Assembly: GCF_900182985.1 (NCBI RefSeq)
Contig: NZ_FXUY01000002.1
Coordinates: 917,001 to 981,000 of the forward strand
Length of the DNA: 64,000 nt
From: Pseudomonas helmanticensis
GTDB taxonomy: Bacteria; Pseudomonadota; Gammaproteobacteria; Pseudomonadales; Pseudomonadaceae
Direction: 5' to 3'
Part shown: positions 1 through 64,000 of the stretch, piece by piece
How positions within the stretch are numbered: position 1 is the stretch's first letter
How the letters are laid out: each line of letters begins with the position of its first letter
Made by a program: the position numbers and the translations under genes
Notes under the pieces: generated by a model
Database searches by the model: none
What the model was told of the DNA's origin: nothing
Seen by the model: the letters and a program-made list of their open reading frames with translations, nothing else

Positions 1-688
1 AGTCACCCAGCAAGCGCTGGTGAAAAGTGCGCCGCTGCCGACGCCAGCCGATCCGCGTGCAGTGCTCTCCGATTACGTGCGCAGCAAGGAAGCCACGCCG
101 CAACTGATCCCGGCCCTCGCCGCCCTCACCGGGCACATTGGTGAAGAGGTCAAAGGCTACGGCTCGCTGGCGAAAGTCCCGGCTGAAGCCATGGGCAACG
201 TACGTAACGACATGTACCTGGCCAGCGAAAGCATTCGTTTGATGGACAAGAACAAGGTCGGCAATTTCGACGCCGACACCAGCGGTAAGCTGCAACTGTT
301 CAAGCAACAGATCGACAACGCCACGCGGTTCATTCCGCTGTGGGTGAAGATCGCCGTGGCCATCGCGCTGGGGCTGGGCACCATGGTTGGCTGGAAGCGG
401 ATTGTGGTGACGGTCGGCGAGAAGATCGGCAAGACCCATCTGACGTATGCGCAAGGAGCCTCGGCGGAAACCGTGGCGATGCTGACCATTGGTGCGGCGG
501 ACATGTTCGGTTTGCCGGTGTCGACCACGCATGTGTTGTCGTCCGGCGTGGCCGGGACCATGGTCGCCAACGGCGGCGGTTTGCAGATGAAGACCATCCG
601 CAATCTGCTGATGGCGTGGGTGCTGACACTGCCGGCGGCGATCCTGCTGTCGGGCAGCCTCTACTGGCTGTTCACCCAAATCTTCTGA
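1..688 (+). CDS. Inorganic phosphate transporter (PiT family), 3' part
   Basis: Open from the window edge (frame starts at base 2, about 228 residues visible), so the start lies upstream and the GTG at 20 is internal. The C-terminal half has the PiT signature GLPVSTTH with the preceding GAADMF stretch, and hydrophobic segments around FIPLWVKIAVAIALGLG and the C-terminal NLLMAWVLTLPAAILL. PiT carriers are inner-membrane symporters that import metal-phosphate complexes with protons. A polar stretch of about 95 residues before the first visible membrane segment fits the long central loop of this family. Family assignment is secure from the signature; which paralogue it is cannot be told. A REP pair follows its stop by 8 bp. 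Confidence 0.85.
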   Translation, partial: VTQQALVKSAPLPTPADPRAVLSDYVRSKEATPQLIPALAALTGHIGEEVKGYGSLAKVPAEAMGNVRNDMYLASESIRLMDKNKVGNFDADTSGKLQLFKQQIDNATRFIPLWVKIAVAIALGLGTMVGWKRIVVTVGEKIGKTHLTYAQGASAETVAMLTIGAADMFGLPVSTTHVLSSGVAGTMVANGGGLQMKTIRNLLMAWVLTLPAAILLSGSLYWLFTQIF

Positions 689-696
689 TGATTCCC

Positions 697-777
697 CTGT
701 AGGAGCTGCCGCAGGCTGCGATCTTTTGATCCTGTTTTTAAAGATCAAAAGATCGCAGCCTGCGGCAGCTCCTACAG
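697..777. repeat. REP inverted pair (family C)
   Basis: Two inward-facing copies of ctgtaggagctgccgcaggc...atcttttgat separated by a short T-rich spacer, able to form a long hairpin. This is the Pseudomonas REP/REPIN type and lies between two convergent genes, where it may also end transcription. Confidence 0.9.
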
Positions 778-795
778 TTGGATGTGGGGTATTGG

Positions 796-1692
796 TTAGA
801 GCGCGCAGCGAATCAGATCGCCGAGCCAGTCCATGAATACCCGTACTCGTAGAGGTAAATGTCGCTGCCTGGCATAGAGCAATGAAATGCCCATCGCCGG
901 CGCCGTGAATTGTGGCAACACCGTCACCAGTTCGCCGTTGTCCAGATGTGGCTGCATGCCGGTGCGTGGCACCTGCGTCAGACCAAATCCACCCAGACAC
1001 GCCGACTCATAAGCGTCAGTGCTGTTGACCGTCACGCTGCCAGCCATCGGCAAGCGTTTCACCTGACCGCCCTCCTCGTACACAAACCCTTCCGAACGCG
1101 AACCCAATACGCCGACGTAATGCACCAGCCGATGCTGCGCCAAATCCTCCAGCGTCTGCGGCACGCCATAGCGCGCGAGGTACGCAGGGCTCGCGCAATT
1201 GACCATCGGGAAATCGCCGAGGTGCCGCGCGACCACCGATTGATCCGGCTGCGCGCCAATGCGCACCACACAATCGAAACCTTCGCTGAGCAGATCGACG
1301 CGGCGGTCAGTGCTGCTGATTTCCAGTTCCAGGTTCGGGTGGCGATCCATGAACTGCGGCAGGCTCGGCATCACCAGGCGCCGCGCGAGAATGTTCGGCA
1401 GGTCGACCCGAATGCGCCCGGTCAGCGACGCCTCGTCCTGGCGGAACAAACCTTCGATCTCGTCCATGTGCGAGAGCAGGTCCTTGCTGCGCTCGTACAA
1501 CACCAGACCATCCTGCGTCGCCTGCACCTTGCGCGTGGTGCGTTGCAGCAGACGCGTGCCGAGCAATGCTTCCAGCGCCTGCACATGCTCGGACACGGTC
1601 GAGCGCGGCAAGCCGAGATTTTCCCCGGCGAGGGTGAAACTCGACAGTTCGCTGACCCGGACGAAGGTGCGCAGCAGTTCCAGTTTGTTCAT
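796..1692 (-). CDS. LysR-family transcriptional regulator
   Basis: 298 residues, normal for LysR. The winged helix-turn-helix spans about residues 14-58 (SFTLAGENLGLPRSTVSEHV), followed by a substrate-binding domain whose RVDLPNILARRLVMPSLPQF and YARQRHLPLRVRVFMDWL segments are typical of the CrgA/AaeR-like subgroup. It is divergent from an SDR oxidoreductase gene starting 122 bp away, the usual LysR-target layout, so that gene is the likely regulated partner (inference). The effector cannot be deduced. Confidence 0.88.
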   Translation of the reverse strand: MNKLELLRTFVRVSELSSFTLAGENLGLPRSTVSEHVQALEALLGTRLLQRTTRKVQATQDGLVLYERSKDLLSHMDEIEGLFRQDEASLTGRIRVDLPNILARRLVMPSLPQFMDRHPNLELEISSTDRRVDLLSEGFDCVVRIGAQPDQSVVARHLGDFPMVNCASPAYLARYGVPQTLEDLAQHRLVHYVGVLGSRSEGFVYEEGGQVKRLPMAGSVTVNSTDAYESACLGGFGLTQVPRTGMQPHLDNGELVTVLPQFTAPAMGISLLYARQRHLPLRVRVFMDWLGDLIRCAL

Positions 1693-1814
1693 GGCAGGCC
1701 TTTGATTGTTCGACTGAGCCGATCAGTGATTCCGATTTCAGCCTGTTTATCACCTCCCGGCGGATAAATAAACTGAGTTCCATCACCACCACTTACCGCA
1801 ATCGAGGAAGTCCC

Positions 1815-2573
1815 ATGAACCGCAAAATCGCATTGATCACCGGCGCCAGTCGTGGCCTGGGCAAAAACGCCGCCCTGCACCTCGCCGCCCAAGGTGTCGA
1901 CATCATCGGCACTTACCACAGCCGCGCCGATGAAGCGCAGGCGGTGGTGCTGGAGCTGGAAAAACTCGGCGCCAACGCAGTGATGCTGCAACTGGACGTT
2001 GGCCGCAGCGAAAGCTTTGCCGATTTCGGTACTCGGGTTGAACAGGCGTTACAGCAAACCTTCGAACGCCAGCGTTTTGATTTCCTGATCAACAACGCCG
2101 GGGTCGGACTGCATGTGAGTTTCGCTGAAACCAGCGTTGAGCAATTCGACATGCTAATGAACGTGCATTTCAAAGGGCCGTTCTTCCTGACTCAGCAGTT
2201 GCTGCCGCTGATCAACGATGGCGGGCGGATCATCAACATTTCCAGCGGCCTCGCCCGCTTCACCATCCCGGGCGCCAGTGCTTACGCGGCGATGAAAGGC
2301 GCGATTGAAGTCCTGACCCGCTATCAGGCGAAAGAGCTCGGCGCACGGCAGATTGCCGTGAATACCCTGGCGCCCGGCGCGATTGAAACCGACTTCGGCG
2401 GCGGTACCGTGCGCGACAATGCGGCGGTGAATGCGATGGTCGCCGACAACACCGCACTGGGCCGCGCCGGTCAGCCGGATGACATTGGCGGGGCATTGGC
2501 ACTGTTGCTGTCACCGGGTGCGCAATGGATCAACGGCCAACGCATCGAAGCCTCCGGCGGCATGTTCCTCTAA
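1815..2573 (+). CDS. SDR-family oxidoreductase
   Basis: 252 residues, classical short-chain dehydrogenase/reductase size. It carries the nucleotide-binding TGASRGLG motif near the N-terminus, the NNAG motif, a catalytic Ser in NISSGLA, and the YxxxK pair in SAYAAMKGA. A Rossmann-fold cytosolic NAD(P)H enzyme is expected; the substrate is not predictable. The start ATG has GAGGAAG upstream. It is divergent from the LysR gene at 796-1692 and followed directly by a REP pair. A Thr/His (TYHSR) rather than Arg-rich stretch follows the second strand, so cofactor choice stays open. Confidence 0.87.
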   Translation: MNRKIALITGASRGLGKNAALHLAAQGVDIIGTYHSRADEAQAVVLELEKLGANAVMLQLDVGRSESFADFGTRVEQALQQTFERQRFDFLINNAGVGLHVSFAETSVEQFDMLMNVHFKGPFFLTQQLLPLINDGGRIINISSGLARFTIPGASAYAAMKGAIEVLTRYQAKELGARQIAVNTLAPGAIETDFGGGTVRDNAAVNAMVADNTALGRAGQPDDIGGALALLLSPGAQWINGQRIEASGGMFL

Positions 2574-2592
2574 CGTCAATGAAAACCTACCC

Positions 2593-2678
2593 CTGTAGGA
2601 GCTGCCGAAGGCTGCGATCTTTTGATCTTGTCTTTAAAAACAAAATCAAAAGACCGCAGCCTGCGGCAGCTCCTACAG
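2593..2678. repeat. REP inverted pair (family C)
   Basis: Inward-facing copies of the 30-bp REP unit with about 20 bp between them. It sits between the convergent SDR and PACE genes and ends 5 bp before the PACE stop codon. Confidence 0.9.
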
Positions 2679-2682
2679 GGGG

Positions 2683-3120
2683 TCAGTTCTGGCAGACGTT
2701 GCGGGTCATGAAGCGTTCGCGCAGCACGTCGTAGCCCCAGTGATAAACATAGGTGTACGGCAGGAAGAACAGCAGCACGCCGATGTCGAGCAAAAACGCC
2801 TGCCACAGGCTGACCGACAACCACCAAGCAATCAGCGGCACGCCCATCACGATCAAACCACCTTCGAACAGCAAGGCGTGCAGCACGCGCACCCAAGCGC
2901 TATGGGCGATATTCATGCGGGCAAGCATGCGGTCGAAGTAACGGTTGAACACCACGTTCCAGCCCAGCGCCAGCAGCGCGATCAACACTGTCACAGCGCC
3001 CATTTCAAGCATCGGTTTTTTCATTAACCACGCCAGCAACGGCGTGCAGATCAGAATGGCCAGCAGTTCGAAACCAACGGCCTGGAAAATACGTTCAGTG
3101 ATGGACTTATTGGTAGTCAT
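2683..3120 (-). CDS. PACE-family multidrug/biocide efflux transporter
   Basis: 145 residues from the ATG at 3120, chosen because AGGAG lies 7 bp upstream and MTTNKSITERIFQ begins the first domain; an open frame continues further upstream but adds no conserved residues. Four hydrophobic segments form two bacterial transmembrane pairs, with the family pattern E in FQAVGFELLAI, the WN in LGWNVVFNRYFD, and a second RVLHALLFEGGL/WQAFLLDIGV pair. PACE proteins are small inner-membrane proton-driven exporters of biocides and polyamines. It is divergent from a LysR gene 88 bp away, the arrangement typical of PACE genes. A second PACE/LysR pair occurs at 16.4-17.8 kb. Confidence 0.88.
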   Translation of the reverse strand: MTTNKSITERIFQAVGFELLAILICTPLLAWLMKKPMLEMGAVTVLIALLALGWNVVFNRYFDRMLARMNIAHSAWVRVLHALLFEGGLIVMGVPLIAWWLSVSLWQAFLLDIGVLLFFLPYTYVYHWGYDVLRERFMTRNVCQN

Positions 3121-3208
3121 GGTCTGACTCCTTAGTGAAGATGGTTGCCATGATCTATCCTCAAACCGATACTTCATAATCAATAACCATCGATCAAGGC
3201 GATAGTTG

Positions 3209-4063
3209 ATGATCTCGCAAGAAGTGCTGTTGGCATTTGTCCAGGCGGCCACGCAAGGTTCTTTTTCGGCGGCGGCGCGTAAACTCGGGCGCAGTCAGTC
3301 GACCATCAGCGCGGCGGTGGCAAGCATGGAGATTGATCTGGACCTGGTGCTGTTCGATCGCAGCAGCCGCAAACCGACGCTGACGCCGGCGGGTCATGTG
3401 ATGCTGCAACGCGCCGAAGCGATTCTGGCGGCCAGCAGTCGATTGGAAATGACGGCGCGGCAACTGTCGCAAGGCGTCGAGCCGAAGCTGACGGTGGCGA
3501 TTTCCGATACCTATCAGTCGTACCGATTCGAAGCGGCATTGGCGGGTTTCGAGCAGCGTTACCCGGATCTGGAACTGGAGTGTTTGATTGCCGAATGTGA
3601 AGACCTGATCGAACTGGTCCAGCGCGGCCGCGCGCATCTGGCCTTCGCCGAAATGCAAGAGAACTACCCGCCGGATCTGGTGACGTCGACGGTGGCCGAG
3701 CGCACGGAAATCGCCTTGTTCGTCAATCGCGACCATGCGCTGGCCAAGCTTGAGCACGTTGATCAGCACATCCTGGAACAGCATCGCGAGTTGCGCCTGG
3801 CGACCATCGTCAATCCGTATGACAGTCGCGGCAAAGGCCGGGTGTGGTCGGCGCCGAGTTATCTGATGCTGCTGGAAATGGCCGAGAAAGGTTTTGGCTG
3901 GGCGCCGCTGCCGCGCTGGCTGGCCCAGCGGTTTGGCAATGATTTGCTGGTGGAATTGAAGGTGCGAGGCTGGCCGAAACCGGTGTTTGTCGATGCCTTG
4001 TGGTCGCGGCTGTATCCGCCGGGGCCGGCGGGGAGTTGGCTGTTGAGCAAGATGCTGGAATAG
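3209..4063 (+). CDS. LysR-family regulator, divergent from a PACE gene
   Basis: 284 residues from ATG 3209; a TTG three bases earlier could also serve. The helix-turn-helix covers about residues 17-50 (GSFSAAARKLGRSQSTISAAVASME). The effector domain has the usual ERYPDLELE-like strand. It is transcribed away from the PACE exporter gene, so it probably controls that gene in response to a polyamine or biocide-like inducer (inference from layout). It ends in a short gap carrying a degenerate repeat. Confidence 0.87.
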   Translation: MISQEVLLAFVQAATQGSFSAAARKLGRSQSTISAAVASMEIDLDLVLFDRSSRKPTLTPAGHVMLQRAEAILAASSRLEMTARQLSQGVEPKLTVAISDTYQSYRFEAALAGFEQRYPDLELECLIAECEDLIELVQRGRAHLAFAEMQENYPPDLVTSTVAERTEIALFVNRDHALAKLEHVDQHILEQHRELRLATIVNPYDSRGKGRVWSAPSYLMLLEMAEKGFGWAPLPRWLAQRFGNDLLVELKVRGWPKPVFVDALWSRLYPPGPAGSWLLSKMLE

Positions 4064-4078
4064 CGGCGCTGCCAATCG

Positions 4079-4167
4079 CTGGCAAGCCAGCTCCCACAGG
4101 TACCGAGGCGTTTATTGATTTTGTGTGCGACTCGGACACTGTGGGAGTGGGCTTGCTCGCGAAGGCG
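4079..4167. repeat. Degenerate inverted repeat (family D relative)
   Basis: The left arm ggcaagccagctcccacag and right arm ctgtgggagtgggcttgctc pair across about 40 bp. This is the 'safe' variant of the gtaggagtgagcctgctcgc family seen elsewhere in the window. It lies between two convergent LysR genes. Confidence 0.75.
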
Positions 4168-5022
4168 TCAGCCCAGACACCCCATCAAGCCGCTTCGATC
4201 ACCACCGGTCGATTTTTGCAAAAAATACTCATGCAACCCACGCATCGCCGGCATCTCCAGCGCCTGCGCCGCATAACACAAGCCCACCCGCCGGGTCGGC
4301 GCAGGCAAGTGCAACGCACGCACCACTACCCGCGCATGCCCGCTCACCAATGACTGCGGCAACATCGCCACACCAACACCCGCCGCGACCATGTGCAACG
4401 CCTGTTGCAACGAGCCGGCATGCCCCGCCACCGCTTCCGGCGAGCGCCCGTACAACGCCATCAAGCGCTGATGCGACGGATGCTGCGGACAGGTAATCCA
4501 ATCCTCGATCGGCGCCCAATTCGCTTGCACCGCCGCCATCGGATGATTCGCCGGCAGCGCCATCACATAGGATTCTTCCCACAGCGGCAGGAACAATTCG
4601 TCCTCGCAGCACATTTCCTCAACCGCCAATCGACCGTCGCCGTGGCAGCCCTCCTCCAGCGTCAACAGCAAGTTCGGCAGCGCCAGATGCGCCATGCGCA
4701 CAAAAGCCTCGATGTGACTGGCGGCAATATCACCCTCGATGCCCAGCGTCAGCGGCAGACGGTTTTCGCGTCCGCGAAACATCCGGCTCAACGCCTCCGA
4801 CTCGGCAACCATCCGCCGCGCTTGCGGATACAGCAGCCGCGCCTCATCGCTGACCTCGACACCGCGCGGCAGACGTACGAACAACGTCGCGCCCAACTCT
4901 TCTTCAAGCTGTTTGATCGTCACCGACAACGTCGGCTGGCTGATGAACAGTCGCTGCGCCGCCGCAGTGATGTTGCGCTCCTCGAATACGGCGAGGAAGG
5001 CTTTGAGATGGCGGATATCCAT
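4168..5022 (-). CDS. LysR-family transcriptional regulator
   Basis: 284 residues if started at ATG 5022 (MDIRHLKAFLAVFEERN, the standard LysR opening). No clear Shine-Dalgarno precedes it and the frame stays open to 5094, so a start up to 24 codons earlier is possible. The HTH is at about residues 18-50 (NITAAAQRLFISQPTLSVTIKQLE). An SDR gene starts 111 bp away in the opposite direction and is the likely target. This is the third LysR divergon within 5.9 kb. Confidence 0.85.
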   Translation of the reverse strand: MDIRHLKAFLAVFEERNITAAAQRLFISQPTLSVTIKQLEEELGATLFVRLPRGVEVSDEARLLYPQARRMVAESEALSRMFRGRENRLPLTLGIEGDIAASHIEAFVRMAHLALPNLLLTLEEGCHGDGRLAVEEMCCEDELFLPLWEESYVMALPANHPMAAVQANWAPIEDWITCPQHPSHQRLMALYGRSPEAVAGHAGSLQQALHMVAAGVGVAMLPQSLVSGHARVVVRALHLPAPTRRVGLCYAAQALEMPAMRGLHEYFLQKSTGGDRSGLMGCLG

Positions 5023-5133
5023 AGGAGATTCCGATAGCTGACAGAGGAATAAGGCATTTTTCAGCCTTGATCGAGCTAAATATACTGCGTTCATCGTTCA
5101 GTCATTTGAAATTCTTATTTCAGGAGTTCCTCC

Positions 5134-5859
5134 ATGAGCAAGCCATTGATCATCATCACCGGTGCCAGTTCGGGCATCGGCGCAGCCACCGCCCGTCGTT
5201 TGAGCGCGGCCGGTCACCCATTGTTGTTGCTGGCGCGGCGCATTGAACGCCTGGAAGCGCTGGAGTTGCCGAATACTCTCAGCCGTGAAGTCGACATTAC
5301 TGATCGCGCCACTTTGCTCGCCGCCGTGGCAGAAGCCGAAGCGCAATTCGGCCCGGCCGATGCGTTGATCAACAACGCTGGCGTGATGCTGCTCGGCGCG
5401 ATGAGCGAGCAGGATCCGGCGCAGTGGGACCGGATGCTCGACGTCAATGTGAAGGGTTTGCTCAACGGCGTGCACGCGGTGGTCGCCGGAATGATCGAGC
5501 GCAAACGCGGGACGATCATCAACGTCAGTTCGGTGGCCGGACGCAAGACCTTCCCCAACCATGTCGCGTATGTCGGCACCAAGTTTGCCGTGCATGGTTT
5601 GTCGGAGAATCTGCGCGAGGAACTGGCGCCGCATAACGTACGCGTGACGACGATTGCGCCGGGTGCGGTAGAGACTGAATTGTTGAGCCACACCACAGAC
5701 GAGGCGATCAAGACCGGGTATCAGGCGTGGAAGCAGGACATGGGCGGCACGGTGTTGAGTGCCGAAGATGTGGCGACGGCGATTGAGTATGCGTATGGGC
5801 AGCCGCAGGGGGTGTGCATTCGCGAGATTGTGATGGCCGCGACCCGCCAGCAGGCCTGA
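5134..5859 (+). CDS. SDR-family oxidoreductase
   Basis: 241 residues with TGASSGIG near the N-terminus, NNAGVM, NVSSVAG and the catalytic Tyr/Lys in HVAYVGTKFA; the tail ends VMAATRQQA. This matches the NADP-preferring YdfG-like SDR group (the LLARRIERL stretch after the second strand has the Arg pair). The substrate is unknown. The start ATG has CAGGAG upstream at good spacing. It is divergent from the LysR gene at 4168-5022. A palindromic repeat follows the stop by 13 bp. Confidence 0.87.
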   Translation: MSKPLIIITGASSGIGAATARRLSAAGHPLLLLARRIERLEALELPNTLSREVDITDRATLLAAVAEAEAQFGPADALINNAGVMLLGAMSEQDPAQWDRMLDVNVKGLLNGVHAVVAGMIERKRGTIINVSSVAGRKTFPNHVAYVGTKFAVHGLSENLREELAPHNVRVTTIAPGAVETELLSHTTDEAIKTGYQAWKQDMGGTVLSAEDVATAIEYAYGQPQGVCIREIVMAATRQQA

Positions 5860-5872
5860 AGTCAAAAGCCTA

Positions 5873-6049
5873 CCCTCACCCCAGCCCTCTCCCGGAGGGA
5901 GAGGGGGCCGACCGCAGTGTCTTGCGGTTTACATCGACCTGAAATATCGAGTTGATTATGGATTCACCGTTGATTTTTCAAGTCGGTGTACTTCTACAGC
6001 ATCCCCCATTCAGTCCCCTCTCCCTCCGGGAGAGGGCTAGGGTGAGGGC
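5873..6049. repeat. Composite repeat A, copy 1
   Basis: Terminal inverted repeats (ccctcaccccagccctctcc and its complement) flank an interior containing cctgaaatatcgagtt and aagtcggtgta. The same architecture recurs at 29460, 35097 and 51007. The right arm runs into the 3' end of the sigma gene: bases 6037-6049 encode its last residues and stop. Confidence 0.9.
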
Positions 6050-7278
6050 AATTTCAACGCCAAAAGCCGCCCTTCAATAAACCGCCGCTCCGGCTCCTGC
6101 CGCGTCAATTCAAGCGCCCGCAAATACGCCTCCCGCGCCTCTTCCACCCGCCCCAACTGCCGACAAAACTCCGCCCGCGCCGAATGCGCCAGATGGTAAT
6201 CCTGCAACTCACCGCGCTCCAGAATCCCTTCAATCAACGCCAACCCCGTCAACGCGCCATCCCGCTTGGCCACCGCCACCGCCCTGTTCAACTCGATCAC
6301 CGGCGAAGGCACCGCGCGCAACAGCACGTCATACAAGCCAACGATCTGCTCCCAATCGGTTTCTGCCGCCGACGGCGCCTCGGCATGCACCGCCGCAATC
6401 GCCGCCTGCAAACAATAAGGCCCAAACCGCCGCGTGGTCAGCGCGCGCTCGACCAGCGCGCAACCTTCGGCGATCAACTCGCTATCCCACAATGAGCGAT
6501 CCTGATCATCCAACAGAACCAATTCGCCGTCCGGCGAGGTACGCGCCGAGCGACGTGATTCATGCAGCAACATCATCGCCAGCAGCCCCATGACTTCCGG
6601 CTCCGGCAGCAACTCCATCAACAAGCGCCCCAACCTGATCGCCTCACGCGTCAGATCCTCACGGGTCAACTCCGCGCCAACCGACGCCGAATAGCCTTCG
6701 TTGAACACCAGATAAATGACCCGCAACACGCTGTCGAGGCGCTCGGGCAATTCGCTCAGGCTCGGTACTTGATAAGGAATCTTCGCGTCACGAATCTTGG
6801 CCTTCGCCCGGACGATGCGCTGGGCTATCGCCGCCGGAGCAGAGAGAAAGGCGCGAGCGATTTCCTCGGTGGTCAGGTCGCAGACCTCACGCAACGTCAG
6901 CGGCACTTGCGCATCCGCCGCCAACGCTGGGTGACAACAGGTGAAGATCAGTCGCAGGCGATCGTCTTCCACATCCTCGCCACTCCAGTCGGCCTGTTCC
7001 AGTTCTTCCAGTTGCGCCAACAGCAACGGCTGCGAAGCCTTGAACCGGGCGCGGCGGCGCAACACATCAATCGCCTTGAAGCGCCCGGTCGAGACCAGCC
7101 AGGTGCGCGGATTGTCCGGCACGCCGTCGCGCTGCCAGCGCTCGACCGCGATGAAGAACGCCTCGTGCAAGGCTTCTTCGGCGAGGTCGAAATCCCCCAG
7201 CAGGCGAATCAGTGTCGCCAGAATCCGCCGCGAGTCTTCGCGATAGACCTGTTCGACCCGCGCCCTGACCTCAGACAT
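6037..7278 (-). CDS. RNA polymerase sigma factor, ECF42-like with long C-terminal extension
   Basis: 413 residues, twice the size of an ordinary ECF sigma. Region 2 is at about residues 15-85 (LLGDFDLAEEALHEAFFIAVERW, then the RFKAIDVLRRRARF stretch), region 4 at about 120-180, and then a helical C-terminal half with the LVFNEGYSAS motif and tetratricopeptide-like helices ending in SARAEFCRQLGRVEEAREAYLRALEL. This is the ECF42 design, where no anti-sigma gene is present and a YciI/DGPF protein gene is adjacent. Its ATG overlaps the yciI-like stop by 8 bp, so the two are translationally coupled. The last residues (PSP) and stop come from repeat A copy 1. Confidence 0.9.
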   Translation of the reverse strand: MSEVRARVEQVYREDSRRILATLIRLLGDFDLAEEALHEAFFIAVERWQRDGVPDNPRTWLVSTGRFKAIDVLRRRARFKASQPLLLAQLEELEQADWSGEDVEDDRLRLIFTCCHPALAADAQVPLTLREVCDLTTEEIARAFLSAPAAIAQRIVRAKAKIRDAKIPYQVPSLSELPERLDSVLRVIYLVFNEGYSASVGAELTREDLTREAIRLGRLLMELLPEPEVMGLLAMMLLHESRRSARTSPDGELVLLDDQDRSLWDSELIAEGCALVERALTTRRFGPYCLQAAIAAVHAEAPSAAETDWEQIVGLYDVLLRAVPSPVIELNRAVAVAKRDGALTGLALIEGILERGELQDYHLAHSARAEFCRQLGRVEEAREAYLRALELTRQEPERRFIEGRLLALKLPSP

Positions 7279-7615
7279 TCAGCTGTCGCACCGGGCGTAC
7301 TTCGACGCTGCCGACCCGCGCCGCCGGAATGTTGCCGGCGACCTGAATCGCTTCGTTGAGGTCCTTGGCGTCGATCAGGTAGAAACCGGCCAGTTGCTCC
7401 TTGGTTTCGGCGAATGGGCCATCGGTGATCGACAGTTTGCCGTTGCGCATCCGCACCGTGGTAGCGGTCTGCACCGACTCCAATGCTTCGGCGGCAACCA
7501 TCCGCCCGCTGCCCTGAATCGACTCGGCGTAGGCCCAGCATTCGGCGTCTTCCGGACTGTCGGGCGACGAATGCAGCAGGCGCTCATCGCTGTAGATCAG
7601 GCATAAATACTTCAT
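7271..7615 (-). CDS. YciI/DGPF-domain protein
   Basis: 114 residues from ATG 7615, preceded by AGGAG at 7 bp. It starts MKYLCLIYSDERLL and contains DGPFAETKEQLAGFYLIDAKDL, the DGPF motif that names the family, with a dimeric ferredoxin-like fold expected. Such proteins are near-constant partners and likely targets of ECF42 sigma factors; their chemical role is unknown. It overlaps the sigma gene start by 8 bp and follows the NTF2-like gene by 40 bp, so the three probably form one operon. Confidence 0.9.
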   Translation of the reverse strand: MKYLCLIYSDERLLHSSPDSPEDAECWAYAESIQGSGRMVAAEALESVQTATTVRMRNGKLSITDGPFAETKEQLAGFYLIDAKDLNEAIQVAGNIPAARVGSVEVRPVRQLNV

Positions 7616-7655
7616 GGCGTTCTCCTGAATCGGACGGATCAACTATGGCTGAAGA

Positions 7656-8081
7656 TCAGGGAGTTACATCGAACAGGGTCGCGCCGCTCATCGGATCGAA
7701 CGGCGCCGACCAGTGTTCATGAGCGATTTTCCACGCCCCGCCGACCTGCCGATAGCAGGCGGTGACGCGCATCCAGCAGCTCTGGGTTTCGCCCTTGTCA
7801 TTGGTGCCGCCGCAGTTGGCCACCCAGTGGGCGAAGGCGATGTTGTCGGCACTTTCGATGGCGATTTCGTGGAACTCGAAAATGTGCGGGCCGGGGCACA
7901 TTTCCATGCACGCCACCCAGTGTTCGCGGTAGGCGGCTTTGCCCTTGAATTGCAGGGCCTTGATCGCGTCGAAGGAGACGATGTCGTCGGCGTACAGCGC
8001 CATGACTTTCTCCACGTCCTTTTTCATCACGGCTTCGCGGTAGGTGTTGATCAGGGTCTGGATTTCAGTGTGTGCGCTCAT
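7656..8081 (-). CDS. NTF2-like (SnoaL/YybH-type) protein
   Basis: 141 residues with the cone-shaped NTF2 fold pattern: N-terminal helices (INTYREAVMKKDVEKVMALYADDIVSFDA), then strands including VANCGGTNDKGE and the terminal GGAWKIAHEHWSAPFDP. Family members are small enzymes or ligand-binding proteins; no function can be assigned. It is first in the apparent operon with the YciI-like and ECF42 sigma genes. A TGTCGA box stands about 60 bp upstream of its start. Confidence 0.83.
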   Translation of the reverse strand: MSAHTEIQTLINTYREAVMKKDVEKVMALYADDIVSFDAIKALQFKGKAAYREHWVACMEMCPGPHIFEFHEIAIESADNIAFAHWVANCGGTNDKGETQSCWMRVTACYRQVGGAWKIAHEHWSAPFDPMSGATLFDVTP

Positions 8082-8115
8082 GATGTTCTCCGTGGTTTTT
8101 GTTGTGAAGACACCC

Positions 8116-8145
8116 TTAGTCGTTCGGCAAACGGGCAGATCGACA
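8116..8145 (-). promoter_or_regulatory. Candidate ECF42 promoter upstream of the NTF2-like/yciI/sigma operon
   Basis: On the minus strand TGTCGA (8145-8140) is followed after a 17-bp spacer by a CGACTA stretch, and the first start codon lies 59 bp further on. TGTCGA is, as I recall, the conserved -35 element of ECF42-dependent promoters, so the operon is probably autoregulated (inference). Confidence 0.5.
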
Positions 8146-8221
8146 GACGAAACAAAAAAATTCCACGAAGAACAAAATCGCTAGAATCGGCGACTTACCT
8201 TGTAGGAAAAAGGAAATTCCC

Positions 8222-8707
8222 GTGTCAGCGCAACTCGTGCCGTACGACAGCCTTAACACCTTGCAGCGTGAGCAAGTCGAGGCGATTGAAATCCATGCCG
8301 AACAGATCAAGTTTTCCGGCGATATCCACGGCGCCTTGCACACGCTGCTGTCGAAACCCGGCCCCGGTGTAAAGGGTTTTGCGCTGCTGGCGGATGAAGT
8401 GCCGGTGGCGTTTCTGCTGCTCAAGCGCCCGCCAGTGTTGCCAGCCTGGGCCGATGAACACAGCGCCACTTTGCATGCATTGCAGGTCGATCGACGCGCG
8501 CAAGGCAAGGGATACGGCAAGGCATGTCTGCAAGCGCTGCCCGAGGTTGCGCGGCAGGCGTGGCCGGAGATCAAGGGGCTGGAATTGTCGGTGGATGCCG
8601 ATAACGACGCGGCCATCGCGCTGTACGCCAAACATGGCTACGTCGACAGCGGCGAAGCGTACAAGGGCCGGATCGGTTACGAACGACGCATGGGCCTGTT
8701 TTTCTAA
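8222..8707 (+). CDS. GNAT-family N-acetyltransferase
   Basis: 161 residues starting at GTG 8222 with AAGGAAA a few bases before. The acetyl-CoA motif A is visible as LQVDRRAQGKGYGKACLQAL (Q/RxxGxG/A), followed by LSVDADNDAAIALYAKHGYVDSGE, the usual GNAT fourth strand. The acceptor substrate is unknown. It is divergent from the NTF2-like operon (140 bp apart) and 18 bp before the PPOX flavoprotein gene, so those two are likely co-transcribed. Confidence 0.88.
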   Translation: MSAQLVPYDSLNTLQREQVEAIEIHAEQIKFSGDIHGALHTLLSKPGPGVKGFALLADEVPVAFLLLKRPPVLPAWADEHSATLHALQVDRRAQGKGYGKACLQALPEVARQAWPEIKGLELSVDADNDAAIALYAKHGYVDSGEAYKGRIGYERRMGLFF

Positions 8708-8725
8708 ATCAGCGGGAGAGCAAGG

Positions 8726-9331
8726 ATGATCGACTCAATCGAAGCGCTGGAAGCGATTTACGGACTGCCCCATGACCGCGCGGTGCGCAAGCAGATCGGT
8801 TTTCTCAACGAGGACTATCAGGCGATGGTGCGGGTTTCGCCGCTGGTGATCGTCAGCTCGGTGGGCGCCGATGGCCTGGACAATTCGCCGCGCGGGGATG
8901 CGCCGGGTTTTGTGCGGATCATTGATCAAAACACCTTGGCCCTGCCGGATCGCCCGGGCAACAACCGCATCGATACCTTGCGCAATGTGCTGCAGGATTC
9001 GCGGGTGTCGTTGTTGTTCATCATTCCGGGGATTGGCGAGACGTTGCGGGTCAACGGTACGGCGACGATCAGCGATGAGCCGGTGTTGCTGGAGAGTTTT
9101 GCGGTGAATGGCAAACCAGCGAAAACGGTGTTGCTGGTGACGGTGGAAGCGGCGTTCTTTCATTGCTCGAAAGCCTTCGTCCGCTCCGATGCGTGGAATC
9201 CTGAAACGCACCTGCCACGCTCGGCATTGCCAAGTGCCGGCGCCTTCCACAAACGTCTGAACGACGGCGAGTTCGATGCCGACACTTACGACCGTGAAGC
9301 CCCCAAACGAGTTAGCGACACCCTCTACTGA
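8726..9331 (+). CDS. PNPOx-like FMN flavoprotein (MSMEG_1061 type)
   Basis: 201 residues of the pyridoxamine-phosphate-oxidase-like split barrel: VIVSSVGADGLDNSPRGDAPGFVRI, then LPDRPGNNRIDTLRNVLQD and LLFIIPGIGETLRVNG, all conserved in the subgroup that binds FMN. Probably a cytosolic FMN/F420-like reductase or oxidase; the substrate is not known. It has a GGGAGAGCAAGG ribosome site 6 bp before the ATG and directly follows the GNAT gene. Confidence 0.85.
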   Translation: MIDSIEALEAIYGLPHDRAVRKQIGFLNEDYQAMVRVSPLVIVSSVGADGLDNSPRGDAPGFVRIIDQNTLALPDRPGNNRIDTLRNVLQDSRVSLLFIIPGIGETLRVNGTATISDEPVLLESFAVNGKPAKTVLLVTVEAAFFHCSKAFVRSDAWNPETHLPRSALPSAGAFHKRLNDGEFDADTYDREAPKRVSDTLY

Positions 9332-9344
9332 TACCCCCGTAAAT

Positions 9345-9452
9345 GATCGTTCCCACGCTCTGCGTGGGAATGCAGCCGGGGACGCTCTGCGTCCCAAAGT
9401 CGCGACGCAGAGCGTCACAGGAGGCGTTCCCACGCAGAGCGTGGGAACGATC
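9345..9452. repeat. Palindromic repeat B, copy 1
   Basis: gatcgttcccacgctctgcg ... cgcagagcgtgggaacgatc with an inner inverted pair ggacgctctgcgtc / gacgcagagcgtc. Five copies exist in this window, each placed between genes. Confidence 0.9.
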
Positions 9453-9467
9453 AGCATCGGGGTTGAA

Positions 9468-9956
9468 TCAGAGAGTCAGGATCATCTCGTGCCACGCCAT
9501 GCCGCCGTGATCGGACTCCGACGGTTTGATGTAGGCGAAGCCAAACCCGGCGTACAGCGGGATGTGTATTTCTTTGCACATCAAATGAATCGTCGCTTTA
9601 TCCATCCCGCGCATACGCTCGATGAACTCGGCCATCAAGCGCTTCGCCAAACCCTGCCCCTGATAATCCGGATGCACCACCACCGACATGATCACCACGT
9701 TCGGCCCTTTCGGATCGTGGCCGATCAGCTCCTTGAACGCCTCGTCCGACATCTGCACGTCAAACGCCGCACCGGAATTGACGAAACCGGCGACCACGCC
9801 GTCCACCTCAGCAACGATAAAACCTTCCGGCCATGTGGCAATACGCTTGGCGATTTTCTCGTGGGTGGCCGCTTCGTCGCCTTCGTAGGCAACGGTTTCG
9901 ATGGCGTAGCAACGATCCAGATCGGCGGCAGTGACGTTGCGGATGATGGTGTTCAT
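9468..9956 (-). CDS. GNAT-family N-acetyltransferase
   Basis: 162 residues from ATG 9956 (MNTIIRNVTAADLDRCYAIE); a TTG at 9968 in frame is a weaker alternative. Motif A is VVHPDYQGQGLAKRLMAEFIERM and a late strand is HIPLYAGFGFAYIKPSESDHGG. The fold resembles arylalkylamine/serotonin-type acetyltransferases (EAATHEKIAKRI, FIVAEVDGVVAGFV). The acceptor is unknown. It is transcribed alone toward a repeat B copy. Confidence 0.87.
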   Translation of the reverse strand: MNTIIRNVTAADLDRCYAIETVAYEGDEAATHEKIAKRIATWPEGFIVAEVDGVVAGFVNSGAAFDVQMSDEAFKELIGHDPKGPNVVIMSVVVHPDYQGQGLAKRLMAEFIERMRGMDKATIHLMCKEIHIPLYAGFGFAYIKPSESDHGGMAWHEMILTL

Positions 9957-10121
9957 GGCAGCTCGCAAATCAGCAGAAGAAAGTGCCGAAAGGATAAAGG
10001 AATAAGCGCGGCATATCGATGCGCACGGGCTGCGTAAAGCCTGTGTATAAGCGCTTTTCTTCGGGTTCGCGGGCGGCTATTGCTGTGAGCTGTCTCTGAT
10101 CACCCGTGGGGGAAACAACTA

Positions 10122-10226
10122 ATGAGCAGCGTTCAGATTGGTCTGTTGATGGTGTTGGGCATCAGTACTTTCGGCTTTATCACGCTGGCTGTGGATTTGC
10201 TGCGCACGCGGCGCAAACAGCGCTGA
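10122..10226 (+). CDS. Small single-pass membrane protein (34 aa)
   Basis: ATG preceded by GTGGGGGAAAC, a 34-codon frame, TGA, then a strong hairpin 4 bp later. The peptide is MSSVQIGLLMVLGISTFGFI followed by TLAVDLLRTRRKQR: one membrane-spanning helix (about residues 5-25) and a strongly basic tail that should stay in the cytoplasm by the positive-inside rule. I do not recognise a named family. Ribosome site, coding frame and terminator together make it a credible gene. Confidence 0.65.
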   Translation: MSSVQIGLLMVLGISTFGFITLAVDLLRTRRKQR

Positions 10227-10230
10227 AAGC

Positions 10231-10257
10231 ATGAGGCGGATCATTGATCCGCCTCAT
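10231..10257. terminator. Hairpin terminator between small ORF and GyrI-like gene
   Basis: tgaggcggatca and tgatccgcctca form a 12-bp perfect stem just after the 34-aa gene and just before the end of the convergent GyrI-like gene, so it probably serves both strands. The T-run is short. Confidence 0.7.
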
Positions 10258-10267
10258 TGTTGTCTGC

Positions 10268-10765
10268 TCAGGCTTGTCTGGTATCGACCGGCACGCAGAT
10301 TTCCAGTTTGCCGGTGTGCAGCCGCGGATTGAAATCGGCGCTGTAACGCTCCAGCTCCGGGGCGTTGAGTTCCACGTAGTGGGAGGTCGGCAACCAGGTC
10401 TTGTAGATGTATTGCAGGGTTTGCGGCAATTGATCGAGCGGCCCTTTATGTTCAAACACCGCGTACTGGCGAGGCAGCACTTCGACCCACTGGTAGACCT
10501 TCTGATCGAGGTCATCGAGCTTGCTGATTTCCACCCCGGCGATGTAATCGAAGCCACCCTTGCCGTCGAAATTACTGCAGACGCCGTAGGTCACTTCGTT
10601 CTTTTGCCCCTGTATCTTCCCCAGGTGCGGCAAGAATTTTTCCCACAGCGCCGGGATGTCCTTTGCGGTGTCTTGGGTAAATCGACCACGAAAACCTGCA
10701 ATCAGCAGGAAGTGTCCATGTTCGAAGCGAGGTTCAGCCACTTCGACGCGTGTTTGCTCATCCAT
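10268..10765 (-). CDS. GyrI-like effector-binding domain protein
   Basis: 165 residues from ATG 10765, which has CAGGAG 7 bp upstream. It is a free-standing AraC-type effector-binding/GyrI-like domain: VEVAEPRFEHGHFLLIAGFRGRF, then YGVCSNFDGKGGFDYIAGVEI, RQYAVFEHKGPLDQLPQTLQYIYKTWLP and the closing RLHTGKLEICVPV strand. Such proteins bind small hydrophobic ligands or gyrase; no DNA-binding domain is present. The neighbouring LysE exporter gene upstream (67 bp) is on the same strand. Confidence 0.85.
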   Translation of the reverse strand: MDEQTRVEVAEPRFEHGHFLLIAGFRGRFTQDTAKDIPALWEKFLPHLGKIQGQKNEVTYGVCSNFDGKGGFDYIAGVEISKLDDLDQKVYQWVEVLPRQYAVFEHKGPLDQLPQTLQYIYKTWLPTSHYVELNAPELERYSADFNPRLHTGKLEICVPVDTRQA

Positions 10766-10832
10766 GACTCGACTCCTGGCACAAAAAAGGGGTTCGGCTG
10801 GGAGTATAGAAAGCCCAATCCAATTCGCACGT

Positions 10833-11495
10833 TTACAGCGCGTGCAACTGCTCGACGGCACCTGAACCGACGAACTCGTTATAACCAGATACGATCACGT
10901 ACACCGCGAAATAGCAGAAGATCGCCGCAGATGCCATGTAGGAATAGCGCAACAGTTTGTCGCCCAGCAGCTTGCCACCGTGGCTGGCGGCGAAGCACAA
11001 ACCGGCCGACCACAGCAGTCCGGCGCACAGGAAACCGCCGAGGAACAGTGCCGAACTGAGCGGCCCACCACCGCCGGAACGGGCGATCAACGTACCGCCT
11101 ACCGCAGCGAACCAAAGAATCGCGCTCGGCGACGACATGGCGAGGAAAATCCCCCGGAAGAACTCCTTGCGATGGGAGTTCTGCCCTACTTCCGCCGTGG
11201 CCGCCAACTGCGCCTCGTGGTGAATCGCCGAGTAAATCATCTTCGCCGCGAAGTAGATCAGCAGCGCCGAACCACCGATCCACAGCACCCAGCGCACGCT
11301 TTCGTATTGCAGCAACACGGTCATTCCGGCCAGCGCCAGCACCGCATAAATCAGGTCGCCGACACAGGTGCCGAGGCCCAGCGCGAAGCCCTGAAAGTAA
11401 CCGCGCTGCATCGCCAATGTGATCATTGCGATGTTGGCGACGCCGATATCCAGGCACAGCGAAAGGCTCAGCAAGAAGCCGCTGGTGAATTCCAT
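10833..11495 (-). CDS. LysE-family amino-acid exporter
   Basis: 220 residues with about six membrane segments (SGFLLSLSLCLDIGVANIAMI; GFALGLGTCVGDLIYAVLAL; VLWIGGSALLIYFAAKMIY; FFRGIFLAMSSPSAILWFAA; and the C-terminal pair). The GFxxGLGxxxGD motif and SSPSAILWF loop are LysE/RhtB hallmarks, although the usual N-terminal GP is replaced. It exports amino acids or related metabolites by proton exchange. The exact substrate is unknown. Confidence 0.85.
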   Translation of the reverse strand: MEFTSGFLLSLSLCLDIGVANIAMITLAMQRGYFQGFALGLGTCVGDLIYAVLALAGMTVLLQYESVRWVLWIGGSALLIYFAAKMIYSAIHHEAQLAATAEVGQNSHRKEFFRGIFLAMSSPSAILWFAAVGGTLIARSGGGGPLSSALFLGGFLCAGLLWSAGLCFAASHGGKLLGDKLLRYSYMASAAIFCYFAVYVIVSGYNEFVGSGAVEQLHAL

Positions 11496-11634
11496 CTACC
11501 GATTTCCTTGGGAAAATATGTTTGAAAAACGCGCTGGACAGTATGCCATCACTGCCCTTATCTTCCGCCACAGGTCACCGCAGTGACCAGCGTCGCTCGG
11601 ACGGTTCCGGGCGCTTACGTTATCCGAGGCAACA

Positions 11635-12852
11635 ATGGCTGAACAAGGTTCGCCGCGCCGCTTTGCGCGCATAGATCGACTCCCCCCTTACGTTTTCAAC
11701 ATCACCGCCGAGCTGAAGATGGCCGCGCGTCGTCGTGGTGAAGACATCATCGACTTGAGCATGGGCAACCCCGACGGGGCCACGCCGCCGCACATTGTCG
11801 AAAAACTCGTACAGGTTGCGCAACGCGAAGACACCCACGGTTACTCGACGTCCAAGGGCATTCCGCGCCTGCGCCGGGCGATTTCCAACTGGTACAAGGA
11901 TCGCTACGCGGTCGATATCGACCCGGAAAGCGAAGCCATTGTCACCATCGGTTCCAAGGAAGGCCTGGCGCATTTGATGCTGGCGACCCTCGATCAGGGC
12001 GATACCGTGCTGGTGCCGAACCCGAGCTATCCGATTCACATCTACGGTGCGGTGATTGCCGGCGCGCAGGTGCGTTCGGTGCCGTTGGTGCCGGGCGTGG
12101 ACTTCTTCGATGAGCTGGAACGGGCGATTCGCGGCTCGATTCCGAAACCGAAAATGATGATCCTCGGCTTCCCGTCGAACCCGACTGCGCAGTGCGTGGA
12201 ACTGGATTTCTTCGAACGAGTGATCGCCCTCGCCAAGCAATACGACGTGCTGGTGATTCACGATCTGGCTTACGCCGACATCGTCTACGACGGCTGGAAA
12301 GCCCCGTCGATCATGCAAGTGCCGGGCGCCAAGGACATCGCGGTGGAGTTTTTCACCCTGTCCAAGAGCTACAACATGGCCGGCTGGCGCATCGGTTTCA
12401 TGGTCGGTAATCCGGAACTGGTCAACGCCCTCGCGCGGATCAAGAGCTACCACGACTACGGCACTTTCACTCCGCTGCAAGTGGCGGCAATTGCCGCGCT
12501 GGAAGGCGATCAACAGTGCGTGCGCGACATTGCCGAGCAGTATCGCCAGCGTCGTAATGTGTTGGTCAAAGGCCTGCATGAACTGGGCTGGATGGTCGAG
12601 AACCCGAAGGCTTCGATGTATGTCTGGGCGAAGATTCCCGAGGCGTATGCGCATCTGGGGTCGCTGGAGTTCGCCAAGAAACTGCTGGCCGAGGCCAAGG
12701 TCTGCGTCTCGCCGGGCGTCGGTTTTGGTGAGTATGGCGACGATCACGTGCGCTTTGCGCTGATCGAAAACCAGGATCGCATTCGTCAGGCGGTGCGCGG
12801 CATTCGCGGCATGTTCCGGGCCGATGGCCTGGCCCCGAAAACCTCTGCCTGA
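11635..12852 (+). CDS. alaC: Alanine transaminase AlaC
   Basis: 405 residues, class I/II PLP-dependent aminotransferase. The PLP lysine is K244 in [14 protein letters not shown]; other cofactor contacts include [25 protein letters not shown] and HDLAYADI. The N-terminal [19 protein letters not shown] and overall pattern match AlaC, which makes alanine from pyruvate and glutamate. The ATG follows CGAGGCAAC. It is a single gene, divergent from lysE, and followed by repeat B and a terminator shared with gntP. Confidence 0.88.
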
Positions 12853-12870
12853 CGCCTATCCCCACTGCCT

Positions 12871-12976
12871 GATCGTTCCCACGCTCTGCGTGGGAATGCC
12901 GCAATGGACGCTCTGCGTCCGCTTTGGGACGCAGAGCGTCCCGGGATGCATTCCCACGCAGAGCGTGGGAACGATC
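12871..12976. repeat. Palindromic repeat B, copy 2
   Basis: Same outer arms (gatcgttcccacgctctgcg and complement) and inner ggacgctctgcgtc pair as copy 1, placed between alaC and the shared terminator. Confidence 0.9.
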
Positions 12977-12980
12977 CACC

Positions 12981-13014
12981 CACAAAAAAACCGCATCGCT
13001 GCGGTTTTTTTGTG
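12981..13014. terminator. Bidirectional Rho-independent terminator (alaC / gntP)
   Basis: An A7 run, ccgca-tcgc-tgcgg stem, then T7: symmetric, so it can stop transcription from alaC (+) and from gntP (-). Confidence 0.9.
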
Positions 13015-13029
13015 CCTGCAAGACGCTGT

Positions 13030-14382
13030 TTAAACGAACAGCGACAGCAGCAGGATAAAGCCCAGCGCAACCACCGACAGGATGGTTTCCATCGCCGTCC
13101 AGGTCTTGAACGTCTCGGCCACGGTCATGTTGAAGTATTGCTTCACCAGCCAGAAACCAGCGTCATTGACGTGCGACAGAATCAACGAACCGGCGCCGGT
13201 AGCCAGCACCAGCAGCTCACGGTTAACACCCGGGATCATCCCAACCACCGGCACCACAATGCCCGCGCCAGTGATGGTCGCGACCGTTGCCGAACCGGTC
13301 GCGATACGAATCACCGCCGCCACCAGCCACGCCAGCAGGATCGGCGAGATCTGCGCACTCACGGCCATGTGGCCGATCACGTCGCCCACACCGCTGGTGA
13401 CCAGCATCTGCTTGAAGCCACCGCCGGCACCGATGATCAGGATGATCGCGGCGGTTGGCGCCAGACTCGCGTCGAGCCACTTGAGGATCTGCTGCGAACC
13501 GATGCCCTGCTTGTGCCCGAAGGTGTACAGCGACAGCAGCAATGCCAGCAGCAGCGCCGAGATCGGGTGACCGATCATGTCCATCCACGTGCGGAAGAAG
13601 TGCCCGTCCGGCAGCGCGACGTCAGCGAAGGTTTTCAGCAGCATCAGGAACACCGGCAACAGCACGGTGATCAGGGTGATGCTGAAGCTCGGCAGTTTGC
13701 TCGAATCGGTTTCACGGGCCAGTTGATCGACCAGTTCCTGATTGGGATGACCCGGAATGTGCTTGGCGATGAACGTACCGAAGATCGGCCCGGCAATGAT
13801 GGCGGTCGGCAGCGCAACGATCAGACCGTAGAGAATGGTCTTGCCGATGTCCGCGCCAAACACGCCGATGGCCAGCAGCGGGCCAGGGTGCGGCGGCACC
13901 AGGCCGTGCACGGCGGAGAGACCGGCGAGCAGCGGGATACCGATCTTGATGATAGACACGCCGGTGCGGCGCGCAACGATGAACACCAGCGGAATCAGCA
14001 ATACAAAGCCGATTTCGAAGAACAGCGGAATGCCCACCAGGAACGCAGCGAACATCATCGCCCACTGCACTCTTTCCTTACCGAACGCACGGATCAGGGT
14101 CTGGGCGATCTGATCGGCCCCGCCCGATTCGGCCATCATCTTGCCGAGCATGGTGCCCAGCGCGAGGATGATGCCGACAAAGCCAAGCACACCACCGAAG
14201 CCGTCCTGGAACGCCTTGATGATGGTGCCGATCGGCATGCCCGAGGTCAGACCGAGGAACGCGGCGGCGATGGTCAGGGAGATGAACGGGTGAATCTTGA
14301 ATTTGGTAATCAGGATAATCAGGCCGATTACCGTGACCACTGCATCGAGCAGCAGGAAGGCGTCGTGGGACATGCCAAACAT
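13030..14382 (-). CDS. gntP: Gluconate permease (GntP family)
   Basis: 450 residues, about 12 membrane helices, typical GntP length. Landmarks are FKIHPFISLTIAAAFLGL, GFGGVLGFVGIILALGTMLG, GLVPPHPGPLLAIGVFGADIG and the C-terminal SHVNDAGFWLVKQYFNMTV segment, all conserved in gluconate:H+ symporters. It imports gluconate across the inner membrane. The ATG at 14382 has CAGGAGA upstream and, just before that, an AACAACAACAA tract suited to Crc/Hfq control. It lies 82 bp downstream of gntK on the same strand, opposite to the gntR regulator, making a gluconate module. Confidence 0.92.
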   Translation of the reverse strand: MFGMSHDAFLLLDAVVTVIGLIILITKFKIHPFISLTIAAAFLGLTSGMPIGTIIKAFQDGFGGVLGFVGIILALGTMLGKMMAESGGADQIAQTLIRAFGKERVQWAMMFAAFLVGIPLFFEIGFVLLIPLVFIVARRTGVSIIKIGIPLLAGLSAVHGLVPPHPGPLLAIGVFGADIGKTILYGLIVALPTAIIAGPIFGTFIAKHIPGHPNQELVDQLARETDSSKLPSFSITLITVLLPVFLMLLKTFADVALPDGHFFRTWMDMIGHPISALLLALLLSLYTFGHKQGIGSQQILKWLDASLAPTAAIILIIGAGGGFKQMLVTSGVGDVIGHMAVSAQISPILLAWLVAAVIRIATGSATVATITGAGIVVPVVGMIPGVNRELLVLATGAGSLILSHVNDAGFWLVKQYFNMTVAETFKTWTAMETILSVVALGFILLLSLFV

Positions 14383-14399
14383 TGGGGGTGTCTCCTGGA

Positions 14400-14413
14400 T
14401 TGTTGTTGTTATT
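14400..14413 (-). promoter_or_regulatory. Crc/Hfq-like CA motif in gntP leader
   Basis: On the mRNA strand AATAACAACAACAA lies just 5' of the CAGGAG ribosome site. AAnAAnAA next to the start is the known catabolite-repression target of Crc-Hfq in Pseudomonas. Confidence 0.6.
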
Positions 14414-14464
14414 AAAGCGGGTTAAACAGAAGTCGTGAGGACCGCGCTAGCTCTTTCAACACAC

Positions 14465-14998
14465 TCATACCGCCTGTTTCAGACCGTGGGCCTGCCACCA
14501 GACGTGAGCCTGGGACGCCAGTTCTTCAACACTGTGAATCGAGGCATTCAACGCCAACGTCAGCGGCTCGCCCTTGGGCGATTCGAGGGTGGCGAACTGG
14601 CTTTCGATCAACGTGGCCGGCATGAAGTGGCCCGGACGATGGGAGACACGTTCAGCGGCGACTTCAGGGGTCAATTCAAGAAACACGAAACCCAGGCCCG
14701 GCAAGGCACTGCGCAACACTTCGCGATAACTGTGTTTAAGCGCCGAGCAGGTCAGCACCGGGCGTTCGCCCAGTGCATCGACACGACGCAGTTCAACGCA
14801 CAGGCTGTCGAGCCAGCCGGCACGGTCGTCGTCGTTCAGGGGGATCCCCGCGCTCATCTTTTCGATGTTCGCGGCCGGATGGAAAGTATCGCCTTCAATG
14901 GCAGTGGCGCCGCTCAATTGGCACAGGGCCTCGCTGACGCACGTCTTGCCGCAACCGGCAACGCCCATGATGACCAGGGCGGTGATGGGATGACTCAT
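14465..14998 (-). CDS. gntK: Gluconokinase
   Basis: 177 residues, a P-loop kinase of the GntK type: Walker A GVAGCGKT at residues 12-19, then EGDTFHPAANIEKMSAGIPLNDDDRAGWL, the conserved gluconokinase block, and CSALKHSYREVLR. It phosphorylates gluconate to 6-phosphogluconate, which enters the Entner-Doudoroff pathway through Edd/Eda encoded 40 kb away in this window. It is upstream of gntP on the same strand and divergent from gntR; a GntR-like box lies 20 bp upstream of its start. Confidence 0.93.
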   Translation of the reverse strand: MSHPITALVIMGVAGCGKTCVSEALCQLSGATAIEGDTFHPAANIEKMSAGIPLNDDDRAGWLDSLCVELRRVDALGERPVLTCSALKHSYREVLRSALPGLGFVFLELTPEVAAERVSHRPGHFMPATLIESQFATLESPKGEPLTLALNASIHSVEELASQAHVWWQAHGLKQAV

Positions 14999-15017
14999 AT
15001 AACACCTCAGCGCGCAG

Positions 15018-15030
15018 ACAGCGCTACCTT
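15018..15030. promoter_or_regulatory. Candidate GntR operator before gntK
   Basis: acagcgctacctt, repeated exactly at 15170-15182. On the other strand it reads AAGGTAGCGCTGT with a GCGC centre, the style of LacI-family operators. It lies 20 bp before the gntK ATG. Confidence 0.6.
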
Positions 15031-15169
15031 TGCTAGCTATGACTCTAGTGCACAGGCAGAAGTTGCCGACGCCTTCTTGTCGTTTTTTTGGGTTGCAGCA
15101 GGTTTGCGCCCAACGCCAAAAAGCGAAGATCAGGCAGGACCTCGCTTACGCATTTACAGCTGCATCAGG

Positions 15170-15182
15170 ACAGCGCTACCTT
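15170..15182. promoter_or_regulatory. Candidate GntR operator before gntR
   Basis: Second exact copy of acagcgctacctt, 31 bp before the gntR start. On the reverse strand ACTAAGGTAGCGCT fits the AC-N-AAG-N-TAGCGCT GntR consensus I recall for P. aeruginosa. This suggests autorepression. Confidence 0.65.
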
Positions 15183-15213
15183 AGTGCCTTGATTTTTGTT
15201 TGGCAAGCCGTCG

Positions 15214-16245
15214 ATGACCACCCCTAAAAACGATAAAAATACCCGCACCACCGGCCGTCCCACCCTCAATGAAGTTGCCCGCCTGGCCGGTGTCAGTCCG
15301 ATTACCGCCTCCCGCGCCTTGCGTGGCGTCAGCACCGTGGCCACCGAACTGGTGGAAAAAGTGCAGAAAGCCGCCAGTGAACTCAACTACGTGGTCAACC
15401 CTGCCGCTCGCGCTTTAGCCTCGGCGCAGAGCCATTCGGTTGTGGTGTTAGTGCCTTCGCTGTCGAACCTGTTGTTCATCGATACGCTGGAAGCCATTCA
15501 TCGCGTGCTGACGCCCAAGGGTTTTGAAGTGCTGATCGGCAACTTCCACTATTCGCGTGACGAAGAAGAAAACCTGCTGCGCAACTACATGGCTTATCAG
15601 CCGCGCGGCTTGTTGCTGACCGGGTTTGACCGCACCGAAAGTTCGCGGCGGATGATCGAGGCCAGCAACATTCCCTGCGTGTACATGATGGAACTGGACA
15701 GCGCCGCCGGGGTGAATTGCGTTGGCTTCTCGCAGCTCAGTGCCGGTGAAACGGCGGCCGAGCATTTGCTCTCGCGTGGACGCAAGCGCCTGGCGTATAT
15801 CGGCGCGCAACTCGATCAACGTACTTTGCTGCGCGGTGAAGGTTTCCGCAAAGCGCTGCAGAAGGCCGAGCGTTATGACCCGGATCTGGAAGTGCTGACG
15901 CCGCGTTCGTCGTCCGTTGGCTTGGGTGGCGAGTTGTTTTTGCAACTGCTGGCGGCGCATCCGGATGTCGATGCGATCTTCTTCGGTAACGACGACCTGG
16001 CGCAGGGTGCGCTGCTCGAAGCGTTGCGCCACGGCATCAAAATTCCCGAGCAGGTGGCGATTCTCGGTTTCAACGACTTGCCGATGTCCGAGCACATGGT
16101 GCCGCGCCTGAGCAGCATCAACACCCCGCGCGAGGCGATTGGCCGGCGGGCGGCGGAGCAGATGCTGACGCTGATGGCCGGTAACAGCGTGGCGCGGCCG
16201 GTTGAAGACATGGGCTTTGAACTGAAGATCCGCGAAAGTACGTGA
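15214..16245 (+). CDS. gntR: LacI-family gluconate regulator GntR
   Basis: 343 residues from ATG 15214 (a TTG 18 bp earlier is in frame). LacI-type HTH is at about residues 17-45 (TLNEVARLAGVSPITASRALRG), hinge helix NPAARALASAQS, then a periplasmic-binding-protein-like sensor domain with SVVVLVPSLSNL, FHYSRDEEENLLRNYMAYQPRG-type GntR sequence and FNDLPMSEHMVPRLSSI. It is expected to repress the gluconate genes until gluconate or a derivative binds. It is divergent from gntK; paired 13-bp boxes lie between. Confidence 0.9.
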   Translation: MTTPKNDKNTRTTGRPTLNEVARLAGVSPITASRALRGVSTVATELVEKVQKAASELNYVVNPAARALASAQSHSVVVLVPSLSNLLFIDTLEAIHRVLTPKGFEVLIGNFHYSRDEEENLLRNYMAYQPRGLLLTGFDRTESSRRMIEASNIPCVYMMELDSAAGVNCVGFSQLSAGETAAEHLLSRGRKRLAYIGAQLDQRTLLRGEGFRKALQKAERYDPDLEVLTPRSSSVGLGGELFLQLLAAHPDVDAIFFGNDDLAQGALLEALRHGIKIPEQVAILGFNDLPMSEHMVPRLSSINTPREAIGRRAAEQMLTLMAGNSVARPVEDMGFELKIREST

Positions 16246-16258
16246 CGCTTCGCAATCC

Positions 16259-16368
16259 GATCGTTCCCACGCTCTGCGTAGGAATGCCTCAACGGACGCT
16301 CCGCGTTCGGCAGTGAAGGGACGCAGAGCGTCCCGGGCTGCGTTCCCACGCGGAGCGTGGGAACGATC
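16259..16368. repeat. Palindromic repeat B, copy 3
   Basis: Outer arms gatcgttcccacgctctgcg/cgcggagcgtgggaacgatc with slight divergence. It separates convergent gntR and LysR genes and overlaps the LysR stop codon by two bases. Confidence 0.88.
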
Positions 16369-17248
16369 AACCACTCAACAGGTCGACGAGGGCCAGTGCG
16401 CCTTTCTGTAGTGGCTGGCTCTTCAGCCATACCGCATGCACCGGCATCACCAGGCCATTTTCGATGTTGCGGAAATTCAGGCGTTTCAGCCTTCCGTTGT
16501 CCAGTCGCGGCTGCACCACCGACAACGGAAAATTGCCCCAGCCCAAACCCGCCTCGACCATTTCCATCGCGGTCTCAAGACTGTCCGTGCGCCAATATGA
16601 CTGCGCCACCAACGGCCGCGTTTCACTGATCGGCAAATCACGACTGGCGACGATGATCTGCCGCACATGCACCAGGTCCTCGAGAAACAGATCCTGCCCC
16701 TGCAACAACGGACTGTCCGCTGCCAGCGTGGCGATCATCCGTTCGCTGCCGACGAACTGAAAGCGCTCCAGCACGTTGACGCTCAACCCGGCGAACGCCA
16801 GGCAAACACTGACGCGACCACTGTGCAACAGCGCCAGCACGTCATCCTGTGGCGCGGTCAGCACTTCGATGTCGAGCAGCGGATGACGCTCGGCGATCAC
16901 CTTGATCGCCGCCAGCAAGCGCCGCCGGTCGATGTCGGCCACCACACCGATCGACAACTTGCTCTCCAGTCCCAGCGACAACTCCACCGCATGCACTTGC
17001 AGTTGCTTGAGCTGCTCGGCAATCAGTCGCGCATGCGGCACCAGTGCCAGCGCCATCGCCGTGGGTTGCGGTTCGCGATGGCTGCGGTCGAACAACAAAT
17101 AACCGAGTTCAGCCTCAAGGTTGCCAATGCCCATGCTTACCGCCGAGGGGACTTTTCCTAATGCTCGCGCTGCCGCAGAAAATGAACCGCGTTCAATGAC
17201 TGCAAGGAACAGCTCGATACTGTCACTGTTGAAATTCACTTCGCGCAC
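16367..17248 (-). CDS. LysR-family regulator, divergent from second PACE gene
   Basis: 293 residues, HTH at about residues 18-52 (RGSFSAAARALGKVPSAVSMGIGNLE), followed by a normal effector domain (KLSIGVVADIDRRRLLAAIKVIAERHPLLDIE). It is divergent from the PACE gene that starts 113 bp away, exactly like the pair at 2.7-4.1 kb, so the PACE exporter is its probable target. Its TGA lies at the edge of repeat B copy 3. Confidence 0.87.
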   Translation of the reverse strand: MREVNFNSDSIELFLAVIERGSFSAAARALGKVPSAVSMGIGNLEAELGYLLFDRSHREPQPTAMALALVPHARLIAEQLKQLQVHAVELSLGLESKLSIGVVADIDRRRLLAAIKVIAERHPLLDIEVLTAPQDDVLALLHSGRVSVCLAFAGLSVNVLERFQFVGSERMIATLAADSPLLQGQDLFLEDLVHVRQIIVASRDLPISETRPLVAQSYWRTDSLETAMEMVEAGLGWGNFPLSVVQPRLDNGRLKRLNFRNIENGLVMPVHAVWLKSQPLQKGALALVDLLSG

Positions 17249-17361
17249 CTATCAATAAATCTGAAAGCTACCGACTTTTTCTGTCAGCCCTATTGAAGCT
17301 ATCTTTCGTCGCCTTCGCCAGTCCCCGCTGGCCAACAAACGGCAACAAAGAGGCAATTCCC

Positions 17362-17802
17362 ATGCAAGGCGTCAAACGCAAACTGGTCTACGTGTCGCTT
17401 TACGAAGTGATCGGCATGACCTTCTCCGCCCTCGGCCTGGCACTGTTGTCCGGCACTTCGCCGGGCAGCACCGGGCCATTGGCGGTAATCATCACCACCA
17501 TCGCCGTGACCTGGAATTTCATCTACACCTCGATGTTCGAACACTGGGAAAGCCGCCAGGTCTCGCGCACCCGCACGGTCAAACGCCGCATCGCTCACGC
17601 TATCGGTTTTCAACTGACGTTGATCGTGTTCCTGATCCCGTTGATTGCCTGGTGGATGAACATCAGTCTGGTGCAGGCATTTTTGCTGGATCTGGCGCTG
17701 ATCATTTTCATCCCGTGCTACACGTTCGCCTTCAACTGGCTGTTCGACCGGGTTTTCGGTTTGCCGGCCTCGGCGCTGCCAGATTCGGCGGCTGCGGCAT
17801 AA
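17362..17802 (+). CDS. PACE-family multidrug/biocide efflux transporter (second copy)
   Basis: 146 residues from ATG 17362, which has AAAGAGG upstream; the open frame continues 5' without conserved sequence. Four membrane helices form two transmembrane pairs, with E in LYEVIGMTFS, the WNFIYTSMFEHWE block, and AIGFQLTLIVFLIPLIAWWM / LDLALIIFIPCYTFAFNWLFDRVF, the family's WNxxxxxxFD/E and LF(D) patterns. It is clearly related to, but diverged from, the PACE protein at 2683-3120, so specificities probably differ. Confidence 0.87.
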   Translation: MQGVKRKLVYVSLYEVIGMTFSALGLALLSGTSPGSTGPLAVIITTIAVTWNFIYTSMFEHWESRQVSRTRTVKRRIAHAIGFQLTLIVFLIPLIAWWMNISLVQAFLLDLALIIFIPCYTFAFNWLFDRVFGLPASALPDSAAAA

Positions 17803-17915
17803 ATCGTTAATTAGTAAGGAGATATTGCAAGAAATCAGCACTTTCCCGGCGCAAATCGCTGATCTTCACAATCCGTGAACTCCGATAGCAGGCTAAGCTT
17901 TTCCATCAATAAAAA

Positions 17916-19352
17916 ATGGATCTGCCCATGACTGCACACGCCTCCGCCGCCGCGCAAAGCGACGGCATCGACCCGATCCGCGCCGCTCAGGTGTCCGCCC
18001 GCATTGACCGCCTCCCTGCGGTCGCGACGATCTGGCGGCTGGTGGCGCTGTTGTCGATCGGTGGTTTCTTCGAGCTCTATGACCTGTTCCAGACTGCCTA
18101 CATCAGCCCCGGCCTGATCCGCGACGGCATCTTCGCCACCGGAAATCAGGGTGTGTTCGGTTTCTCCGATCAGGCGGCGTTTGCCTCGGCAACATTTCTT
18201 GGCCTGTTCCTCGGCGCCAGTCTGCTCAGCCCGTTGGCGGATCGTTTCGGCCGTCGAGCGATCTTCACTTTCGCGCTGATCTGGTACACGGTCGCGACGG
18301 TGTTGATGGGCGTTCAGAGTTCGGCGCTGGGGATTATCTGCATGCGCTTTCTGGTCGGCATCGGTTTGGGCATCGAGTTGGTGACCATCGACGCCTACCT
18401 CTCGGAGCTTGTGCCCAAACGCATGCGCAGTTCGGCGTTTGCCTTCGCGTTTTTCGTGCAGTTTCTGTCGGTGCCGGCGGTGGCGTTGATGTCCTGGTGG
18501 CTGGTACCGCAAGCGCCGTTCGGGGTGTCCGGCTGGCGCTGGGTGGTGTTGGCCAGCGCGGTGTTTGCATTGTTTATCTGGTGGCTGCGCAAGCGTCTGC
18601 CGGAATCGCCGCGCTGGTTGGCGCAGCATGGCCGCTTCGATGAGGCGAACCGGATTCTCGACCACATCGAGGCACGTTGCGCGAAGGATCACGGCAAACC
18701 GCTGGACACTCCCGAAGCCGTTGCCGTCGACGTCGAAGGCAAGGGCCGCTTCGCCGATATCTGGCAGCCACCGTATCGCCGTCGCGCGTTGATGCTGATC
18801 GTCTTTCACATCTTCCAGGCCATCGGCTTCTTCGGTTTCGGCAACTGGTTGCCGGCGTTGCTCTCCGGACAGGGCGTCAGCGTCACCCACAGCCTGATGT
18901 ATGCCTTCATCATCACCCTCGCCTACCCGCTCGGGCCGCTGCTGTTCGTCAAGTTCGCCAACCGCTTCGAGAACAAATGGCAGATCGTCGGTTCGGCCCT
19001 CGGCGCCATGACCTTCGGCACCTTGTTCGCCCTGCAGACCAGGGCGTTCGGGCTGATCTTCTGCGGGGTGATGATCACCTTCTGCAACGCCTGGCTGAGC
19101 TTCAGTTATCACTCGTACCAGAGCGAACTGTTCCCGACCAACATCCGCGCACGGGCGGTGGGGTTCTGTTATTCGTTCAGTCGCTTGTCGACGGTATTCA
19201 GCAGCCTGTTGATTGGCTTTTTCCTCGACAGCTTCGGCACGCCCGGCGTCTTGGCATTCATCGCCAGCAGCATGCTGATCGTGATGCTGACCATCGGTTA
19301 CTACGGTCCGCGCACTCGTAATCTGGCGCTGGAGAACATTGCCCATCGCTGA
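17916..19352 (+). CDS. MFS transporter (metabolite:H+ symporter type)
   Basis: 478 residues, 12 predicted helices. The loop 2-3 motif is SPLADRFGRRAIF and the corresponding PKRMRSSAFAFAFF and ELFPTNIRARAVGFCYSFSRL segments mark the sugar/organic-acid symporter branch of the major facilitator superfamily. A charged central loop of about 60 residues (LDHIEARCAKDHGKPL) separates the halves. ATG 17916 has no ribosome site; ATG 17928 (MTAHAS), with GGA 8 bp upstream, is a likely alternative. Substrate unknown; no catabolic genes adjoin. Confidence 0.86.
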   Translation: MDLPMTAHASAAAQSDGIDPIRAAQVSARIDRLPAVATIWRLVALLSIGGFFELYDLFQTAYISPGLIRDGIFATGNQGVFGFSDQAAFASATFLGLFLGASLLSPLADRFGRRAIFTFALIWYTVATVLMGVQSSALGIICMRFLVGIGLGIELVTIDAYLSELVPKRMRSSAFAFAFFVQFLSVPAVALMSWWLVPQAPFGVSGWRWVVLASAVFALFIWWLRKRLPESPRWLAQHGRFDEANRILDHIEARCAKDHGKPLDTPEAVAVDVEGKGRFADIWQPPYRRRALMLIVFHIFQAIGFFGFGNWLPALLSGQGVSVTHSLMYAFIITLAYPLGPLLFVKFANRFENKWQIVGSALGAMTFGTLFALQTRAFGLIFCGVMITFCNAWLSFSYHSYQSELFPTNIRARAVGFCYSFSRLSTVFSSLLIGFFLDSFGTPGVLAFIASSMLIVMLTIGYYGPRTRNLALENIAHR

Positions 19353-19506
19353 GCAGGCAGCGGTCATCGTCTGCCGCGCAACGGCAACGGATGACCGCTT
19401 CACTTCTGAGCAAAGACAACAAACAATTGAAATACAAGGACTTATCCGCAAGGCACGGTAATTGCTGCGTAACCGCCGTCAGCAATTACCCACAGGTCCA
19501 GTCATC

Positions 19507-20067
19507 ATGTTGGTCAACGCCAAACAACCGCTAATCATCCACCTGCCCAAGCAGGTCAATGACGACGCAACGGCCACTGCGGCCGCCGGTCTGCAGAGCG
19601 GCCTGCACGGCGCCATGCTGCAAACCCTGCAGAATCAGACCCAACTGCAATCCACGCAGACCGCCTCCACCGTGCAGGCGTCGGCCACCCAGATCGCCAC
19701 GCAGCAAGTCAGCGAAGCGACGCGCATCAGCGACAACGTCGACGAGGCTTTCGCCAAGACGCGCGTCAGCCTGCAATCTACCGATACCTCCGATGCCACC
19801 AAGACCACCGGCACTTCGGCCACCGATCAGTTCAAGGACTACATGAGCAAGTCGCCGGAACAGCGCCTGCGCGACAGTATCCTCCAGAGCATGGGCATCA
19901 CCGAAGACGACATCAAAGCCATGCCTCCGGAGAAACAACTGGCCATCGGTAAAGAGATCGCCGAGCGTTTGCAGGACAAAATGAAGTTGGCGCAGGCGGA
20001 CAAAGACAACGTCAATGATGTGAAGGACAGCGACAAGTTGGCGGACAAGTTTCTCGCAGCGCTGTGA
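19507..20067 (+). CDS. Hypothetical protein, Gln/Thr-rich with C-terminal helical module
   Basis: 186 residues from ATG 19507 (ACAGGTCC upstream). No signal peptide or membrane segment. Residues about 1-120 are low-complexity and rich in Ala, Thr and Gln (LQTLQNQTQLQSTQTAS), likely coiled or extended. The last 65 residues form a charged module, DYMSKSPEQRLRDSILQSMG then ITEDDIKAMPPEKQLAIGKEI, of a kind I recall at the C-termini of many otherwise unrelated Pseudomonas proteins. No function is assignable. It follows the MFS gene by 154 bp, apparently in its own unit. Confidence 0.7.
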   Translation: MLVNAKQPLIIHLPKQVNDDATATAAAGLQSGLHGAMLQTLQNQTQLQSTQTASTVQASATQIATQQVSEATRISDNVDEAFAKTRVSLQSTDTSDATKTTGTSATDQFKDYMSKSPEQRLRDSILQSMGITEDDIKAMPPEKQLAIGKEIAERLQDKMKLAQADKDNVNDVKDSDKLADKFLAAL

Positions 20068-20210
20068 TTATGTGACAAGTGGATGGAGGTCACGGAGGCC
20101 TCTGTCCTGTCCCACTCCCTTCCCTCCGGATTGCTACCTTTCATCAGAAAATCGTATCACCTGTAAGAACTGACAGTGGTGCTCGTTTGAACTGCGCGTG
20201 TTCAATAGAA

Positions 20211-20233
20211 CGAGTGATCACACTCGTGATCAC
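20211..20233. promoter_or_regulatory. Double palindrome, candidate operator
   Basis: GTGATCAC occurs twice (20214-20221 and 20226-20233), 12 bp centre to centre, within a region where CGAGTG and CACTCG also pair. It lies 22 bp before the start of the AT-rich gene, a position suited to a repressor. Confidence 0.5.
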
Positions 20234-20255
20234 AAGACAGGATCAGGAGAGAATC

Positions 20256-20633
20256 ATGGAAGCCAAAGCATTCACCGGTCATTGCGATTGCAAATCCACC
20301 TACAACGGAAACCCGGTCGGAACGGACTTTAATACAGAGCGGGTTGTTTTTGATCAAAGAACTTTTCAAGCGACCATGAACACAAATTTAGTCCAGATGG
20401 TCTATGCACCCGATAACCTAGAACCCGGTGAACACCTTCTGACTTTTGTTCATGATGGAGTTCCTCAGCTGGAATATCAGAATGGAATAAGAATGCTCAA
20501 ATTAACTGGAACCGGGAAAGTCACCATCGGGGAGAATCTGGATACCCAAGAAGGAACGATTGACGCTACCTACTTTGATGAATTGGGGCGGTTGATTGCC
20601 TTCAAGGGTACGTTCAGTGGTAAGTACGAATGA
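20256..20633 (+). CDS. Hypothetical protein, AT-rich gene
   Basis: 125 residues from ATG 20256 with CAGGAGA 6 bp upstream. The protein is soluble and beta-rich (RVVFDQRTFQATMNTNLVQM, YAPDNLEPGEHLLTFVHDG, TGTGKVTIGENLDTQEGTID, FKGTFSGKYE), suggesting a lipocalin/jelly-roll-like small barrel; two Cys near the N-terminus (HCDCKS). The gene and its 180-bp leader are visibly more AT-rich than the neighbours and use codons such as AGA, ATA and TTA that are rare around it, a sign of recent acquisition. It ends in a clear terminator. I do not recognise the family. Confidence 0.72.
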   Translation: MEAKAFTGHCDCKSTYNGNPVGTDFNTERVVFDQRTFQATMNTNLVQMVYAPDNLEPGEHLLTFVHDGVPQLEYQNGIRMLKLTGTGKVTIGENLDTQEGTIDATYFDELGRLIAFKGTFSGKYE

Positions 20634-20659
20634 AGTAACAGGTGTGCAAGTAATAAAAC

Positions 20660-20689
20660 AAGGGCAGTCGCTACTGCCCTTGGCTTTTA
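20660..20689. terminator. Rho-independent terminator
   Basis: aagggcagt-cgct-actgccctt stem flanked by an A-rich 5' side and a cttttag 3' side. It lies between the AT-rich gene and the convergent chemoreceptor gene and probably serves both. Confidence 0.85.
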
Positions 20690-20716
20690 GAACATGGCCC
20701 TCGCGATTTCAGAGCA

Positions 20717-22036
20717 TCAATTCAACTGCAACGTCTCGTTGAACTGACTGATCGCATCCACCACATGCCGCGATCCCTGCTGAATTTCCTGAATCACCGC
20801 CCCCGCCTCGTTCGCCAGTTCCACGCCAAGCCCGGTGCGGCTCAAACTCGATTGCATGCTCGACACCGCACTCAACGACAAATCATGGTTCTTGCGCACC
20901 ACGTCGACGATCTCCAGGGTTGCCTGACTGGTCCGTGCCGCGAGACTGCGCACCTCATCCGCGACCACCGCAAAACCACGTCCATGTTCACCGGCCCGCG
21001 CCGCTTCAATCGCCGCGTTCAGTGCCAGCAAGTTGGTTTGATCGGCAATTCCGCGAATGGTCTGGACGATGGTGCCGATGATGTCCGACTGCTTGCTCAC
21101 GGCATCGATACTCACCGCCGCTTCGTTGAGGTCGCGGGAGATGTCCTGAATGATCTGCACGGTTTGTTGCACGACTTGCGAGCCCTTTTGCGCGCAGGCG
21201 TCGTTTTGCACCGAAGTGCTGTGGGCGGATTCGGCAGCGTTCTGCAAAGTGGTCATCTGATGGGTAATGTCGCTGGCGAACTTGACCACTTTGTACAAGC
21301 GGCCCTTGGCGTCGAACAGCGGATTGTAAGAGGCTTCGAGATAAACCATCTGCCCGGACTTGTTCTTGCGCTCGAAGCGATGGGAGTGATATTCGCCGCG
21401 ATTGAGCGAGGCCCAGAATGCCTTGTACTGCGCCGATTCGGATTCGGCGCGATGGCAGAACAGGCTGTGATGATGCCCGACGATTTCGTTCAGCGAGTAC
21501 TGCATGGTTTGCAGAAAGTTGTCGTTGGCACTGATGACATTGCCTTCGGGAGTGAACTCGATCACCGCCATGGAACGGCTGATCGCCGCCAGCATGCTTT
21601 CTTCTTCGTGTTCTTTATTGACCCGTGCGGTGATGTCCGCCGCTACCTTGATCACACTTTTGACCTGCTTGTCGGCGCCATACACCGGCATGTAGCTGGC
21701 TTCGAGCCAGATTTCCTTGCCGCTCTTGTTCAAGCGCAGAAACGTCCCGCTGATCGGCTCGCCCCGGGCCAGGTCCCGCCACAACCGGGCGTAATCCTCG
21801 CTGCGATAGAACGCTTCTTCACAAAAGATCCGGTGATGTTTGCCACGGACTTCTTCGGCGCTGTAGCCCATGGTTTTGCAGAAGTTTTCATTGGCATCGA
21901 GAACGATACCCTCGGGGGTGAACTCGATCATTGCCATTGAACGGCTGATCGCTGCCAACTTGGCATTGGCCTCGGTCAGGGCACAGCTGAATCGCTCGAT
22001 TTCCTGCAGGTCAGCCTTGTGATGTAGGTTGAACAT
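20717..22036 (-). CDS. Soluble PAS-PAS methyl-accepting chemotaxis-type protein (BdlA-like)
   Basis: 439 residues with no membrane segment or signal peptide. Two PAS domains (about residues 27-137 and 149-258) are internal duplicates, each starting LAAISRSMA(M/V)IEFTPEG, 122 residues apart. A short MCP signalling domain follows with the conserved hairpin tip [20 protein letters not shown] and [15 protein letters not shown] (about 328-366). This is the layout of BdlA, which links redox or nutrient sensing to biofilm dispersal in P. aeruginosa, or of other cytosolic Aer-like receptors. PAS domains probably bind heme or flavin (inference). Confidence 0.88.
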
Positions 22037-22467
22037 GGTTGAATCACCTTCTGCGCGGTCTTTTGATTTGATGAAAGTTCAGTTCTTTCAAGATCTACCA
22101 CTACGTTCCACAGAACAGGCGCACGCATTCCTCCACGGGAGGAAGTTGTCAGGTGATAAATGATGGTCAATCGGAGAGTCCATATAGCGACGCTCTAATC
22201 AAGACATCCTTCTCTTGATAGCCCGCACCGGGGCCAGCCCTAACGCGTTGAAGAACTTCCATGTACAAAATGCTCCTTGTCGTTTCAGTGTCGGTGCCTT
22301 GGCTTGCGCACTCTGGCAGCATGAATTCACTCACTAACCGTGCACGGTCGACATAGTTAGTTACAGGTGAGCATAGACAGCGCAAGGCCTTGCGCAAGGC
22401 CATTAGTCGGCCAGTATCTGGCACTTTTTGCACAAGAAACGGTTCAGCTAGAAATGAATTCGCTCCG
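22037..22467. other. Gene-free stretch
   Basis: About 430 bp upstream of the chemoreceptor with no convincing gene. An 88-codon minus-strand frame (22167-22433) lacks a ribosome site and family resemblance. A perfect 16-bp palindrome GCGCAAGGCCTTGCGC lies at 22380-22395. The first 130 bp probably hold the chemoreceptor promoter. Confidence 0.5.
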
Positions 22468-22560
22468 TGTAGGAGCTGCCGCAGGCTCGGGCCGCGATCG
22501 GACGATCTTTTGATTTTAAAGACAAGATCAAAAGATCGCAGCCTGCGGCAGCTCCTACAG
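22468..22560. repeat. REP inverted pair (family C), left arm with insertion
   Basis: tgtaggagctgccgcaggct and complement facing inward. The left arm contains about 12 extra bases (cgggccgcgatcggac) before atcttttgat. It lies just past the end of the betaine-type binding-protein gene. Confidence 0.85.
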
Positions 22561-22573
22561 GGGGGAGTTGTGG

Positions 22574-23587
22574 TTAGAGGCTGTTGCTGACTTGGCTGGC
22601 GACTTCTGCGGGCACCCAGGCTTTCCAGATTTGTGGCTGATCACGCAGGAAGGCTTCGGCCACCACTCTTGGCTGCAGGCGTTTTTCGCTCATACCGGCC
22701 AAGGTCTGGTTCAACAGATCGATCGGCAGATCGACCTTTTCAAAGAATGTCACCAACTGCGGGTATTGCGCCTTGAACGGCGCTGACACGCCAATCGCCA
22801 GGCTCGCCGGCATCGAGCGTGTGCCTTTGGGATTGGGATTATTGGCATCGGCCAGAGTCTTCCAGGCCGCGGCGTCGAACGGCGGTTCATCCAGTTTTAC
22901 CAGTTTGAAACGGCCCAGCAGCGGCGTCGGCGACCAGTAGTAGAACAGCACTGGTTTGCCCCGCTTGATCGACGACGCCACCTCGGCATCCAGTGCCGCG
23001 CCGGAACCGGTGCGGAAGTTGACGAAGCTGTCATTCAGCGCATAGGCCTTGAGCTTCTGACTGTTGACGATCTCCGAAGTCCAGCCGGTCGGACTGTTGA
23101 GGAAACGCCCGCGAGTCGGGTCTTCCGGGTCACGGAAAACGTCCTTGTAGCGCGGTAGATCGGCCACCGATTTCAGCTCCGGTGCGAGCGCCTTGATCCC
23201 GCGTTCCGGGTCGCCCTTGATCACGTATTCCGGTACCCACCAACCTTCGGTGGCGCCTTTGACGGTGTCGCCCAAGCCAAACACTTTACCCTCGGCGGCG
23301 GCCTTGACCCACGCCGGACTGCGCCCGGCCCATTCTTCGCCGATCACCTGGATGTCGTTTTTCGCCAACGCCGCTTCGAGGCTGACGGTACTGCCCGGCA
23401 GCGTGTCGGTCGGGTAGCCGTAACCTTTTTCAACGATCAGGCGCAGCACTTCGGTGATGAAGCTGCCGCTCTCCCAGGTGATGTCGCCAAAGTGGATCGG
23501 TGCGCTTTTCTGCGCCGCTGAAACGGCGCCGACACTCAGGCTCAGCGCCAGCAGCGAACGGCCAAGCAGGGTTGTGATCGATCTCAT
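22574..23587 (-). CDS. Glycine betaine/ProX-type periplasmic binding protein, orphan
   Basis: 337 residues. Sec signal peptide MRSITTLLGRSLLALSLSVG ending near AVSAAQ, so it is periplasmic. The mature part has the OpuAC fold: FGDITWESGSFITEVLRLIVEKGYGY, IGEEWAGRSPAWVKAAAEGKVFGLGD, TEGWWVPEYVIKG and YYWSPTPLLGRFKLVKLDEP, with Trp residues typical of a quaternary-ammonium aromatic box. No permease or ATPase gene is near. Its ATG overlaps the stop of an upstream ECF sigma gene (ATGA), with AGAGGT as ribosome site inside that gene, so the two are translationally coupled, an unusual partnership. Confidence 0.88.
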   Translation of the reverse strand: MRSITTLLGRSLLALSLSVGAVSAAQKSAPIHFGDITWESGSFITEVLRLIVEKGYGYPTDTLPGSTVSLEAALAKNDIQVIGEEWAGRSPAWVKAAAEGKVFGLGDTVKGATEGWWVPEYVIKGDPERGIKALAPELKSVADLPRYKDVFRDPEDPTRGRFLNSPTGWTSEIVNSQKLKAYALNDSFVNFRTGSGAALDAEVASSIKRGKPVLFYYWSPTPLLGRFKLVKLDEPPFDAAAWKTLADANNPNPKGTRSMPASLAIGVSAPFKAQYPQLVTFFEKVDLPIDLLNQTLAGMSEKRLQPRVVAEAFLRDQPQIWKAWVPAEVASQVSNSL

Positions 23588-24111
23588 GCGGACCTCTTGT
23601 CAGTCAAAAATTGATTGGCGCTGTGGCGATCGCACAACGCTTGGGAACGGTTCATGTACACGCTGACCGAACGCTGGGAGATCCCCAGTTCGGCGGCGAT
23701 TTGCGGGTAGGTCAGGCCATCGATGCGCGCCAGCAGAAAGGTCGAGCGAACCTTGCCGGGCAGTCGTTGCAGGCTGTGGTCGAGGCGCTTCAGGGCTTGC
23801 GCCAGTTGGGCGAGTTCTTCGGGCGAATTGGCCACGTCTGTGTCGATCTGCTGCGCATGACGGCGCTCCAGATCGGCACGCCGCCAGCGTTGATAAAGCA
23901 GGCGCTGGGCGATGGTGGTGAGCAAGGCACGAGGTTCGCGAATCGCCGTGAGGCTGGGCGCTTCGAGCAGTTGCGCGAAGGTTTCGGCGGCGATGTCTTC
24001 GACGCTCGCGGTGTCGAGCAGATGACGCCGCAGATAATTGCAGAGCCAGCGGTAATGGGCGCGGAACAGGCCGTCAACCGAGTGATGATGGGAAAAGTCG
24101 GCGCCGGACAT
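23584..24111 (-). CDS. ECF sigma factor (FecI-like), no anti-sigma
   Basis: 175 residues from ATG 24111 (AGGAG 5 bp upstream). Region 2 is at about residues 10-75 (LFRAHYRWLCNYLRRHLLDTASVEDIAAETFAQLLEAP, then RALLTTIAQRLLYQRWRRADL) and region 4 at about 105-160 (LPGKVRSTFLLARIDGLTYPQIAAELGISQRSVSVYMNR). This resembles the iron-starvation FecI group, but no FecR or TonB receptor gene is next to it and I see no Fur box; the upstream DNA is an AT-rich block (taataatatttaaatttcat). It overlaps the downstream binding-protein gene by 4 bp. Confidence 0.88.
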   Translation of the reverse strand: MSGADFSHHHSVDGLFRAHYRWLCNYLRRHLLDTASVEDIAAETFAQLLEAPSLTAIREPRALLTTIAQRLLYQRWRRADLERRHAQQIDTDVANSPEELAQLAQALKRLDHSLQRLPGKVRSTFLLARIDGLTYPQIAAELGISQRSVSVYMNRSQALCDRHSANQFLTDKRSA

Positions 24112-24230
24112 AGGGGCTCCTTGATGAAGGGTCGCTGAATGTCCGGTGTTCCGGTGGCGCGATCGTAGCAAGGCGCCTTATGCATTAATAATATTTAAAT
24201 TTCATTCAGTTATTCTATTTGGAGATATAA

Positions 24231-24266
24231 GGTCAAAAGATCGCAGCCTTCGGCAGCTCCTACAGG
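24231..24266. repeat. Single REP unit (family C)
   Basis: One copy, ggtcaaaagatcgcagcctt followed by cggcagctcctacagg, without an inverted partner. It lies between the ECF sigma promoter region and the convergent end of the PhnD-like gene. Confidence 0.8.
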
Positions 24267-24277
24267 AGTGCGATCTT

Positions 24278-25069
24278 TTAACGTAAACGGCCGTAACCCA
24301 AATCTTCAGCTTCATGTTCATAGTCGAGCACGACCTGGTAATCGCTTTCGTTGGCCGGCAACACTTCTGGCAAACCCAACACCTGCGCAACATCGGGAAG
24401 CTCATGCAGGCTCTGGTTCATCACCTGACGCAGCCTTTCAATCTGTTGATCCGTGGCGCTGGCAACGGTGATAAAGGGCAAGGTCGGGCTGAACGCACTG
24501 CGCGCCATCACTCGCAAACCGCGAACTTCTTCCGGCGCATATTGCGCGAGGCAGGCGTAGGTCACGCTGTCGATGGCGGCCAGGTCGGCGCATTTGCTAC
24601 GTAACCAACGCAGGCTTTCGCGGTGACCGCCGCTGATGCCAAGGGTGGCGAAAAACTGCCCGTCGCGATGCAACGGCGCCAGACGCTGGCGCAACAGATT
24701 CATGCCGCTGTTGGAGTCTTCACTGTTGATCACCGCGCGGCTGTTGCGAAATGCTGCCAGGGTTTTGCGTGGATCATCGGCACGACTGAGGATCAGGCTG
24801 CAGTGGTTGCCGGCGCTGGCATCGGGGAGTTCGTAGCGCGGCCGGCCGACGATGCGTACTTTGCCGCGCAGCGCGGTCATCAGCGGGTAGCCGCAGGTTT
24901 GCGTGAGCAGCAGATCAGGGGATAACCACAGTTGTGGCAGTGACAGTTGTTCGGCATTCAGGCGGGTGTGGCCGAGGTGTTCGAGGATGCGCGCGAGCCA
25001 GCGTTCATTGGCCACGCGGATCGGTTCGGGGGCGACGTACATCAACAGTTCGGCGTGGTGTTGGGTCAT
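24278..25069 (-). CDS. PhnD-like phosphate/phosphonate-binding domain protein, no signal peptide
   Basis: 263 residues from ATG 25069, chosen because AGGGA lies 8 bp upstream; the frame remains open to 25357 with non-conserved, repeat-derived sequence. It is a periplasmic-binding-protein-II fold of the PhnD kind: QLWLSPDLLLTQTCGYPLM, RAVINSEDSNSGMNLLRQRL, GGHRESLRWLRSKCADLAAIDSVTYA and LPFITVA. PhnD proteins are normally exported, but this one starts MTQHHAELLMYVAPEPIRVA with no signal, so it is probably cytosolic. Function unknown; it stands apart from any transporter gene. Confidence 0.82.
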   Translation of the reverse strand: MTQHHAELLMYVAPEPIRVANERWLARILEHLGHTRLNAEQLSLPQLWLSPDLLLTQTCGYPLMTALRGKVRIVGRPRYELPDASAGNHCSLILSRADDPRKTLAAFRNSRAVINSEDSNSGMNLLRQRLAPLHRDGQFFATLGISGGHRESLRWLRSKCADLAAIDSVTYACLAQYAPEEVRGLRVMARSAFSPTLPFITVASATDQQIERLRQVMNQSLHELPDVAQVLGLPEVLPANESDYQVVLDYEHEAEDLGYGRLR

Positions 25070-25098
25070 ACACATATTCCCTGACAACTGATTTCCAA

Positions 25099-25188
25099 TG
25101 TGGGAGTGAGCCTGCTCGCGAATGCGGTGTGTCAGTGACATCTTCGGTGCCTGACACACCGCTATCGCGAGCAGGCTCACTCCTACAG
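25099..25188. repeat. Inverted repeat D, copy 1
   Basis: tgtgggagtgagcctgctcg ... cgagcaggctcactcctaca, with an inner gcggtgtgtca/tgacacaccgc pair. It lies between the desaturase and the PhnD-like gene. Confidence 0.9.
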
Positions 25189-25208
25189 GGGTCGATGGTG
25201 TTCTTGGG

Positions 25209-26150
25209 TCATTGGAACGGATGCTCGGGGCTGTCGATGGGTTTGAAACCATTCTGGCGCCACAACTGCCCGTACCCTTGCACCACAAACCCGCCGCTGC
25301 GTGCCACCCATTGCGCGCGATGCGTTCGATAAACCCTGGGCAAGTCGTACCATGCAAGCTTGGGCAAGTCGTGATGCACCAGATGAAAATTCAGATTGAG
25401 AAACAACCAGCGCCACGGCCAACCGGCTTCATTCAAAACGGTGCGCTGCTCCGGTTGCGCGTGCGGACGATGTTCATAGTAGGAGCGAATCATCGCGATC
25501 GACAGCGCCGGCACGCTGATCAGCAGCAGGTAATGCCACACCGGTAACGCACTGTATTGCGCGATGAAGCCGAGCATCAGCAAGGTAAAAAAACCGTGGG
25601 TCAACCACATCAGCCAGGCCTGGCGCTCACGGTTTTTCAAGCGTTGCAGCTCTTGCGCAGCCAGCGCCAACAGCGCCAGTGGTGCGCCAATCAGGAACCG
25701 GCCGAGCACGGTTTTATTCAGCCGATGCAGACTGCGTTCGAACAACGAACTGCCCTGCCAGCTCGCGCGGGTCAGGTAACGGCTTTCCGGATCGACGCCG
25801 GGCACAGTCAGATCCTCATCGCGGTGATGCAGCAAATGGCTGTCGCGATACAGCGTGTACGGATACCACACGGCAAATGGCGCATAGCCCAGCACTTTGT
25901 TGAAAGCAATCCAGCGCGTCGGATGCCCATGGAGCAATTCGTGTTGCACCGACAACCACAGCACCAACAAAGGAATCAGCAGCAATGTGCTCCAGCCGCG
26001 GCCGAGCCATGCACTGTTGAGTACGATGGCAAACCAGCCGCCATACACACCGATCAACAACAGCCAGGTCGGCCATTCGGTGCGGGCAGTCAGGCGTTGG
26101 CGCAGGGCTTCGATGTGCTGGCGGTGGGCGGCGTCGAAATAATGGGACAT
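25209..26150 (-). CDS. Fatty-acid desaturase family protein
   Basis: 313 residues from ATG 26150; an in-frame GTG at 26162 with GGAG 12 bp upstream is an alternative. The three histidine boxes that hold the di-iron centre are present: HELLHGH near residue 70, HLLHH near residue 105, and HLVHHDLP near residue 265. Hydrophobic stretches (WLLLIGVYGGWFAIVLNSAWL, LIPLLVLWLSVQ, YLLLISVPALSIAMI) place it in the inner membrane. It resembles membrane desaturases/hydroxylases such as DesA/CrtR relatives; the lipid substrate is not predictable. Confidence 0.87.
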   Translation of the reverse strand: MSHYFDAAHRQHIEALRQRLTARTEWPTWLLLIGVYGGWFAIVLNSAWLGRGWSTLLLIPLLVLWLSVQHELLHGHPTRWIAFNKVLGYAPFAVWYPYTLYRDSHLLHHRDEDLTVPGVDPESRYLTRASWQGSSLFERSLHRLNKTVLGRFLIGAPLALLALAAQELQRLKNRERQAWLMWLTHGFFTLLMLGFIAQYSALPVWHYLLLISVPALSIAMIRSYYEHRPHAQPEQRTVLNEAGWPWRWLFLNLNFHLVHHDLPKLAWYDLPRVYRTHRAQWVARSGGFVVQGYGQLWRQNGFKPIDSPEHPFQ

Positions 26151-26229
26151 GGCTGTACTCACAGCAGGGATCTTCTCCTGCTGTGCAACGACGTCGCTGA
26201 ATCTTGCAGATTATTTTCAGGTTCAGGCA

Positions 26230-26251
26230 GGAGCCCGAGAACCGGGCTCCG
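26230..26251. terminator. Hairpin after the Lys-rich small gene
   Basis: ggagcccg-agaac-cgggctcc, a perfect 8-bp GC-rich stem between the small gene's stop and the desaturase start. There is no T-run, so it is a hairpin of uncertain terminator strength. Confidence 0.5.
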
Positions 26252-26262
26252 GAAAGGCGTGA

Positions 26263-26373
26263 TCAGTGGCCGAAGATGTCGACTTTCTTGGCTTTCTTCT
26301 CCGCGCGTTTTTCAATCGCGGTCTTGGCCGGTTTCTTCTTCGCGGCTTTCTTTGAATCCATACCTTTGGACAT
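26263..26373 (-). CDS. Small lysine-rich protein (36 aa)
   Basis: From ATG 26373 with GGAG 8 bp upstream: MSKGMDSKKAAKKKPAKTAI then EKRAEKKAKKVDIFGH. Fourteen of 36 residues are Lys or Arg, so it is a small cationic, probably nucleic-acid- or ribosome-associated protein (inference). It has its own ribosome site and a downstream hairpin. I recall similar short KKA-rich proteins in Pseudomonas genomes but no assigned function. The longer upstream frame is not supported. Confidence 0.65.
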   Translation of the reverse strand: MSKGMDSKKAAKKKPAKTAIEKRAEKKAKKVDIFGH

Positions 26374-26475
26374 GATGCGTACTCCACTCACAGGGGATGT
26401 GAGGTCAGGTATACACCTATCCGCCGGCGCGCGTTCTTTTATAATCGGCGCTTTTCCCACCGACAGTCCGAACCT

Positions 26476-26892
26476 ATGCACGACACCCGATACAGCCTGC
26501 TCGACGAGTCTTTATGGCCGTTGATGAACAAGTTTTACCGCAGCCACCAATCGTCGATGAAAGCCGTGCGTGACGCGCAATTGTGGGTGGCGCGCCGTGG
26601 CGAAATTGTCGCGGCACTGTGTTTGCGGCCGGTGGCGGGCGGGCATTGGTTGACCGGATTGTTCGTTGATCCGGGGTGTCGCGAACAAGGGCTGGCCGCG
26701 CAGTTGATCGCGGCGGCGGTGCAGGAAGTGCGCGAACCGGTGTGGCTGTTCTGTCATCCGGATTTGCGCGGGTTTTATGAGCGGCGCGGGTTCAGTTTCA
26801 ACCCGGCCCTGCCCCAGGCGATGGCGGAGCGGTTGAGCCGGTATGCGCGGAGCAAGCCGATGATTGCGATGGAACTCAAACCTTCAACCTGA
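26476..26892 (+). CDS. GNAT-family N-acetyltransferase
   Basis: 138 residues. Compact GNAT: AQLWVARRGEIVAALCLRPVAGGHWLTGLFVDPGCREQGLAAQLI (motif A CREQGLA), then VWLFCHPDLRGFYERRGF, the typical last strand. The substrate is unknown. It has no strong ribosome site before ATG 26476 (gtccgaacct), so expression may be low. It lies opposite to the Lys-rich small gene. Confidence 0.85.
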   Translation: MHDTRYSLLDESLWPLMNKFYRSHQSSMKAVRDAQLWVARRGEIVAALCLRPVAGGHWLTGLFVDPGCREQGLAAQLIAAAVQEVREPVWLFCHPDLRGFYERRGFSFNPALPQAMAERLSRYARSKPMIAMELKPST

Positions 26893-26902
26893 CGCAGATC
26901 CT

Positions 26903-26992
26903 TGTAGGAGTGAGCCTGCTCGCGATAGCGGTCTGTCAGTCACCGAAAATTTTACTGACAGACCGCTATCGCGAGCAGGCTCACTCCTACAG
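26903..26992. repeat. Inverted repeat D, copy 2
   Basis: tgtaggagtgagcctgctcg and complement, with an inner agcggtctgtcagt/actgacagaccgct pair; near-perfect over 40 bp per arm. It is between the GNAT gene and def. Confidence 0.92.
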
Positions 26993-27013
26993 GGGGGTTG
27001 TGGTATCCCGGAA

Positions 27014-27553
27014 TTAATCGTCGGCAGAGGGATCGAGGTCCGGGAACATCACTTCGGTGTAACCGAACTTGCTGAAGTCGGTGATGCGCGACGGGTACAA
27101 CCGGCCGATCAGGTGATCGCACTCGTGCTGCACAACGCGCGCATGGAAGCCCGCAGCAACGCGCACCACCGGCTCGCCCTTCGGATCAAAACCCTCGTAG
27201 CGAATCTGCTGATAGCGATCCACCGCGCCGCGCAGACCTGGCACCGACAGACACCCTTCAAAGCCCTCTTCCGTCAACGGACTCAGCGGTGTGATCAGCG
27301 GATTGATCAGGATCGTCTGCGGCACGGCTTCGGCGTCCGGATAACGCTCGCTGTGCTCGAAACCGAAGATCACCAGTTGCAGGTCAACGCCGATCTGCGG
27401 CGCGGCAAGCCCAACGCCACCGACGCTTTCCATGGTCTGGAACATGTCGTCGATCAGTTGCCACAGCTCGGGACTGTCGAACATTTCGGCCGGCACCGGC
27501 GGCGCAATGCGCAGCAGGCGCTCGTCACCCATTTTCAGAATTTCACGGATCAT
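27014..27553 (-). CDS. def: Peptide deformylase
   Basis: 179 residues with all three active-site motifs: [10 protein letters not shown] (46-55), EGCLSVP (C101 metal ligand, in [15 protein letters not shown]) and QHECDH (H143 and H147 metal ligands, E144 catalytic). It removes the formyl group from nascent proteins. It is not next to fmt, so it is probably a second deformylase of the genome (inference). It lies 2 bp after the YihY gene stop on the same strand and is likely co-transcribed with it. Confidence 0.93.
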
Positions 27554-27555
27554 GA

Positions 27556-28506
27556 TCAGGCTTCGTCAGTGTCCGGCTTGAGCGAATGATCGCGGCCCAG
27601 GCCCGAGACGTGTTGTTTGGGTTGTTCATCGAGTTCGCCGGGGACTTTCTCGCCCGGGTCCTTGCCCTCGCTGGACATATGCTCGATCACCGCGTTCATT
27701 TCCGCACCGAGCAACAGCACCGCAGCGGAAATGTAGAAGTACAGCAACAGCACGATGATTGCGCCGATGCTGCCATACATCGCGTTGTAGTTGGCGAAGG
27801 TTTTCACATAAAACGCGAAGCCCAACGAGGCGATGATCCACACCACCACCGCGAGTACCGAGCCGGGGGTGATGAAGCGGAATTCCTGTTTGACGTCAGG
27901 CATCACGTAATAGATCAGCGCCACCGCGACCATCATCAGGATGACGATCACCGGCCAGCGCGCGATGGTCCAGACGGTGACGATGACTTCCTCCAGCCCG
28001 ACCTGCGCGGCGATCCAGCCCATCACCTGCGGCCCGAGCACCATCAGCGCGGCGGCCATCAGCAACATGCCGGCAATGCCGACCGTGTAGAAAACCGACA
28101 ACGGGAAGCGCTTCCAGACCGGCCGCCCTTCGACCACATCGTACGCTGCGTTCATCGCGCTCATCATCAAGCGCACACCGGCAGACGCAGTGTAGAGGGC
28201 GATGACGATACCGACTGAAAGCAAGCCGCCCTTGGACTGCTGCAACTGGTCGATTACCGGGTTGACCGATTCCAGCGCCTGCGGCGGCAGAACCAGTTCC
28301 GATTGCAGGCGCAGCCAGGAAAAGAAGTCCGGCAGGTGCAGGAAGCCGATCAGCGCGATCAGGAACAGGATGAACGGGAACAGCGAGAACAGCATCTGGT
28401 AGGCCAGCGCCGAGGCGTAGGTCGACATCTCGTCGTCGACGAACTCAGTGACCGTGCGCACCATCACGCGGTGCAGAGGCAGACCTTTCATGTCCGGGAA
28501 TATCAT
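27556..28506 (-). CDS. YihY/BrkB-family inner-membrane protein
   Basis: 316 residues with six membrane segments: [161 protein letters not shown]. This is the YihY (formerly ribonuclease BN) family, which acts at the inner membrane; its role in envelope lipid traffic is suggested for relatives. The charged C-terminal tail is hydrophilic. It is directly upstream of def. Confidence 0.9.
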
Positions 28507-28620
28507 TCGCGTCTCCTTTCGCCGCTATACAGGTTTGAAGTCGTGGCGACTCAGGGGCCGTTTTTTACATCAAGGTAGCTTACTTGGCGAACCTTGATGG
28601 GCGTCAGCAGAATTTCGACA

Positions 28621-28649
28621 CAAAAACGGCCATCCTTGGATGGCCGCTC
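28621..28649 (-). terminator. Terminator of the CsbD gene
   Basis: On the minus strand cgagcggccatccaaggatg then gccgtttttg: a GC stem followed by T5, 23 bp after the csbD-like stop. Confidence 0.85.
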
Positions 28650-28671
28650 GTGTAGTTCGTTCAAGGCTGAA

Positions 28672-28863
28672 TTACGCCTTGTCGACGCCTTTCTTGATAG
28701 CGTCTTTGGCTTTGCCGACCGCTTGTTGGGCTTCGCCTTTTTTCTCTTGAACCTTGCCTTCGGCTTGCAGTTTGGTGTTGTCGGTGGCTTTACCGACGCC
28801 TTGCTTGACGTTGCCGACGGCTTCGTTGGCCATGCCTTTTACTTTATCGCCTGTGCTACTCAT
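28672..28863 (-). CDS. CsbD-family stress protein
   Basis: 63 residues, highly hydrophilic: MSSTGDKVKGMANEAVGNVK, then QGVGKATDNTKLQAEGKVQE and KKGEAQQAVGKAKDAIKKG. The G(x)A.EAxGxxK and KAEGKxQE repeats define CsbD. These are small, disordered or helical-bundle proteins induced by general stress in many bacteria; no biochemical function is known. It is a single gene with GGAGAAAC before ATG 28863 and a terminator after. Confidence 0.92.
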   Translation of the reverse strand: MSSTGDKVKGMANEAVGNVKQGVGKATDNTKLQAEGKVQEKKGEAQQAVGKAKDAIKKGVDKA

Positions 28864-29062
28864 GGTGTTTCTCCTTGGTGCATTAAGGGGGAAAAGTCAG
28901 TACGTAATGATTGACTGGCCGGGTTTGCGCCAAGTTTCATTTATTTTTCGCAGGTTCATTTCGTCGCGGCGTGCAGGTTGGGCTTTATGTTTGTGTGCAT
29001 TGCCCCGAGAATGCGCAACATATGGGCGCCGTGCGCCAATGAACCGATCCCGCAGGAATGTT

Positions 29063-29440
29063 ATGAAACTCGATAAAACGCTCGCCATCGCCCGTCGAAA
29101 CAAGGAACTGGGCGGCGCCGTGCTCGGCACCAACAACTGCCACTTCGCCGAACTGAACCGCAACCGCAACATCTGGTGGTTCGATCTGCCGGTGTCGCGT
29201 CTGGCGATTGGTCAGTACGAGTGGATTCACCTGTTGATGCACACACCGGCCACCGACGAACTGCTGCACCTGAAGGTGCCGACGGTGTTTCTGCGTGAGA
29301 AGCTCGAGGGGCTGGTGATTCGCAACGAGGGCAAGCGCAAGGCGGCATTGAGCCTGGAATTGAGTGCGGACAAGGATTCGTATTTGCAGGACATGCGTCC
29401 GGCGGGCACCAACGTGAATTTCGCGCCGTTCCGTCAGTAG
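29063..29440 (+). CDS. Conserved-looking hypothetical protein
   Basis: 125 residues from ATG 29063 (GCAGGA 5 bp upstream). Cytosolic, no signal or membrane helix. Segments NKELGGAVLGTNNCHFAELNRNRNIWWFDLPVSRLAIGQYEWIHLL and LHLKVPTVFLREKLEGLVIR suggest a mixed alpha/beta domain with buried aromatics; RKAALSLELSADKDSYLQDMRP closes it. I do not recognise a family. It is flanked by repeat A copy 2, with csbD upstream in the opposite direction and no operon partner, so function cannot be inferred from context. Confidence 0.7.
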   Translation: MKLDKTLAIARRNKELGGAVLGTNNCHFAELNRNRNIWWFDLPVSRLAIGQYEWIHLLMHTPATDELLHLKVPTVFLREKLEGLVIRNEGKRKAALSLELSADKDSYLQDMRPAGTNVNFAPFRQ

Positions 29441-29459
29441 GATTTGTACCGCCCCCCGT

Positions 29460-29606
29460 CCCCTCACCCTAGCCCTCTCCCAAGGGAGAGGGAACTGACC
29501 GAGGTGTCTGGGCAAGGTACGCCGACCTGAAATATCGAGTCGAACTCAGATTCTGAAAAGCCCCCGATCAGCTCCCTCTCCTTCGGGAGAGGGCTGGGGT
29601 GAGGGG
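29460..29606. repeat. Composite repeat A, copy 2
   Basis: Terminal arms cccctcaccctagccctctc / gagagggctggggtgagggg, interior with cgacctgaaatatcgagtcg. It is the shortest of the four copies. It lies between the hypothetical gene and fadD1. Confidence 0.9.
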
Positions 29607-29642
29607 CAGGTTCACCGCATAACTCAAGCCTTGCTCGCCCCA

Positions 29643-29672
29643 ACAAAAAACCCCGCATCTGCGGGGCTTTTT
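29643..29672. terminator. Terminator at the end of fadD1
   Basis: Symmetric: A6, ccccgc-atct-gcgggg stem, T5. It can end fadD1 transcription on the minus strand and any read-through on the plus strand. Confidence 0.9.
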
Positions 29673-29675
29673 GGT

Positions 29676-31373
29676 TTAGGCGGCGTTCTTCGCCTTGATC
29701 TTCTTCAGCTCTTCATCGCGCAATTCACGGCGCAGGATCTTGCCGACGTTGGTCGTCGGCAGCGCATCGCGGAACTCCACCGAACGCGGCACCTTGTAGC
29801 CGGTGACGTTGGCGCGCATGTGTTCCATCACCGTTTCCTTGGTCAGCGTAACGCCCGGTTTGGCGACGATGAAAATCTTGATCGCCTCGCCCGACTTCTC
29901 GTCCGGCACGCCGATGGCCGCGCATTGCAATACGCCTGGCAGGGTCGCCAGCACGTCTTCCAGTTCGTTCGGATAAACGTTGAAACCGGAGACCAGAATC
30001 ATGTCTTTCTTGCGATCGACAATGCGCATGTAGCCGTCCGGCTGGATCAGCGCGATGTCACCGGTCTTCAACCAGCCTTCGCTGTCGAGCATTTCATCGG
30101 TGGCTTCCTGACGCTGCCAGTAACCTTTCATCACTTGCGGGCCTTTGATGCACAACTCGCCGATCGCGCCCAGCGGCTGCTCGACACCAGCATCGTCGAT
30201 GACTTTGCACAGAGTCGACGGCACCGGAATGCCGATGGTGCCGATCTGGATGTGCTGGATCGGATTGACTGTGGCCACCGGGCTGGTTTCGGTCATGCCG
30301 TAACCTTCGCAGATCGAGCAGCCGGTCACTGCTTTCCAGCGCTCGGCAGCGGCCAGTTGCAGGGCCATGCCGCCGGACAGAGTGACTTTCAGTGCCGAGA
30401 AATCCAGCTTGCGGAAACCTTCGTTATTGCACAGCGCCACGAACAACGTGTTCAGGCCGACAAAACCGCTGAACTTCCACTTCGACAGTTCCTTGACCAT
30501 CGCCGACAGGTCGCGCGGGTTGCTGATCAGGATGTTGTGGTTGCCGATCAGCATCATCGCCATGCAATGAAAGGTGAACGCATAGATGTGATACAGCGGC
30601 AGCGGCGTGATCAGGATCTCGCAACCTTCATTGAGGTTGGAGCCCATCAGCGCCTTGCACTGCAGCATGTTGGCGACGAGGTTGCGGTGGGTCAGCATCG
30701 CGCCCTTGGCCACGCCGGTGGTGCCGCCGGTGTATTGCAGCACCGCGACGTCGCCGCTGTCCGGGTTGGCTTCAGCCACAGGCTGGCCCTGGCCCTTGCT
30801 CAGCACGTCGTTGAACTTGACGGCTTTAGGCAAGTGATAAGCCGGCACCATCTTCTTCACGTACTTGATGACGCTGTTGATCAGCAGGCGCTTGATCGGC
30901 GGCAACAGGTCGGCGACTTCGGTGACGATGACGTGTTTGACGCCGGTTTTCGGCACCACGGCTTCGGCCAGGTGCGCCATGTTTGCCAGGCAAACGAGGG
31001 CTTTGGCACCGGAGTCGTTGAATTGGTGTTCCATTTCCCGCGCGGTATACAGCGGGTTGGTATTGACCACGATCAGCCCGGCGCGGATCGCACCGAAGAC
31101 GGCCACCGGGTACTGCAGAACGTTGGGCAATTGCACGGCGATTCGATCACCGGGCTGCAAGTCGGTATGCTGTTGCAGATACGCGGCAAACGCACCGGAC
31201 AATTCGTACAACTCACCGTAGGTGATTGTCTTGCCCAGGTTGCTGAAAGCCGGTTTGTTGGCGAAGCGTTGGCAGGATTGCTTCAACACTGCCTGAATGT
31301 TCGGATACTCGTCTGGATTGATGTCGGCAGCAATTCCAGCCGGGTATTTATCCTTCCAAAAGTCTTCGATCAT
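29676..31373 (-). CDS. fadD1: Long-chain fatty acid-CoA ligase
   Basis: 565 residues. The ANL-superfamily AMP-binding motif is YTGGTTGVAKGAMLTH (about 212-227), then EGYGMTETSP and the hinge GWLKTGDIALIQPDGYMRIVDRKKDMI with the catalytic-lysine region PRSVEFRDALPTTNVGKILRREL at the C-terminus. It activates long-chain fatty acids with ATP and CoA at the inner membrane, the entry to beta-oxidation. It is the downstream member of a tandem pair with the ligase at 31720-33408, separated by 346 bp including a REP pair, matching the fadD1/fadD2 pair of Pseudomonas. Confidence 0.92.
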   Translation of the reverse strand: MIEDFWKDKYPAGIAADINPDEYPNIQAVLKQSCQRFANKPAFSNLGKTITYGELYELSGAFAAYLQQHTDLQPGDRIAVQLPNVLQYPVAVFGAIRAGLIVVNTNPLYTAREMEHQFNDSGAKALVCLANMAHLAEAVVPKTGVKHVIVTEVADLLPPIKRLLINSVIKYVKKMVPAYHLPKAVKFNDVLSKGQGQPVAEANPDSGDVAVLQYTGGTTGVAKGAMLTHRNLVANMLQCKALMGSNLNEGCEILITPLPLYHIYAFTFHCMAMMLIGNHNILISNPRDLSAMVKELSKWKFSGFVGLNTLFVALCNNEGFRKLDFSALKVTLSGGMALQLAAAERWKAVTGCSICEGYGMTETSPVATVNPIQHIQIGTIGIPVPSTLCKVIDDAGVEQPLGAIGELCIKGPQVMKGYWQRQEATDEMLDSEGWLKTGDIALIQPDGYMRIVDRKKDMILVSGFNVYPNELEDVLATLPGVLQCAAIGVPDEKSGEAIKIFIVAKPGVTLTKETVMEHMRANVTGYKVPRSVEFRDALPTTNVGKILRRELRDEELKKIKAKNAA

Positions 31374-31633
31374 GGAAGCCCACTCCTCAGCAACGCGAAT
31401 TCTTCACCGCATTTGATGCGATTATTATTGGTGTGTGTTTTGTATTGGTGAATCTGGCTTTCAGATAGGCCGAGAAGTCACAAAGCGCGCCGAGAGTAGC
31501 AGCTTTGCCGAGGGTCGACTAGAGCCAAAAGCGGCCCATACAGTCATATTTGTGACTCAAGACTTGCCAGCGGTCATTTTAGAGCAAAAATCCTATAACA
31601 CCCTGAGAACCCCGGAATTTGGGGCTTAGAAGC
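31374..31633. other. fadD1 upstream region
   Basis: About 260 bp without a gene between fadD1 and the REP pair. It presumably holds the fadD1 promoter; I see no clear FadR/PsrA operator. Confidence 0.4.
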
Positions 31634-31708
31634 AAAAGATCGCAGCCTTCGGCAGCTCCTACATGGGATGGGTTTCCTGTAGGAGCTGCCGCAGGCTGCG
31701 ATCTTTTC
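31634..31708. repeat. REP pair in outward orientation (family C)
   Basis: aaaagatcgcagccttcggc unit first (31634-31663) then ctgtaggagctgccgcaggc (31677-31708): the two units are arranged in the opposite order to the other pairs in the window, so the outer ends rather than inner ends carry the aaaagatcg/cgatctttt parts. Confidence 0.85.
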
Positions 31709-31719
31709 GTTTTCAGACG

Positions 31720-33408
31720 TTAAGCGATATCGCGCAACTCGCGGCGCAGGATCTTGCCGACCGGCGTCATCGGCAACGACTCGCGCAACACAATGTGTTT
31801 CGGCACTTTGTACGCAGTGAAATTCTCCTTGCAGTAGGCCTTCAGCTCTTCAAGGCTGACGCCGGTTTCCCGCGCCACCACAAACAACTTCACCGCCTCG
31901 CCCGAACGTTCATCCGGCACGCCGATCACCGCGCAGTTGGCGACTTTCGGGTGGGCCATGACCACGTCTTCGATCTCGTTCGGGTACACGTTGAAACCGG
32001 AGACGATGATCATGTCCTTCTTGCGGTCGACGATGCGCACGAAACCGTCCGGATCGATCACCGCAATATCGCCGGACTTGAACCAGCCCTCGGCATCCAG
32101 CACTTCGGCGGTGGCCTCGGGTTTATGCCAGTAGCCCTTCATGATCTGCGGGCCTTTGATGCACAGCTCGCCCCTCTCACCCATCGGCTGCTCGACGCCA
32201 TCATCGTTGATGACCTTGAGCAACGTGCCCGGTACCGGCAGACCGACCGTGCCGAGGCGCGACTGGTCGCCGTACGGGTTGGTGCAGGCCACCGGCGAGG
32301 TTTCGGTCAGGCCGTAACCTTCGGTGATGCGGCAACCGGTCATTTGCTCCCAGCGCTCGGCGGTGGCCTTGACCAGCGCGGTGCCGCCGGAGTTGGTGAG
32401 TTTCAGGCTGGAGAAATCCAGGGTCTTGAAATCCGGGTGATCCATCAGTGCGACGAACAACGTGTTCAACCCAAGCAATGCCGAGAAACGCCAGTTCTTC
32501 AGTTCTTTAATGAAGCCGGCAATGTCGCGCGGGTTGGTGATCAGCACGTTGTGGTTGCCGGAGACCATCATGCACATGCAATTCGCGGTGAAGGCATAGA
32601 TATGGTAGAGCGGCAGCGGCGCGATCATCACTTCCTGGCCTTCGCGCAGCAGTGGCTGACCGTCGGGGCCGAGCTGCGCGAGACAGGCGCGCACTTGCTG
32701 CATGTTCGCCACCAGATTGCCGTGGGTGAGCATCGCGCCCTTCGCCAAGCCGGTGGTGCCGCCGGTGTATTGCAGCACGGCGATGTCGTCGAGGCTGACC
32801 TTCAACGGCTTGATGCCCAGGCCCCGGCCCATGCGCAGCGCGCTCTTGAAGGAAATCGCCTGCGGCAGCGAATACGCCGGGACCATTTTCTTCACTTTGC
32901 TGACCACGGTGTTGACCAGCCAGCCCTTGGCGGCGGGCATCAGATCGCCCATCTTCGCTTCGATCAGGTACTGGATGTCGGTGTCGGGCAGCACTTCCTG
33001 GACTTTCTGACCGAACATGTTCAGGTACACCAACGCGCGGGCGCCGGAATCCTTGAACTGGTGGCGCATCTCCCGTGCGGTGTACAACGGGTTGGTGTTG
33101 ACCACGATGAGTCCGGCACGCAAGGCGCCGAACACGGCAATCGGGTAATGCAGGACGTTGGGCATCTGCACGGCGATGCGGTCGCCCGGCACCAGATCGG
33201 TGTGCGCTTGCAGGTAACCGGCGAAGGCCGCGCTGTAGCGCTCCAGTTCGGCGTAGGTCAACGTGATGCCCATGTTGCTGAAGGCCGGGCGGTCAGCGAA
33301 CTTCTTGCAGGAACGCTCGAACACCTCGATCACCGACTTGAACTCGCCCATGTCGATGTCCAGCGGTACGCCGGCCGGGCGTTTGTCGTTCCAGAAATCA
33401 GGTTGCAT
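31720..33408 (-). CDS. fadD2: Long-chain fatty acid-CoA ligase
   Basis: 562 residues from ATG 33408 (MQPDFWNDKRPAGVPLDIDM), with AGAGGA 8 bp upstream; the frame is open to 33483 without conserved residues. AMP-binding YTGGTTGLAKGAMLTHGN, EGYGLTETSPVACTN, GWFKSGDIAVIDPDGFVRIVDRKKDM and C-terminal ESLPMTPVGKILRREL are all present. It activates fatty acids to acyl-CoA. It is adjacent to and divergent from a hydrolase and phaJ1, as in P. aeruginosa PA3300-PA3302 as I recall. AAGAACAA overlaps the start codon, a possible Crc/Hfq site. Confidence 0.92.
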   Translation of the reverse strand: MQPDFWNDKRPAGVPLDIDMGEFKSVIEVFERSCKKFADRPAFSNMGITLTYAELERYSAAFAGYLQAHTDLVPGDRIAVQMPNVLHYPIAVFGALRAGLIVVNTNPLYTAREMRHQFKDSGARALVYLNMFGQKVQEVLPDTDIQYLIEAKMGDLMPAAKGWLVNTVVSKVKKMVPAYSLPQAISFKSALRMGRGLGIKPLKVSLDDIAVLQYTGGTTGLAKGAMLTHGNLVANMQQVRACLAQLGPDGQPLLREGQEVMIAPLPLYHIYAFTANCMCMMVSGNHNVLITNPRDIAGFIKELKNWRFSALLGLNTLFVALMDHPDFKTLDFSSLKLTNSGGTALVKATAERWEQMTGCRITEGYGLTETSPVACTNPYGDQSRLGTVGLPVPGTLLKVINDDGVEQPMGERGELCIKGPQIMKGYWHKPEATAEVLDAEGWFKSGDIAVIDPDGFVRIVDRKKDMIIVSGFNVYPNEIEDVVMAHPKVANCAVIGVPDERSGEAVKLFVVARETGVSLEELKAYCKENFTAYKVPKHIVLRESLPMTPVGKILRRELRDIA

Positions 33409-33607
33409 TGTTCTTGTCCTCTTTACCTGAGCCGATCCGGGCCGCTTTCTGTCATTTCTGAAAAAGCGGAGCTTCACGGACACTAGCAGTTATGGCCATT
33501 CAGGCAAATAAGGGCAAAGCCGTCATTGATCGTGTGAATCTTCCTGCCGTGGCGTGGGCTGATCAGACGCGCTATACAATGTTCCGACTCTGAGCAAAGG
33601 AATCGCC

Positions 33608-34552
33608 ATGACTCACGACACCCTATGGCTGGACGCGAGTGACCGCAGCCGCCTGTTCATCAATCGCTGGTTGCCGCTGGCACCGTTGAAAGCGGTGATT
33701 CTGCTGGCCCATGGCATGGCCGAACACAGCGCTCGTTATGCACGTTTGGCCGACACGTTTTGCGACAAAGGTTATGGCGTTTACGCCGCCGATTTACGCG
33801 GCCATGGCAAAACTGCCGATCACGGCACCCTCGGACATTTCGCCGACGATGACGGCTGGTGCAAAGTGCTCGGCGACCTGGCCAGTATCAATCAGCACAT
33901 CGGCCAGCAACATCCCGGCGTGCCGATCATCCTGCTCGGTCACAGCATGGGCAGCTACCTCGCCCAGGCGTACCTGCTGCACCACAGCGCCAGCCTGCAC
34001 GGAGCGATTCTCAGTGGTTCAAATTTCCAGCCGGTGGCGCTTTATCGGGCCGCGCGGCAGATCGCTCGCCTGGAAAAACTGCGCCAGGGTGGCAAGGGTC
34101 GCAGTGCGCTGATCGAGTCGCTGTCGTTCGGCTCGTTCAACAACAAATTCAAACCGGTGCGCACACCGTTCGACTGGTTGAGCCGCGATCCGGCCGAAGT
34201 CGACAAGTACGCTGCCGACCCGCTGTGCGGCTTTCGCTGCACCAATCAGCTATGGATCGATCTGCTCGGCGGCTTGCAGCAAATCAGCAAAGCGTCCAAT
34301 CTCGCTCAGATCGACCCCGGCCTGCCATTACTGGTAATCGGCGGCGAATGTGATCCGGTGAGTGACGGCAAGCGTCTGACAGATCTGGCCAATGCCTTGC
34401 GCACGGCCGGCAGCCACAACCTGCAACTGAAGATCTACCCGCAGGCCCGGCACGAATTGTTCAACGAAACCAATCGCGATGAAGTGATCGACGATGTGCT
34501 GGCCTGGATCGACCAGGCCCTGAGCCATCCGCGTCCTCAGCGCAGCGAGTAA
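33608..34552 (+). CDS. Alpha/beta hydrolase (lysophospholipase-like)
   Basis: 314 residues. Fold markers: LLAHGMAEHSARYARLA (oxyanion region), ADLRGHGKTADHGTLGHFAD, nucleophile elbow GHSMGSYLAQ (Ser near residue 118), a late Asp in GGECDPVSDGKRL and His in YPQARHELFNETN. It is the monoglyceride lipase/lysophospholipase branch, so it would release fatty acids that FadD1/FadD2 activate. ATG 33608 has GCAAAGGAATC upstream. phaJ1 follows 43 bp later on the same strand. Confidence 0.88.
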   Translation: MTHDTLWLDASDRSRLFINRWLPLAPLKAVILLAHGMAEHSARYARLADTFCDKGYGVYAADLRGHGKTADHGTLGHFADDDGWCKVLGDLASINQHIGQQHPGVPIILLGHSMGSYLAQAYLLHHSASLHGAILSGSNFQPVALYRAARQIARLEKLRQGGKGRSALIESLSFGSFNNKFKPVRTPFDWLSRDPAEVDKYAADPLCGFRCTNQLWIDLLGGLQQISKASNLAQIDPGLPLLVIGGECDPVSDGKRLTDLANALRTAGSHNLQLKIYPQARHELFNETNRDEVIDDVLAWIDQALSHPRPQRSE

Positions 34553-34595
34553 TTTTTTTTTGGATTCATTTAATCCGTCACAGGAACCGAGACCG

Positions 34596-35066
34596 ATGAC
34601 CCAGGTTACCAACATCCCTTACGAAGCCCTCGAAGTCGGCCAGACCGCCAGCTACAGCAAGACTGTCGAAGAGCGTGACATTCAGCTCTTCGCCGCGATG
34701 TCCGGCGACCATAACCCGGTGCATCTGGATGCCGAGTTCGCGGCGGCCAGCATGTTCAAGGAGCGTATCGCTCACGGCATGTTCAGCGGCGCGTTGATCA
34801 GTGCCGCCGTAGCTTGCGAGTTGCCTGGGCCGGGCACTATTTATATCGGCCAGCAGATGAGTTTTCAGAAGCCGGTGAAGATTGGCGACACGCTGACCGT
34901 ACGCCTGGAAATTCTCGAGAAGCTGCCGAAGTTTCGTGTGCGCATTGCGACGCGCGTGTTCAACCAGCGTGATGAGTTGGTGGTAGATGGCGAAGCCGAA
35001 ATCCTCGCACCGCGCAAGCAGCAGACGGTGACGTTGCCAACGCTGCCGGCGATTAGCATTGGCTGA
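34596..35066 (+). CDS. phaJ1: (R)-specific enoyl-CoA hydratase
   Basis: 156 residues from ATG 34596 (CAGGA 9 bp upstream). MaoC/hot-dog fold with the catalytic Asp/His in FAAMSGDHNPVHLDAEFA (D and H five apart) and the following Ser region HGMFSGALISAAVA, then YIGQQMSFQKPVKIGDTLTV. The sequence strongly resembles P. aeruginosa PhaJ1 (PA3302) as I recall it. It converts trans-2-enoyl-CoA from beta-oxidation to (R)-3-hydroxyacyl-CoA for polyhydroxyalkanoate synthesis, linking fatty-acid use to storage. Confidence 0.9.
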   Translation: MTQVTNIPYEALEVGQTASYSKTVEERDIQLFAAMSGDHNPVHLDAEFAAASMFKERIAHGMFSGALISAAVACELPGPGTIYIGQQMSFQKPVKIGDTLTVRLEILEKLPKFRVRIATRVFNQRDELVVDGEAEILAPRKQQTVTLPTLPAISIG

Positions 35067-35096
35067 TTGATTGGTGGTGTGTCAGGTACAGCTTTC

Positions 35097-35306
35097 CCCC
35101 CTCACCCCAGCCCTCTCCCCCAGGGGGGCGAGGGGGAAGGGAGCCGATCTCCTTGGGTTTCAAATCCTGAGTTCACCTCAGATCGCTCAAGTCGACCTCC
35201 TTGGGTTTCAAATCCTGAGTTCACCTCGGATCGCTCAAGTCGGTGTATCTCCAACAGCCACCTCGGTAAGTCCCCTCTCCCTCCGGGAGAGGGCTAGGGT
35301 GAGGGG
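35097..35306. repeat. Composite repeat A, copy 3 (expanded)
   Basis: Terminal arms cccctcaccccagccctctc / gagagggctagggtgagggg as in the other copies; longer because of a 48-bp tandem duplication in the interior (35149-35244). Confidence 0.9.
35149..35244. repeat. 48-bp tandem duplication inside repeat A copy 3
   Basis: Two 48-bp units, both starting ctccttgggtttcaaatcct and running to gatcgctcaagtcg, differing by one base (cctcagatc versus cctcggatc) and at their last two bases. The other repeat A copies lack this unit's ctccttgggtttcaaatcct part. Confidence 0.9.
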
Positions 35307-35327
35307 GGCTTCTGCTTTTCCCGGACA

Positions 35328-35360
35328 CAAAAAAAACGCCAGACTAGCTGGCGTTTTTTG
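35328..35360. terminator. Bidirectional terminator
   Basis: A8, cgccag-acta-ctggcg stem, T6: symmetric. It ends the DUF2383 gene on the minus strand and read-through from phaJ1 on the plus strand. Confidence 0.9.
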
Positions 35361-35374
35361 TAACCGTCGAACGC

Positions 35375-35842
35375 TTACGAACGGGCGCGAGCCTGGTTAC
35401 GCAGGGCTTTCACCTGATCGTGGTTGCGTTGCACGCCGTGGTACTGGCGTTCAACCAGATCACGAATACCTACCAGGTTGTGCTTGTTGATTTTCTCGAT
35501 GGCTTCACGATAAGCCTTCAGCGCGTGATCTTCACCGCGCTCGGCTTCGTTCAGCACAGCCTCTTCATCCTTGCCGGTGAACATCGCTTTGACGTCGACC
35601 CAGCGACGGTGCAGATCACCGCTGACGCTGGTAGAAGTTTCCGGATCGCCACCCATCGATCGCACGGCGGCTTGCAGTTCAGCAGCGGCGGTGGCGCAAT
35701 CGGCAGAGCGAGTGACAAACAGGGTTTTCAGTTCTGGATGCTTGATGTCTTCGGCGCAAGTCTTGAACCCTTCCTGACCGTCCTTGCTGGTTTCAATCAG
35801 GTCATTGAGTACAGAGATGGCTTCTTTATTCATGTCAGTCAT
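35375..35842 (-). CDS. PA2169-family four-helix-bundle protein (DUF2383)
   Basis: 155 residues, all helical: EAISVLNDLIETSKDGQEGFKTCAEDI, LKTLFVTRSADCATAAAELQAAV, then GGDPETSTSVSGDLHRRWVDVKAMFTGKDEEAVLNEAERGEDHALKAYREAIEK. This is the ferritin-like DUF2383 bundle, with Glu/His residues positioned as in rubrerythrin-type bundles though metal binding is unproven. Relatives are stress-associated. It stands alone with a strong terminator and AAGGAATTG before ATG 35842. Confidence 0.88.
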   Translation of the reverse strand: MTDMNKEAISVLNDLIETSKDGQEGFKTCAEDIKHPELKTLFVTRSADCATAAAELQAAVRSMGGDPETSTSVSGDLHRRWVDVKAMFTGKDEEAVLNEAERGEDHALKAYREAIEKINKHNLVGIRDLVERQYHGVQRNHDQVKALRNQARARS

Positions 35843-36047
35843 TTTTCAATTCCTTGCGATCGGTGGAAGATGCAAAGGATATTGCAGTGTGCGTGCCAGC
35901 TTTTTCTGAACAATCAAATCCTTATAAATCAACAACTTAAAGTTAAATGAACTATCTGTATCGCGGTTATTTGCATGATCTGTCATTTGGCCTGCATGCA
36001 GAATGCCTGTATTTTCCAATCTGATTTGAAGCCAGACGATCTCACTG

Positions 36048-36284
36048 ATGAATCCCGAAAAACTCGAACTGCTGATTACCCGCGAAATGCCTTTCGGCAA
36101 ATACAAGGGCCGGATCATTGCGGACCTGCCGGGGCCGTACCTGAACTGGTTTGCCCGGGAAGGTTTCCCCCACGGCGAACTCGGCGGCCTGCTCGCGCTG
36201 ATGCAGGAGATCGACCACAACGGCTTGTCGGACTTGCTCGAACCGCTGCGCGCCAAACATGGCAAACCTGCCCCGCGCCACTGA
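36048..36284 (+). CDS. DUF3820 family protein
   Basis: 78 residues: LELLITREMPFGKYKGRIIA then DLPGPYLNWFAREGFPHGEL and GGLLALMQEIDHNGL. MPFGKYKG and the PxxYLxWF pattern define DUF3820, a domain also found fused to exonucleases; function unknown, probably nucleic-acid related (inference). No clear ribosome site before ATG 36048. The class V aminotransferase gene follows 29 bp later and may be co-transcribed. Confidence 0.85.
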   Translation: MNPEKLELLITREMPFGKYKGRIIADLPGPYLNWFAREGFPHGELGGLLALMQEIDHNGLSDLLEPLRAKHGKPAPRH

Positions 36285-36313
36285 AGCGCCCTCCTCTTAT
36301 AGAGCCAGCCGCC

Positions 36314-37495
36314 ATGCCCGATAACACCCGCCGCGCCCGTGACGAAGCCTTCTGGCAGACGTTCGCCGACCGTTACGATGTTCAACCCGGCCCCGTAAAT
36401 CTGGAAAACGGTTACTTCGGGCGTATGTCGCGCACGGTGATCGAGGAGTACCAGCGCAACATCGAGCTGATCAACACCAGCAACTCGGTGTATGTGCGCC
36501 AGCGTTTCGAGCAGCACGACAATCTGGACATTCGCGCGCAGCTGGCAGAGCAGATTGGCGTGCGCGCACAAAGCGTTGCTTTCACCCGCAACGCCACCGA
36601 AGGCCTGCAATCGCTGATCCGCAATTACAACCGCCTGCAACCGGGCGACCAGGTGCTGATCTGCGACCTTGAGTACGACACGGTCAAGGGCGCCATGCGC
36701 TGGCTGGCCAGGCATCGCGGCGTCGAGGTCATCGAGATTGCCCACTCGCACCCGGCGAGCTTCGACAGCCTGCTGGAGACTTACCGCGAAACCTTTGTCC
36801 GCCATCCCAAACTGAAACTGATGGCCCTGACCCACGTCACCCATCGCACCGGTCTGGTGATGCCGGTACAGGCCATCGCCGCACTGGCCAGGGAGCATGG
36901 GGTCGACATCATTCTTGATGGTGCGCACGCCCTCGGCCAGATCGAGTTCGACTTTGAAGCCCTTGGCATCGCGTTCGCCGGCTACAACCTGCACAAATGG
37001 ATCGGTGCGCCGCTGACACTTGGCTTCATCTACATCGCCCCGCAGCGCTTGGCCGACATCGATCCCGACATGGGCGAGATGCACTATCCGGTCAATGACA
37101 TCCGTGCGCGCACGTCCTACAGCACACCCAACATTCCGGCGTTGATGACCCTGCCGCTGGTGTTCGAGGAGCATCGCTCACTCGGCGGCGCACCGGCAAA
37201 AGGTGCGCGCCTGAATTACCTGCGTAACTTGTGGGTCAGCGCGGTACGCCACTTGCCGGGTATTGAAGTGATGACGCCGGACGATCAGCGACTGTATTGC
37301 GGGATCACCGCGTTGCGGTTCACCCGTCACGACGACCAACAGGCCATGGCCGAGCGTCTGCTCAATGAGTTCAACCTGTTCACCGTGGTGCGCAATGGCG
37401 CGGCGTGCGGGCCGTGCATCCGCATTACGCCGGGGCTGACCACCACCGCTGGCGACATGCAACTGCTGACCCGCGCGCTGAACGAGCTGCGCTGA
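36314..37495 (+). CDS. Class V PLP-dependent aminotransferase-fold enzyme
   Basis: 393 residues from ATG 36314; the same frame is open upstream to 35975 but overlaps the DUF3820 gene. PLP contacts: NATEGLQSLIRNY, DLEYDTVKGAM, LTHVTHRTGLVMPV, DGAHALGQIEFD and the Schiff-base lysine in NLHKWIGAPL. It resembles isopenicillin-N epimerase/cysteine desulfurase-like enzymes; substrate unknown. It ends 4 bp before the convergent dioxygenase gene stop, with no terminator visible between them. Confidence 0.87.
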   Translation: MPDNTRRARDEAFWQTFADRYDVQPGPVNLENGYFGRMSRTVIEEYQRNIELINTSNSVYVRQRFEQHDNLDIRAQLAEQIGVRAQSVAFTRNATEGLQSLIRNYNRLQPGDQVLICDLEYDTVKGAMRWLARHRGVEVIEIAHSHPASFDSLLETYRETFVRHPKLKLMALTHVTHRTGLVMPVQAIAALAREHGVDIILDGAHALGQIEFDFEALGIAFAGYNLHKWIGAPLTLGFIYIAPQRLADIDPDMGEMHYPVNDIRARTSYSTPNIPALMTLPLVFEEHRSLGGAPAKGARLNYLRNLWVSAVRHLPGIEVMTPDDQRLYCGITALRFTRHDDQQAMAERLLNEFNLFTVVRNGAACGPCIRITPGLTTTAGDMQLLTRALNELR

Positions 37496-37499
37496 GGGG

Positions 37500-38225
37500 C
37501 TAAACAGTAAACTTGTCAAAGTCCTCGGGCTTGATCTGCGACGACGCCGCAAAGGTATCGATACCGATCGTCAGCTGGCCGAAAAAGCCATCTTCGTGGG
37601 TGTCGCGACCGATCGGCCACACCGTCAGCGTTGAGGCTTCGCCCTTCATGTCGGCGTAAAAGCTGTCCTCGGTATTGTTCAGTACCTTCGCCGAGCGTCC
37701 GCGATAGGCTTTGGCATTGAGTACCGAACGGGAAACGACTTCGGGAAAATACAGCTGGCCAACCCAGGCGACATTGCGCGCTTCGAGAAATTCGCTACCG
37801 GCAACGATGCGTACCGCCATGTGAATGTGCAGTGCGCGACCGGCGTAGAAACCTGGGTAAATCGTGGTAAAGCGCACCCGCCCCTTGGGATCACAGAACT
37901 GGCTGCCACGCAGGTAGGTGTCATCGTCGGTGCGCGGGATTGAACCGATGGCGTCGGCATCGACTTCGACATCCGGATTGATCCGGCTCCAGCCCGAATA
38001 CGCGCCGCGTGCGTTGCAATGCCAGATATCCACCAACGCGCCATTGACCGGTTCACCGGTCATTGCATCGACGATGGTCAGGCGCAGCAGTAGCGGTAAA
38101 CCTTCTGCGCCCTCGCTGATGTTGCGCCGCAGCAATTGCGGGTTGCGAAAGTACGGCCCGGCGATTTGCTCGGGAGCCAGTTGATACACCTGGTTCAGGG
38201 AGGATGCAGCAGAGTCTTGGTCCAT
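37500..38225 (-). CDS. Intradiol ring-cleavage dioxygenase-like protein
   Basis: 241 residues. The intradiol fold is visible: EQIAGPYFRNPQLLRRNISEGAEGLPLLLRLTIVDAMTGEPVNGALVDIWHCNARGAYSGW (first Tyr ligand), then FTTIYPGFYAGRALHIHMAV with the Tyr-His-His non-heme Fe(III) ligands. It is distant from catechol and protocatechuate dioxygenases (no alpha-subunit partner, no aromatic pathway genes nearby), so the substrate is unknown. It could be a hydroxyquinol-like or orphan dioxygenase. It starts at ATG 38225 with GGAAGAGAG upstream. Confidence 0.87.
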   Translation of the reverse strand: MDQDSAASSLNQVYQLAPEQIAGPYFRNPQLLRRNISEGAEGLPLLLRLTIVDAMTGEPVNGALVDIWHCNARGAYSGWSRINPDVEVDADAIGSIPRTDDDTYLRGSQFCDPKGRVRFTTIYPGFYAGRALHIHMAVRIVAGSEFLEARNVAWVGQLYFPEVVSRSVLNAKAYRGRSAKVLNNTEDSFYADMKGEASTLTVWPIGRDTHEDGFFGQLTIGIDTFAASSQIKPEDFDKFTV

Positions 38226-38526
38226 GACGCGTTCTCTCTTCCATAAGATGAAAGCAGATTAGCGCCAAGCAACAGCCTGTGTGCGGTAACTATGTATCGC
38301 GTCGTAACTTGTGAGTTCTGATCTTTTGACGTAGCCATTTGAAAGCAAGATCAAAAGATCGCAACCTCGTTGCACTCGACAGCTCCTGCATCGCCTCCCG
38401 TATCGCCCCTGTAGCTGCCGCAGGCTGCGATCTTTTGATGTTGGCTTTTCTGCGGGCAAAAAAAACGGCGCGCCGACCGAGCGCACCGTAAAGCCGTAGA
38501 ACACACAACGAAGTGTCTGGTATCAA
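38226..38526. other. Gene-free stretch between dioxygenase and eda
   Basis: Contains a degenerate REP pair (38349-38439) and the dioxygenase promoter region. No gene seen. Confidence 0.6.
38349..38439. repeat. Degenerate REP pair (family C)
   Basis: Left unit damaged (gatcgcaacctcgttgcact then cgacagctcctgcat) and right unit ctgtagctgccgcaggctgc lacking four bases. An old copy compared with the near-perfect ones elsewhere. Confidence 0.75.
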
Positions 38527-39192
38527 TCAGTCCAGCAGTGCCAACGCCTCGGCCGTGCATTCCTGAATGCGCGCCCAGTCGCCGTTCTTGATCCACTCCG
38601 GATCAAGCATCCAGCTACCGCCCACGCACATGACGTTTTTCAGCGCCATGTAGCTCTTGATGTTGGCTGGGCCGACGCCGCCAGTCGGACAGAATTTAAC
38701 TTCGCCGAACGGGCCGCCGAGGGCCTTGATTGCCGCTACGCCACCGCTGACTTCAGCCGGGAACAGCTTGAAGCGGCGATAACCCAGACCGTAGCCTTCC
38801 ATGATGCCGGAGGCGTTGCTGATGCCCGGCAACAGCGGAATCGGGCTGTCGACGCTGGCTTCGAGCAAGTCACGGGTGATGCCCGGGGTGACGATGAATT
38901 GCGAGCCGGCAGCTTCGGCAGCCGCGAGCATGTTGCGATCGAGCACCGTGCCGGCACCGGTCATCAGTTCCGGACGCTGTTCGCGCAGGATCTGAATGGC
39001 CTTGAGGCCGAATTGCGAACGCAGGGTCACTTCCAGCGCGGTCAGACCACCGGCGGCCAGGGCGTCGGCCAATGGCAGCACGTCCTGTTCGCGGGCGATG
39101 GTGATCACCGGCAGGATCCGCGCCTTGGCGCAGAGGCTGTCGATCAGGGCAACTTTGTCCGCCATGGAAACGGTCGGGGATGGGGTTGTCAT
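38527..39192 (-). CDS. eda: KDPG aldolase (2-dehydro-3-deoxy-phosphogluconate aldolase)
   Basis: 221 residues from ATG 39192, with AAGGA 9 bp upstream; an in-frame ATG at 39213 is possible but would overlap pgl. Catalytic residues: E54 and R58 in LEVTLRS, and Schiff-base K142 in FKLFPAEVSGG; CPTGGVG binds the phosphate. It cleaves KDPG to pyruvate and glyceraldehyde-3-phosphate, the last Entner-Doudoroff step. It is the last gene of the zwf-pgl-eda operon, 17 bp after pgl; no terminator is obvious before the REP region. Confidence 0.95.
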   Translation of the reverse strand: MTTPSPTVSMADKVALIDSLCAKARILPVITIAREQDVLPLADALAAGGLTALEVTLRSQFGLKAIQILREQRPELMTGAGTVLDRNMLAAAEAAGSQFIVTPGITRDLLEASVDSPIPLLPGISNASGIMEGYGLGYRRFKLFPAEVSGGVAAIKALGGPFGEVKFCPTGGVGPANIKSYMALKNVMCVGGSWMLDPEWIKNGDWARIQECTAEALALLD

Positions 39193-39209
39193 AGCGGCTG
39201 TTCCTTGGC

Positions 39210-39923
39210 TCATGGGCACCAGTAAATCTCTAACGTAGGTTGCAGAAATGCGCGCACCGGCATGGCGGCGACGTCATCGGATGCCAGCGCGGCATTCAGG
39301 GTGGTCAGTTTCGACTGACCGGAAATCGACAGAATCTTGTGTTTCGCCGAGGCCAGCAGCGCACGGCTCAAGGTCAGGCGCTGACGCGGCACGCTCGGCG
39401 CCAGCATCGGCCAGCAACGGCGGGTGCCATCGGCTTGCAGCGCTTCGGTGAGATTCGGGCTGTTGGGGAACAACGACGCGGTGTGACCGTCATCGCCCAT
39501 GCCCAGCACCAGCACGTCAATCGCCGGCAGTTCGGCGAGCAAGCGGTCAGCCTGTTCGGCAGCCTGTTCGACGTTTGCCGCAGCGCTGTAAAGACTGAGG
39601 AACTGCGCTTTCGCCGCCGGACCTTTGAGCAGGTATTGCTTGAGCAGGCCGGCATTGCTGTCGGCGTGTTCAACCGGTACCCAGCGCTCGTCGGCGAGGG
39701 TCACGACGACCTTCGACCAGTCCAGTTCCTGCTTGGCCAGATGCTGGAAAAACGCCACCGGGCTACGTCCGCCAGACACCACCAACACAGCATTGCCGCG
39801 CGCCGCAATGGCTTCGCTCAATTGCTTGGCAACGTTCAGCGCCAGACCTTCGGCCAACAGCGCCGGGCTCTTGAATGCGTGGGCATTTACGCCCGCAGGC
39901 AGTTGCACATCAGATATCGCCAT
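39210..39923 (-). CDS. pgl: 6-phosphogluconolactonase
   Basis: 237 residues, the DevB-type lactonase: [45 protein letters not shown] and [20 protein letters not shown], all conserved. It hydrolyses 6-phosphogluconolactone made by Zwf. Its start lies inside the 3' end of zwf (14-bp overlap), so translation is coupled, and eda follows directly. Confidence 0.94.
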
Positions 39924-41376
39924 ACCACGACCTCCCGTCCCGCGTGATCAATGCAATGGAGCTCATCGGCCCCCACGACCCGGCCGCATACGGCTTGGGC
40001 GCGTCACCGGATTTTTTCCACCCGGCGATCAGTTGGTCACACCATTTCCACGCGGCTTCGATTTCATCTTTACGGACAAACAGGTTCTGATTGCCGTTCA
40101 TCACTTCCAGCAACAACCGCTCGTAGGCATCGGGGATCCGCGCGCTACGCCAGGTGTCGGAGAAATTCAGTTGCAGCGGGCCGCTGCGCAGTTGCATGCC
40201 TTTGTCCAGGCCCTGCTCTTTGGTCATCACGCGCAAGGAAATACCTTCGTCCGGTTGCAGGCGAATGATCAGTTTGTTGCTGATCTGCAAGCGCTGCTCG
40301 GGGGCGAAGATGTAGTGCGACGGTTCCTTGAAGTGGATGACGATCTGCGACAACTTTTGCGGCATGCGCTTGCCGGTACGCAGGTAGAACGGCACGCCGG
40401 CCCAGCGCCAGTTGCGGATGTCGGCACGCAAAGCGACGAAGGTTTCGGTGTCGCTCTGGGTATTGGAATTTGGTTCTTCGAGGTAACCCGGTACGGATTT
40501 GCCTTCGCTGTGGCCGGCGATGTACTGGCCGCGCACCACTTGCGTGGTCAGGCCTTCCGGGCTGATCGGCGCCAGCGCCTTGAGGACTTTTACTTTCTCG
40601 TCACGGATGCTGTCGGCGGACAGATCAGCCGGCGGGTCCATGGCGATCAGGCAGAGCAACTGCAACAGGTGATTCTGGATCATGTCGCGCAGCTGGCCGG
40701 CCTTGTCGAAGTAGCCCCAACGGCCTTCGATACCGACCTTCTCGGCCACGGTGATTTCCACGTGGGAGATGTAATTCTGGTTCCACTGGGTTTCGAACAG
40801 GCTGTTGGCGAAACGCAGGGCGATCAGGTTCTGAACGGTTTCTTTGCCCAGATAGTGGTCGATGCGGTAGGTGCGGTTCTCCGGGAAGAACTGCGCCACG
40901 GCGTCATTCACTTTGCGCGACGATTCGAGGTCGGAACCGATCGGCTTTTCCAGCACCACCCGGGTGTTTTCTGCCAGACCGACTTTCGCCAGGTTCTCGC
41001 AGATCGCGCCGTACACCGCCGCCGGTGTGGCGAAGTAGGCAATCATGCGTTGCGTGCTGCCGGCCAGTTCGGCCAGCGCGACGTAATCTTCAGCCTTGAG
41101 AAAGTCGACGTGCAGGTAGGTCAGGCGCGCCAGAAAGCGCTCGGCCACGGCTTCGTCCAGCTCTTTGCCGACGTAGCGGCGCAATTCGGCGGCGATAAAC
41201 GCCAGGTGCTGCTGCTCGGTGCCGTCTTCACGGGCCAGCGCGATGATGCGCGTGTCCTCGTGCAACAGATCGGCGCCATCGAGGTGATAAAGGGCAGGAA
41301 ACAGCTTGCGCAGGGCCAGATCGCCAAGCGCGCCGAACAAGGCAAAGGTGCACGGTTCAACCGTAATCGAAGGCAT
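39910..41376 (-). CDS. zwf: Glucose-6-phosphate 1-dehydrogenase
   Basis: 488 residues. The NADP-binding loop is [11 protein letters not shown] (14-24), where the usual GASGDL Ser is Ala; [11 protein letters not shown]; the substrate/catalytic motif RIDHYLGKE at 171-179; and [12 protein letters not shown]. It oxidises glucose-6-phosphate to 6-phosphogluconolactone and heads the zwf-pgl-eda operon. The divergent hexR gene starts 217 bp away. The leader carries AAGAACAA 6 bp before the start codon and a TTGT-N7-TCAA box over the same bases. Confidence 0.95.
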
Positions 41377-41381
41377 GATGT

Positions 41382-41396
41382 TTGTTCTTTTATCAA
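41382..41396. promoter_or_regulatory. Imperfect HexR-like box in zwf leader
   Basis: TTGT-TCTTTTA-TCAA, one mismatch from the TTGT-N7/8-ACAA pattern reported for HexR. It overlaps an AAGAACAA Crc/Hfq-like motif on the mRNA strand. Confidence 0.4.
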
Positions 41397-41441
41397 GTTA
41401 AGCTACAAATACCTTTTTTCAAGGCATCACTCAAGGGAAAA

Positions 41442-41457
41442 TGTAGTAATAACCACA
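41442..41457. promoter_or_regulatory. Candidate HexR operator in zwf-hexR intergenic region
   Basis: TGTAGT-AATA-ACCACA, a near-perfect palindrome about 65 bp upstream of zwf. HexR is known to control zwf from the shared intergenic region; this is the best palindrome in it, though it differs in spacing from TTGT-N7-ACAA. Confidence 0.5.
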
Positions 41458-41593
41458 ACATTTTCGCAAAATACAGATTCCGAGTGGTGGTCGCTCGGAC
41501 GCATCAGTAGGATAGGCCACCGTTACGGGCCATATCAAAGGCCCAATTTGCATAGCCCGGCGCACCTTTGCGCAGGTGAATTAGGAATTCCAT

Positions 41594-42463
41594 ATGGACC
41601 GCGTGCGAAATTTACTGGAACAGATCCAGAGTCGCCTTGAAGACCTGAACAAGGCCGAACGCAAAGTCGCCGAGGTGATCCTGCTCAACCCGCAGCAGGC
41701 CACCCGCTTCAGCATCGCCGCCCTCGCCCAGGCGGCGTCGGTGAGCGAACCGACGGTCAACCGCTTCTGCCGTTCATTCGGTGTCAGCGGCTATCCCGAA
41801 CTCAAGCTGCAACTGGCGCAAAGCCTGGCCAGCGGCGCGGCGTATGTCAGCCGTGCGGTCGAGGCCGACGACAATCCCGAGGCGTACACGCAAAAGATTT
41901 TCGGCAGCGCCATCGCCTCGCTGGACAGTGCTTGCCAGGCGCTCGATCCGAACCTGATCAGCCGCGCCGTTGACCTGTTGATTCAGGCGCGGCAGATCCA
42001 CTTCTTCGGCCTCGGGGCTTCGGCGCCGGTGGCGCTGGATGCGCAGCACAAGTTCTTCCGCTTCAACCTCGCGGTCACCGCGCACGCCGATGTGCTGATG
42101 CAGCGGATGATCGCTTCGGTGGCGCATACCGGTGAGCTGTTCGTGATCATTTCCTACACCGGCCGCACCCGTGAGCTGGTCGAGGTGGCGCGCATTGCTC
42201 GCGAGAACGGCGCTTCGGTGTTGGGTTTGACGGCGGAGAATTCGCCGCTGGCCAAGGCGAGTACCTTGAGCCTGAACATCCCGCTGCCGGAAGACACCGA
42301 CATCTATATGCCGATGACTTCGCGGATCATTCAGTTGACCGTGCTGGATGTGTTGGCGACCGGGATGACCCTGCGTCGCGGAGTGGATTTCCAGCCGCAT
42401 CTGCGCAAGATCAAAGAGAGCTTGAATGCCAGCCGGTATCCGGTGGGTGACGAGTTTAATTAG
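41594..42463 (+). CDS. hexR: RpiR-family regulator HexR
   Basis: 289 residues. The N-terminal RpiR HTH covers about 1-77 ([25 protein letters not shown]) and the SIS sugar-phosphate isomerase-like domain about 125-265 ([56 protein letters not shown]). HexR represses zwf-pgl-eda, edd-glk and gap-1 and releases DNA when KDPG binds the SIS domain. It is divergent from zwf; ATG 41594 has TTAGGAATTC upstream. Confidence 0.94.
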
Positions 42464-42476
42464 GACGCTTCGCGTA

Positions 42477-42507
42477 AAGGATCGCAGCCTTCGGCAGCTC
42501 CTACAGA
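42477..42507. repeat. Single REP unit (family C)
   Basis: aaggatcgcagccttcggca followed by gctcctacag, one copy just after hexR and before repeat B copy 4. Confidence 0.8.
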
Positions 42508-42511
42508 GGTT

Positions 42512-42612
42512 GATCGTTCCCACGCTCTGCGTGGGAATGCAGCCCGTGACGCTCCGCGTCACTGGACGCGGAGCGTCCCTAGAGGCATTCCCACGCAGAG
42601 CGTAGGAACGAT
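42512..42612. repeat. Palindromic repeat B, copy 4
   Basis: gatcgttcccacgctctgcg ... cgcagagcgtaggaacgatc. The inner pair gacgctccgcgtc/gacgcggagcgtc carries compensatory T-to-C changes relative to copies 1 and 2, which preserve base pairing. Confidence 0.9.
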
Positions 42613-42614
42613 CA

Positions 42615-43469
42615 TCAAGCCGCAGCCCACGCCTGCAAGCTCAAATGGGCCTTCTCCCCCGGCGCCAGATGCAGACTGTCCGTCCCGCCCGCCGCCGCTT
42701 CCACGCAGACAAACTCCGAAATCTCATCCCACGTCACCCCCAGCAACGGCCGCGACCCCGGATGCCAGACCACCGTGTCAGCACTGTCACCGGTATCGAT
42801 ACACAACTCGCGCTGCCAGGCGTGATCCTTGAGCTGCAATTCGCCGTCGTGCTGGAACACCCGCTGACAGCCGCCATCCACCCGCAACTCGCCTTCCTGC
42901 TGGCAAGACTGGCGGCTCAACTGGTCGTAACCCTGCGCTCCTTCAAGCCCAGACAGCGCTATCTCACCAACATCGCCAATACGCCAGTAAGCGTGCAAAG
43001 CCTGGCTCAACTGGCACGGCATGTCGTCCTGATGCTCGGTGCTCAGGCGTAATTCCATGCGTTCGCCCAGATGCGCGTGCAGGTCGACCTGCCAGTCGCA
43101 CAGCTGCAATTGCCAGTGCAGGCGCACGCCATCGTCGGCGCTGCTGCTGTCGAGCAACTTCCAGTCGAGCAGTCGCGCCCAGCCATGTGAAGGCCACGCG
43201 TTTTCGCTGGGATGACGGCCGTACCACGGCCAGCACACCGGCACGCCACCACGGATCGCGCCGACATGCGGCCACTTCGCCGCACACCACAACCACGGTT
43301 TTTGTCCGCGCGGCTGAAAGTGCAGCAACTGCGCGCCCTGACGACTGAACACCGCCTGACACAGCGGATGATCGATCACCAACACGTCGCGCATCTGATA
43401 GCGCTCCCAAGCGAATATCGGCTGTTCGCGCAGGGATCTGAAGAAGCGTTGTAGCGGATGCTCATGCAT
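42615..43469 (-). CDS. D-hexose-6-phosphate mutarotase (aldose-1-epimerase-like)
   Basis: 284 residues from ATG 43469 (MHEHPLQRFFRSL); ATG 43490 is in frame, and neither has a clear ribosome site. YeaD-like mutarotase features: SRQGAQLLHFQPRGQKPWLW, IRGGVPVCWPWYG, HGWARLLDW with catalytic His, and VWHPGSRPLLGVTWDEISEFVCVEAA with the catalytic Glu near the C-terminus. It interconverts anomers of glucose-6-phosphate for Zwf. It is the last gene of the glucose-transport cluster, downstream of oprB. Confidence 0.88.
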   Translation of the reverse strand: MHEHPLQRFFRSLREQPIFAWERYQMRDVLVIDHPLCQAVFSRQGAQLLHFQPRGQKPWLWCAAKWPHVGAIRGGVPVCWPWYGRHPSENAWPSHGWARLLDWKLLDSSSADDGVRLHWQLQLCDWQVDLHAHLGERMELRLSTEHQDDMPCQLSQALHAYWRIGDVGEIALSGLEGAQGYDQLSRQSCQQEGELRVDGGCQRVFQHDGELQLKDHAWQRELCIDTGDSADTVVWHPGSRPLLGVTWDEISEFVCVEAAAGGTDSLHLAPGEKAHLSLQAWAAA

Positions 43470-43513
43470 TTGCCACGGTCCCGAATTCATTTGTTACGGG
43501 GATTACTGCCCCT

Positions 43514-43546
43514 CAAAAAAAAGCGGACAGCCTTGGCTGTCCGCAA
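43514..43546 (-). terminator. Terminator after oprB
   Basis: On the minus strand gcggacagccaaggctgtcc then gcttttttttg: a strong stem and T8. It lies 37 bp after the oprB stop and 45 bp before the mutarotase start, so the mutarotase would need read-through or its own promoter. Confidence 0.9.
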
Positions 43547-43582
43547 ATATGCGCACATAGAGAGGAGCTTATCGCAGACGCG

Positions 43583-44932
43583 TTAGAACGTAGACTGAAT
43601 TTTCAGGCCAGCGACCAATGCGTTGTCCACTGCATCCACACCGCCCGGGTGAGTGATGTATTGCAGGTTAGGACGTACGGTCAGCCAGTTGGTGACGTGG
43701 AAGCCGTAGTTGATCTCGTAGTTGTATTCGGTTTCACGAATCGGCGAGAACACCGGATTGTCGTAATCCGATACACCGTTGGAAACGTTGAGCAGCTCGG
43801 CGTTTTTCTTCACGTCGTCGTTGACGTGGATACGCGCCGCACCGATACCGACGTCATCCTTCGGACGCGCGTCGAACGGGCCCTTGTAGACAAACATCAC
43901 CGACTGGTAGTTGTCGATGAAGTTGGTGTCCTTGTCGTGGAAGGTCGCATTGGCAGCGATGTTCAGACCGCGGGTCGCATCACCGTTGTGGCTGGTGAGT
44001 TGCTGTTGCGCGACGAACCAGTAGCCGCTTTTGCTGCTGTGGGTCTTGTAGGCGTTGCCAGTGGTGGCTGCATCGAAACCGTTGACGTCTTCGCGAACGT
44101 CGTCGGCATCAGCCGTGCTCTTGTAGTAACCGACGCGGTATTCGCCCGGCAGGCTGTTGACCTTCGGCGACCAGACCAACTCGACTGGCAACACAGTACC
44201 GGCGGTGCCACTGCCGCTGAGCTTGAAGCCGTTGCCGTGTTCCAGTTGCGACGGGTTCTGGTTGTACGCACCGATTTGCGCGTAGAGCTCGTCGTTGATG
44301 TTGTACTTGACGCGGATCGCGGCCTGGCTGACTGGCCAGTTGTACCAGATGTTGGTTGCCCAGTTACCCACTTGCGAACCGCAGAACGCGAGGTTCTGGA
44401 AGTCGCACGGGAAGGTGTTGAAGTCTTCGCCTTCACCGAAGTAACCGGCCTTGACGTCGAGCTTGTTGTCGAAGAACTGGTGCTGAATCCACAACTGGGT
44501 CAGACGCACCATGTGGCCACGGCCGTAAACTTCTTGCGAAGAACTCAGGGTGCCAGCACGCGGATCGCCAACGCGGTCGTTGGAGATGTTGTAGCCGTTA
44601 CGGTTGGTCAACTGGATCTTCGCCTGGGTGTTATCCCAGCCCCACAGCTTTTGCAGATCGAGTGCCACGCCCAGACCGAACTGGTCAGCGTAACGCGCGG
44701 TCTTGTCGTCGTTGTAGCCACCGTGCAGGTTGCCACCGACTTCCCCAACGTAGTCGGCCTTGATGTCGATACCCTGCTCGATCAGCTTGGTCCGCTCGCC
44801 ACCCCAGTCACCGGTCATCCATTTCGAATCGGAGCTGAAGGCATCCGCCGCCATGGCGTTACCGGCCAGCACCAACGCCGCCGCAGCTGACACTTGGCAG
44901 ATCAACCGGACATTGACGTGTTTCTTTTTCAT
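43583..44932 (-). CDS. oprB: Carbohydrate-selective porin OprB
   Basis: 449 residues. Signal peptide of about 28 residues (MKKKHVNVRLICQVSAAAAL...NAMA). The mature N-terminus has the OprB signature WMTGDWGGERTKLIEQGI, followed by a 16-stranded beta-barrel pattern of alternating residues and a C-terminal Phe (LKIQSTF), needed for outer-membrane assembly. A CDFQNLAFC disulphide loop is present. It admits glucose and other sugars into the periplasm for GtsA. It is downstream of the ABC genes; its leader has an AATAACAA motif and GAGGATG as ribosome site. Confidence 0.95.
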   Translation of the reverse strand: MKKKHVNVRLICQVSAAAALVLAGNAMAADAFSSDSKWMTGDWGGERTKLIEQGIDIKADYVGEVGGNLHGGYNDDKTARYADQFGLGVALDLQKLWGWDNTQAKIQLTNRNGYNISNDRVGDPRAGTLSSSQEVYGRGHMVRLTQLWIQHQFFDNKLDVKAGYFGEGEDFNTFPCDFQNLAFCGSQVGNWATNIWYNWPVSQAAIRVKYNINDELYAQIGAYNQNPSQLEHGNGFKLSGSGTAGTVLPVELVWSPKVNSLPGEYRVGYYKSTADADDVREDVNGFDAATTGNAYKTHSSKSGYWFVAQQQLTSHNGDATRGLNIAANATFHDKDTNFIDNYQSVMFVYKGPFDARPKDDVGIGAARIHVNDDVKKNAELLNVSNGVSDYDNPVFSPIRETEYNYEINYGFHVTNWLTVRPNLQYITHPGGVDAVDNALVAGLKIQSTF

Positions 44933-44951
44933 CCCTACATCCTCGTCTTTA

Positions 44952-44959
44952 TTGTTATT
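44952..44959 (-). promoter_or_regulatory. Crc/Hfq-like CA motif in oprB leader
   Basis: AATAACAA on the mRNA strand, about 20 bp before the oprB start codon. Confidence 0.5.
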
Positions 44960-45027
44960 AACTGTTTTTATCTAACGCGGTTTACATAAATTGCGATGGA
45001 TTACAGGCAATCCGCCGCGTGCTCCTT

Positions 45028-45153
45028 TGTAGGAGTGAGCCCTGTGGCGAGGGGATTCATCCCCGTTGGGCTGCGTAGCAGACCCCGCTTTTATGGGGCC
45101 GCTGCGCGACCCAACGGGGATAAATCCCCTCGCCACAAAAGCCCTCTCCTACA
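45028..45153. repeat. Composite inverted repeat E, copy 1
   Basis: tgtaggagtgagccctgtgg fused to cgaggggattcatccccgtt, mirrored by aacggggataaatcccctcg and a shortened tcctaca end, with an inner cagacccc/ggggccgctg loop. Combines the ends of family D with the core of family E. Confidence 0.85.
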
Positions 45154-45160
45154 TCAAATT

Positions 45161-46321
45161 TCAGCGGCCTTTGAATTGGGCCACGTTCGCAGACCGCGCA
45201 TCGGTCTGTGGTTGGCCGGCAGTGCCCAGACGCTCGCCAGTCTTGGCATCAAACAGCAGCACTTTCGACGGATCGAATTGCAACGTCAGACTCTCGCCCA
45301 CCTGCGGTGCCACGTCCGGCGCCAGTCGGCAGCAGACTTTGGTTTCATTCAAATTGACGAACACCAAGGTGTCCGGACCGGTCGGCTCGGTGACCTGCAC
45401 TTCGGCACGAATGCTTGGCAGGCCATTGCCCTCGCCGTTCGCCAGAACGATCTGTTCCGGGCGCAGGCCGAGGATCACTTCGCGATCTTCGAGGCCGGCG
45501 TCCTGCATGCTCATCGGCAGCTCGCAACGCGCCTGACCGCTGTCGAGCAACGCCAGCAAACGGCCGTCCTTGCGTTGCAGACGCAGTGGAATGAAGTTCA
45601 TCGGCGGCGAACCGATGAAGCTCGCCACGAACAGGTTGGCCGGGTCGTTGTAGATCTCTTTCGGCGTACCGAACTGCTGAATGATGCCGTCCTTCATCAC
45701 CGCCACTTTGTCGCCCAGGGTCATTGCTTCGATCTGGTCGTGGGTCACGTAGACCGTGGTGGTCTTCAGGCGCTGGTGCATCAGTTTCATTTCGGTACGC
45801 ATCTCGACGCGAAGCTTGGCGTCGAGGTTGGACAGCGGTTCGTCGAACAGATAGATCTTCGGACGACGCGCCAGCGCACGGCCCATCGCCACACGCTGTT
45901 GCTGACCACCGGAGAGCTGGCCCGGCTTGCGATTGAGCAAGTGTTCGATCTGCAGCAGTTTTGCCACGCGCGCGACTTCTTCGTCGATCGCCGCCTGAGG
46001 CATCTTGCGAATCTTCAGGCCGAATTCGATGTTCTCGCGCACGCTCATGGTCGGGTACAGCGCGTAGGACTGGAACACCATGGCGATGTCACGATCCTTC
46101 GGGCTCATGCCGCTGACGTCCTGGTCACCGATCATGATCGCGCCGCCGGTGATGGTTTCCAGACCGGCGATGCAGTTCATCAACGTCGATTTGCCGCAGC
46201 CCGACGGGCCAACGAGGATCAGGAATTCGCCTTCCTTGATCGACAGTTCGATGTTCTTCAGGGTGTCCGGCAGGCCGGCACCGTAGGTCTTGTTTACGTT
46301 GCGAAGTTCGAGCGTTGCCAT
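45161..46321 (-). CDS. gtsD: Glucose ABC transporter ATP-binding protein
   Basis: 386 residues of the CUT1/MalK type: Walker A GPSGCGKST (38-46), Q-loop FQSYALYP, signature LSGGQQQRV (136-144), Walker B IYLFDEP, and the C-terminal OB-like MOP domain (about 240-370, MNFIPLRLQRKDG, LGLRPEQI). It energises glucose uptake through GtsBC. It lies 2 bp after gtsC on the same strand and upstream of oprB, separated by repeat E. The gene is gltK in P. aeruginosa. Confidence 0.93.
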   Translation of the reverse strand: MATLELRNVNKTYGAGLPDTLKNIELSIKEGEFLILVGPSGCGKSTLMNCIAGLETITGGAIMIGDQDVSGMSPKDRDIAMVFQSYALYPTMSVRENIEFGLKIRKMPQAAIDEEVARVAKLLQIEHLLNRKPGQLSGGQQQRVAMGRALARRPKIYLFDEPLSNLDAKLRVEMRTEMKLMHQRLKTTTVYVTHDQIEAMTLGDKVAVMKDGIIQQFGTPKEIYNDPANLFVASFIGSPPMNFIPLRLQRKDGRLLALLDSGQARCELPMSMQDAGLEDREVILGLRPEQIVLANGEGNGLPSIRAEVQVTEPTGPDTLVFVNLNETKVCCRLAPDVAPQVGESLTLQFDPSKVLLFDAKTGERLGTAGQPQTDARSANVAQFKGR

Positions 46322-46323
46322 GA

Positions 46324-47169
46324 TTACCCCTTGACTGCGCCGGCCGTCAGCCCGCGCACGAAATACTTGCCTGCGACCACATAGACCAGCAGGGTCGGCA
46401 GGCCGGCGATCATCGCCGCTGCCATATCAACGTTGTATTCCTTGGCGCCGGTGCTGGTGTTGACCAGGTTGTTCAGCGCCACCGTAATCGGCTGCGAATC
46501 ACCGCTGGAGAACACCACACCGAACAGGAAGTCGTTCCAGATCTGGGTGAACTGCCAGATCAGGCAGACCATGATGATCGGCGTCGACATCGGCAGAATG
46601 ATCCGCCGGAAAATCGTGAAGAAACCCGCGCCATCCAGGCGTGCGGCTTTCACCAGCGCATCCGGAATGCTCACGTAGTAGTTACGGAAGAACAGCGTGG
46701 TGAACGCCAGACCGTAAACCACGTGGATAAACACCAGGCCGGCGGTGGTGCTCGCCAGGCCCATCTTGCCGAGGGTGAACGAGGCCGGCAGCAGCACGGT
46801 CTGGAACGGCAGGAAGCAGCCGAACAACAGCAGACCGAAGAACAACTGCGAACCACGGAAGCGCCAGAACGACAGCACATAACCGTTCAACGCGCCGATA
46901 GCGGTGGAGATGACCACCGCTGGCACGGTGATTTTGATCGAGTTCCAGAAGTAGCCGTCAACGGTGGCCCAGGCCTTGACCCAGCCGATACCGCTGACCA
47001 CGGTCGGCCAGCTCAGCAGGTTGCCGGTGCTGATGTCTTCCGGGGTCTTGAAGCTGGTCAGCAACATGACCACCAACGGCACCAGATAAAGCAGTACGGC
47101 GAGGATCAGCACCGCGTAGATCGCGATGCGACTCAGGCTGATAGCAGGTTTGGCAGCGAGACTAGTCAT
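46324..47169 (-). CDS. gtsC: Glucose ABC transporter permease
   Basis: 281 residues, six membrane helices, MalG-like. The EAA loop facing the ATPase reads KAARLDGAGFFTIFRRIILPMSTPIIM. N-terminal helix IAIYAVLILAVLLYLVPLVVMLLTSFK; the last segment is AAAMIAGLPTLLVYVVAGKYFVRGLTAGAVKG. It pairs with GtsB to form the channel. It overlaps gtsB by 8 bp and precedes gtsD by 2 bp, so the three genes are one translational unit. It is gltG in P. aeruginosa. Confidence 0.93.
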   Translation of the reverse strand: MTSLAAKPAISLSRIAIYAVLILAVLLYLVPLVVMLLTSFKTPEDISTGNLLSWPTVVSGIGWVKAWATVDGYFWNSIKITVPAVVISTAIGALNGYVLSFWRFRGSQLFFGLLLFGCFLPFQTVLLPASFTLGKMGLASTTAGLVFIHVVYGLAFTTLFFRNYYVSIPDALVKAARLDGAGFFTIFRRIILPMSTPIIMVCLIWQFTQIWNDFLFGVVFSSGDSQPITVALNNLVNTSTGAKEYNVDMAAAMIAGLPTLLVYVVAGKYFVRGLTAGAVKG

Positions 47170-48070
47170 TGCGCTTGGTCCTCAGCTCGGAATACAGGTA
47201 AGGCACGATGATCGCGAGGATCGCACCGAGCATCAGAATCGCACTGGCCGAGCCCATGCCCATCTGGCCGCGACTGAAGGTGAAGGAATACATGAACATC
47301 GCGGGCAGGTCGGAGGAATAACCCGGACCACCGGCAGTCATCGCCGCGACCAGGTCGAAGCTCTTGATCGCAATGTGCGCGAGGATCATCACCGCACTGA
47401 AGAACACCGGACGCAGGCTTGGCAGCACCACTTTCCAGTAGATCATCGGCATGCTCGCGCCATCGATCTGCGCGGCACGGATGATCGATTGATCAACGCC
47501 ACGCAGGCCGGCGAGAAACATCGCCATGATGAAGCCCGAGGCTTGCCAGACAGCGGCGATCACCAGGCAGTAAACCACGCGATCAGGGTCGATCAGCCAG
47601 TCGAGACGGAAGCCTTCCCAGCCCCAGTCCCGCAACAATTTGTCCAGGCCCATGCCCGGGTTGAGCAGCCATTTCCAGGCGGTACCGGTAACGATCATCG
47701 AGAGCGCCATCGGGTACAGGTAAATGGTGCGGATAAAGCCTTCGCGACGGATGCGCTGGTCGAGGAACACCGCCAGCAACACGCCGATCACCAGAGTGAT
47801 ACCGATGAACATGCCACCGAACACCGCGAGGTTTTTGCTCGCGACCCACCAGCGATCGTTGTCGAACAACCGCGCGTATTGCGCCAGACCAGCCCACTTG
47901 TAATTGGGCAGGAAGGTCGAGGTGGTGAACGACAGCACGAACGTCCACAGGATGTAGCCATAGAAGCCCACCAGCACGATGAACATGCTCGGCGCCAGCA
48001 CCAGTTTGGGTAGCCAGCGTTGCAATGCATCGAACGGCGAGGCCTTGCTGAACACAGCAACAGAACTCAT
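47162..48070 (-). CDS. gtsB: Glucose ABC transporter permease
   Basis: 302 residues, MalF-like with six helices: LVLAPSMFIVLVGFYGYILWTFVLSFT, VFGGMFIGITLVIGVLLAVFLDQRI and others, and the EAA loop RAAQIDGASMPMIYWKVVLPSLRPVFFS. It forms the membrane channel with GtsC. It follows gtsA by 150 bp, a gap filled by inverted repeat D, which may trim or stabilise the mRNA between the highly expressed binding protein and the permeases. It is gltF in P. aeruginosa. Confidence 0.93.
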   Translation of the reverse strand: MSSVAVFSKASPFDALQRWLPKLVLAPSMFIVLVGFYGYILWTFVLSFTTSTFLPNYKWAGLAQYARLFDNDRWWVASKNLAVFGGMFIGITLVIGVLLAVFLDQRIRREGFIRTIYLYPMALSMIVTGTAWKWLLNPGMGLDKLLRDWGWEGFRLDWLIDPDRVVYCLVIAAVWQASGFIMAMFLAGLRGVDQSIIRAAQIDGASMPMIYWKVVLPSLRPVFFSAVMILAHIAIKSFDLVAAMTAGGPGYSSDLPAMFMYSFTFSRGQMGMGSASAILMLGAILAIIVPYLYSELRTKRND

Positions 48071-48119
48071 GGGGAAATCCAGTACGAGAGAAAAGGACTA
48101 CTTGGGCAACTCGTCCCCT

Positions 48120-48210
48120 TGTAGGAGTGAGCCTGCTCGCGATTGCGGTGTGTCAGTTGATGAATCTGTTACCTGACAAACTGCTATCGCGAGCAGGCTC
48201 ACTCCTACAG
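48120..48210. repeat. Inverted repeat D, copy 3 (between gtsA and gtsB)
   Basis: tgtaggagtgagcctgctcg and complement, inner gcggtgtgtca arm imperfect. It lies inside the gts operon just after gtsA, where such a hairpin can protect the upstream message from 3' decay. Confidence 0.9.
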
Positions 48211-48220
48211 GGTCCAAGGA

Positions 48221-49522
48221 TTACTTGGACGACTTGATCGCTGCGCCAAGTTTCTTGGCGGTGTCGGCCGGGTCGGCTTTCGGGTCGTTGATGTAGTTGG
48301 TCACGACATCAAAGAACGCGCCTTGTACCGCCAGCGTGGTCGCCATGTTGTGCGCCATGCTTGGTTGCAGGCCGCCGGACTTGGCGTCCGCCAGGAAGTC
48401 TTTGGCAGCAGTCTGTGCGCAGGAGTCGAAGCCCAGCGATTCCATGTTGTTCAACATGTCGTTGCGAACCGGGATCGAGCCTTTGTTGATGCTGAAGACT
48501 TTCTGGAAGTTTTCACCCAGCACGACTTTGGCGATGTCTTTCTGACCGGCAGCAGTGCCTGCGTCTTTCTGCTTGAACACAGCCAGCGAGTCGATGTTGT
48601 AGGTGAACGCCTTGTCGGTGCCCGGGAAGGCTACGCACTCGTAATCCTTGCCAGCGACTTTCTTCGCGGCTGTCCATTCGGACTTGGCCCAGTCACCCAT
48701 GATCTGCATGCCGGCCTTGCCGTTGATGACTTTGGCCGCTTCCAGGTTCCAGTCCTGACCTTTGCCGTCGACGTCCATGTAGGTCGCGACTTTCTTCAGC
48801 TCGGTCAGTGCCTTGACCATTTCCGGACCGGTCAGTGCGCCGTTGTCCAGATCAACCAGGGCTTTCTTGTAACCATCGACACCCATGACCGAAAGCACCA
48901 CGGCTTCGAACACGGTGCTGTCCTGCCAAGGCTGGCCGCCGTGGGCCAGCGGAATGAAGCCCGCAGCTTTCAGCTTGTCGCCAGCGGCGTAGAATTCTTC
49001 GAGGGTGGTCGGGTTCTTGGTGATACCGGCTTTCTTGAAGACTTCCGGGTTGATCCACAGCCAGTTCACACGGTGAATATTCACCGGCACGGCCACGTAA
49101 TCACCGTCGTACTTCACGGTATCGGAGACTTTCTTGTCGAGCAGGCTGTCCCACTTTTCCGACTTGGCGACGTCTTTCAGTACGTCGGTGTCGAGCAGGC
49201 CGGTCGACGCCCATTCCTGGATGTCCGGGCCTTTGATCTGAGCAACGCCAGGCGGGTTGCCGGCGACTGCGCGGCTTTTCAGCACGGTCATGGCAGTGGC
49301 ACCGCCACCACCGGCGACAGCGCCGTCTTTCCAGGTGAAACCGTCTTTTTCGACTTGCGCCTTGAGCACATCAACAGCGGCTTTTTCGCCACCGGACGTC
49401 CACCAGTGCACGACTTCGACCGAACCTTTGGATTCGGCAGCGGAAACACTGAGAGGCAGAATTGCGAGCGGGAACAGGGAGGCGACAGAAATGACAGTAG
49501 CGAGGCGAGAAATCGCATTCAT
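48221..49522 (-). CDS. gtsA: Glucose ABC transporter periplasmic binding protein
   Basis: 433 residues from ATG 49522 (AAGGT 9 bp upstream); the frame runs to 49576 without conserved sequence. Signal peptide of about 27 residues ([20 protein letters not shown]...VSA). Mature CUT1 solute-binding fold: [57 protein letters not shown] and [13 protein letters not shown], with ligand-stacking Trp residues. It binds glucose in the periplasm. It heads gtsABCD and is preceded by a CA motif and a GTAACGAAGGG box. Confidence 0.94.
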
Positions 49523-49538
49523 CTGAGATGTACCTTTC

Positions 49539-49546
49539 TTGTTGTT
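49539..49546 (-). promoter_or_regulatory. Crc/Hfq-like CA motif in gtsA leader
   Basis: AACAACAA (followed by GAAAGG) on the mRNA strand, directly before the ribosome site. Confidence 0.6.
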
Positions 49547-49607
49547 ATGCATGCAAGTCTGGTGCTTGCGCTGCACAGGAGTTTAAACAGGGCGATTCCC
49601 TTCGCAG

Positions 49608-49645
49608 GTAACGAAGGGACGCGCGAATGTCACCACATGGTTACA
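49608..49645. promoter_or_regulatory. Candidate GltR-type operator before gtsA
   Basis: GTAACGAAGGG (49608-49618), N9, TGTCACC (49628-49634), N5, GTTACA (49640-49645). The same three-part element with identical spacing lies before the AGE isomerase gene (50961-50998). GltR is the best candidate binder since its gene is adjacent (inference). The right end overlaps the isomerase stop codon. Confidence 0.6.
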
Positions 49646-50900
49646 CAGGAGTGCCCTGGAACAAGTGCGCCAAGGCAGTCGCCATGCTGGGTGACAAGGG
49701 TAGACGAGGGACCAGTACCGCTTGCCAGGCGTGATACAGATCGGGTTTGCCCGCCCAGATATCGGCACTTGGCACGTTTTGCGGATTGAGCTCGTGGTGC
49801 CAGCTGCCGTCGCAACGGTCGATGAAATTCTCTTCGCAGAATTCCCAGAACAGCCGGTACCAGGTTTCGTATTGTTCATCGCCGGTGCGTTTGAGCAAGG
49901 CGCTGGCAGCGGCGCTGGCTTCGGCGTGCGTCCAGTGCAGGCGATGGCGGACGACGGCCTTGTTGCCCCAGTCGAGGGTGTAGACGATGCCCGGCAAACC
50001 ATCGACGTTCCAGCCGTTGCGGCAGTTGTTCTCGAAGAGTTTCTGCGCATCGGTCGCGAGCCAACCCGGTGTGAGCATGCCCGCCTGGACCCGCGCCGCT
50101 TCGAGGTGCAGCAACAGCCGCGCCCACTCGAAACCGTGGCCCGGCGTGGTGCCGTAGGGGCGGAAACCATCAGCAGGATTGTCGTGGTTGTATTCGCGCA
50201 ACGGCTGCCAGTCGCGGTCGAAGTGCTCGATGACCATGTAACCGTTGGCGGCGGCGTGGCCATGGATCACCCGCTCGACGATGCGTTGCGCACGCACCAG
50301 CCAGCGCGAGTCTTCAGTGACATCGGCCAGGGCGAGGAACGCTTCGGTGGCGTGCATGTTGCTGTTGGCGCCGCGATAAGCTTCTTCTTCACGCCAGTCG
50401 CGGTTGAAGAATTCGCGCATGGCGCCCTCTTCTTCGCTCCAGAAATACGTGTCGATGATGTCGATGGCGTCATCCAGCAACGCTTGCGCGCCGGGGCGTT
50501 TGGCGACCACAGCGGAGCTGGCGGCCAATGCGACGAACGCGTGCAGGTAGGCATTCTTGCCGGTGTTGTCGTCACGGTGTTCGGCGACGGCGAACCAACC
50601 GCCGTGCAATGCATCGCGCAATGGCCCGCGCAGGGCGGCGATGCCGTGATCGATCAGTTCGGCGAAACCCGGCAGGCCCTGGATATGGGCCATGGCGAAG
50701 CTGTGGGTCATGCGCGCAGTGTTCATGGTTTCGGCTTGCGCGTTGGCCGGCAGACGGCCGCGTTCGTCGAGGTTGCCGAAGCCTTCAGGGAGTTTTGCTG
50801 CCTTGGCGAAATCCAGCAGGCGCAGGCCTTCGGCGGCGAGCCATTGCTGGTGGGCAGGGGCGTTCAGCCAACTGCTGAAGCCGGGTTGGAAGAGATCCAT
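49641..50900 (-). CDS. AGE-family sugar isomerase (mannose isomerase/YihS-like)
   Basis: 419 residues, an (alpha/alpha)6-barrel of the N-acylglucosamine-2-epimerase superfamily. Conserved active-site stretches: NTARMTHSFAMAHIQG, ALHGGWF, RGANSNMHATEAFLALAD, TTPGHGFEWARLLL and HWTHAEASAAA, with the His/Glu set used for aldose-ketose isomerisation in YihS/mannose isomerase. It would turn mannose into fructose or a related sugar, widening the diet of the glucose transporter. It lies 118 bp upstream of gtsA and shares that gene's operator and CA motif, so it is part of the same regulon. Confidence 0.88.
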   Translation of the reverse strand: MDLFQPGFSSWLNAPAHQQWLAAEGLRLLDFAKAAKLPEGFGNLDERGRLPANAQAETMNTARMTHSFAMAHIQGLPGFAELIDHGIAALRGPLRDALHGGWFAVAEHRDDNTGKNAYLHAFVALAASSAVVAKRPGAQALLDDAIDIIDTYFWSEEEGAMREFFNRDWREEEAYRGANSNMHATEAFLALADVTEDSRWLVRAQRIVERVIHGHAAANGYMVIEHFDRDWQPLREYNHDNPADGFRPYGTTPGHGFEWARLLLHLEAARVQAGMLTPGWLATDAQKLFENNCRNGWNVDGLPGIVYTLDWGNKAVVRHRLHWTHAEASAAASALLKRTGDEQYETWYRLFWEFCEENFIDRCDGSWHHELNPQNVPSADIWAGKPDLYHAWQAVLVPRLPLSPSMATALAHLFQGTPV

Positions 50901-50912
50901 GGTTGGCCTTTT

Positions 50913-50920
50913 TTGTTGTT
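50913..50920 (-). promoter_or_regulatory. Crc/Hfq-like CA motif in isomerase leader
   Basis: AACAACAA on the mRNA strand before the AAAAAAGG ribosome site, as in gtsA. Confidence 0.6.
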
Positions 50921-50960
50921 ATGACTGCGGGGAGTCTAAACAACGGGCCGGGGTGGGCTT

Positions 50961-51000
50961 GTAACGAAGGGGGCGGGGTTTGTCACCAGCCCGTGACAAA
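50961..51000. promoter_or_regulatory. Candidate GltR-type operator before the AGE isomerase gene
   Basis: GTAACGAAGGG (50961-50971), N9, TGTCACC (50981-50987), N5, GTGACA (50993-50998). The right part is a perfect palindrome, TTTGTCAC-CAGCCC-GTGACAAA. Identical layout to the gtsA site. Confidence 0.65.
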
Positions 51001-51006
51001 GAGCAA

Positions 51007-51198
51007 CCCCTCACCCCAGCCCTCTCCCGGAGGGAGAGGGGGCCGACCGCGGGGTATTGAAGAGTTACGCCGACCTGAAAGTTTTCAGCGAAACCATAAT
51101 CGACACAGTGTTTCAGGTCGATATATGACGCAAGACAACTCGGTCAGTCCCCTCTCCCTACGGGCGGTCCGACGTTTCGGGAGGGCTAGGGTGAGGGG
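51007..51198. repeat. Composite repeat A, copy 4
   Basis: cccctcaccccagccctctc ... gagggctagggtgagggg. The interior has cgacctgaaagttttcagcg and a caggtcgat mirror. The right arm is interrupted by about 17 bases (gcggtccgacgtttcgg) inside ctacggg...gagggc. It separates the isomerase from gltS. Confidence 0.88.
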
Positions 51199-51208
51199 TT
51201 CTTTTGAT

Positions 51209-52678
51209 CTAATCCACTGAACGCGGCAATTGCAGGGTCACCCGCAACCCACCCTCACGCAAATTCTGCAACGTCACTTCGCCGCCATGACTGTGAGCAA
51301 TATTGCGCGCAATACCCAACCCCAACCCATACCCCTGCTGCTGCCCCGCCAACCGGAAGTGCGGCTCGAACACCTGCTCCAGCCGCTGCTCCGGCACGCC
51401 CGGCCCTTCATCGTCGACATGCAAGACAAACGCGCTGTCATCGTCATCGATGTGCAGATGCGCGTTCTGCCCATACTTCAAGGCGTTGTCGATCAAATTG
51501 CCGATGCAACGCTTGAGCGCCAACGGTTTGCCCGGATACGCCGCCAACGCCCGGCCCTGCTGAGTCACGCGACCATTGCCGTTCGGCGCCAGATACGGCT
51601 CGACCAGACAATCGAGCACATGGTTGAGATCCACCGGCTCGATGTTCTCGTGGATGTCGGTGTCTTTCACGCATTGCAGCGCGCCTTTGACCAGCAGTTC
51701 CAGCTCGTCCAGATCACGGCCGAACTTGGCTTGCAGGGTTTCGTCTTCGAGCAATTCGACGCGTAGGCGCAAGCGCGTGATCGGTGTGCGCAGGTCGTGA
51801 GAAATCGCACTGAACAACTGACTGCGTTCGGTCAGGTAACGGCTGATGCGTTCGCGCATTGTGTTGAACGCACGGCCCACTTCGACCACTTCACTGCCGC
51901 CACCCTCGGCCACTGGCTCGACGTCGGCGCCCAGCGACATGTCCCGCGCTGCCCGTGCCAGACGCTTGAGCGGCCGGCTCTGCCAGTGCACCAATACGCC
52001 GATGAACAGCAGCAGAAAGCCGCTGGTGAGGACGATGAACCACACCTGCTGCGACGGCAGGCCTTGCTCTTCAAGACTGGTGTACGGCTCGGGCAGTAAA
52101 GAGGCGATGTACAGCCATTCGCCCGGCGCCATCTGGATCTGTGTGACCAGCACAGGCGGGTTCACCGGCTCCAGGGTCAGCGCGTAATGCGCCCACGAAC
52201 GTGGCAACTCATCGAGCTTCAGCCCGGCGTTGAAAATCCGCAGGTCCTCGGGACTGACAAAGGTCACTGAAATATCCGTGTCATGGCCGAGGGTCTGGCG
52301 CAGTACTTCGTCGACCGCTTTCATCACCGCCGCTTTACGCGGCGTCACCGGTAGCACGTCCATGCCGAGCGGTTTGTCGTTGAGCGTCACGACAAATCGG
52401 GTGCCGCCCATGCTGCGCAATTGGTCGAGTACCAACGGCCGGTAAGCCACCGGCAACGAGCGGAAGTAACTGACGCTGGCGGTCATCGAATGCGCAAGGC
52501 TGCGGGCGCTGGTGACCAGGCCTTCGAGCTGCGTGGCGCGCAGTTGCGAAACCCAGATCACACTCGACAGTGTTTGCGCGAACAACACCGCCAACAGCGT
52601 CAAGAGCAGCATTCGCCCAAGCAACGAGCGCGGCACCGGCACCCTGGCGGCGATTTTGCGCAACGACTCAGTGACCAT
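51209..52678 (-). CDS. gltS: Sensor histidine kinase of the glucose two-component system
   Basis: 489 residues from ATG 52678 (TTG 52687 is in frame). Two membrane helices (about 19-43 LGRMLLLTLLAVLFAQTLSS and about 215-237 VWFIVLTSGFLLLFIGVLVH) bracket a periplasmic sensor, then HAMP, the H-box FSAISHDLRTPITRLR, N/G boxes VDDEGPGVPEQRLEQVFEP and GYGLGLGIARNIAHSHGG. It signals to GltR for sugar transport genes; in P. aeruginosa the orthologue (GtrS) senses 2-ketogluconate and KDPG-type metabolites. The start overlaps the gltR 3' end by 11 bp. Confidence 0.93.
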   Translation of the reverse strand: MVTESLRKIAARVPVPRSLLGRMLLLTLLAVLFAQTLSSVIWVSQLRATQLEGLVTSARSLAHSMTASVSYFRSLPVAYRPLVLDQLRSMGGTRFVVTLNDKPLGMDVLPVTPRKAAVMKAVDEVLRQTLGHDTDISVTFVSPEDLRIFNAGLKLDELPRSWAHYALTLEPVNPPVLVTQIQMAPGEWLYIASLLPEPYTSLEEQGLPSQQVWFIVLTSGFLLLFIGVLVHWQSRPLKRLARAARDMSLGADVEPVAEGGGSEVVEVGRAFNTMRERISRYLTERSQLFSAISHDLRTPITRLRLRVELLEDETLQAKFGRDLDELELLVKGALQCVKDTDIHENIEPVDLNHVLDCLVEPYLAPNGNGRVTQQGRALAAYPGKPLALKRCIGNLIDNALKYGQNAHLHIDDDDSAFVLHVDDEGPGVPEQRLEQVFEPHFRLAGQQQGYGLGLGIARNIAHSHGGEVTLQNLREGGLRVTLQLPRSVD

Positions 52679-53399
52679 TGCCGGCAACCACGTTGGCTGC
52701 CAGTTGATAACCGCTGCCGCGCACGGTGCGAATCAGTCGTGGCGGTTTTTCAGTGTCGCGCAGGCGCTGACGCAAACGGCTGACAGCCATGTCGACGATG
52801 CGATCGAGCGGCATCAGGTCGCGGCCACGGGTGGCGTTGCCGATGGTGTCGCGGTCGAGGATTTCCTGCGGGTGATCAAGGAACAGTTTCAGCAGAGCGA
52901 AGTCGGCACCCGAGAGGATTACTTCCTCGCCGTCGGTGTGAAACAGCCGATGGCTGACCATGTCCAGCCGCCACTCGTCGAACGCCAGCACTTCACTGCC
53001 GCTGCGTTCCTGACCGAATTGCGCACGGCGCAGCAGGGCTTTGATGCGTGCCTGCAACTCGCGAGGGCTGAAGGGTTTGCCGAGGTAGTCGTCGGCGCCG
53101 AGTTCCAGCCCGATCACGCGGTCGGCTTCGTCGGAGCTGGCGGTGAGCATGATGATCGGCACCTGCGCCTGACGCGGATGCTGGCGCACCCAACGGCACA
53201 GGCTGAAACCGTCTTCGTCGGGCAGCATGACATCGAGGATCACCAGATCGCTCGGCGCTTCGTTGAGTGCCTGACGGAAACTGGCGCCATCGGCGGTGGC
53301 CCGCACCTGAAACCCGGCGCGGGTCAGGTAGGTTTCCAGCAACTCGCGTATTTCCTGGTCGTCATCGACCAACAATATCGACTTGTTGACTGAGCTCAC
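52668..53399 (-). CDS. gltR: OmpR-family response regulator GltR
   Basis: 243 residues from GTG 53399 (AGGA 10 bp upstream); the open frame extends to 53462 but into the CA motif and repeat B. Receiver domain: LLVDDDQEIRELL, phospho-acceptor Asp in LVILDVMLPDEDGF, ITMLTASSDEADR-type Thr and K in DDYLGKPFSP. The winged-helix output domain ends RTVRGSGYQLAAN. It regulates glucose transport genes. It sits between glk and gltS on the same strand. Confidence 0.94.
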   Translation of the reverse strand: MSSVNKSILLVDDDQEIRELLETYLTRAGFQVRATADGASFRQALNEAPSDLVILDVMLPDEDGFSLCRWVRQHPRQAQVPIIMLTASSDEADRVIGLELGADDYLGKPFSPRELQARIKALLRRAQFGQERSGSEVLAFDEWRLDMVSHRLFHTDGEEVILSGADFALLKLFLDHPQEILDRDTIGNATRGRDLMPLDRIVDMAVSRLRQRLRDTEKPPRLIRTVRGSGYQLAANVVAGNGH

Positions 53400-53412
53400 T
53401 TCGAAGGCATCC

Positions 53413-53420
53413 TTGTTGTT
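53413..53420 (-). promoter_or_regulatory. Crc/Hfq-like CA motif in gltR leader
   Basis: AACAACAA immediately followed by GGATG on the mRNA strand, overlapping the gltR ribosome-site region. Confidence 0.6.
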
Positions 53421-53450
53421 GGAATTGGGGCGGATTATGCCTGATGAACC

Positions 53451-53552
53451 GATCGTTCCCACGCTCTGCGTGGGAATGCCTCAAGGGACGCTCTGCGTCA
53501 AGTGACGCGGAGCGTCACGGGCTGCATTCCCACGCAGAGCGTGGGAACGATC
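53451..53552. repeat. Palindromic repeat B, copy 5 (between glk and gltR)
   Basis: gatcgttcccacgctctgcg and complement with inner ggacgctctgcgtc/gacgcggagcgtc. It lies within the edd-glk-gltR-gltS unit, ending 2 bp before the glk stop codon. Confidence 0.9.
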
Positions 53553-53553
53553 C

Positions 53554-54507
53554 TCAGCCAGCTTGCTCGAGGGCTACACCCGCGCCCATAAGGCCGGAAT
53601 ACGGCGCTGTCACCAGCCACACCGGAATGCCTTTGAAATAATCGCTCATACAACCTTTGTCCGCGAAGCTGCGGGCAAAACCGCTTTCGAGGAAGAAATC
53701 GGCAAAACGTGGAATCACACCACCGACGATAAACACCCCGCCACGCCCGCCCGTGGTCAGCACGTTGTTGCCGGCCACACGCCCAAGCCAGCAGCAGAAC
53801 TGCTCGAGCACTTCCAGGGCAATCGGATCGCCCGCCAGACCGGCCGCGGTAATCGCTTCCGGCGTATCGAGTGTCGGCTCATGGCCATCGACCGCGCAGA
53901 TCGCCCGGTAAACCCGTGGCAATCCACCACCGCTCAACGCGGTTTCGGCGCTGACATGGCCGATCTCGTTATGGATGTGCTGCCACAACTGGGTTTCACG
54001 CGGGCTGCTCAGCGGCAGATCAACGTGACCGCCCTCGCCCGGCAACGCCGCGAAACGACCTTCCCCCAGATCGAGCAAAGTGCCGACGCCAAGGCCGGTG
54101 CCCGGACCGATCACCACCGCCGGACGCAACGGTTCCGGCGTGCCTTCGCAAACCACACGGAATTCGCCCGGCTGCAAACGGGTCATGCCCAGCGCCATCG
54201 CCGAGAAGTCGTTGACCAGCAATAACTGCTCGACCTGCAAGGTTTTGCAGAATGCAGTGCGGCTCAGCCGCCAGTGATTGTTGGTGAACTTGAATTCATC
54301 GCCGCTGACCGGGCCGGCCACCGACAGGCACACTGAACCGATCGAACCCGGTGCCAAGCCAAGCCCGCTCAGATAGAGGCTGATCGCCTCTTCCGGGCTG
54401 GCGTGGTCGGCGGTGGCCAGGATCTGAACCGCTTCCAGTTGCTGGTTTTTCCACAGCGCAAACCGCGCGTTGGTGCCTCCGATGTCACCGACCAAAGCCA
54501 GTTTCAA
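53554..54507 (-). CDS. glk: Glucokinase
   Basis: 317 residues. ROK-independent bacterial glucokinase: [13 protein letters not shown] near the N-terminus (ATP phosphate loop), [10 protein letters not shown] with the catalytic Asp, GPGTGLGVG, and [12 protein letters not shown]. Phosphorylates glucose to glucose-6-phosphate. The frame begins with TTG at 54507 ([10 protein letters not shown] follows), and there is no ATG nearby; the TTGA overlaps the edd stop by 4 bp, so translation depends on termination of edd. It is co-transcribed with edd, then gltR and gltS. Confidence 0.94.
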
Positions 54508-56330
54508 TTAAGCGTCTCCAGGGCAGAAGTAAAGGCGCTGGCGCCCTGCTCTGCCGAGCTGAAGGCCATGCGCATGAAGCCGAACAGCTCACGTCCGCTG
54601 CCGATGTTGTTGGCCAACAGGCCCTTGGCGGGTTCGCGCGCTGCAAATTCTGCGGCGTCGACCTTGAGCTCCAAGGTGCCTTTGACGCCATCGACGCGGA
54701 TGATATCGCCCTCTTGCACGCGTGCCAAAGCGCCGCCGACATAAGCTTCGGGGCTGACGTGAATTGCCGCCGGGATTTTCCCCGAGGCGCCGGACATGCG
54801 TCCGTCCGTCACCAGCGCAACTTTGAAGCCGCGATCCTGCAGCACACCGAGGAACGGCGTCATCTTGTGCAGCTCGGGCATACCGTTGGAGCGCGGGCCC
54901 TGGAAGCGCATCACTGCAACGAAATCTTTTTCCAGCAGACCGGCCTTGAACGCGTCGGCCAGATCCTGTTGATCCTGGAACACCATCGCCGGCGCTTCGA
55001 CGATCTGGTTTTCCAGCGCCACAGCGGACACCTTCATCACACCGCGACCGAGGTTGCCTTCCATCACGCGCAAACCGCCTTCCGGCGAGAACGCACGGGC
55101 GACCGGACGCAGGATGTTTTCGTCGAGGCTGTCGAGCGGGCCTTCGCGCCAGATCAGTTCACCGTTATCAAGGAACGGTTCTTTGGTGTATTTGCTCAAG
55201 CCGTGACCGAGCACGGTGTTGACGTCTTCGTGCAACAGACCGGCGCCAAGCAGCTCGCGGATCAGGAACGACATGCCGCCCGCTGCCTGGAAGTGGTTGA
55301 TGTCGGCTTTGCCGTTCGGGTAGACGTGGCTCAGGGTCGGCACGACTTCGGAGAGGTCGGCCATGTCCTGCCAGGTCAGTTGAATGCCTGCGGCCATGGC
55401 GATGGCCGGCATGTGCAGGGTGTGGTTGGTCGAACCGCCGGTGGCGTGCAACGCAACAATCGAGTTGACCAGCGACTTCTCGTCGACGATTTCGCCGATC
55501 GGCATGAAGTTGCCGTTCTGCTTGGTCAAGCGCGTCACTTGGTGCGCGGCTTCGCGGGTCAGCGCGTCACGCAGCGGCGTGTTCGGGTTGACGAACGAGG
55601 CACCCGGCAAGTGCAGGCCCATGACTTCCATCAGCAATTGGTTAGTGTTGGCGGTGCCGTAGAAGGTGCAAGTGCCCGGGCTGTGGTAGGACTTCATCTC
55701 CGATTCCAGCAGCTCTTCGCGGGTGGCTTTGCCTTCGGCGTACTTCTGGCGGACGTCGGCTTTTTCCTTGTTGGAAATCCCCGAGACCATCGGCCCGCCC
55801 GGCACAAAGATCGTCGGCAGGTGACCGAAACGCAGCGACCCCATCATCAGGCCCGGAACAATTTTGTCGCAGATGCCGAGCATCAACGCGCCGTCGAACA
55901 TGTTGTGCGACAACGCCACCGCCGTGGACAACGCGATCACTTCGCGGCTCGGCAGGCTCAGTTCCATGCCCGGCTCGCCTTGGGTGACGCCGTCGCACAT
56001 TGCCGGCGTACCACCAGCGAACTGGCCGACCGAGCCGATTTCGCGCAGGGCGTTCTTGATCTGTTCCGGGAACACTTCATACGGCTGGTGCGCCGAGAGC
56101 ATGTCGTTATACGAAGAAACAATGGCGATGTTCGCCGAGTTCATCATCCGCAAGCTGTGTTTGTCTTCAGTGCCGCAACCGGCCACGCCGTGGGCGAAGT
56201 TGGCGCATTGCAGCTTGCCGCGCATCGGCCCGTCAGTGGCGGCGCCGCGAATCAGTGCAAGGTAAGCCTGACGCGTGGCGCGGCTGCGGGCGATAAGCCG
56301 TTCGGTGACCTCAAGAACGCGGGGATGCAT
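54504..56330 (-). CDS. edd: Phosphogluconate dehydratase
   Basis: 608 residues, the IlvD/Edd family. Fe-S ligand and active-site motifs: [71 protein letters not shown] and [23 protein letters not shown]. It dehydrates 6-phosphogluconate to KDPG. ATG 56330 has TGGAG 8 bp upstream. It is divergent from gap-1, with three TTGT/ACAA-type boxes in the 220 bp between. Confidence 0.95.
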
Positions 56331-56389
56331 GTGTAGAACTCCAGGCTAACGGATGTGGCGACCTGATTGTCTATGCTGATCAAACGCCG

Positions 56390-56407
56390 TTGTTGTTGGA
56401 ATGACAG
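56390..56407. promoter_or_regulatory. CA motif and imperfect HexR-like box before edd
   Basis: TTGTTGTT (56390-56397; AACAACAA on the edd mRNA strand) and TTGT-TGGAATG-ACAG (56393-56407), one base from TTGT-N7-ACAA. It is part of an inverted repeat with attccaacaacaa at 56518-56530. Confidence 0.45.
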
Positions 56408-56450
56408 ACGGCTTTTTTGACCAATCGGACCAGTTGATTCAGGTCACTCG

Positions 56451-56465
56451 TTGTAGATAAAACAA
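56451..56465. promoter_or_regulatory. HexR operator candidate, edd/gap-1 intergenic
   Basis: TTGT-AGATAAA-ACAA, an exact fit to the TTGT-N7-ACAA HexR consensus and roughly midway between the two divergent start codons. Confidence 0.7.
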
Positions 56466-56512
56466 AATATTGCCACTAAAAAGGCTTGTTTTCTATTTTT
56501 ATGCGAATAATC

Positions 56513-56530
56513 TTGTAATTCCAACAACAA
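56513..56530. promoter_or_regulatory. Second TTGT-N7-ACAA box and CA motif in gap-1 leader
   Basis: TTGT-AATTCCA-ACAA (56513-56527), exact fit to the HexR pattern; AACAACAA at 56523-56530 also fits the Crc/Hfq target, about 20 bp before the gap-1 start. Confidence 0.55.
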
Positions 56531-56550
56531 AACGACGGCGGCGCTGTTCC

Positions 56551-57552
56551 ATGACTCTTCGAATCGCAATCAATGGTTTTGGCCGCATTGGCCGTAATGT
56601 CCTGCGCGCACTGTATACCCAAGGCTATCGACAGGATTTGCAGATCGTCGCCATCAACGATCTGGGCGACAGCTCGATCAACGCCCATCTGCTCAAATAC
56701 GACACCGTTCATGGCACGTTCGACGCGCAAGTCGAGCATGATAACGAGAGCCTGACGGTCAACGGCGACCGCATTGCCGTCAGCGCGATCCGCAACCCGG
56801 CCGAACTGCCATGGGCCGCGGAAAAAATCGACGTGGTATTCGAGTGCACCGGTCTGTTTACCGACCGAGCCAAAGCCGCCGCGCATCTTACTGCCGGCGC
56901 ACGCAAAGTGATCATCTCGGCCCCGGCCAAAGGCGCCGACGCCACCGTCGTTTATGGTGTGAACCACGACATTCTGCGCCAATCGCACCAGATCATCTCC
57001 AATGCTTCGTGCACCACCAACTGCCTGGCGCCGGTTGCCCAGGTGCTGCACCGTGAGCTGGGCATCGAAAGCGGTCTGATGACCACCATCCACGCCTACA
57101 CCAACGATCAGAACCTGACCGACGTCTATCACACCGACCCGTACCGCGCGCGTTCGGCCACGCAGAACATGATCCCGAGCAAGACCGGCGCCGCTGAAGC
57201 GGTGGGCCTGGTGTTGCCGGAACTGGCGGGCAAACTGACCGGCATGGCCGTGCGCGTACCGGTGATCAATGTGTCGCTGGTGGATTTGACCGTGCAGTTG
57301 AAAAAAGAAGCCAGCGCCGAGGAAGTCAACGCGCTGCTCAAGGCTGCCAGCCAACACTCGAAGATATTGGGTTACAACACGTTGCCGCTGGTTTCCAGCG
57401 ACTTCAACCACAACCCGCTGTCGTCGATCTTCGACGCCAACCACACCAAATCCAGCGGCAAACTGCTGAAAGTGCTGGCCTGGTACGACAACGAATGGGG
57501 CTTCTCGAACCGCATGCTGGATAACTGCCTGGCGTTGTGTAACGCGGAATAA
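56551..57552 (+). CDS. gap-1: Glyceraldehyde-3-phosphate dehydrogenase, type I
   Basis: 333 residues from ATG 56551; the frame is open upstream without homology. NAD-binding [10 protein letters not shown] at 7-16, catalytic Cys154 in SNASCTTNC, and [13 protein letters not shown] near the end. It oxidises the triose phosphate released by Eda. The NAD-type GxGRxGRN loop and the neighbouring glucose genes mark it as the catabolic isozyme (gapA in P. aeruginosa). It is divergent from edd with shared HexR-like boxes. A REP pair follows. Confidence 0.95.
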
Positions 57553-57567
57553 GGTTGCCCTGCCCCC

Positions 57568-57652
57568 CTGTAGGAGCTGCCGCAGGCTGCGATCTTTTGA
57601 TCTTGTTTTTAAGATCACCATCAAAAGATCGCAGCCTGCGGCAGCTCCTACA
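57568..57652. repeat. REP inverted pair (family C)
   Basis: ctgtaggagctgccgcaggc and complement facing inward, 15 bp after gap-1. Confidence 0.9.
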
Positions 57653-57711
57653 TTGGGTTCCATACCGGGCTTTACCGTTCTTTGACAATTCAGGGCTTGA
57701 CCATACGGGCA

Positions 57712-57730
57712 GATGATAAGCATTATCATT
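57712..57730. promoter_or_regulatory. Fur box before the ECF sigma gene
   Basis: gatgataagcattatcatt, a close match to the GATAATGATAATCATTATC Fur consensus with inverted symmetry, 25 bp before the GTG start. Iron would therefore repress the sigma/FecR pair. Confidence 0.85.
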
Positions 57731-57755
57731 TGCTCAAAATGGATCAGGTCCTCCC

Positions 57756-58283
57756 GTGAGTCAATCGCGCTTCAACCACGTCTTCCTCACCCAGCGCATG
57801 TCCCTGCTGCGGACGCTGGAACGGATGGTCAACAATCACAGCACCGCTGAAGACCTGTTGCAGGAGACCTACCTGCGCGTGACGCGGGCGCTGAGCGAGC
57901 GGGCCATCGATCATCTTGAACCCTTTGTTTTCCAGACCGCGCGCAATCTGGCGCTGGACCATTTGCGTGCGCGCAAGATCCATTCGCGCACGATGGTCGA
58001 TGACGTGCCGCAGGACATCGTGCACAGCATCGCCGCCCCCGCCAGCAGCGCCGAAGACGCCGCCCACGCCGAACAAATGCTGGAGCGCCTGAACGTGAGC
58101 CTCAGTCAACTCAGCCCGCGTCAGCAACAAATTTTCATCCTCAGCCGCTTGCACGGGCACAGCTATCAGGAAATTGCCGACGAACTGAGCGTTTCCCTCA
58201 GTACCGTGCAGAAGGAATTGAAACTGATCATGACCATTTGCATCGGCGTCGCCGAACGACACGACAGCAGCGGCAAGCTGTAA
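57756..58283 (+). CDS. ECF sigma factor of heme-uptake signalling (FecI/HxuI type)
   Basis: 175 residues from GTG 57756. Region 2 is at about 15-80 (MVNNHSTAEDLLQETYLRVTRAL, FVFQTARNLALDHLRARKI), region 4 at about 108-160 (LSPRQQQIFILSRLHGHSYQEIADELSVSLSTVQKELK). This is the iron-starvation FecI subgroup. Together with FecR, a TonB receptor carrying a signalling domain and a heme oxygenase it forms a cell-surface signalling cassette like HxuIRA of P. aeruginosa. The last codons lie in a hairpin-forming repeat. Confidence 0.92.
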   Translation: MSQSRFNHVFLTQRMSLLRTLERMVNNHSTAEDLLQETYLRVTRALSERAIDHLEPFVFQTARNLALDHLRARKIHSRTMVDDVPQDIVHSIAAPASSAEDAAHAEQMLERLNVSLSQLSPRQQQIFILSRLHGHSYQEIADELSVSLSTVQKELKLIMTICIGVAERHDSSGKL

Positions 58284-58355
58284 GCTTCAAGCTCCAAGTA
58301 AAAACGAAAAGCAGTGCACGCATCTGGCTTGCAGCTTGCAGCTTGAAGCTTGAAA
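58273..58355. repeat. Hairpin repeat between sigma and fecR-like genes
   Basis: AAGCTTCAAGCT (58282-58293) and AGCTTGAAGCTT (58340-58351) pair perfectly, flanked by further gcttgcag units. The left arm includes the last three codons and stop of the sigma gene. Confidence 0.75.
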
Positions 58356-58384
58356 CTGCTTCGCCAGAAGCCCGAGGAAACACC

Positions 58385-59350
58385 GTGACGGACACCCACC
58401 GCTCGCCTTCGCCAGATTCGGCGCAGGACGCTGCAACCGCAATGGACCAGGCTTTGGACTGGCTCATCGTGCTCGGCAGCCCGGACGAGGAGCAGACCCG
58501 GCAGTTCCACGCATGGCTGGAGGCCGACCCGCTGAATGCCGAGGCGTTTGCCAAGGCGCAGGCGATCTGGGACGGCCCGCAAATCGCTCAATGTGCGCAA
58601 AGCCTTGCCGCAAAACCGGCGAAAGTCACCGTCCTCAAGCGTTTGCGTCCCCACTGGAAACCACTGGCCACTGCGGCGGTGCTGTTGCTCGGGTTGTTCA
58701 GTTTCAGCAATTTGCCGATGCGCATTCAGGCCGATCACCTGACCGTGGTCGGCGAGCGTCAGCGCCTGCAACTGGAGGACGGTTCGAAAGTCCTGCTCAA
58801 CACCAATTCGGCGTTCTCCAGCACCATCGACGATCAGCAGCGCGTGGCCCGGCTGTATCAGGGCGAGGCGTATTTCGAGATTGCCGGCGGGCGCAACCAG
58901 CCACTGGAAATCGACGCCGGCCCGGTCAAGGCCAGCGTCCGTGACACGGCGTTTGCCGTGCGTTATCTCGATGGCGTGGCGCAGGTCAACGTGCAGCGTG
59001 GCGATGTCGATCTGCGCGCGACCCATGACGATGCACGGGTGCGTTTGTCGGCCGGTGAGAGTATTCGCATCGGCCCCAACGGTTTCGACCGCCCGGCGAA
59101 ACTCGATGCCAACACCGATCTGGCCTGGGTCCAGGGCCGACTGGTGTTCGAGAACTGCCCGTTGAATCAGGTGCTGGCCGAACTGCGTCGTTACTATCCC
59201 GGCTGGATCATCAATACCAATGAACAGCTGGCCGACGTTAACGTCACTGGCAACTACCGGCTCGATCAGCCGCTCGACGTGGTTCGCTCCCTCGCCCACA
59301 TCACCTCGGCGCGCCTGCAGGAATTCCCGGCGCTGGTGATCCTGAACTAA
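58385..59350 (+). CDS. FecR-family anti-sigma/sigma regulator
   Basis: 321 residues from GTG 58385 (GAGGA 8 bp upstream). An N-terminal cytosolic domain (about 1-85, QALDWLIVLGSPDEEQTRQFHAWLEADPLNAEAFAKAQ, the FecR N-terminal DUF4880), one membrane helix (about 98-114, WKPLATAAVLLLGLFSF), then the periplasmic FecR domain (DGSKVLLNTNSAF, GEAYFEIAGG, VRDTAFAVRYLDGVAQVNVQRGDVDLR). It receives the heme signal from the receptor's N-terminal domain and controls the sigma factor. It is 101 bp downstream of the sigma gene. Confidence 0.92.
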   Translation: MTDTHRSPSPDSAQDAATAMDQALDWLIVLGSPDEEQTRQFHAWLEADPLNAEAFAKAQAIWDGPQIAQCAQSLAAKPAKVTVLKRLRPHWKPLATAAVLLLGLFSFSNLPMRIQADHLTVVGERQRLQLEDGSKVLLNTNSAFSSTIDDQQRVARLYQGEAYFEIAGGRNQPLEIDAGPVKASVRDTAFAVRYLDGVAQVNVQRGDVDLRATHDDARVRLSAGESIRIGPNGFDRPAKLDANTDLAWVQGRLVFENCPLNQVLAELRRYYPGWIINTNEQLADVNVTGNYRLDQPLDVVRSLAHITSARLQEFPALVILN

Positions 59351-59367
59351 ATGAGAATTATTTTTAC
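59349..59367. promoter_or_regulatory. Partial Fur box before the receptor gene
   Basis: aaatgagaattatttttac, with the GAGAATTATT half typical of a Fur box; the second half is weak. It overlaps the proposed ECF promoter, so iron could also block the receptor gene directly. Confidence 0.5.
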
Positions 59368-59396
59368 TCGATAGCGGAAGCCCGTTCGTCTCGTTA
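59361..59396 (+). promoter_or_regulatory. Proposed promoter for the heme-cluster ECF sigma (receptor gene)
   Basis: TTTTTAC (59361-59367), 16 bp, GTTCGTCTCGTTA (59384-59396). The same two boxes with the same 16-bp spacing occur before the heme oxygenase gene (62073-62108) and I find them at no other gene in the window. Confidence 0.65.
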
Positions 59397-59470
59397 TAGC
59401 CAATGCAATTGATTCGCATCACGATGCCAATCAGCAACTATAAAGATTCGTGCGACACGGAGCGCTATCG

Positions 59471-62026
59471 ATGTCCTCACGCCTTACCCGCCAGACCTCC
59501 CCTTCCCGCGTATTGTCGCTGCTGACCGCCGCCATTCTCATGGCCGGCACCGCACCGCTGATGGCTGCCACCGAGCAGCCGGGACGCAACATGGGTGATT
59601 ACTCGTTCGCCATCGGCCAGCAACCGCTGGTGTCGGCACTCAATGCCTTCACTGCTGTGACGGGTTGGCAGGTCGGCTTGCCGGCAGAGTTGGGGCAGAA
59701 CGTATCGTCGCCGGGCGTGCGCGGTTCGCTGCCACCGGAAAAAGCCCTCGAGCGTCTGTTGGTGGGGACCAACCTGAGCTTCCGCAAGCTGAGCAACAAC
59801 AACGTCGTGCTGGAAAAACGCAACGCCGGCGGTTCCCTCAATCTTGATCAGGTGACCATCAGCGCCACGCGTCAGGAACAGTCGGTGAGCAGCGTGCCGG
59901 CCACCGTCAGCGTGCAGACCCGCGAGGATCTGGATCGCAACAACGTCAACTCGATCAAGGATCTGGTGCGTTACGAGCCGGGCGTTTCGGTGGGCGGTGC
60001 CGGTCAACGTGCCGGCATCACTGGCTACAACATCCGTGGTATTGACGGTGACCGCGTCCTGACCCAAGTCGACGGCGTGCAAGTGCCAGACAGTTTCTTC
60101 AACGGTCCGTACGCGCAGACCAACCGCAATTACGTCGACCCGGAAATCGTCAAACGCGTCGAAATTCTCCGTGGCCCGGCCTCAGTGCTGTACGGCAGCA
60201 ATGCGATTGGCGGCGCCGTCAGCTACTACACCCTCGATCCGGACGACATCATCAAGCCTGGCCAGGACGTCGGCGCACGGCTGAAAACCGGTTACAGCTC
60301 GGCCGATGACAGCTGGCTGACCTCCGGCACCGTTGCTGGCCGCACTGGCGACTTCGACGGTTTGCTGCACCTGAGCCAGCGCAACGGTCATGAAACCGAA
60401 TCCTACGGCGAAACCGGTGGCACCGGCCTGAACCGCACCGAGGCCAATCCGCAAGACGTGCGCACCACCAACGTGCTGGCCAAACTCGGCTGGAACTACG
60501 CTGACGACGCGCGCTTCGGCCTCACCTACGAACACTACAAAGACGATCGCGACACCAATCAGTTGAGCGCCGTCGGTGGCCCGTTCAACGCTGGACGCGG
60601 GTTTGGTTTCTACAAGGCGCGCACCGGCAACGACACCGTTACCCGCGAGCGTTTTGGTCTGGAACACCGCTTCGCACTGGACACCGCGTTGGCCGACAAC
60701 ATCAAGTGGTCGCTCAACTACCAGATCGCCAAGACCGACCAAACCACCCAGGAAATCTACGCGCCGTCGCGCACCGTGTTGCGCAACCGCGACACCAATT
60801 ACAAGGATCGCCAGTGGGTATTCGATGCGCAGGCTGACAAGTCGTTTGCCATCGCCGACACCGACCACACCATCACCTACGGCACGACCATCAAGCAGGA
60901 CAAAGTCACCGGACTGCGCACCGGCAACGGCACCTGCCTGACCGTCAGCGGCGCCTGCCGGGTGATCGGTGCGCCAAGCGCCGCCGACACCCTGAAACCG
61001 GCCAGCGACTTCCCGGATCCGACCATCAACAGCTACAGCCTGTTCGCGCAGGATCAGATCAGCTGGGGTAACTGGACGTTCCTGCCGGGCGCACGTTACG
61101 ACTACACCCAACTCAAGCCGCACATCACCGATGAGTTCCTCGCCACTGCCGACCAGAGCGGCAACGGTCAAGTCAGCGACAAGGAAAAAACCTGGCATCG
61201 TCTGTCGCCGAAGTTCGGCACGACCTACAGCTTCAACGATAACTACACCTGGTACGGTCAGTACGCCGAAGGCTTCCGCACGCCGACCGCCAAGGCCTTG
61301 TACGGTCGCTTTGAAAACCTCGCGGGCGGCTACCAGGTCGCGCCGAACCCGGATCTGGAACCGGAAAAAAGCAAAAGCTATGAAACCGGCCTGCGTGGCC
61401 AATTTGAAGCGGGCACCTTCGACGTTGCGGTGTTCTACAACAAGTACCGTGATTTCATCGATGAAAACGCGATCACTCCGGGCTACTCCGAGACCACGTT
61501 CCAGAGCAACAACATCAAACACGCCACCATCAAAGGCGTGGAGCTTAAAGGTCGCCTGAACCTCGATACCTTCGGCGCACCGACCGGCCTCTACACCCAA
61601 GGCTCGATGGCGTATCTGTACGGCCGCAATGACGACAGCGGTCAGCCGCTGAACAGCGTCAATCCGCTGACCGGCGTGTTCGGTCTCGGTTATGACCAGG
61701 ATAAATACGGTGCGTTGCTGAGCTGGACGCTGGTCAAGCGCAAGGATCGTGTCGACAGCACCATGTTCAAGACACCGGACGGCACCAGCACCCAGTTCAA
61801 GACCCCGGGTTATGGCGTGCTCGACCTGGCCGGCTTCTACAAAGTCACCGACGATGTGACCGTCAACGCCGGTCTCTACAACCTGACCGACAAGAAATAC
61901 TGGCAGTGGGATGACGTGCGCGGTTACGACAGCGTCGGCGAAGCCTCGGTCACGCAGCCGGCCAACCTTGATCGCCTGACCCAGCCGGGCCGCAACTTCG
62001 CGATCAATCTGGTCTGGGACATCTGA
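59471..62026 (+). CDS. TonB-dependent heme receptor with N-terminal signalling domain
   Basis: 851 residues from ATG 59471 (GGAG 8 bp upstream). Signal peptide of about 38 residues ending near APLMAA; STN signalling domain (about 45-115, IGQQPLVSALNAFTAVTGWQVGLPAELG), TonB box-plug (about 125-250, LDQVTISATRQEQSVSSVPAT, VLRGPASVLYGSNAIGGAVSYYT), then a 22-strand barrel ending GRNFAINLVWDI. The heme-receptor motif FRTPTAKALYGRFENL...PNPDLEPEKS (FRAP/PNPNL type) is present. The STN passes the signal to FecR. Confidence 0.93.
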   Translation: MSSRLTRQTSPSRVLSLLTAAILMAGTAPLMAATEQPGRNMGDYSFAIGQQPLVSALNAFTAVTGWQVGLPAELGQNVSSPGVRGSLPPEKALERLLVGTNLSFRKLSNNNVVLEKRNAGGSLNLDQVTISATRQEQSVSSVPATVSVQTREDLDRNNVNSIKDLVRYEPGVSVGGAGQRAGITGYNIRGIDGDRVLTQVDGVQVPDSFFNGPYAQTNRNYVDPEIVKRVEILRGPASVLYGSNAIGGAVSYYTLDPDDIIKPGQDVGARLKTGYSSADDSWLTSGTVAGRTGDFDGLLHLSQRNGHETESYGETGGTGLNRTEANPQDVRTTNVLAKLGWNYADDARFGLTYEHYKDDRDTNQLSAVGGPFNAGRGFGFYKARTGNDTVTRERFGLEHRFALDTALADNIKWSLNYQIAKTDQTTQEIYAPSRTVLRNRDTNYKDRQWVFDAQADKSFAIADTDHTITYGTTIKQDKVTGLRTGNGTCLTVSGACRVIGAPSAADTLKPASDFPDPTINSYSLFAQDQISWGNWTFLPGARYDYTQLKPHITDEFLATADQSGNGQVSDKEKTWHRLSPKFGTTYSFNDNYTWYGQYAEGFRTPTAKALYGRFENLAGGYQVAPNPDLEPEKSKSYETGLRGQFEAGTFDVAVFYNKYRDFIDENAITPGYSETTFQSNNIKHATIKGVELKGRLNLDTFGAPTGLYTQGSMAYLYGRNDDSGQPLNSVNPLTGVFGLGYDQDKYGALLSWTLVKRKDRVDSTMFKTPDGTSTQFKTPGYGVLDLAGFYKVTDDVTVNAGLYNLTDKKYWQWDDVRGYDSVGEASVTQPANLDRLTQPGRNFAINLVWDI

Positions 62027-62035
62027 TCCGGCCGA

Positions 62036-62077
62036 CCTCACGGCGCGTGTCCACGCACCGCCCCGTGAGGTTTTTTT
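62036..62077 (+). terminator. Rho-independent terminator of the receptor gene
   Basis: CCTCACGG ... CCGTGAGG arms with a GC-rich loop and T7. The last T residues are also the first bases of the TTTTTAC promoter box of the next gene. Confidence 0.85.
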
Positions 62078-62108
62078 ACGCTCGCGCGCTTGCTGGTTCG
62101 TCTCGTTA
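62073..62108 (+). promoter_or_regulatory. Proposed promoter for the heme-cluster ECF sigma (heme oxygenase gene)
   Basis: TTTTTAC (62073-62079), 16 bp, GTTCGTCTCGTTA (62096-62108), the second copy of the element before the receptor gene. It overlaps the terminator's T-run. Confidence 0.65.
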
Positions 62109-62138
62109 GCAAGCGCCTCAATTTCTCAAGGATTTGTC

Positions 62139-62747
62139 ATGACCGCTCAAGACACCGAACAACGCCCTGCCCTGCGTTCGCAACGCTTGAACCAGATCAC
62201 CAACGAGCCGCACACCAAGCTCGATGCGCTGGTCAAGGCGCATGCGCCGTTCGAGACCCGCGCCAACTTCGCCCGTTTCGTGGTCGCGCAGTACCTGTTC
62301 CAGTCAGAACTGGTCGACCTGTACAACGATGCCGAACTGACCGCGATCGTGCCTGACCTGCCCGCGCGTTGCCGCGCCGAAGCGGCCAGGGCTGACCTCG
62401 CGGATCTCGACACCGAAGTCCCTGCACCGGTCGCCGGCGCGGTGAAAAATCCGAGCAAGGCCCGTGCACTGGGCTGGATCTTCGTGTCTGAAGGCTCGAA
62501 GCTCGGCGCTGCGTTCCTGATCAAACGCGCGGTGGCGCTGGAGCTGAGCGAAACCTTCGGTGCCCGTCACCTCGGTGAGCCAGAAGGTGGCCGTGCCGAA
62601 GGCTGGAAGAGTTTCGTGCGTACCCTCGATTCGCTGCAGTTCACTGCCGAGGAAGAAGCCGAAGTCGAGCAAGGCGCGATCGATGCGTTCAACCGCTTCA
62701 CCGTGTTGCTGGAACAGGCCTACGCCACCGAAGCCGAACTCGCCTGA
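62139..62747 (+). CDS. hemO: Biliverdin-producing heme oxygenase (PigA/HemO type)
   Basis: 202 residues. Proximal heme-ligand region NEPHTKLDALVKAHAPFETR with the His, then FARFVVAQYLFQSELVDLYND and the distal helix GWIFVSEGSKLGAAFLIKRAVAL with the GSxxGA kink. This is the bacterial PigA/HemO group that opens heme to biliverdin, iron and CO. It takes heme imported by the receptor just upstream. ATG 62139 has CAAGGATTT upstream; a terminator and an ECF-type promoter separate it from the receptor gene. Confidence 0.92.
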   Translation: MTAQDTEQRPALRSQRLNQITNEPHTKLDALVKAHAPFETRANFARFVVAQYLFQSELVDLYNDAELTAIVPDLPARCRAEAARADLADLDTEVPAPVAGAVKNPSKARALGWIFVSEGSKLGAAFLIKRAVALELSETFGARHLGEPEGGRAEGWKSFVRTLDSLQFTAEEEAEVEQGAIDAFNRFTVLLEQAYATEAELA

Positions 62748-62762
62748 GTCACAAAAATCCCC

Positions 62763-62842
62763 CTGTAGGAGCTGCCGCAGGCTGCGATCTTTTGATCTTG
62801 AAAACAACCTCAAAAGATCGCAGCCTGCGGCAGCTCCTACAG
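62763..62842. repeat. REP inverted pair (family C)
   Basis: ctgtaggagctgccgcaggc and complement facing inward, 15 bp after the heme oxygenase gene. Confidence 0.92.
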
Positions 62843-62900
62843 GGGGAGCGCGTAAGTCTGTAAGATCTCCATTCCGCTTCAGAAGCAATCCGCTGAGCCC

Positions 62901-63290
62901 ATGCCGCAACCCGCCTCCTCAAAACTCGCCCGCGTGCTGTTCGGCCTCTTGGCCTACGTCAGCCTCGGCATCGGCCTGATCGCCATTGTCGTGCCCGGCC
63001 TGCCGACCACCGAGTTCATCCTCCTCGCCGCCTGGGCCGCGACCCGCAGCTCGCCGCGCCTGAGTGCCTGGCTGGAAAACCATCGGCTGTTCGGGCCGAT
63101 TCTGAGTAACTGGCGCAACGGCAAGATCATCGCGCGCAAAGCCAAAGTCAGCGCGACGATAAGCATGCTGCTCTGCGCGACGTTGATGCTAGTGATGCTC
63201 GATCACGGCTGGCCGATCTATCTGGCGATTGCCGGGATGGGGTTGGGAAATCTGTGGATCTGGTCGCGCCCGGAATCGATTCCTGTTTAA
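62901..63290 (+). CDS. YbaN/DUF454 family inner-membrane protein
   Basis: 129 residues with three membrane helices: VLFGLLAYVSLGIGLIAIVVPGLPTTEFILLAAW (two helices with the conserved PGLPTTxFxLLA motif), then AKVSATISMLLCATLMLVML and WPIYLAIAGMGLGNLWIW. The middle loop SPRLSAWLENHRLFGPILSNWR is conserved in the family. Function unknown. It stands alone between repeats. Confidence 0.9.
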   Translation: MPQPASSKLARVLFGLLAYVSLGIGLIAIVVPGLPTTEFILLAAWAATRSSPRLSAWLENHRLFGPILSNWRNGKIIARKAKVSATISMLLCATLMLVMLDHGWPIYLAIAGMGLGNLWIWSRPESIPV

Positions 63291-63320
63291 GCCACACCGA
63301 GTTTCTGTGTGAAGAACTTT

Positions 63321-63470
63321 TGTGGTGAGGGGATTCTGTGGCGAGGGGATTTATCCCCGATTGGCTGCGAAGCAGCCACAGTCCAGAAACCCTGATTTGT
63401 CAGACAGAACCCATTCTCAGGTTTTGGGCCTGCTTCGCAGGCCATCGGGGATAAATCCCCTCGCCACAAA
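63321..63470. repeat. Inverted repeat E, copy 2
   Basis: gtggcgaggggatttatccc ... gggataaatcccctcgccac with inner gcagcc/ggcctgc pairs; the outer gtgaggggattctgtggcga is a partial doubling of the left arm. Confidence 0.88.
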
Positions 63471-63680
63471 AGCTATCCAATTCACGCAAACACTTCCCTG
63501 AAATTGTTCTGATTTCCAGCACTTTCCCCTGCGCAAACGTTTAGCGATGACCGTTCGTCGGCAACCGCCTCATGCCCTCTCGCCTCGCGCCGATGAGCAT
63601 TGAATGGCGCTGAATGGATTTGGCGAACCGGATAGTTCATATCCGCCTGCCACCCGTTTATTCATTCGCGAGATCGCCCC

Positions 63681-64000
63681 ATGTTCGACTCTCTGTCCAT
63701 TCGCCTGAAAATCGTCCTGCTCTCCGGTCTGTGCCTGCTCGGTGTGGTCGCACTGATCGTCGGCATGAACATTTACCAGACCAACCAGAACGACGAACTG
63801 GTCAGCAATTCCAGCAATCAGCTGCTCACCGCCAGTGTGCAGAACCTGCTGCAAGCCAAGGCCGCCGAACAAGCGGTGCGGGTGCAGAAAACCTTCGGCG
63901 AAAGCCTGACGGTGATCACCGCCCTGGCTGACCAGATCAAGGACATGCGGGTGATGGCCGCCAAGCGCTCGCTGGACGCCGGCGCCCTGCGCGAAGAGTT
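63681..64000 (+). CDS. Methyl-accepting chemotaxis protein, 5' part
   Basis: Starts at ATG 63681 and runs off the window; 106 residues visible. One N-terminal membrane helix (about 9-28, RLKIVLLSGLCLLGVVALIVG), then the start of a periplasmic helical sensor (NQNDELVSNSSNQLLTASVQ, VQKTFGESLTVITALADQIKD). This layout and sequence are typical of Pseudomonas transmembrane chemoreceptors; the signalling domain lies beyond the edge. The ligand is unknown. Confidence 0.75.
   Translation, partial: MFDSLSIRLKIVLLSGLCLLGVVALIVGMNIYQTNQNDELVSNSSNQLLTASVQNLLQAKAAEQAVRVQKTFGESLTVITALADQIKDMRVMAAKRSLDAGALREE

Follow-up and report, generated by a model that had tools for sequence, protein, structure and literature searches.

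Which factor reads the same pair of short sequence blocks found in front of two neighbouring genes of a heme-uptake cluster? We have studied this question in Pseudomonas helmanticensis, assembly GCF_900182985.1, contig NZ_FXUY01000002.1, positions 917,001–981,000 of the forward strand. This whole stretch of 64,000 nt is called the window in what follows. The genes of the cluster are found in the order sigma factor, FecR-like gene, receptor and heme oxygenase (hemO), each with its expected domains; their coordinates are given in Table 1, together with those of the other features discussed. The position and the conservation of the two copies make it very probable that they are −35/−10 promoters of the FecI-like sigma factor encoded next to them, which would use them to activate the receptor and the heme oxygenase jointly.

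Table 1. Genes, predicted promoter elements and other features of the heme-uptake cluster (positions in the window)
Feature	Position	Strand	Details
Fur-box-like site upstream of the sigma gene	57709–57727		15/19 of consensus
FecI-like ECF sigma factor gene	57756–58283	+	Pfam Sigma70_r2, Sigma70_r4_2; NCBIfam sigma70-ECF
FecR-like anti-sigma gene	58385–59350	+	Pfam DUF4880, FecR, FecR_C
Fur-like match overlapping the receptor −35	59347–59365		12/19
TTTAC, predicted receptor −35	59363–59367	+	TTTTTAC at 59361–59367; with CGTY kept in 127/128 loci
GTTCGTCTCGTTA, predicted receptor −10	59384–59396	+	core CGTC 59387–59390, GT 59393–59394
Conserved AATGCAATTGATTCGCATC just downstream of the receptor promoter	59402–59420		conserved columns
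TonB-dependent heme receptor, PhuR-like with an extra STN signalling domain	59471–62026	+	Pfam STN, Plug, barrel
Terminator-like stem and T-run of the receptor	62036–62077	+	stem ends at 62070, T-run 62071–62077
TTTAC, predicted hemO −35	62075–62079	+	TTTTTAC at 62073–62079; with CGTY kept in 120/121 loci
GTTCGTCTCGTTA, predicted hemO −10	62096–62108	+	core CGTC 62099–62102, GT 62105–62106
Heme oxygenase, hemO	62139–62747	+	Pfam Heme_oxygenase

The gene products have the features of FecI-type signalling. The sigma factor has regions 2 and 4 (Pfam, NCBIfam), it is adjoined by a FecR-like anti-sigma gene (Pfam) and the receptor contains an STN domain in residues 67–116 (Pfam STN, 32.9 bits with a cut-off of 28.4). 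Among the best 80 of 493 matches, the closest sigma factors are 96–97% identical: they belong to P. fluorescens, P. koreensis and other Pseudomonas strains. Plug and barrel of the receptor are like those of PhuR over their full length, since residues 119–851 match the structure 8the with 1161 bits. The product of hemO has pa-HO (1sk7) as its closest solved relative. By eye we have also detected REP-like inverted repeats which flank the cluster (57571–57654 and 62763–62843) and a AAGCTTCAAGCT/AGCTTGAAGCTT repeat in the gap between sigma and fecR, at 58284–58375.

We will start with the genome of this species. A preliminary description of the window had reported the motif TTTTTAC-N16-GTTCGTCTCGTTA at 59361–59396 and 62073–62108, with the same 16-bp spacing, and both copies are indeed exact. 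It is never matched when the window is shuffled 100 times by dinucleotides, and across the 6.53 Mb genome exact GTTCGTCTCGTTA is limited to these two places. With the wider form TTTACN{18,20}CGTYYMGTY we again obtained the same two places only. Its reversed control has four matches, so that counting genomic matches is no evidence by itself: the evidence for the putative motif is its position and its conservation. A looser pattern, TTTACKN{14,15}RTWCGTY, was tried in search of a third target. It has four matches (five in the reversed control); the two new ones lie within predicted ORFs and were discarded. Neither the wider nor the looser scan of this genome gave a third target. We also examined 11 of its 13 matches to the STN domain, leaving out two weak ones: the exact form is carried by none of the ten other STN-domain genes, the receptor of the window being its sole carrier among the 11.

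For the comparison with other species we have used a set of loci formed by the window, 80 loci which correspond to the best 80 of the 493 matches, and 53 loci from genomes of the family. The sigma identity goes down to 47% in this set, in which a few genomes are counted twice, as they have the sigma and the receptor on different contigs. We scanned 250 bases upstream of each gene; enough upstream sequence was available in 128 loci with a receptor and in 121 with hemO. The pattern TTTAC-N17-20-CGTY is present upstream of 127 of the 128 receptors and 120 of the 121 hemO genes in these sigma-bearing loci of the family, which are relatives, so that the counts are not independent. Shuffled upstream regions contain it in 0.3–0.7% of the cases over all the genes scanned, and in 0.6–0.7% for those of receptor and hemO. 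In the family loci it is found neither before the sigma gene (0/129) nor before fecR (0/129). The distribution described from the window, with the motif before both effector genes and absent before sigma and fecR, holds in these loci of the family. It is also the one that corresponds to a FecI-type sigma, with a promoter motif before the receptor and none before the sigma itself (127/128 vs 0/129).

The preliminary description had named the loss of the motif in orthologous loci which keep the sigma gene as a refutation of its proposal; apart from one hemO gene, such a loss is not found. In the receptor that was missed (L157, genome G092) the gene is broken in the middle and our script was misled: by inspection the motif is present at L157:2575. 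In the other case (L123, genome G158) both sigma and hemO are present, the motif is found only before the receptor and the hemO copy has been lost. This last locus also has no FecR between sigma and receptor. Some other loci (L126–L128, L138 and L148) keep sigma, FecR, the receptor and its promoter, with no close hemO nearby. A peculiar genome is G124, which contains two relatives of the sigma (L132 and L133, with 54% and 47% identity), each with a different receptor; both loci have sites of the TTTAC/CGT form. A search for orthologs beyond the family gave a match at E 1e-18 in 2 of 368 other genomes of the class, both with 34–35% identity: one of these loci has no match to the pattern, and in the other one the match and the sigma lie on opposite strands.

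The sequence of the motif is shorter and more variable than it had been described. The letters of the description are found unchanged in 28 of 127 receptor sites and in 42 of 120 hemO sites. What is strictly kept is TTTAC and CGT(C/T): TTTAC and CGT are separated by 19 bases in 125 of the 127 receptor sites and in 98 of the 120 hemO sites, and by 18 in the rest. The spacers themselves are free, with 94 distinct sequences in receptor sites and 95 in hemO sites. Because the exact letters vary while cores and spacing hold, we predict a minimal promoter TTTAC-N18/19-CGT(C/T), which usually continues as CGTCTCGTYA. From its position in the window we infer that transcription would start near 59397–59401 for the receptor and near 62109–62113 for hemO.

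The motif also goes together with the sigma and with the STN domain. A sigma gene is found in 49 of 198 genomes of the family (in G040 it is in two pieces). STN-bearing receptors are found in 47 genomes, all of them (47/47) among these 49; the sigma genomes which lack one are G092, with its broken receptor, and G124, with its different receptor. Genes for hemO with at least 64% identity are found in 40 genomes, again all of them (40/40) among the 49, and nine sigma genomes are without one. Proximity is not required: in G166 and G140 the receptor–hemO pair is on another large contig than the sigma–fecR pair, the first 5 kb or so downstream of fecR contain no receptor, and the motif is kept by both targets. 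We have left out G170 and G174 from these unlinked cases: their linkage cannot be judged, because the contig ends beside the sigma.

Receptors without STN domain behave differently. From 40 such matches we fetched 20, and the motif is absent before all of them. In 17 of these 20 there is instead a Fur-like match of at least 12/19, found in 2% of shuffled pieces; for the score we have used a 19-letter consensus which we take to be that of Fur. An example is L216 (G126:C1:5590300-5592200), an STN-less receptor about 70% identical to that of the window, in a genome without the sigma: it has a Fur-like site (14/19) and no motif. The heme-oxygenase locus of G126 does not have the motif either. The conservation in the family, the unlinked genes of G166 and G140 and the absence in 20 of 20 STN-less receptors all support the proposal of the preliminary description, that the motif would be a −35/−10 pair specific for this sigma. 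The two copies might also be due to chance, or to the common ancestry of a duplicated upstream region, and have no function. The reversed controls match as often in the genome of the species (4 vs 2 and 5 vs 4), and the T-run at hemO arises from a terminator; but spacers and flanks differ between the two sites while the cores are fixed in 127 and 120 loci, and 20 of 20 STN-less receptors have lost the motif. We give this explanation a practically negligible probability.

Fur-like sequences are found in different parts of the cluster. They are clearest upstream of the sigma gene: in 125 unique orthologous regions the mean match is 14.3/19 (9.7 when shuffled), and 81% of them reach at least 14/19, a value found in 0.1% of the shuffles. 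Of 103 unique contexts of the receptor promoter, 65% have a match of at least 12/19 over the −35 (3% when shuffled). The AATGCAATTGATTCGCATC element which follows this promoter has a mean best match of 10.95/19, compared with 9.57 in shuffled sequences, and it reaches 13 in none of the 103 cases; it may be read as Fur-like, with a modest score. At the orthologous hemO promoters there is no Fur-like match above chance, neither over the −35 nor downstream. In the window we found a striking inverted repeat around the hemO −10, which we have discarded: across orthologs its pairing is not above what is expected from the columns.

It could be asked if an ordinary regulator, such as Fur or a heme-responsive protein, binds to the shared blocks, which would then not be contacts of a sigma factor. 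The overlap of the Fur-like match with the receptor −35 in close lineages would agree with it, as would the inverted repeat at hemO in the window. However, the more distant lineages have the Fur-like sequence at the receptor −35 replaced and TTTAC stays, neither the Fur match nor the pairing at hemO rises above expectation, and the arrangement as two blocks 18–19 bases apart, the spacer being free, agrees with a promoter. A binding site of this kind appears very unlikely to us, and we keep the interpretation of the blocks as putative sigma promoters.

The hemO promoter has an additional peculiarity in the window: the T-run of the receptor terminator and the predicted −35 are the same bases (region 62036–62079). 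Unique close orthologs have a terminator-like stem which ends at the T-run with the hemO −35 in 77/78 cases, more distant ones in 13/39. The fusion of terminator and promoter is thus particular to one lineage, and the promoter does not need it. Terminator-like stems at receptor sites are found in 10 of 108 cases.

A similar core is found in a different group of loci. In a second clade of hemO genes (L183–L193, with 56–62% identity), 9 of 11 have TTTAC-N19-CGTC some 80 bases before the gene. Since these genes have the same core, it appears that the TTTAC/CGTC sequence is not private to the sigma of the window: two heme sigma factors would share it. The genes of the second clade mostly lie some 10 kb downstream of a HasI-like sigma. 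Nine of the 11 loci contain a FecR-like gene and a receptor, and eight of these nine have the core before hemO; four loci of the clade also carry it just before the fecR-like gene. In the single locus that we examined for it, L186, HasA is present by Pfam. We have also scanned whole 14 loci around other FecI-like sigmas. They gave two matches, one within the receptor ORF (L208) and the other at the edge of the locus, pointing outward (L206).

A tree of 45 sigmas separates the window-type and HasI-type sequences into two clades, each with support 100/99, which join weakly (83/71) with long branches: the sigma of the window does not group with the sigmas of Has loci. The −35 contains TTTAC at both promoters, as does the −35 reported for HasI, and the site that HasI has before the anti-sigma gene, hasS, is not found before fecR (0/129). 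The sites also differ in the bases which follow the core. GT is found two bases after CGTC in 241 of 247 window-type sites and in 1 of 14 HasI-type sites of the family.

The common core raises the question of whether the promoters of the window are mainly read by another ECF sigma, for example of HasI type, the adjacent sigma being incidental. The −35 of HasI in Serratia marcescens also contains TTTAC (PMC9249621), and HasI-type loci have the core in 9 of 11 hemO genes and at the four sites before the fecR-like gene. Against it we have the difference in GT, the STN receptor which accompanies this sigma in all 47 genomes and the report that ecf7 of P. syringae controls the receptor–hemO pair (PMC3597554). 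We judge such a reading extremely unlikely and attribute the two promoters to the adjacent sigma as their probable reader.

A tentative idea, which we find rather doubtful, is that HasI-type and window-type sigmas which coexist in some Pseudomonas genomes both read the same cores and that their regulons might be kept apart by the bases outside, above all GT. If this were true, sigmas which presumably lack region 1.2 would discriminate promoters by the bases that follow the −10. For two paralogous sigmas with a common core promoter, these loci are a natural test case of how cross-talk would be prevented.

From the sequences we infer a switch in which the binding of Fur and of sigma and the role of heme as signal are all putative. 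Iron shortage would lift Fur from the sigma–fecR genes. Heme on the STN-bearing receptor would signal through FecR and free the sigma, which would then read TTTAC-N18/19-CGT(C/T) before the receptor and hemO, and would not act before its own gene or fecR. As there is Fur-like sequence around the receptor promoter and none above chance at hemO, the latter would depend on the sigma alone. Our results suggest that the regulon is just the receptor and the heme oxygenase. They tie the signalling domain of the receptor to the promoter in front of it, and they provide a sharp definition, valid for the whole family, of the predicted promoter of a heme-responsive sigma whose targets are already known in P. 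syringae.

This is a known kind of iron-uptake switch, of which the cluster is a clear example. The family-wide definition, the core common with HasI-type loci and the difference in GT are possibly new, unless already printed. No printed match to the whole motif was found in the accessible parts of the literature searched, and the ChIP-seq study of P. syringae may print it; the preliminary description knew of no matching consensus. For the −35 there is a published partial match, TTTACGGGTTT, the −35 of HasI in Serratia marcescens reported with mutagenesis in the available text of PMC9249621. HasI is also a FecI-type sigma signalled by heme; unlike the sigma of the window, it acts on the anti-sigma gene hasS (PMC9249621).

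The most similar system is that of ecf7 (PSPTO_1286) in P. syringae. According to the available text of PMC3597554, the genes have the same order of hemO, FecA-like receptor, FecR and sigma; ecf7 is an iron-starvation sigma induced in low iron, which controls hemO and the receptor, as found by ChIP-seq for PSPTO_1286, and hemO rises more than 150-fold in low iron. In that part of the study we found no promoter motif for ecf7. We consider it the counterpart of the sigma of the window by gene order and description, not by sequence comparison. In strain Pf-5, PFL_4625 and PFL_4628 are reported to rise in low iron (PMC3377617). HxuI of P. aeruginosa is also the FecI-type sigma of a heme receptor and raises its own receptor gene, hxuA. 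However, its motif, predicted with MEME, does not resemble TTTAC-N19-CGTC, and no hemO is described with it in the available text (PMC8768829). PhuR and pa-HO of P. aeruginosa, the closest solved relatives of the receptor and the oxygenase, complete the comparison: the match with PhuR begins at residue 119, and the receptor of the window differs from it by the extra STN domain.
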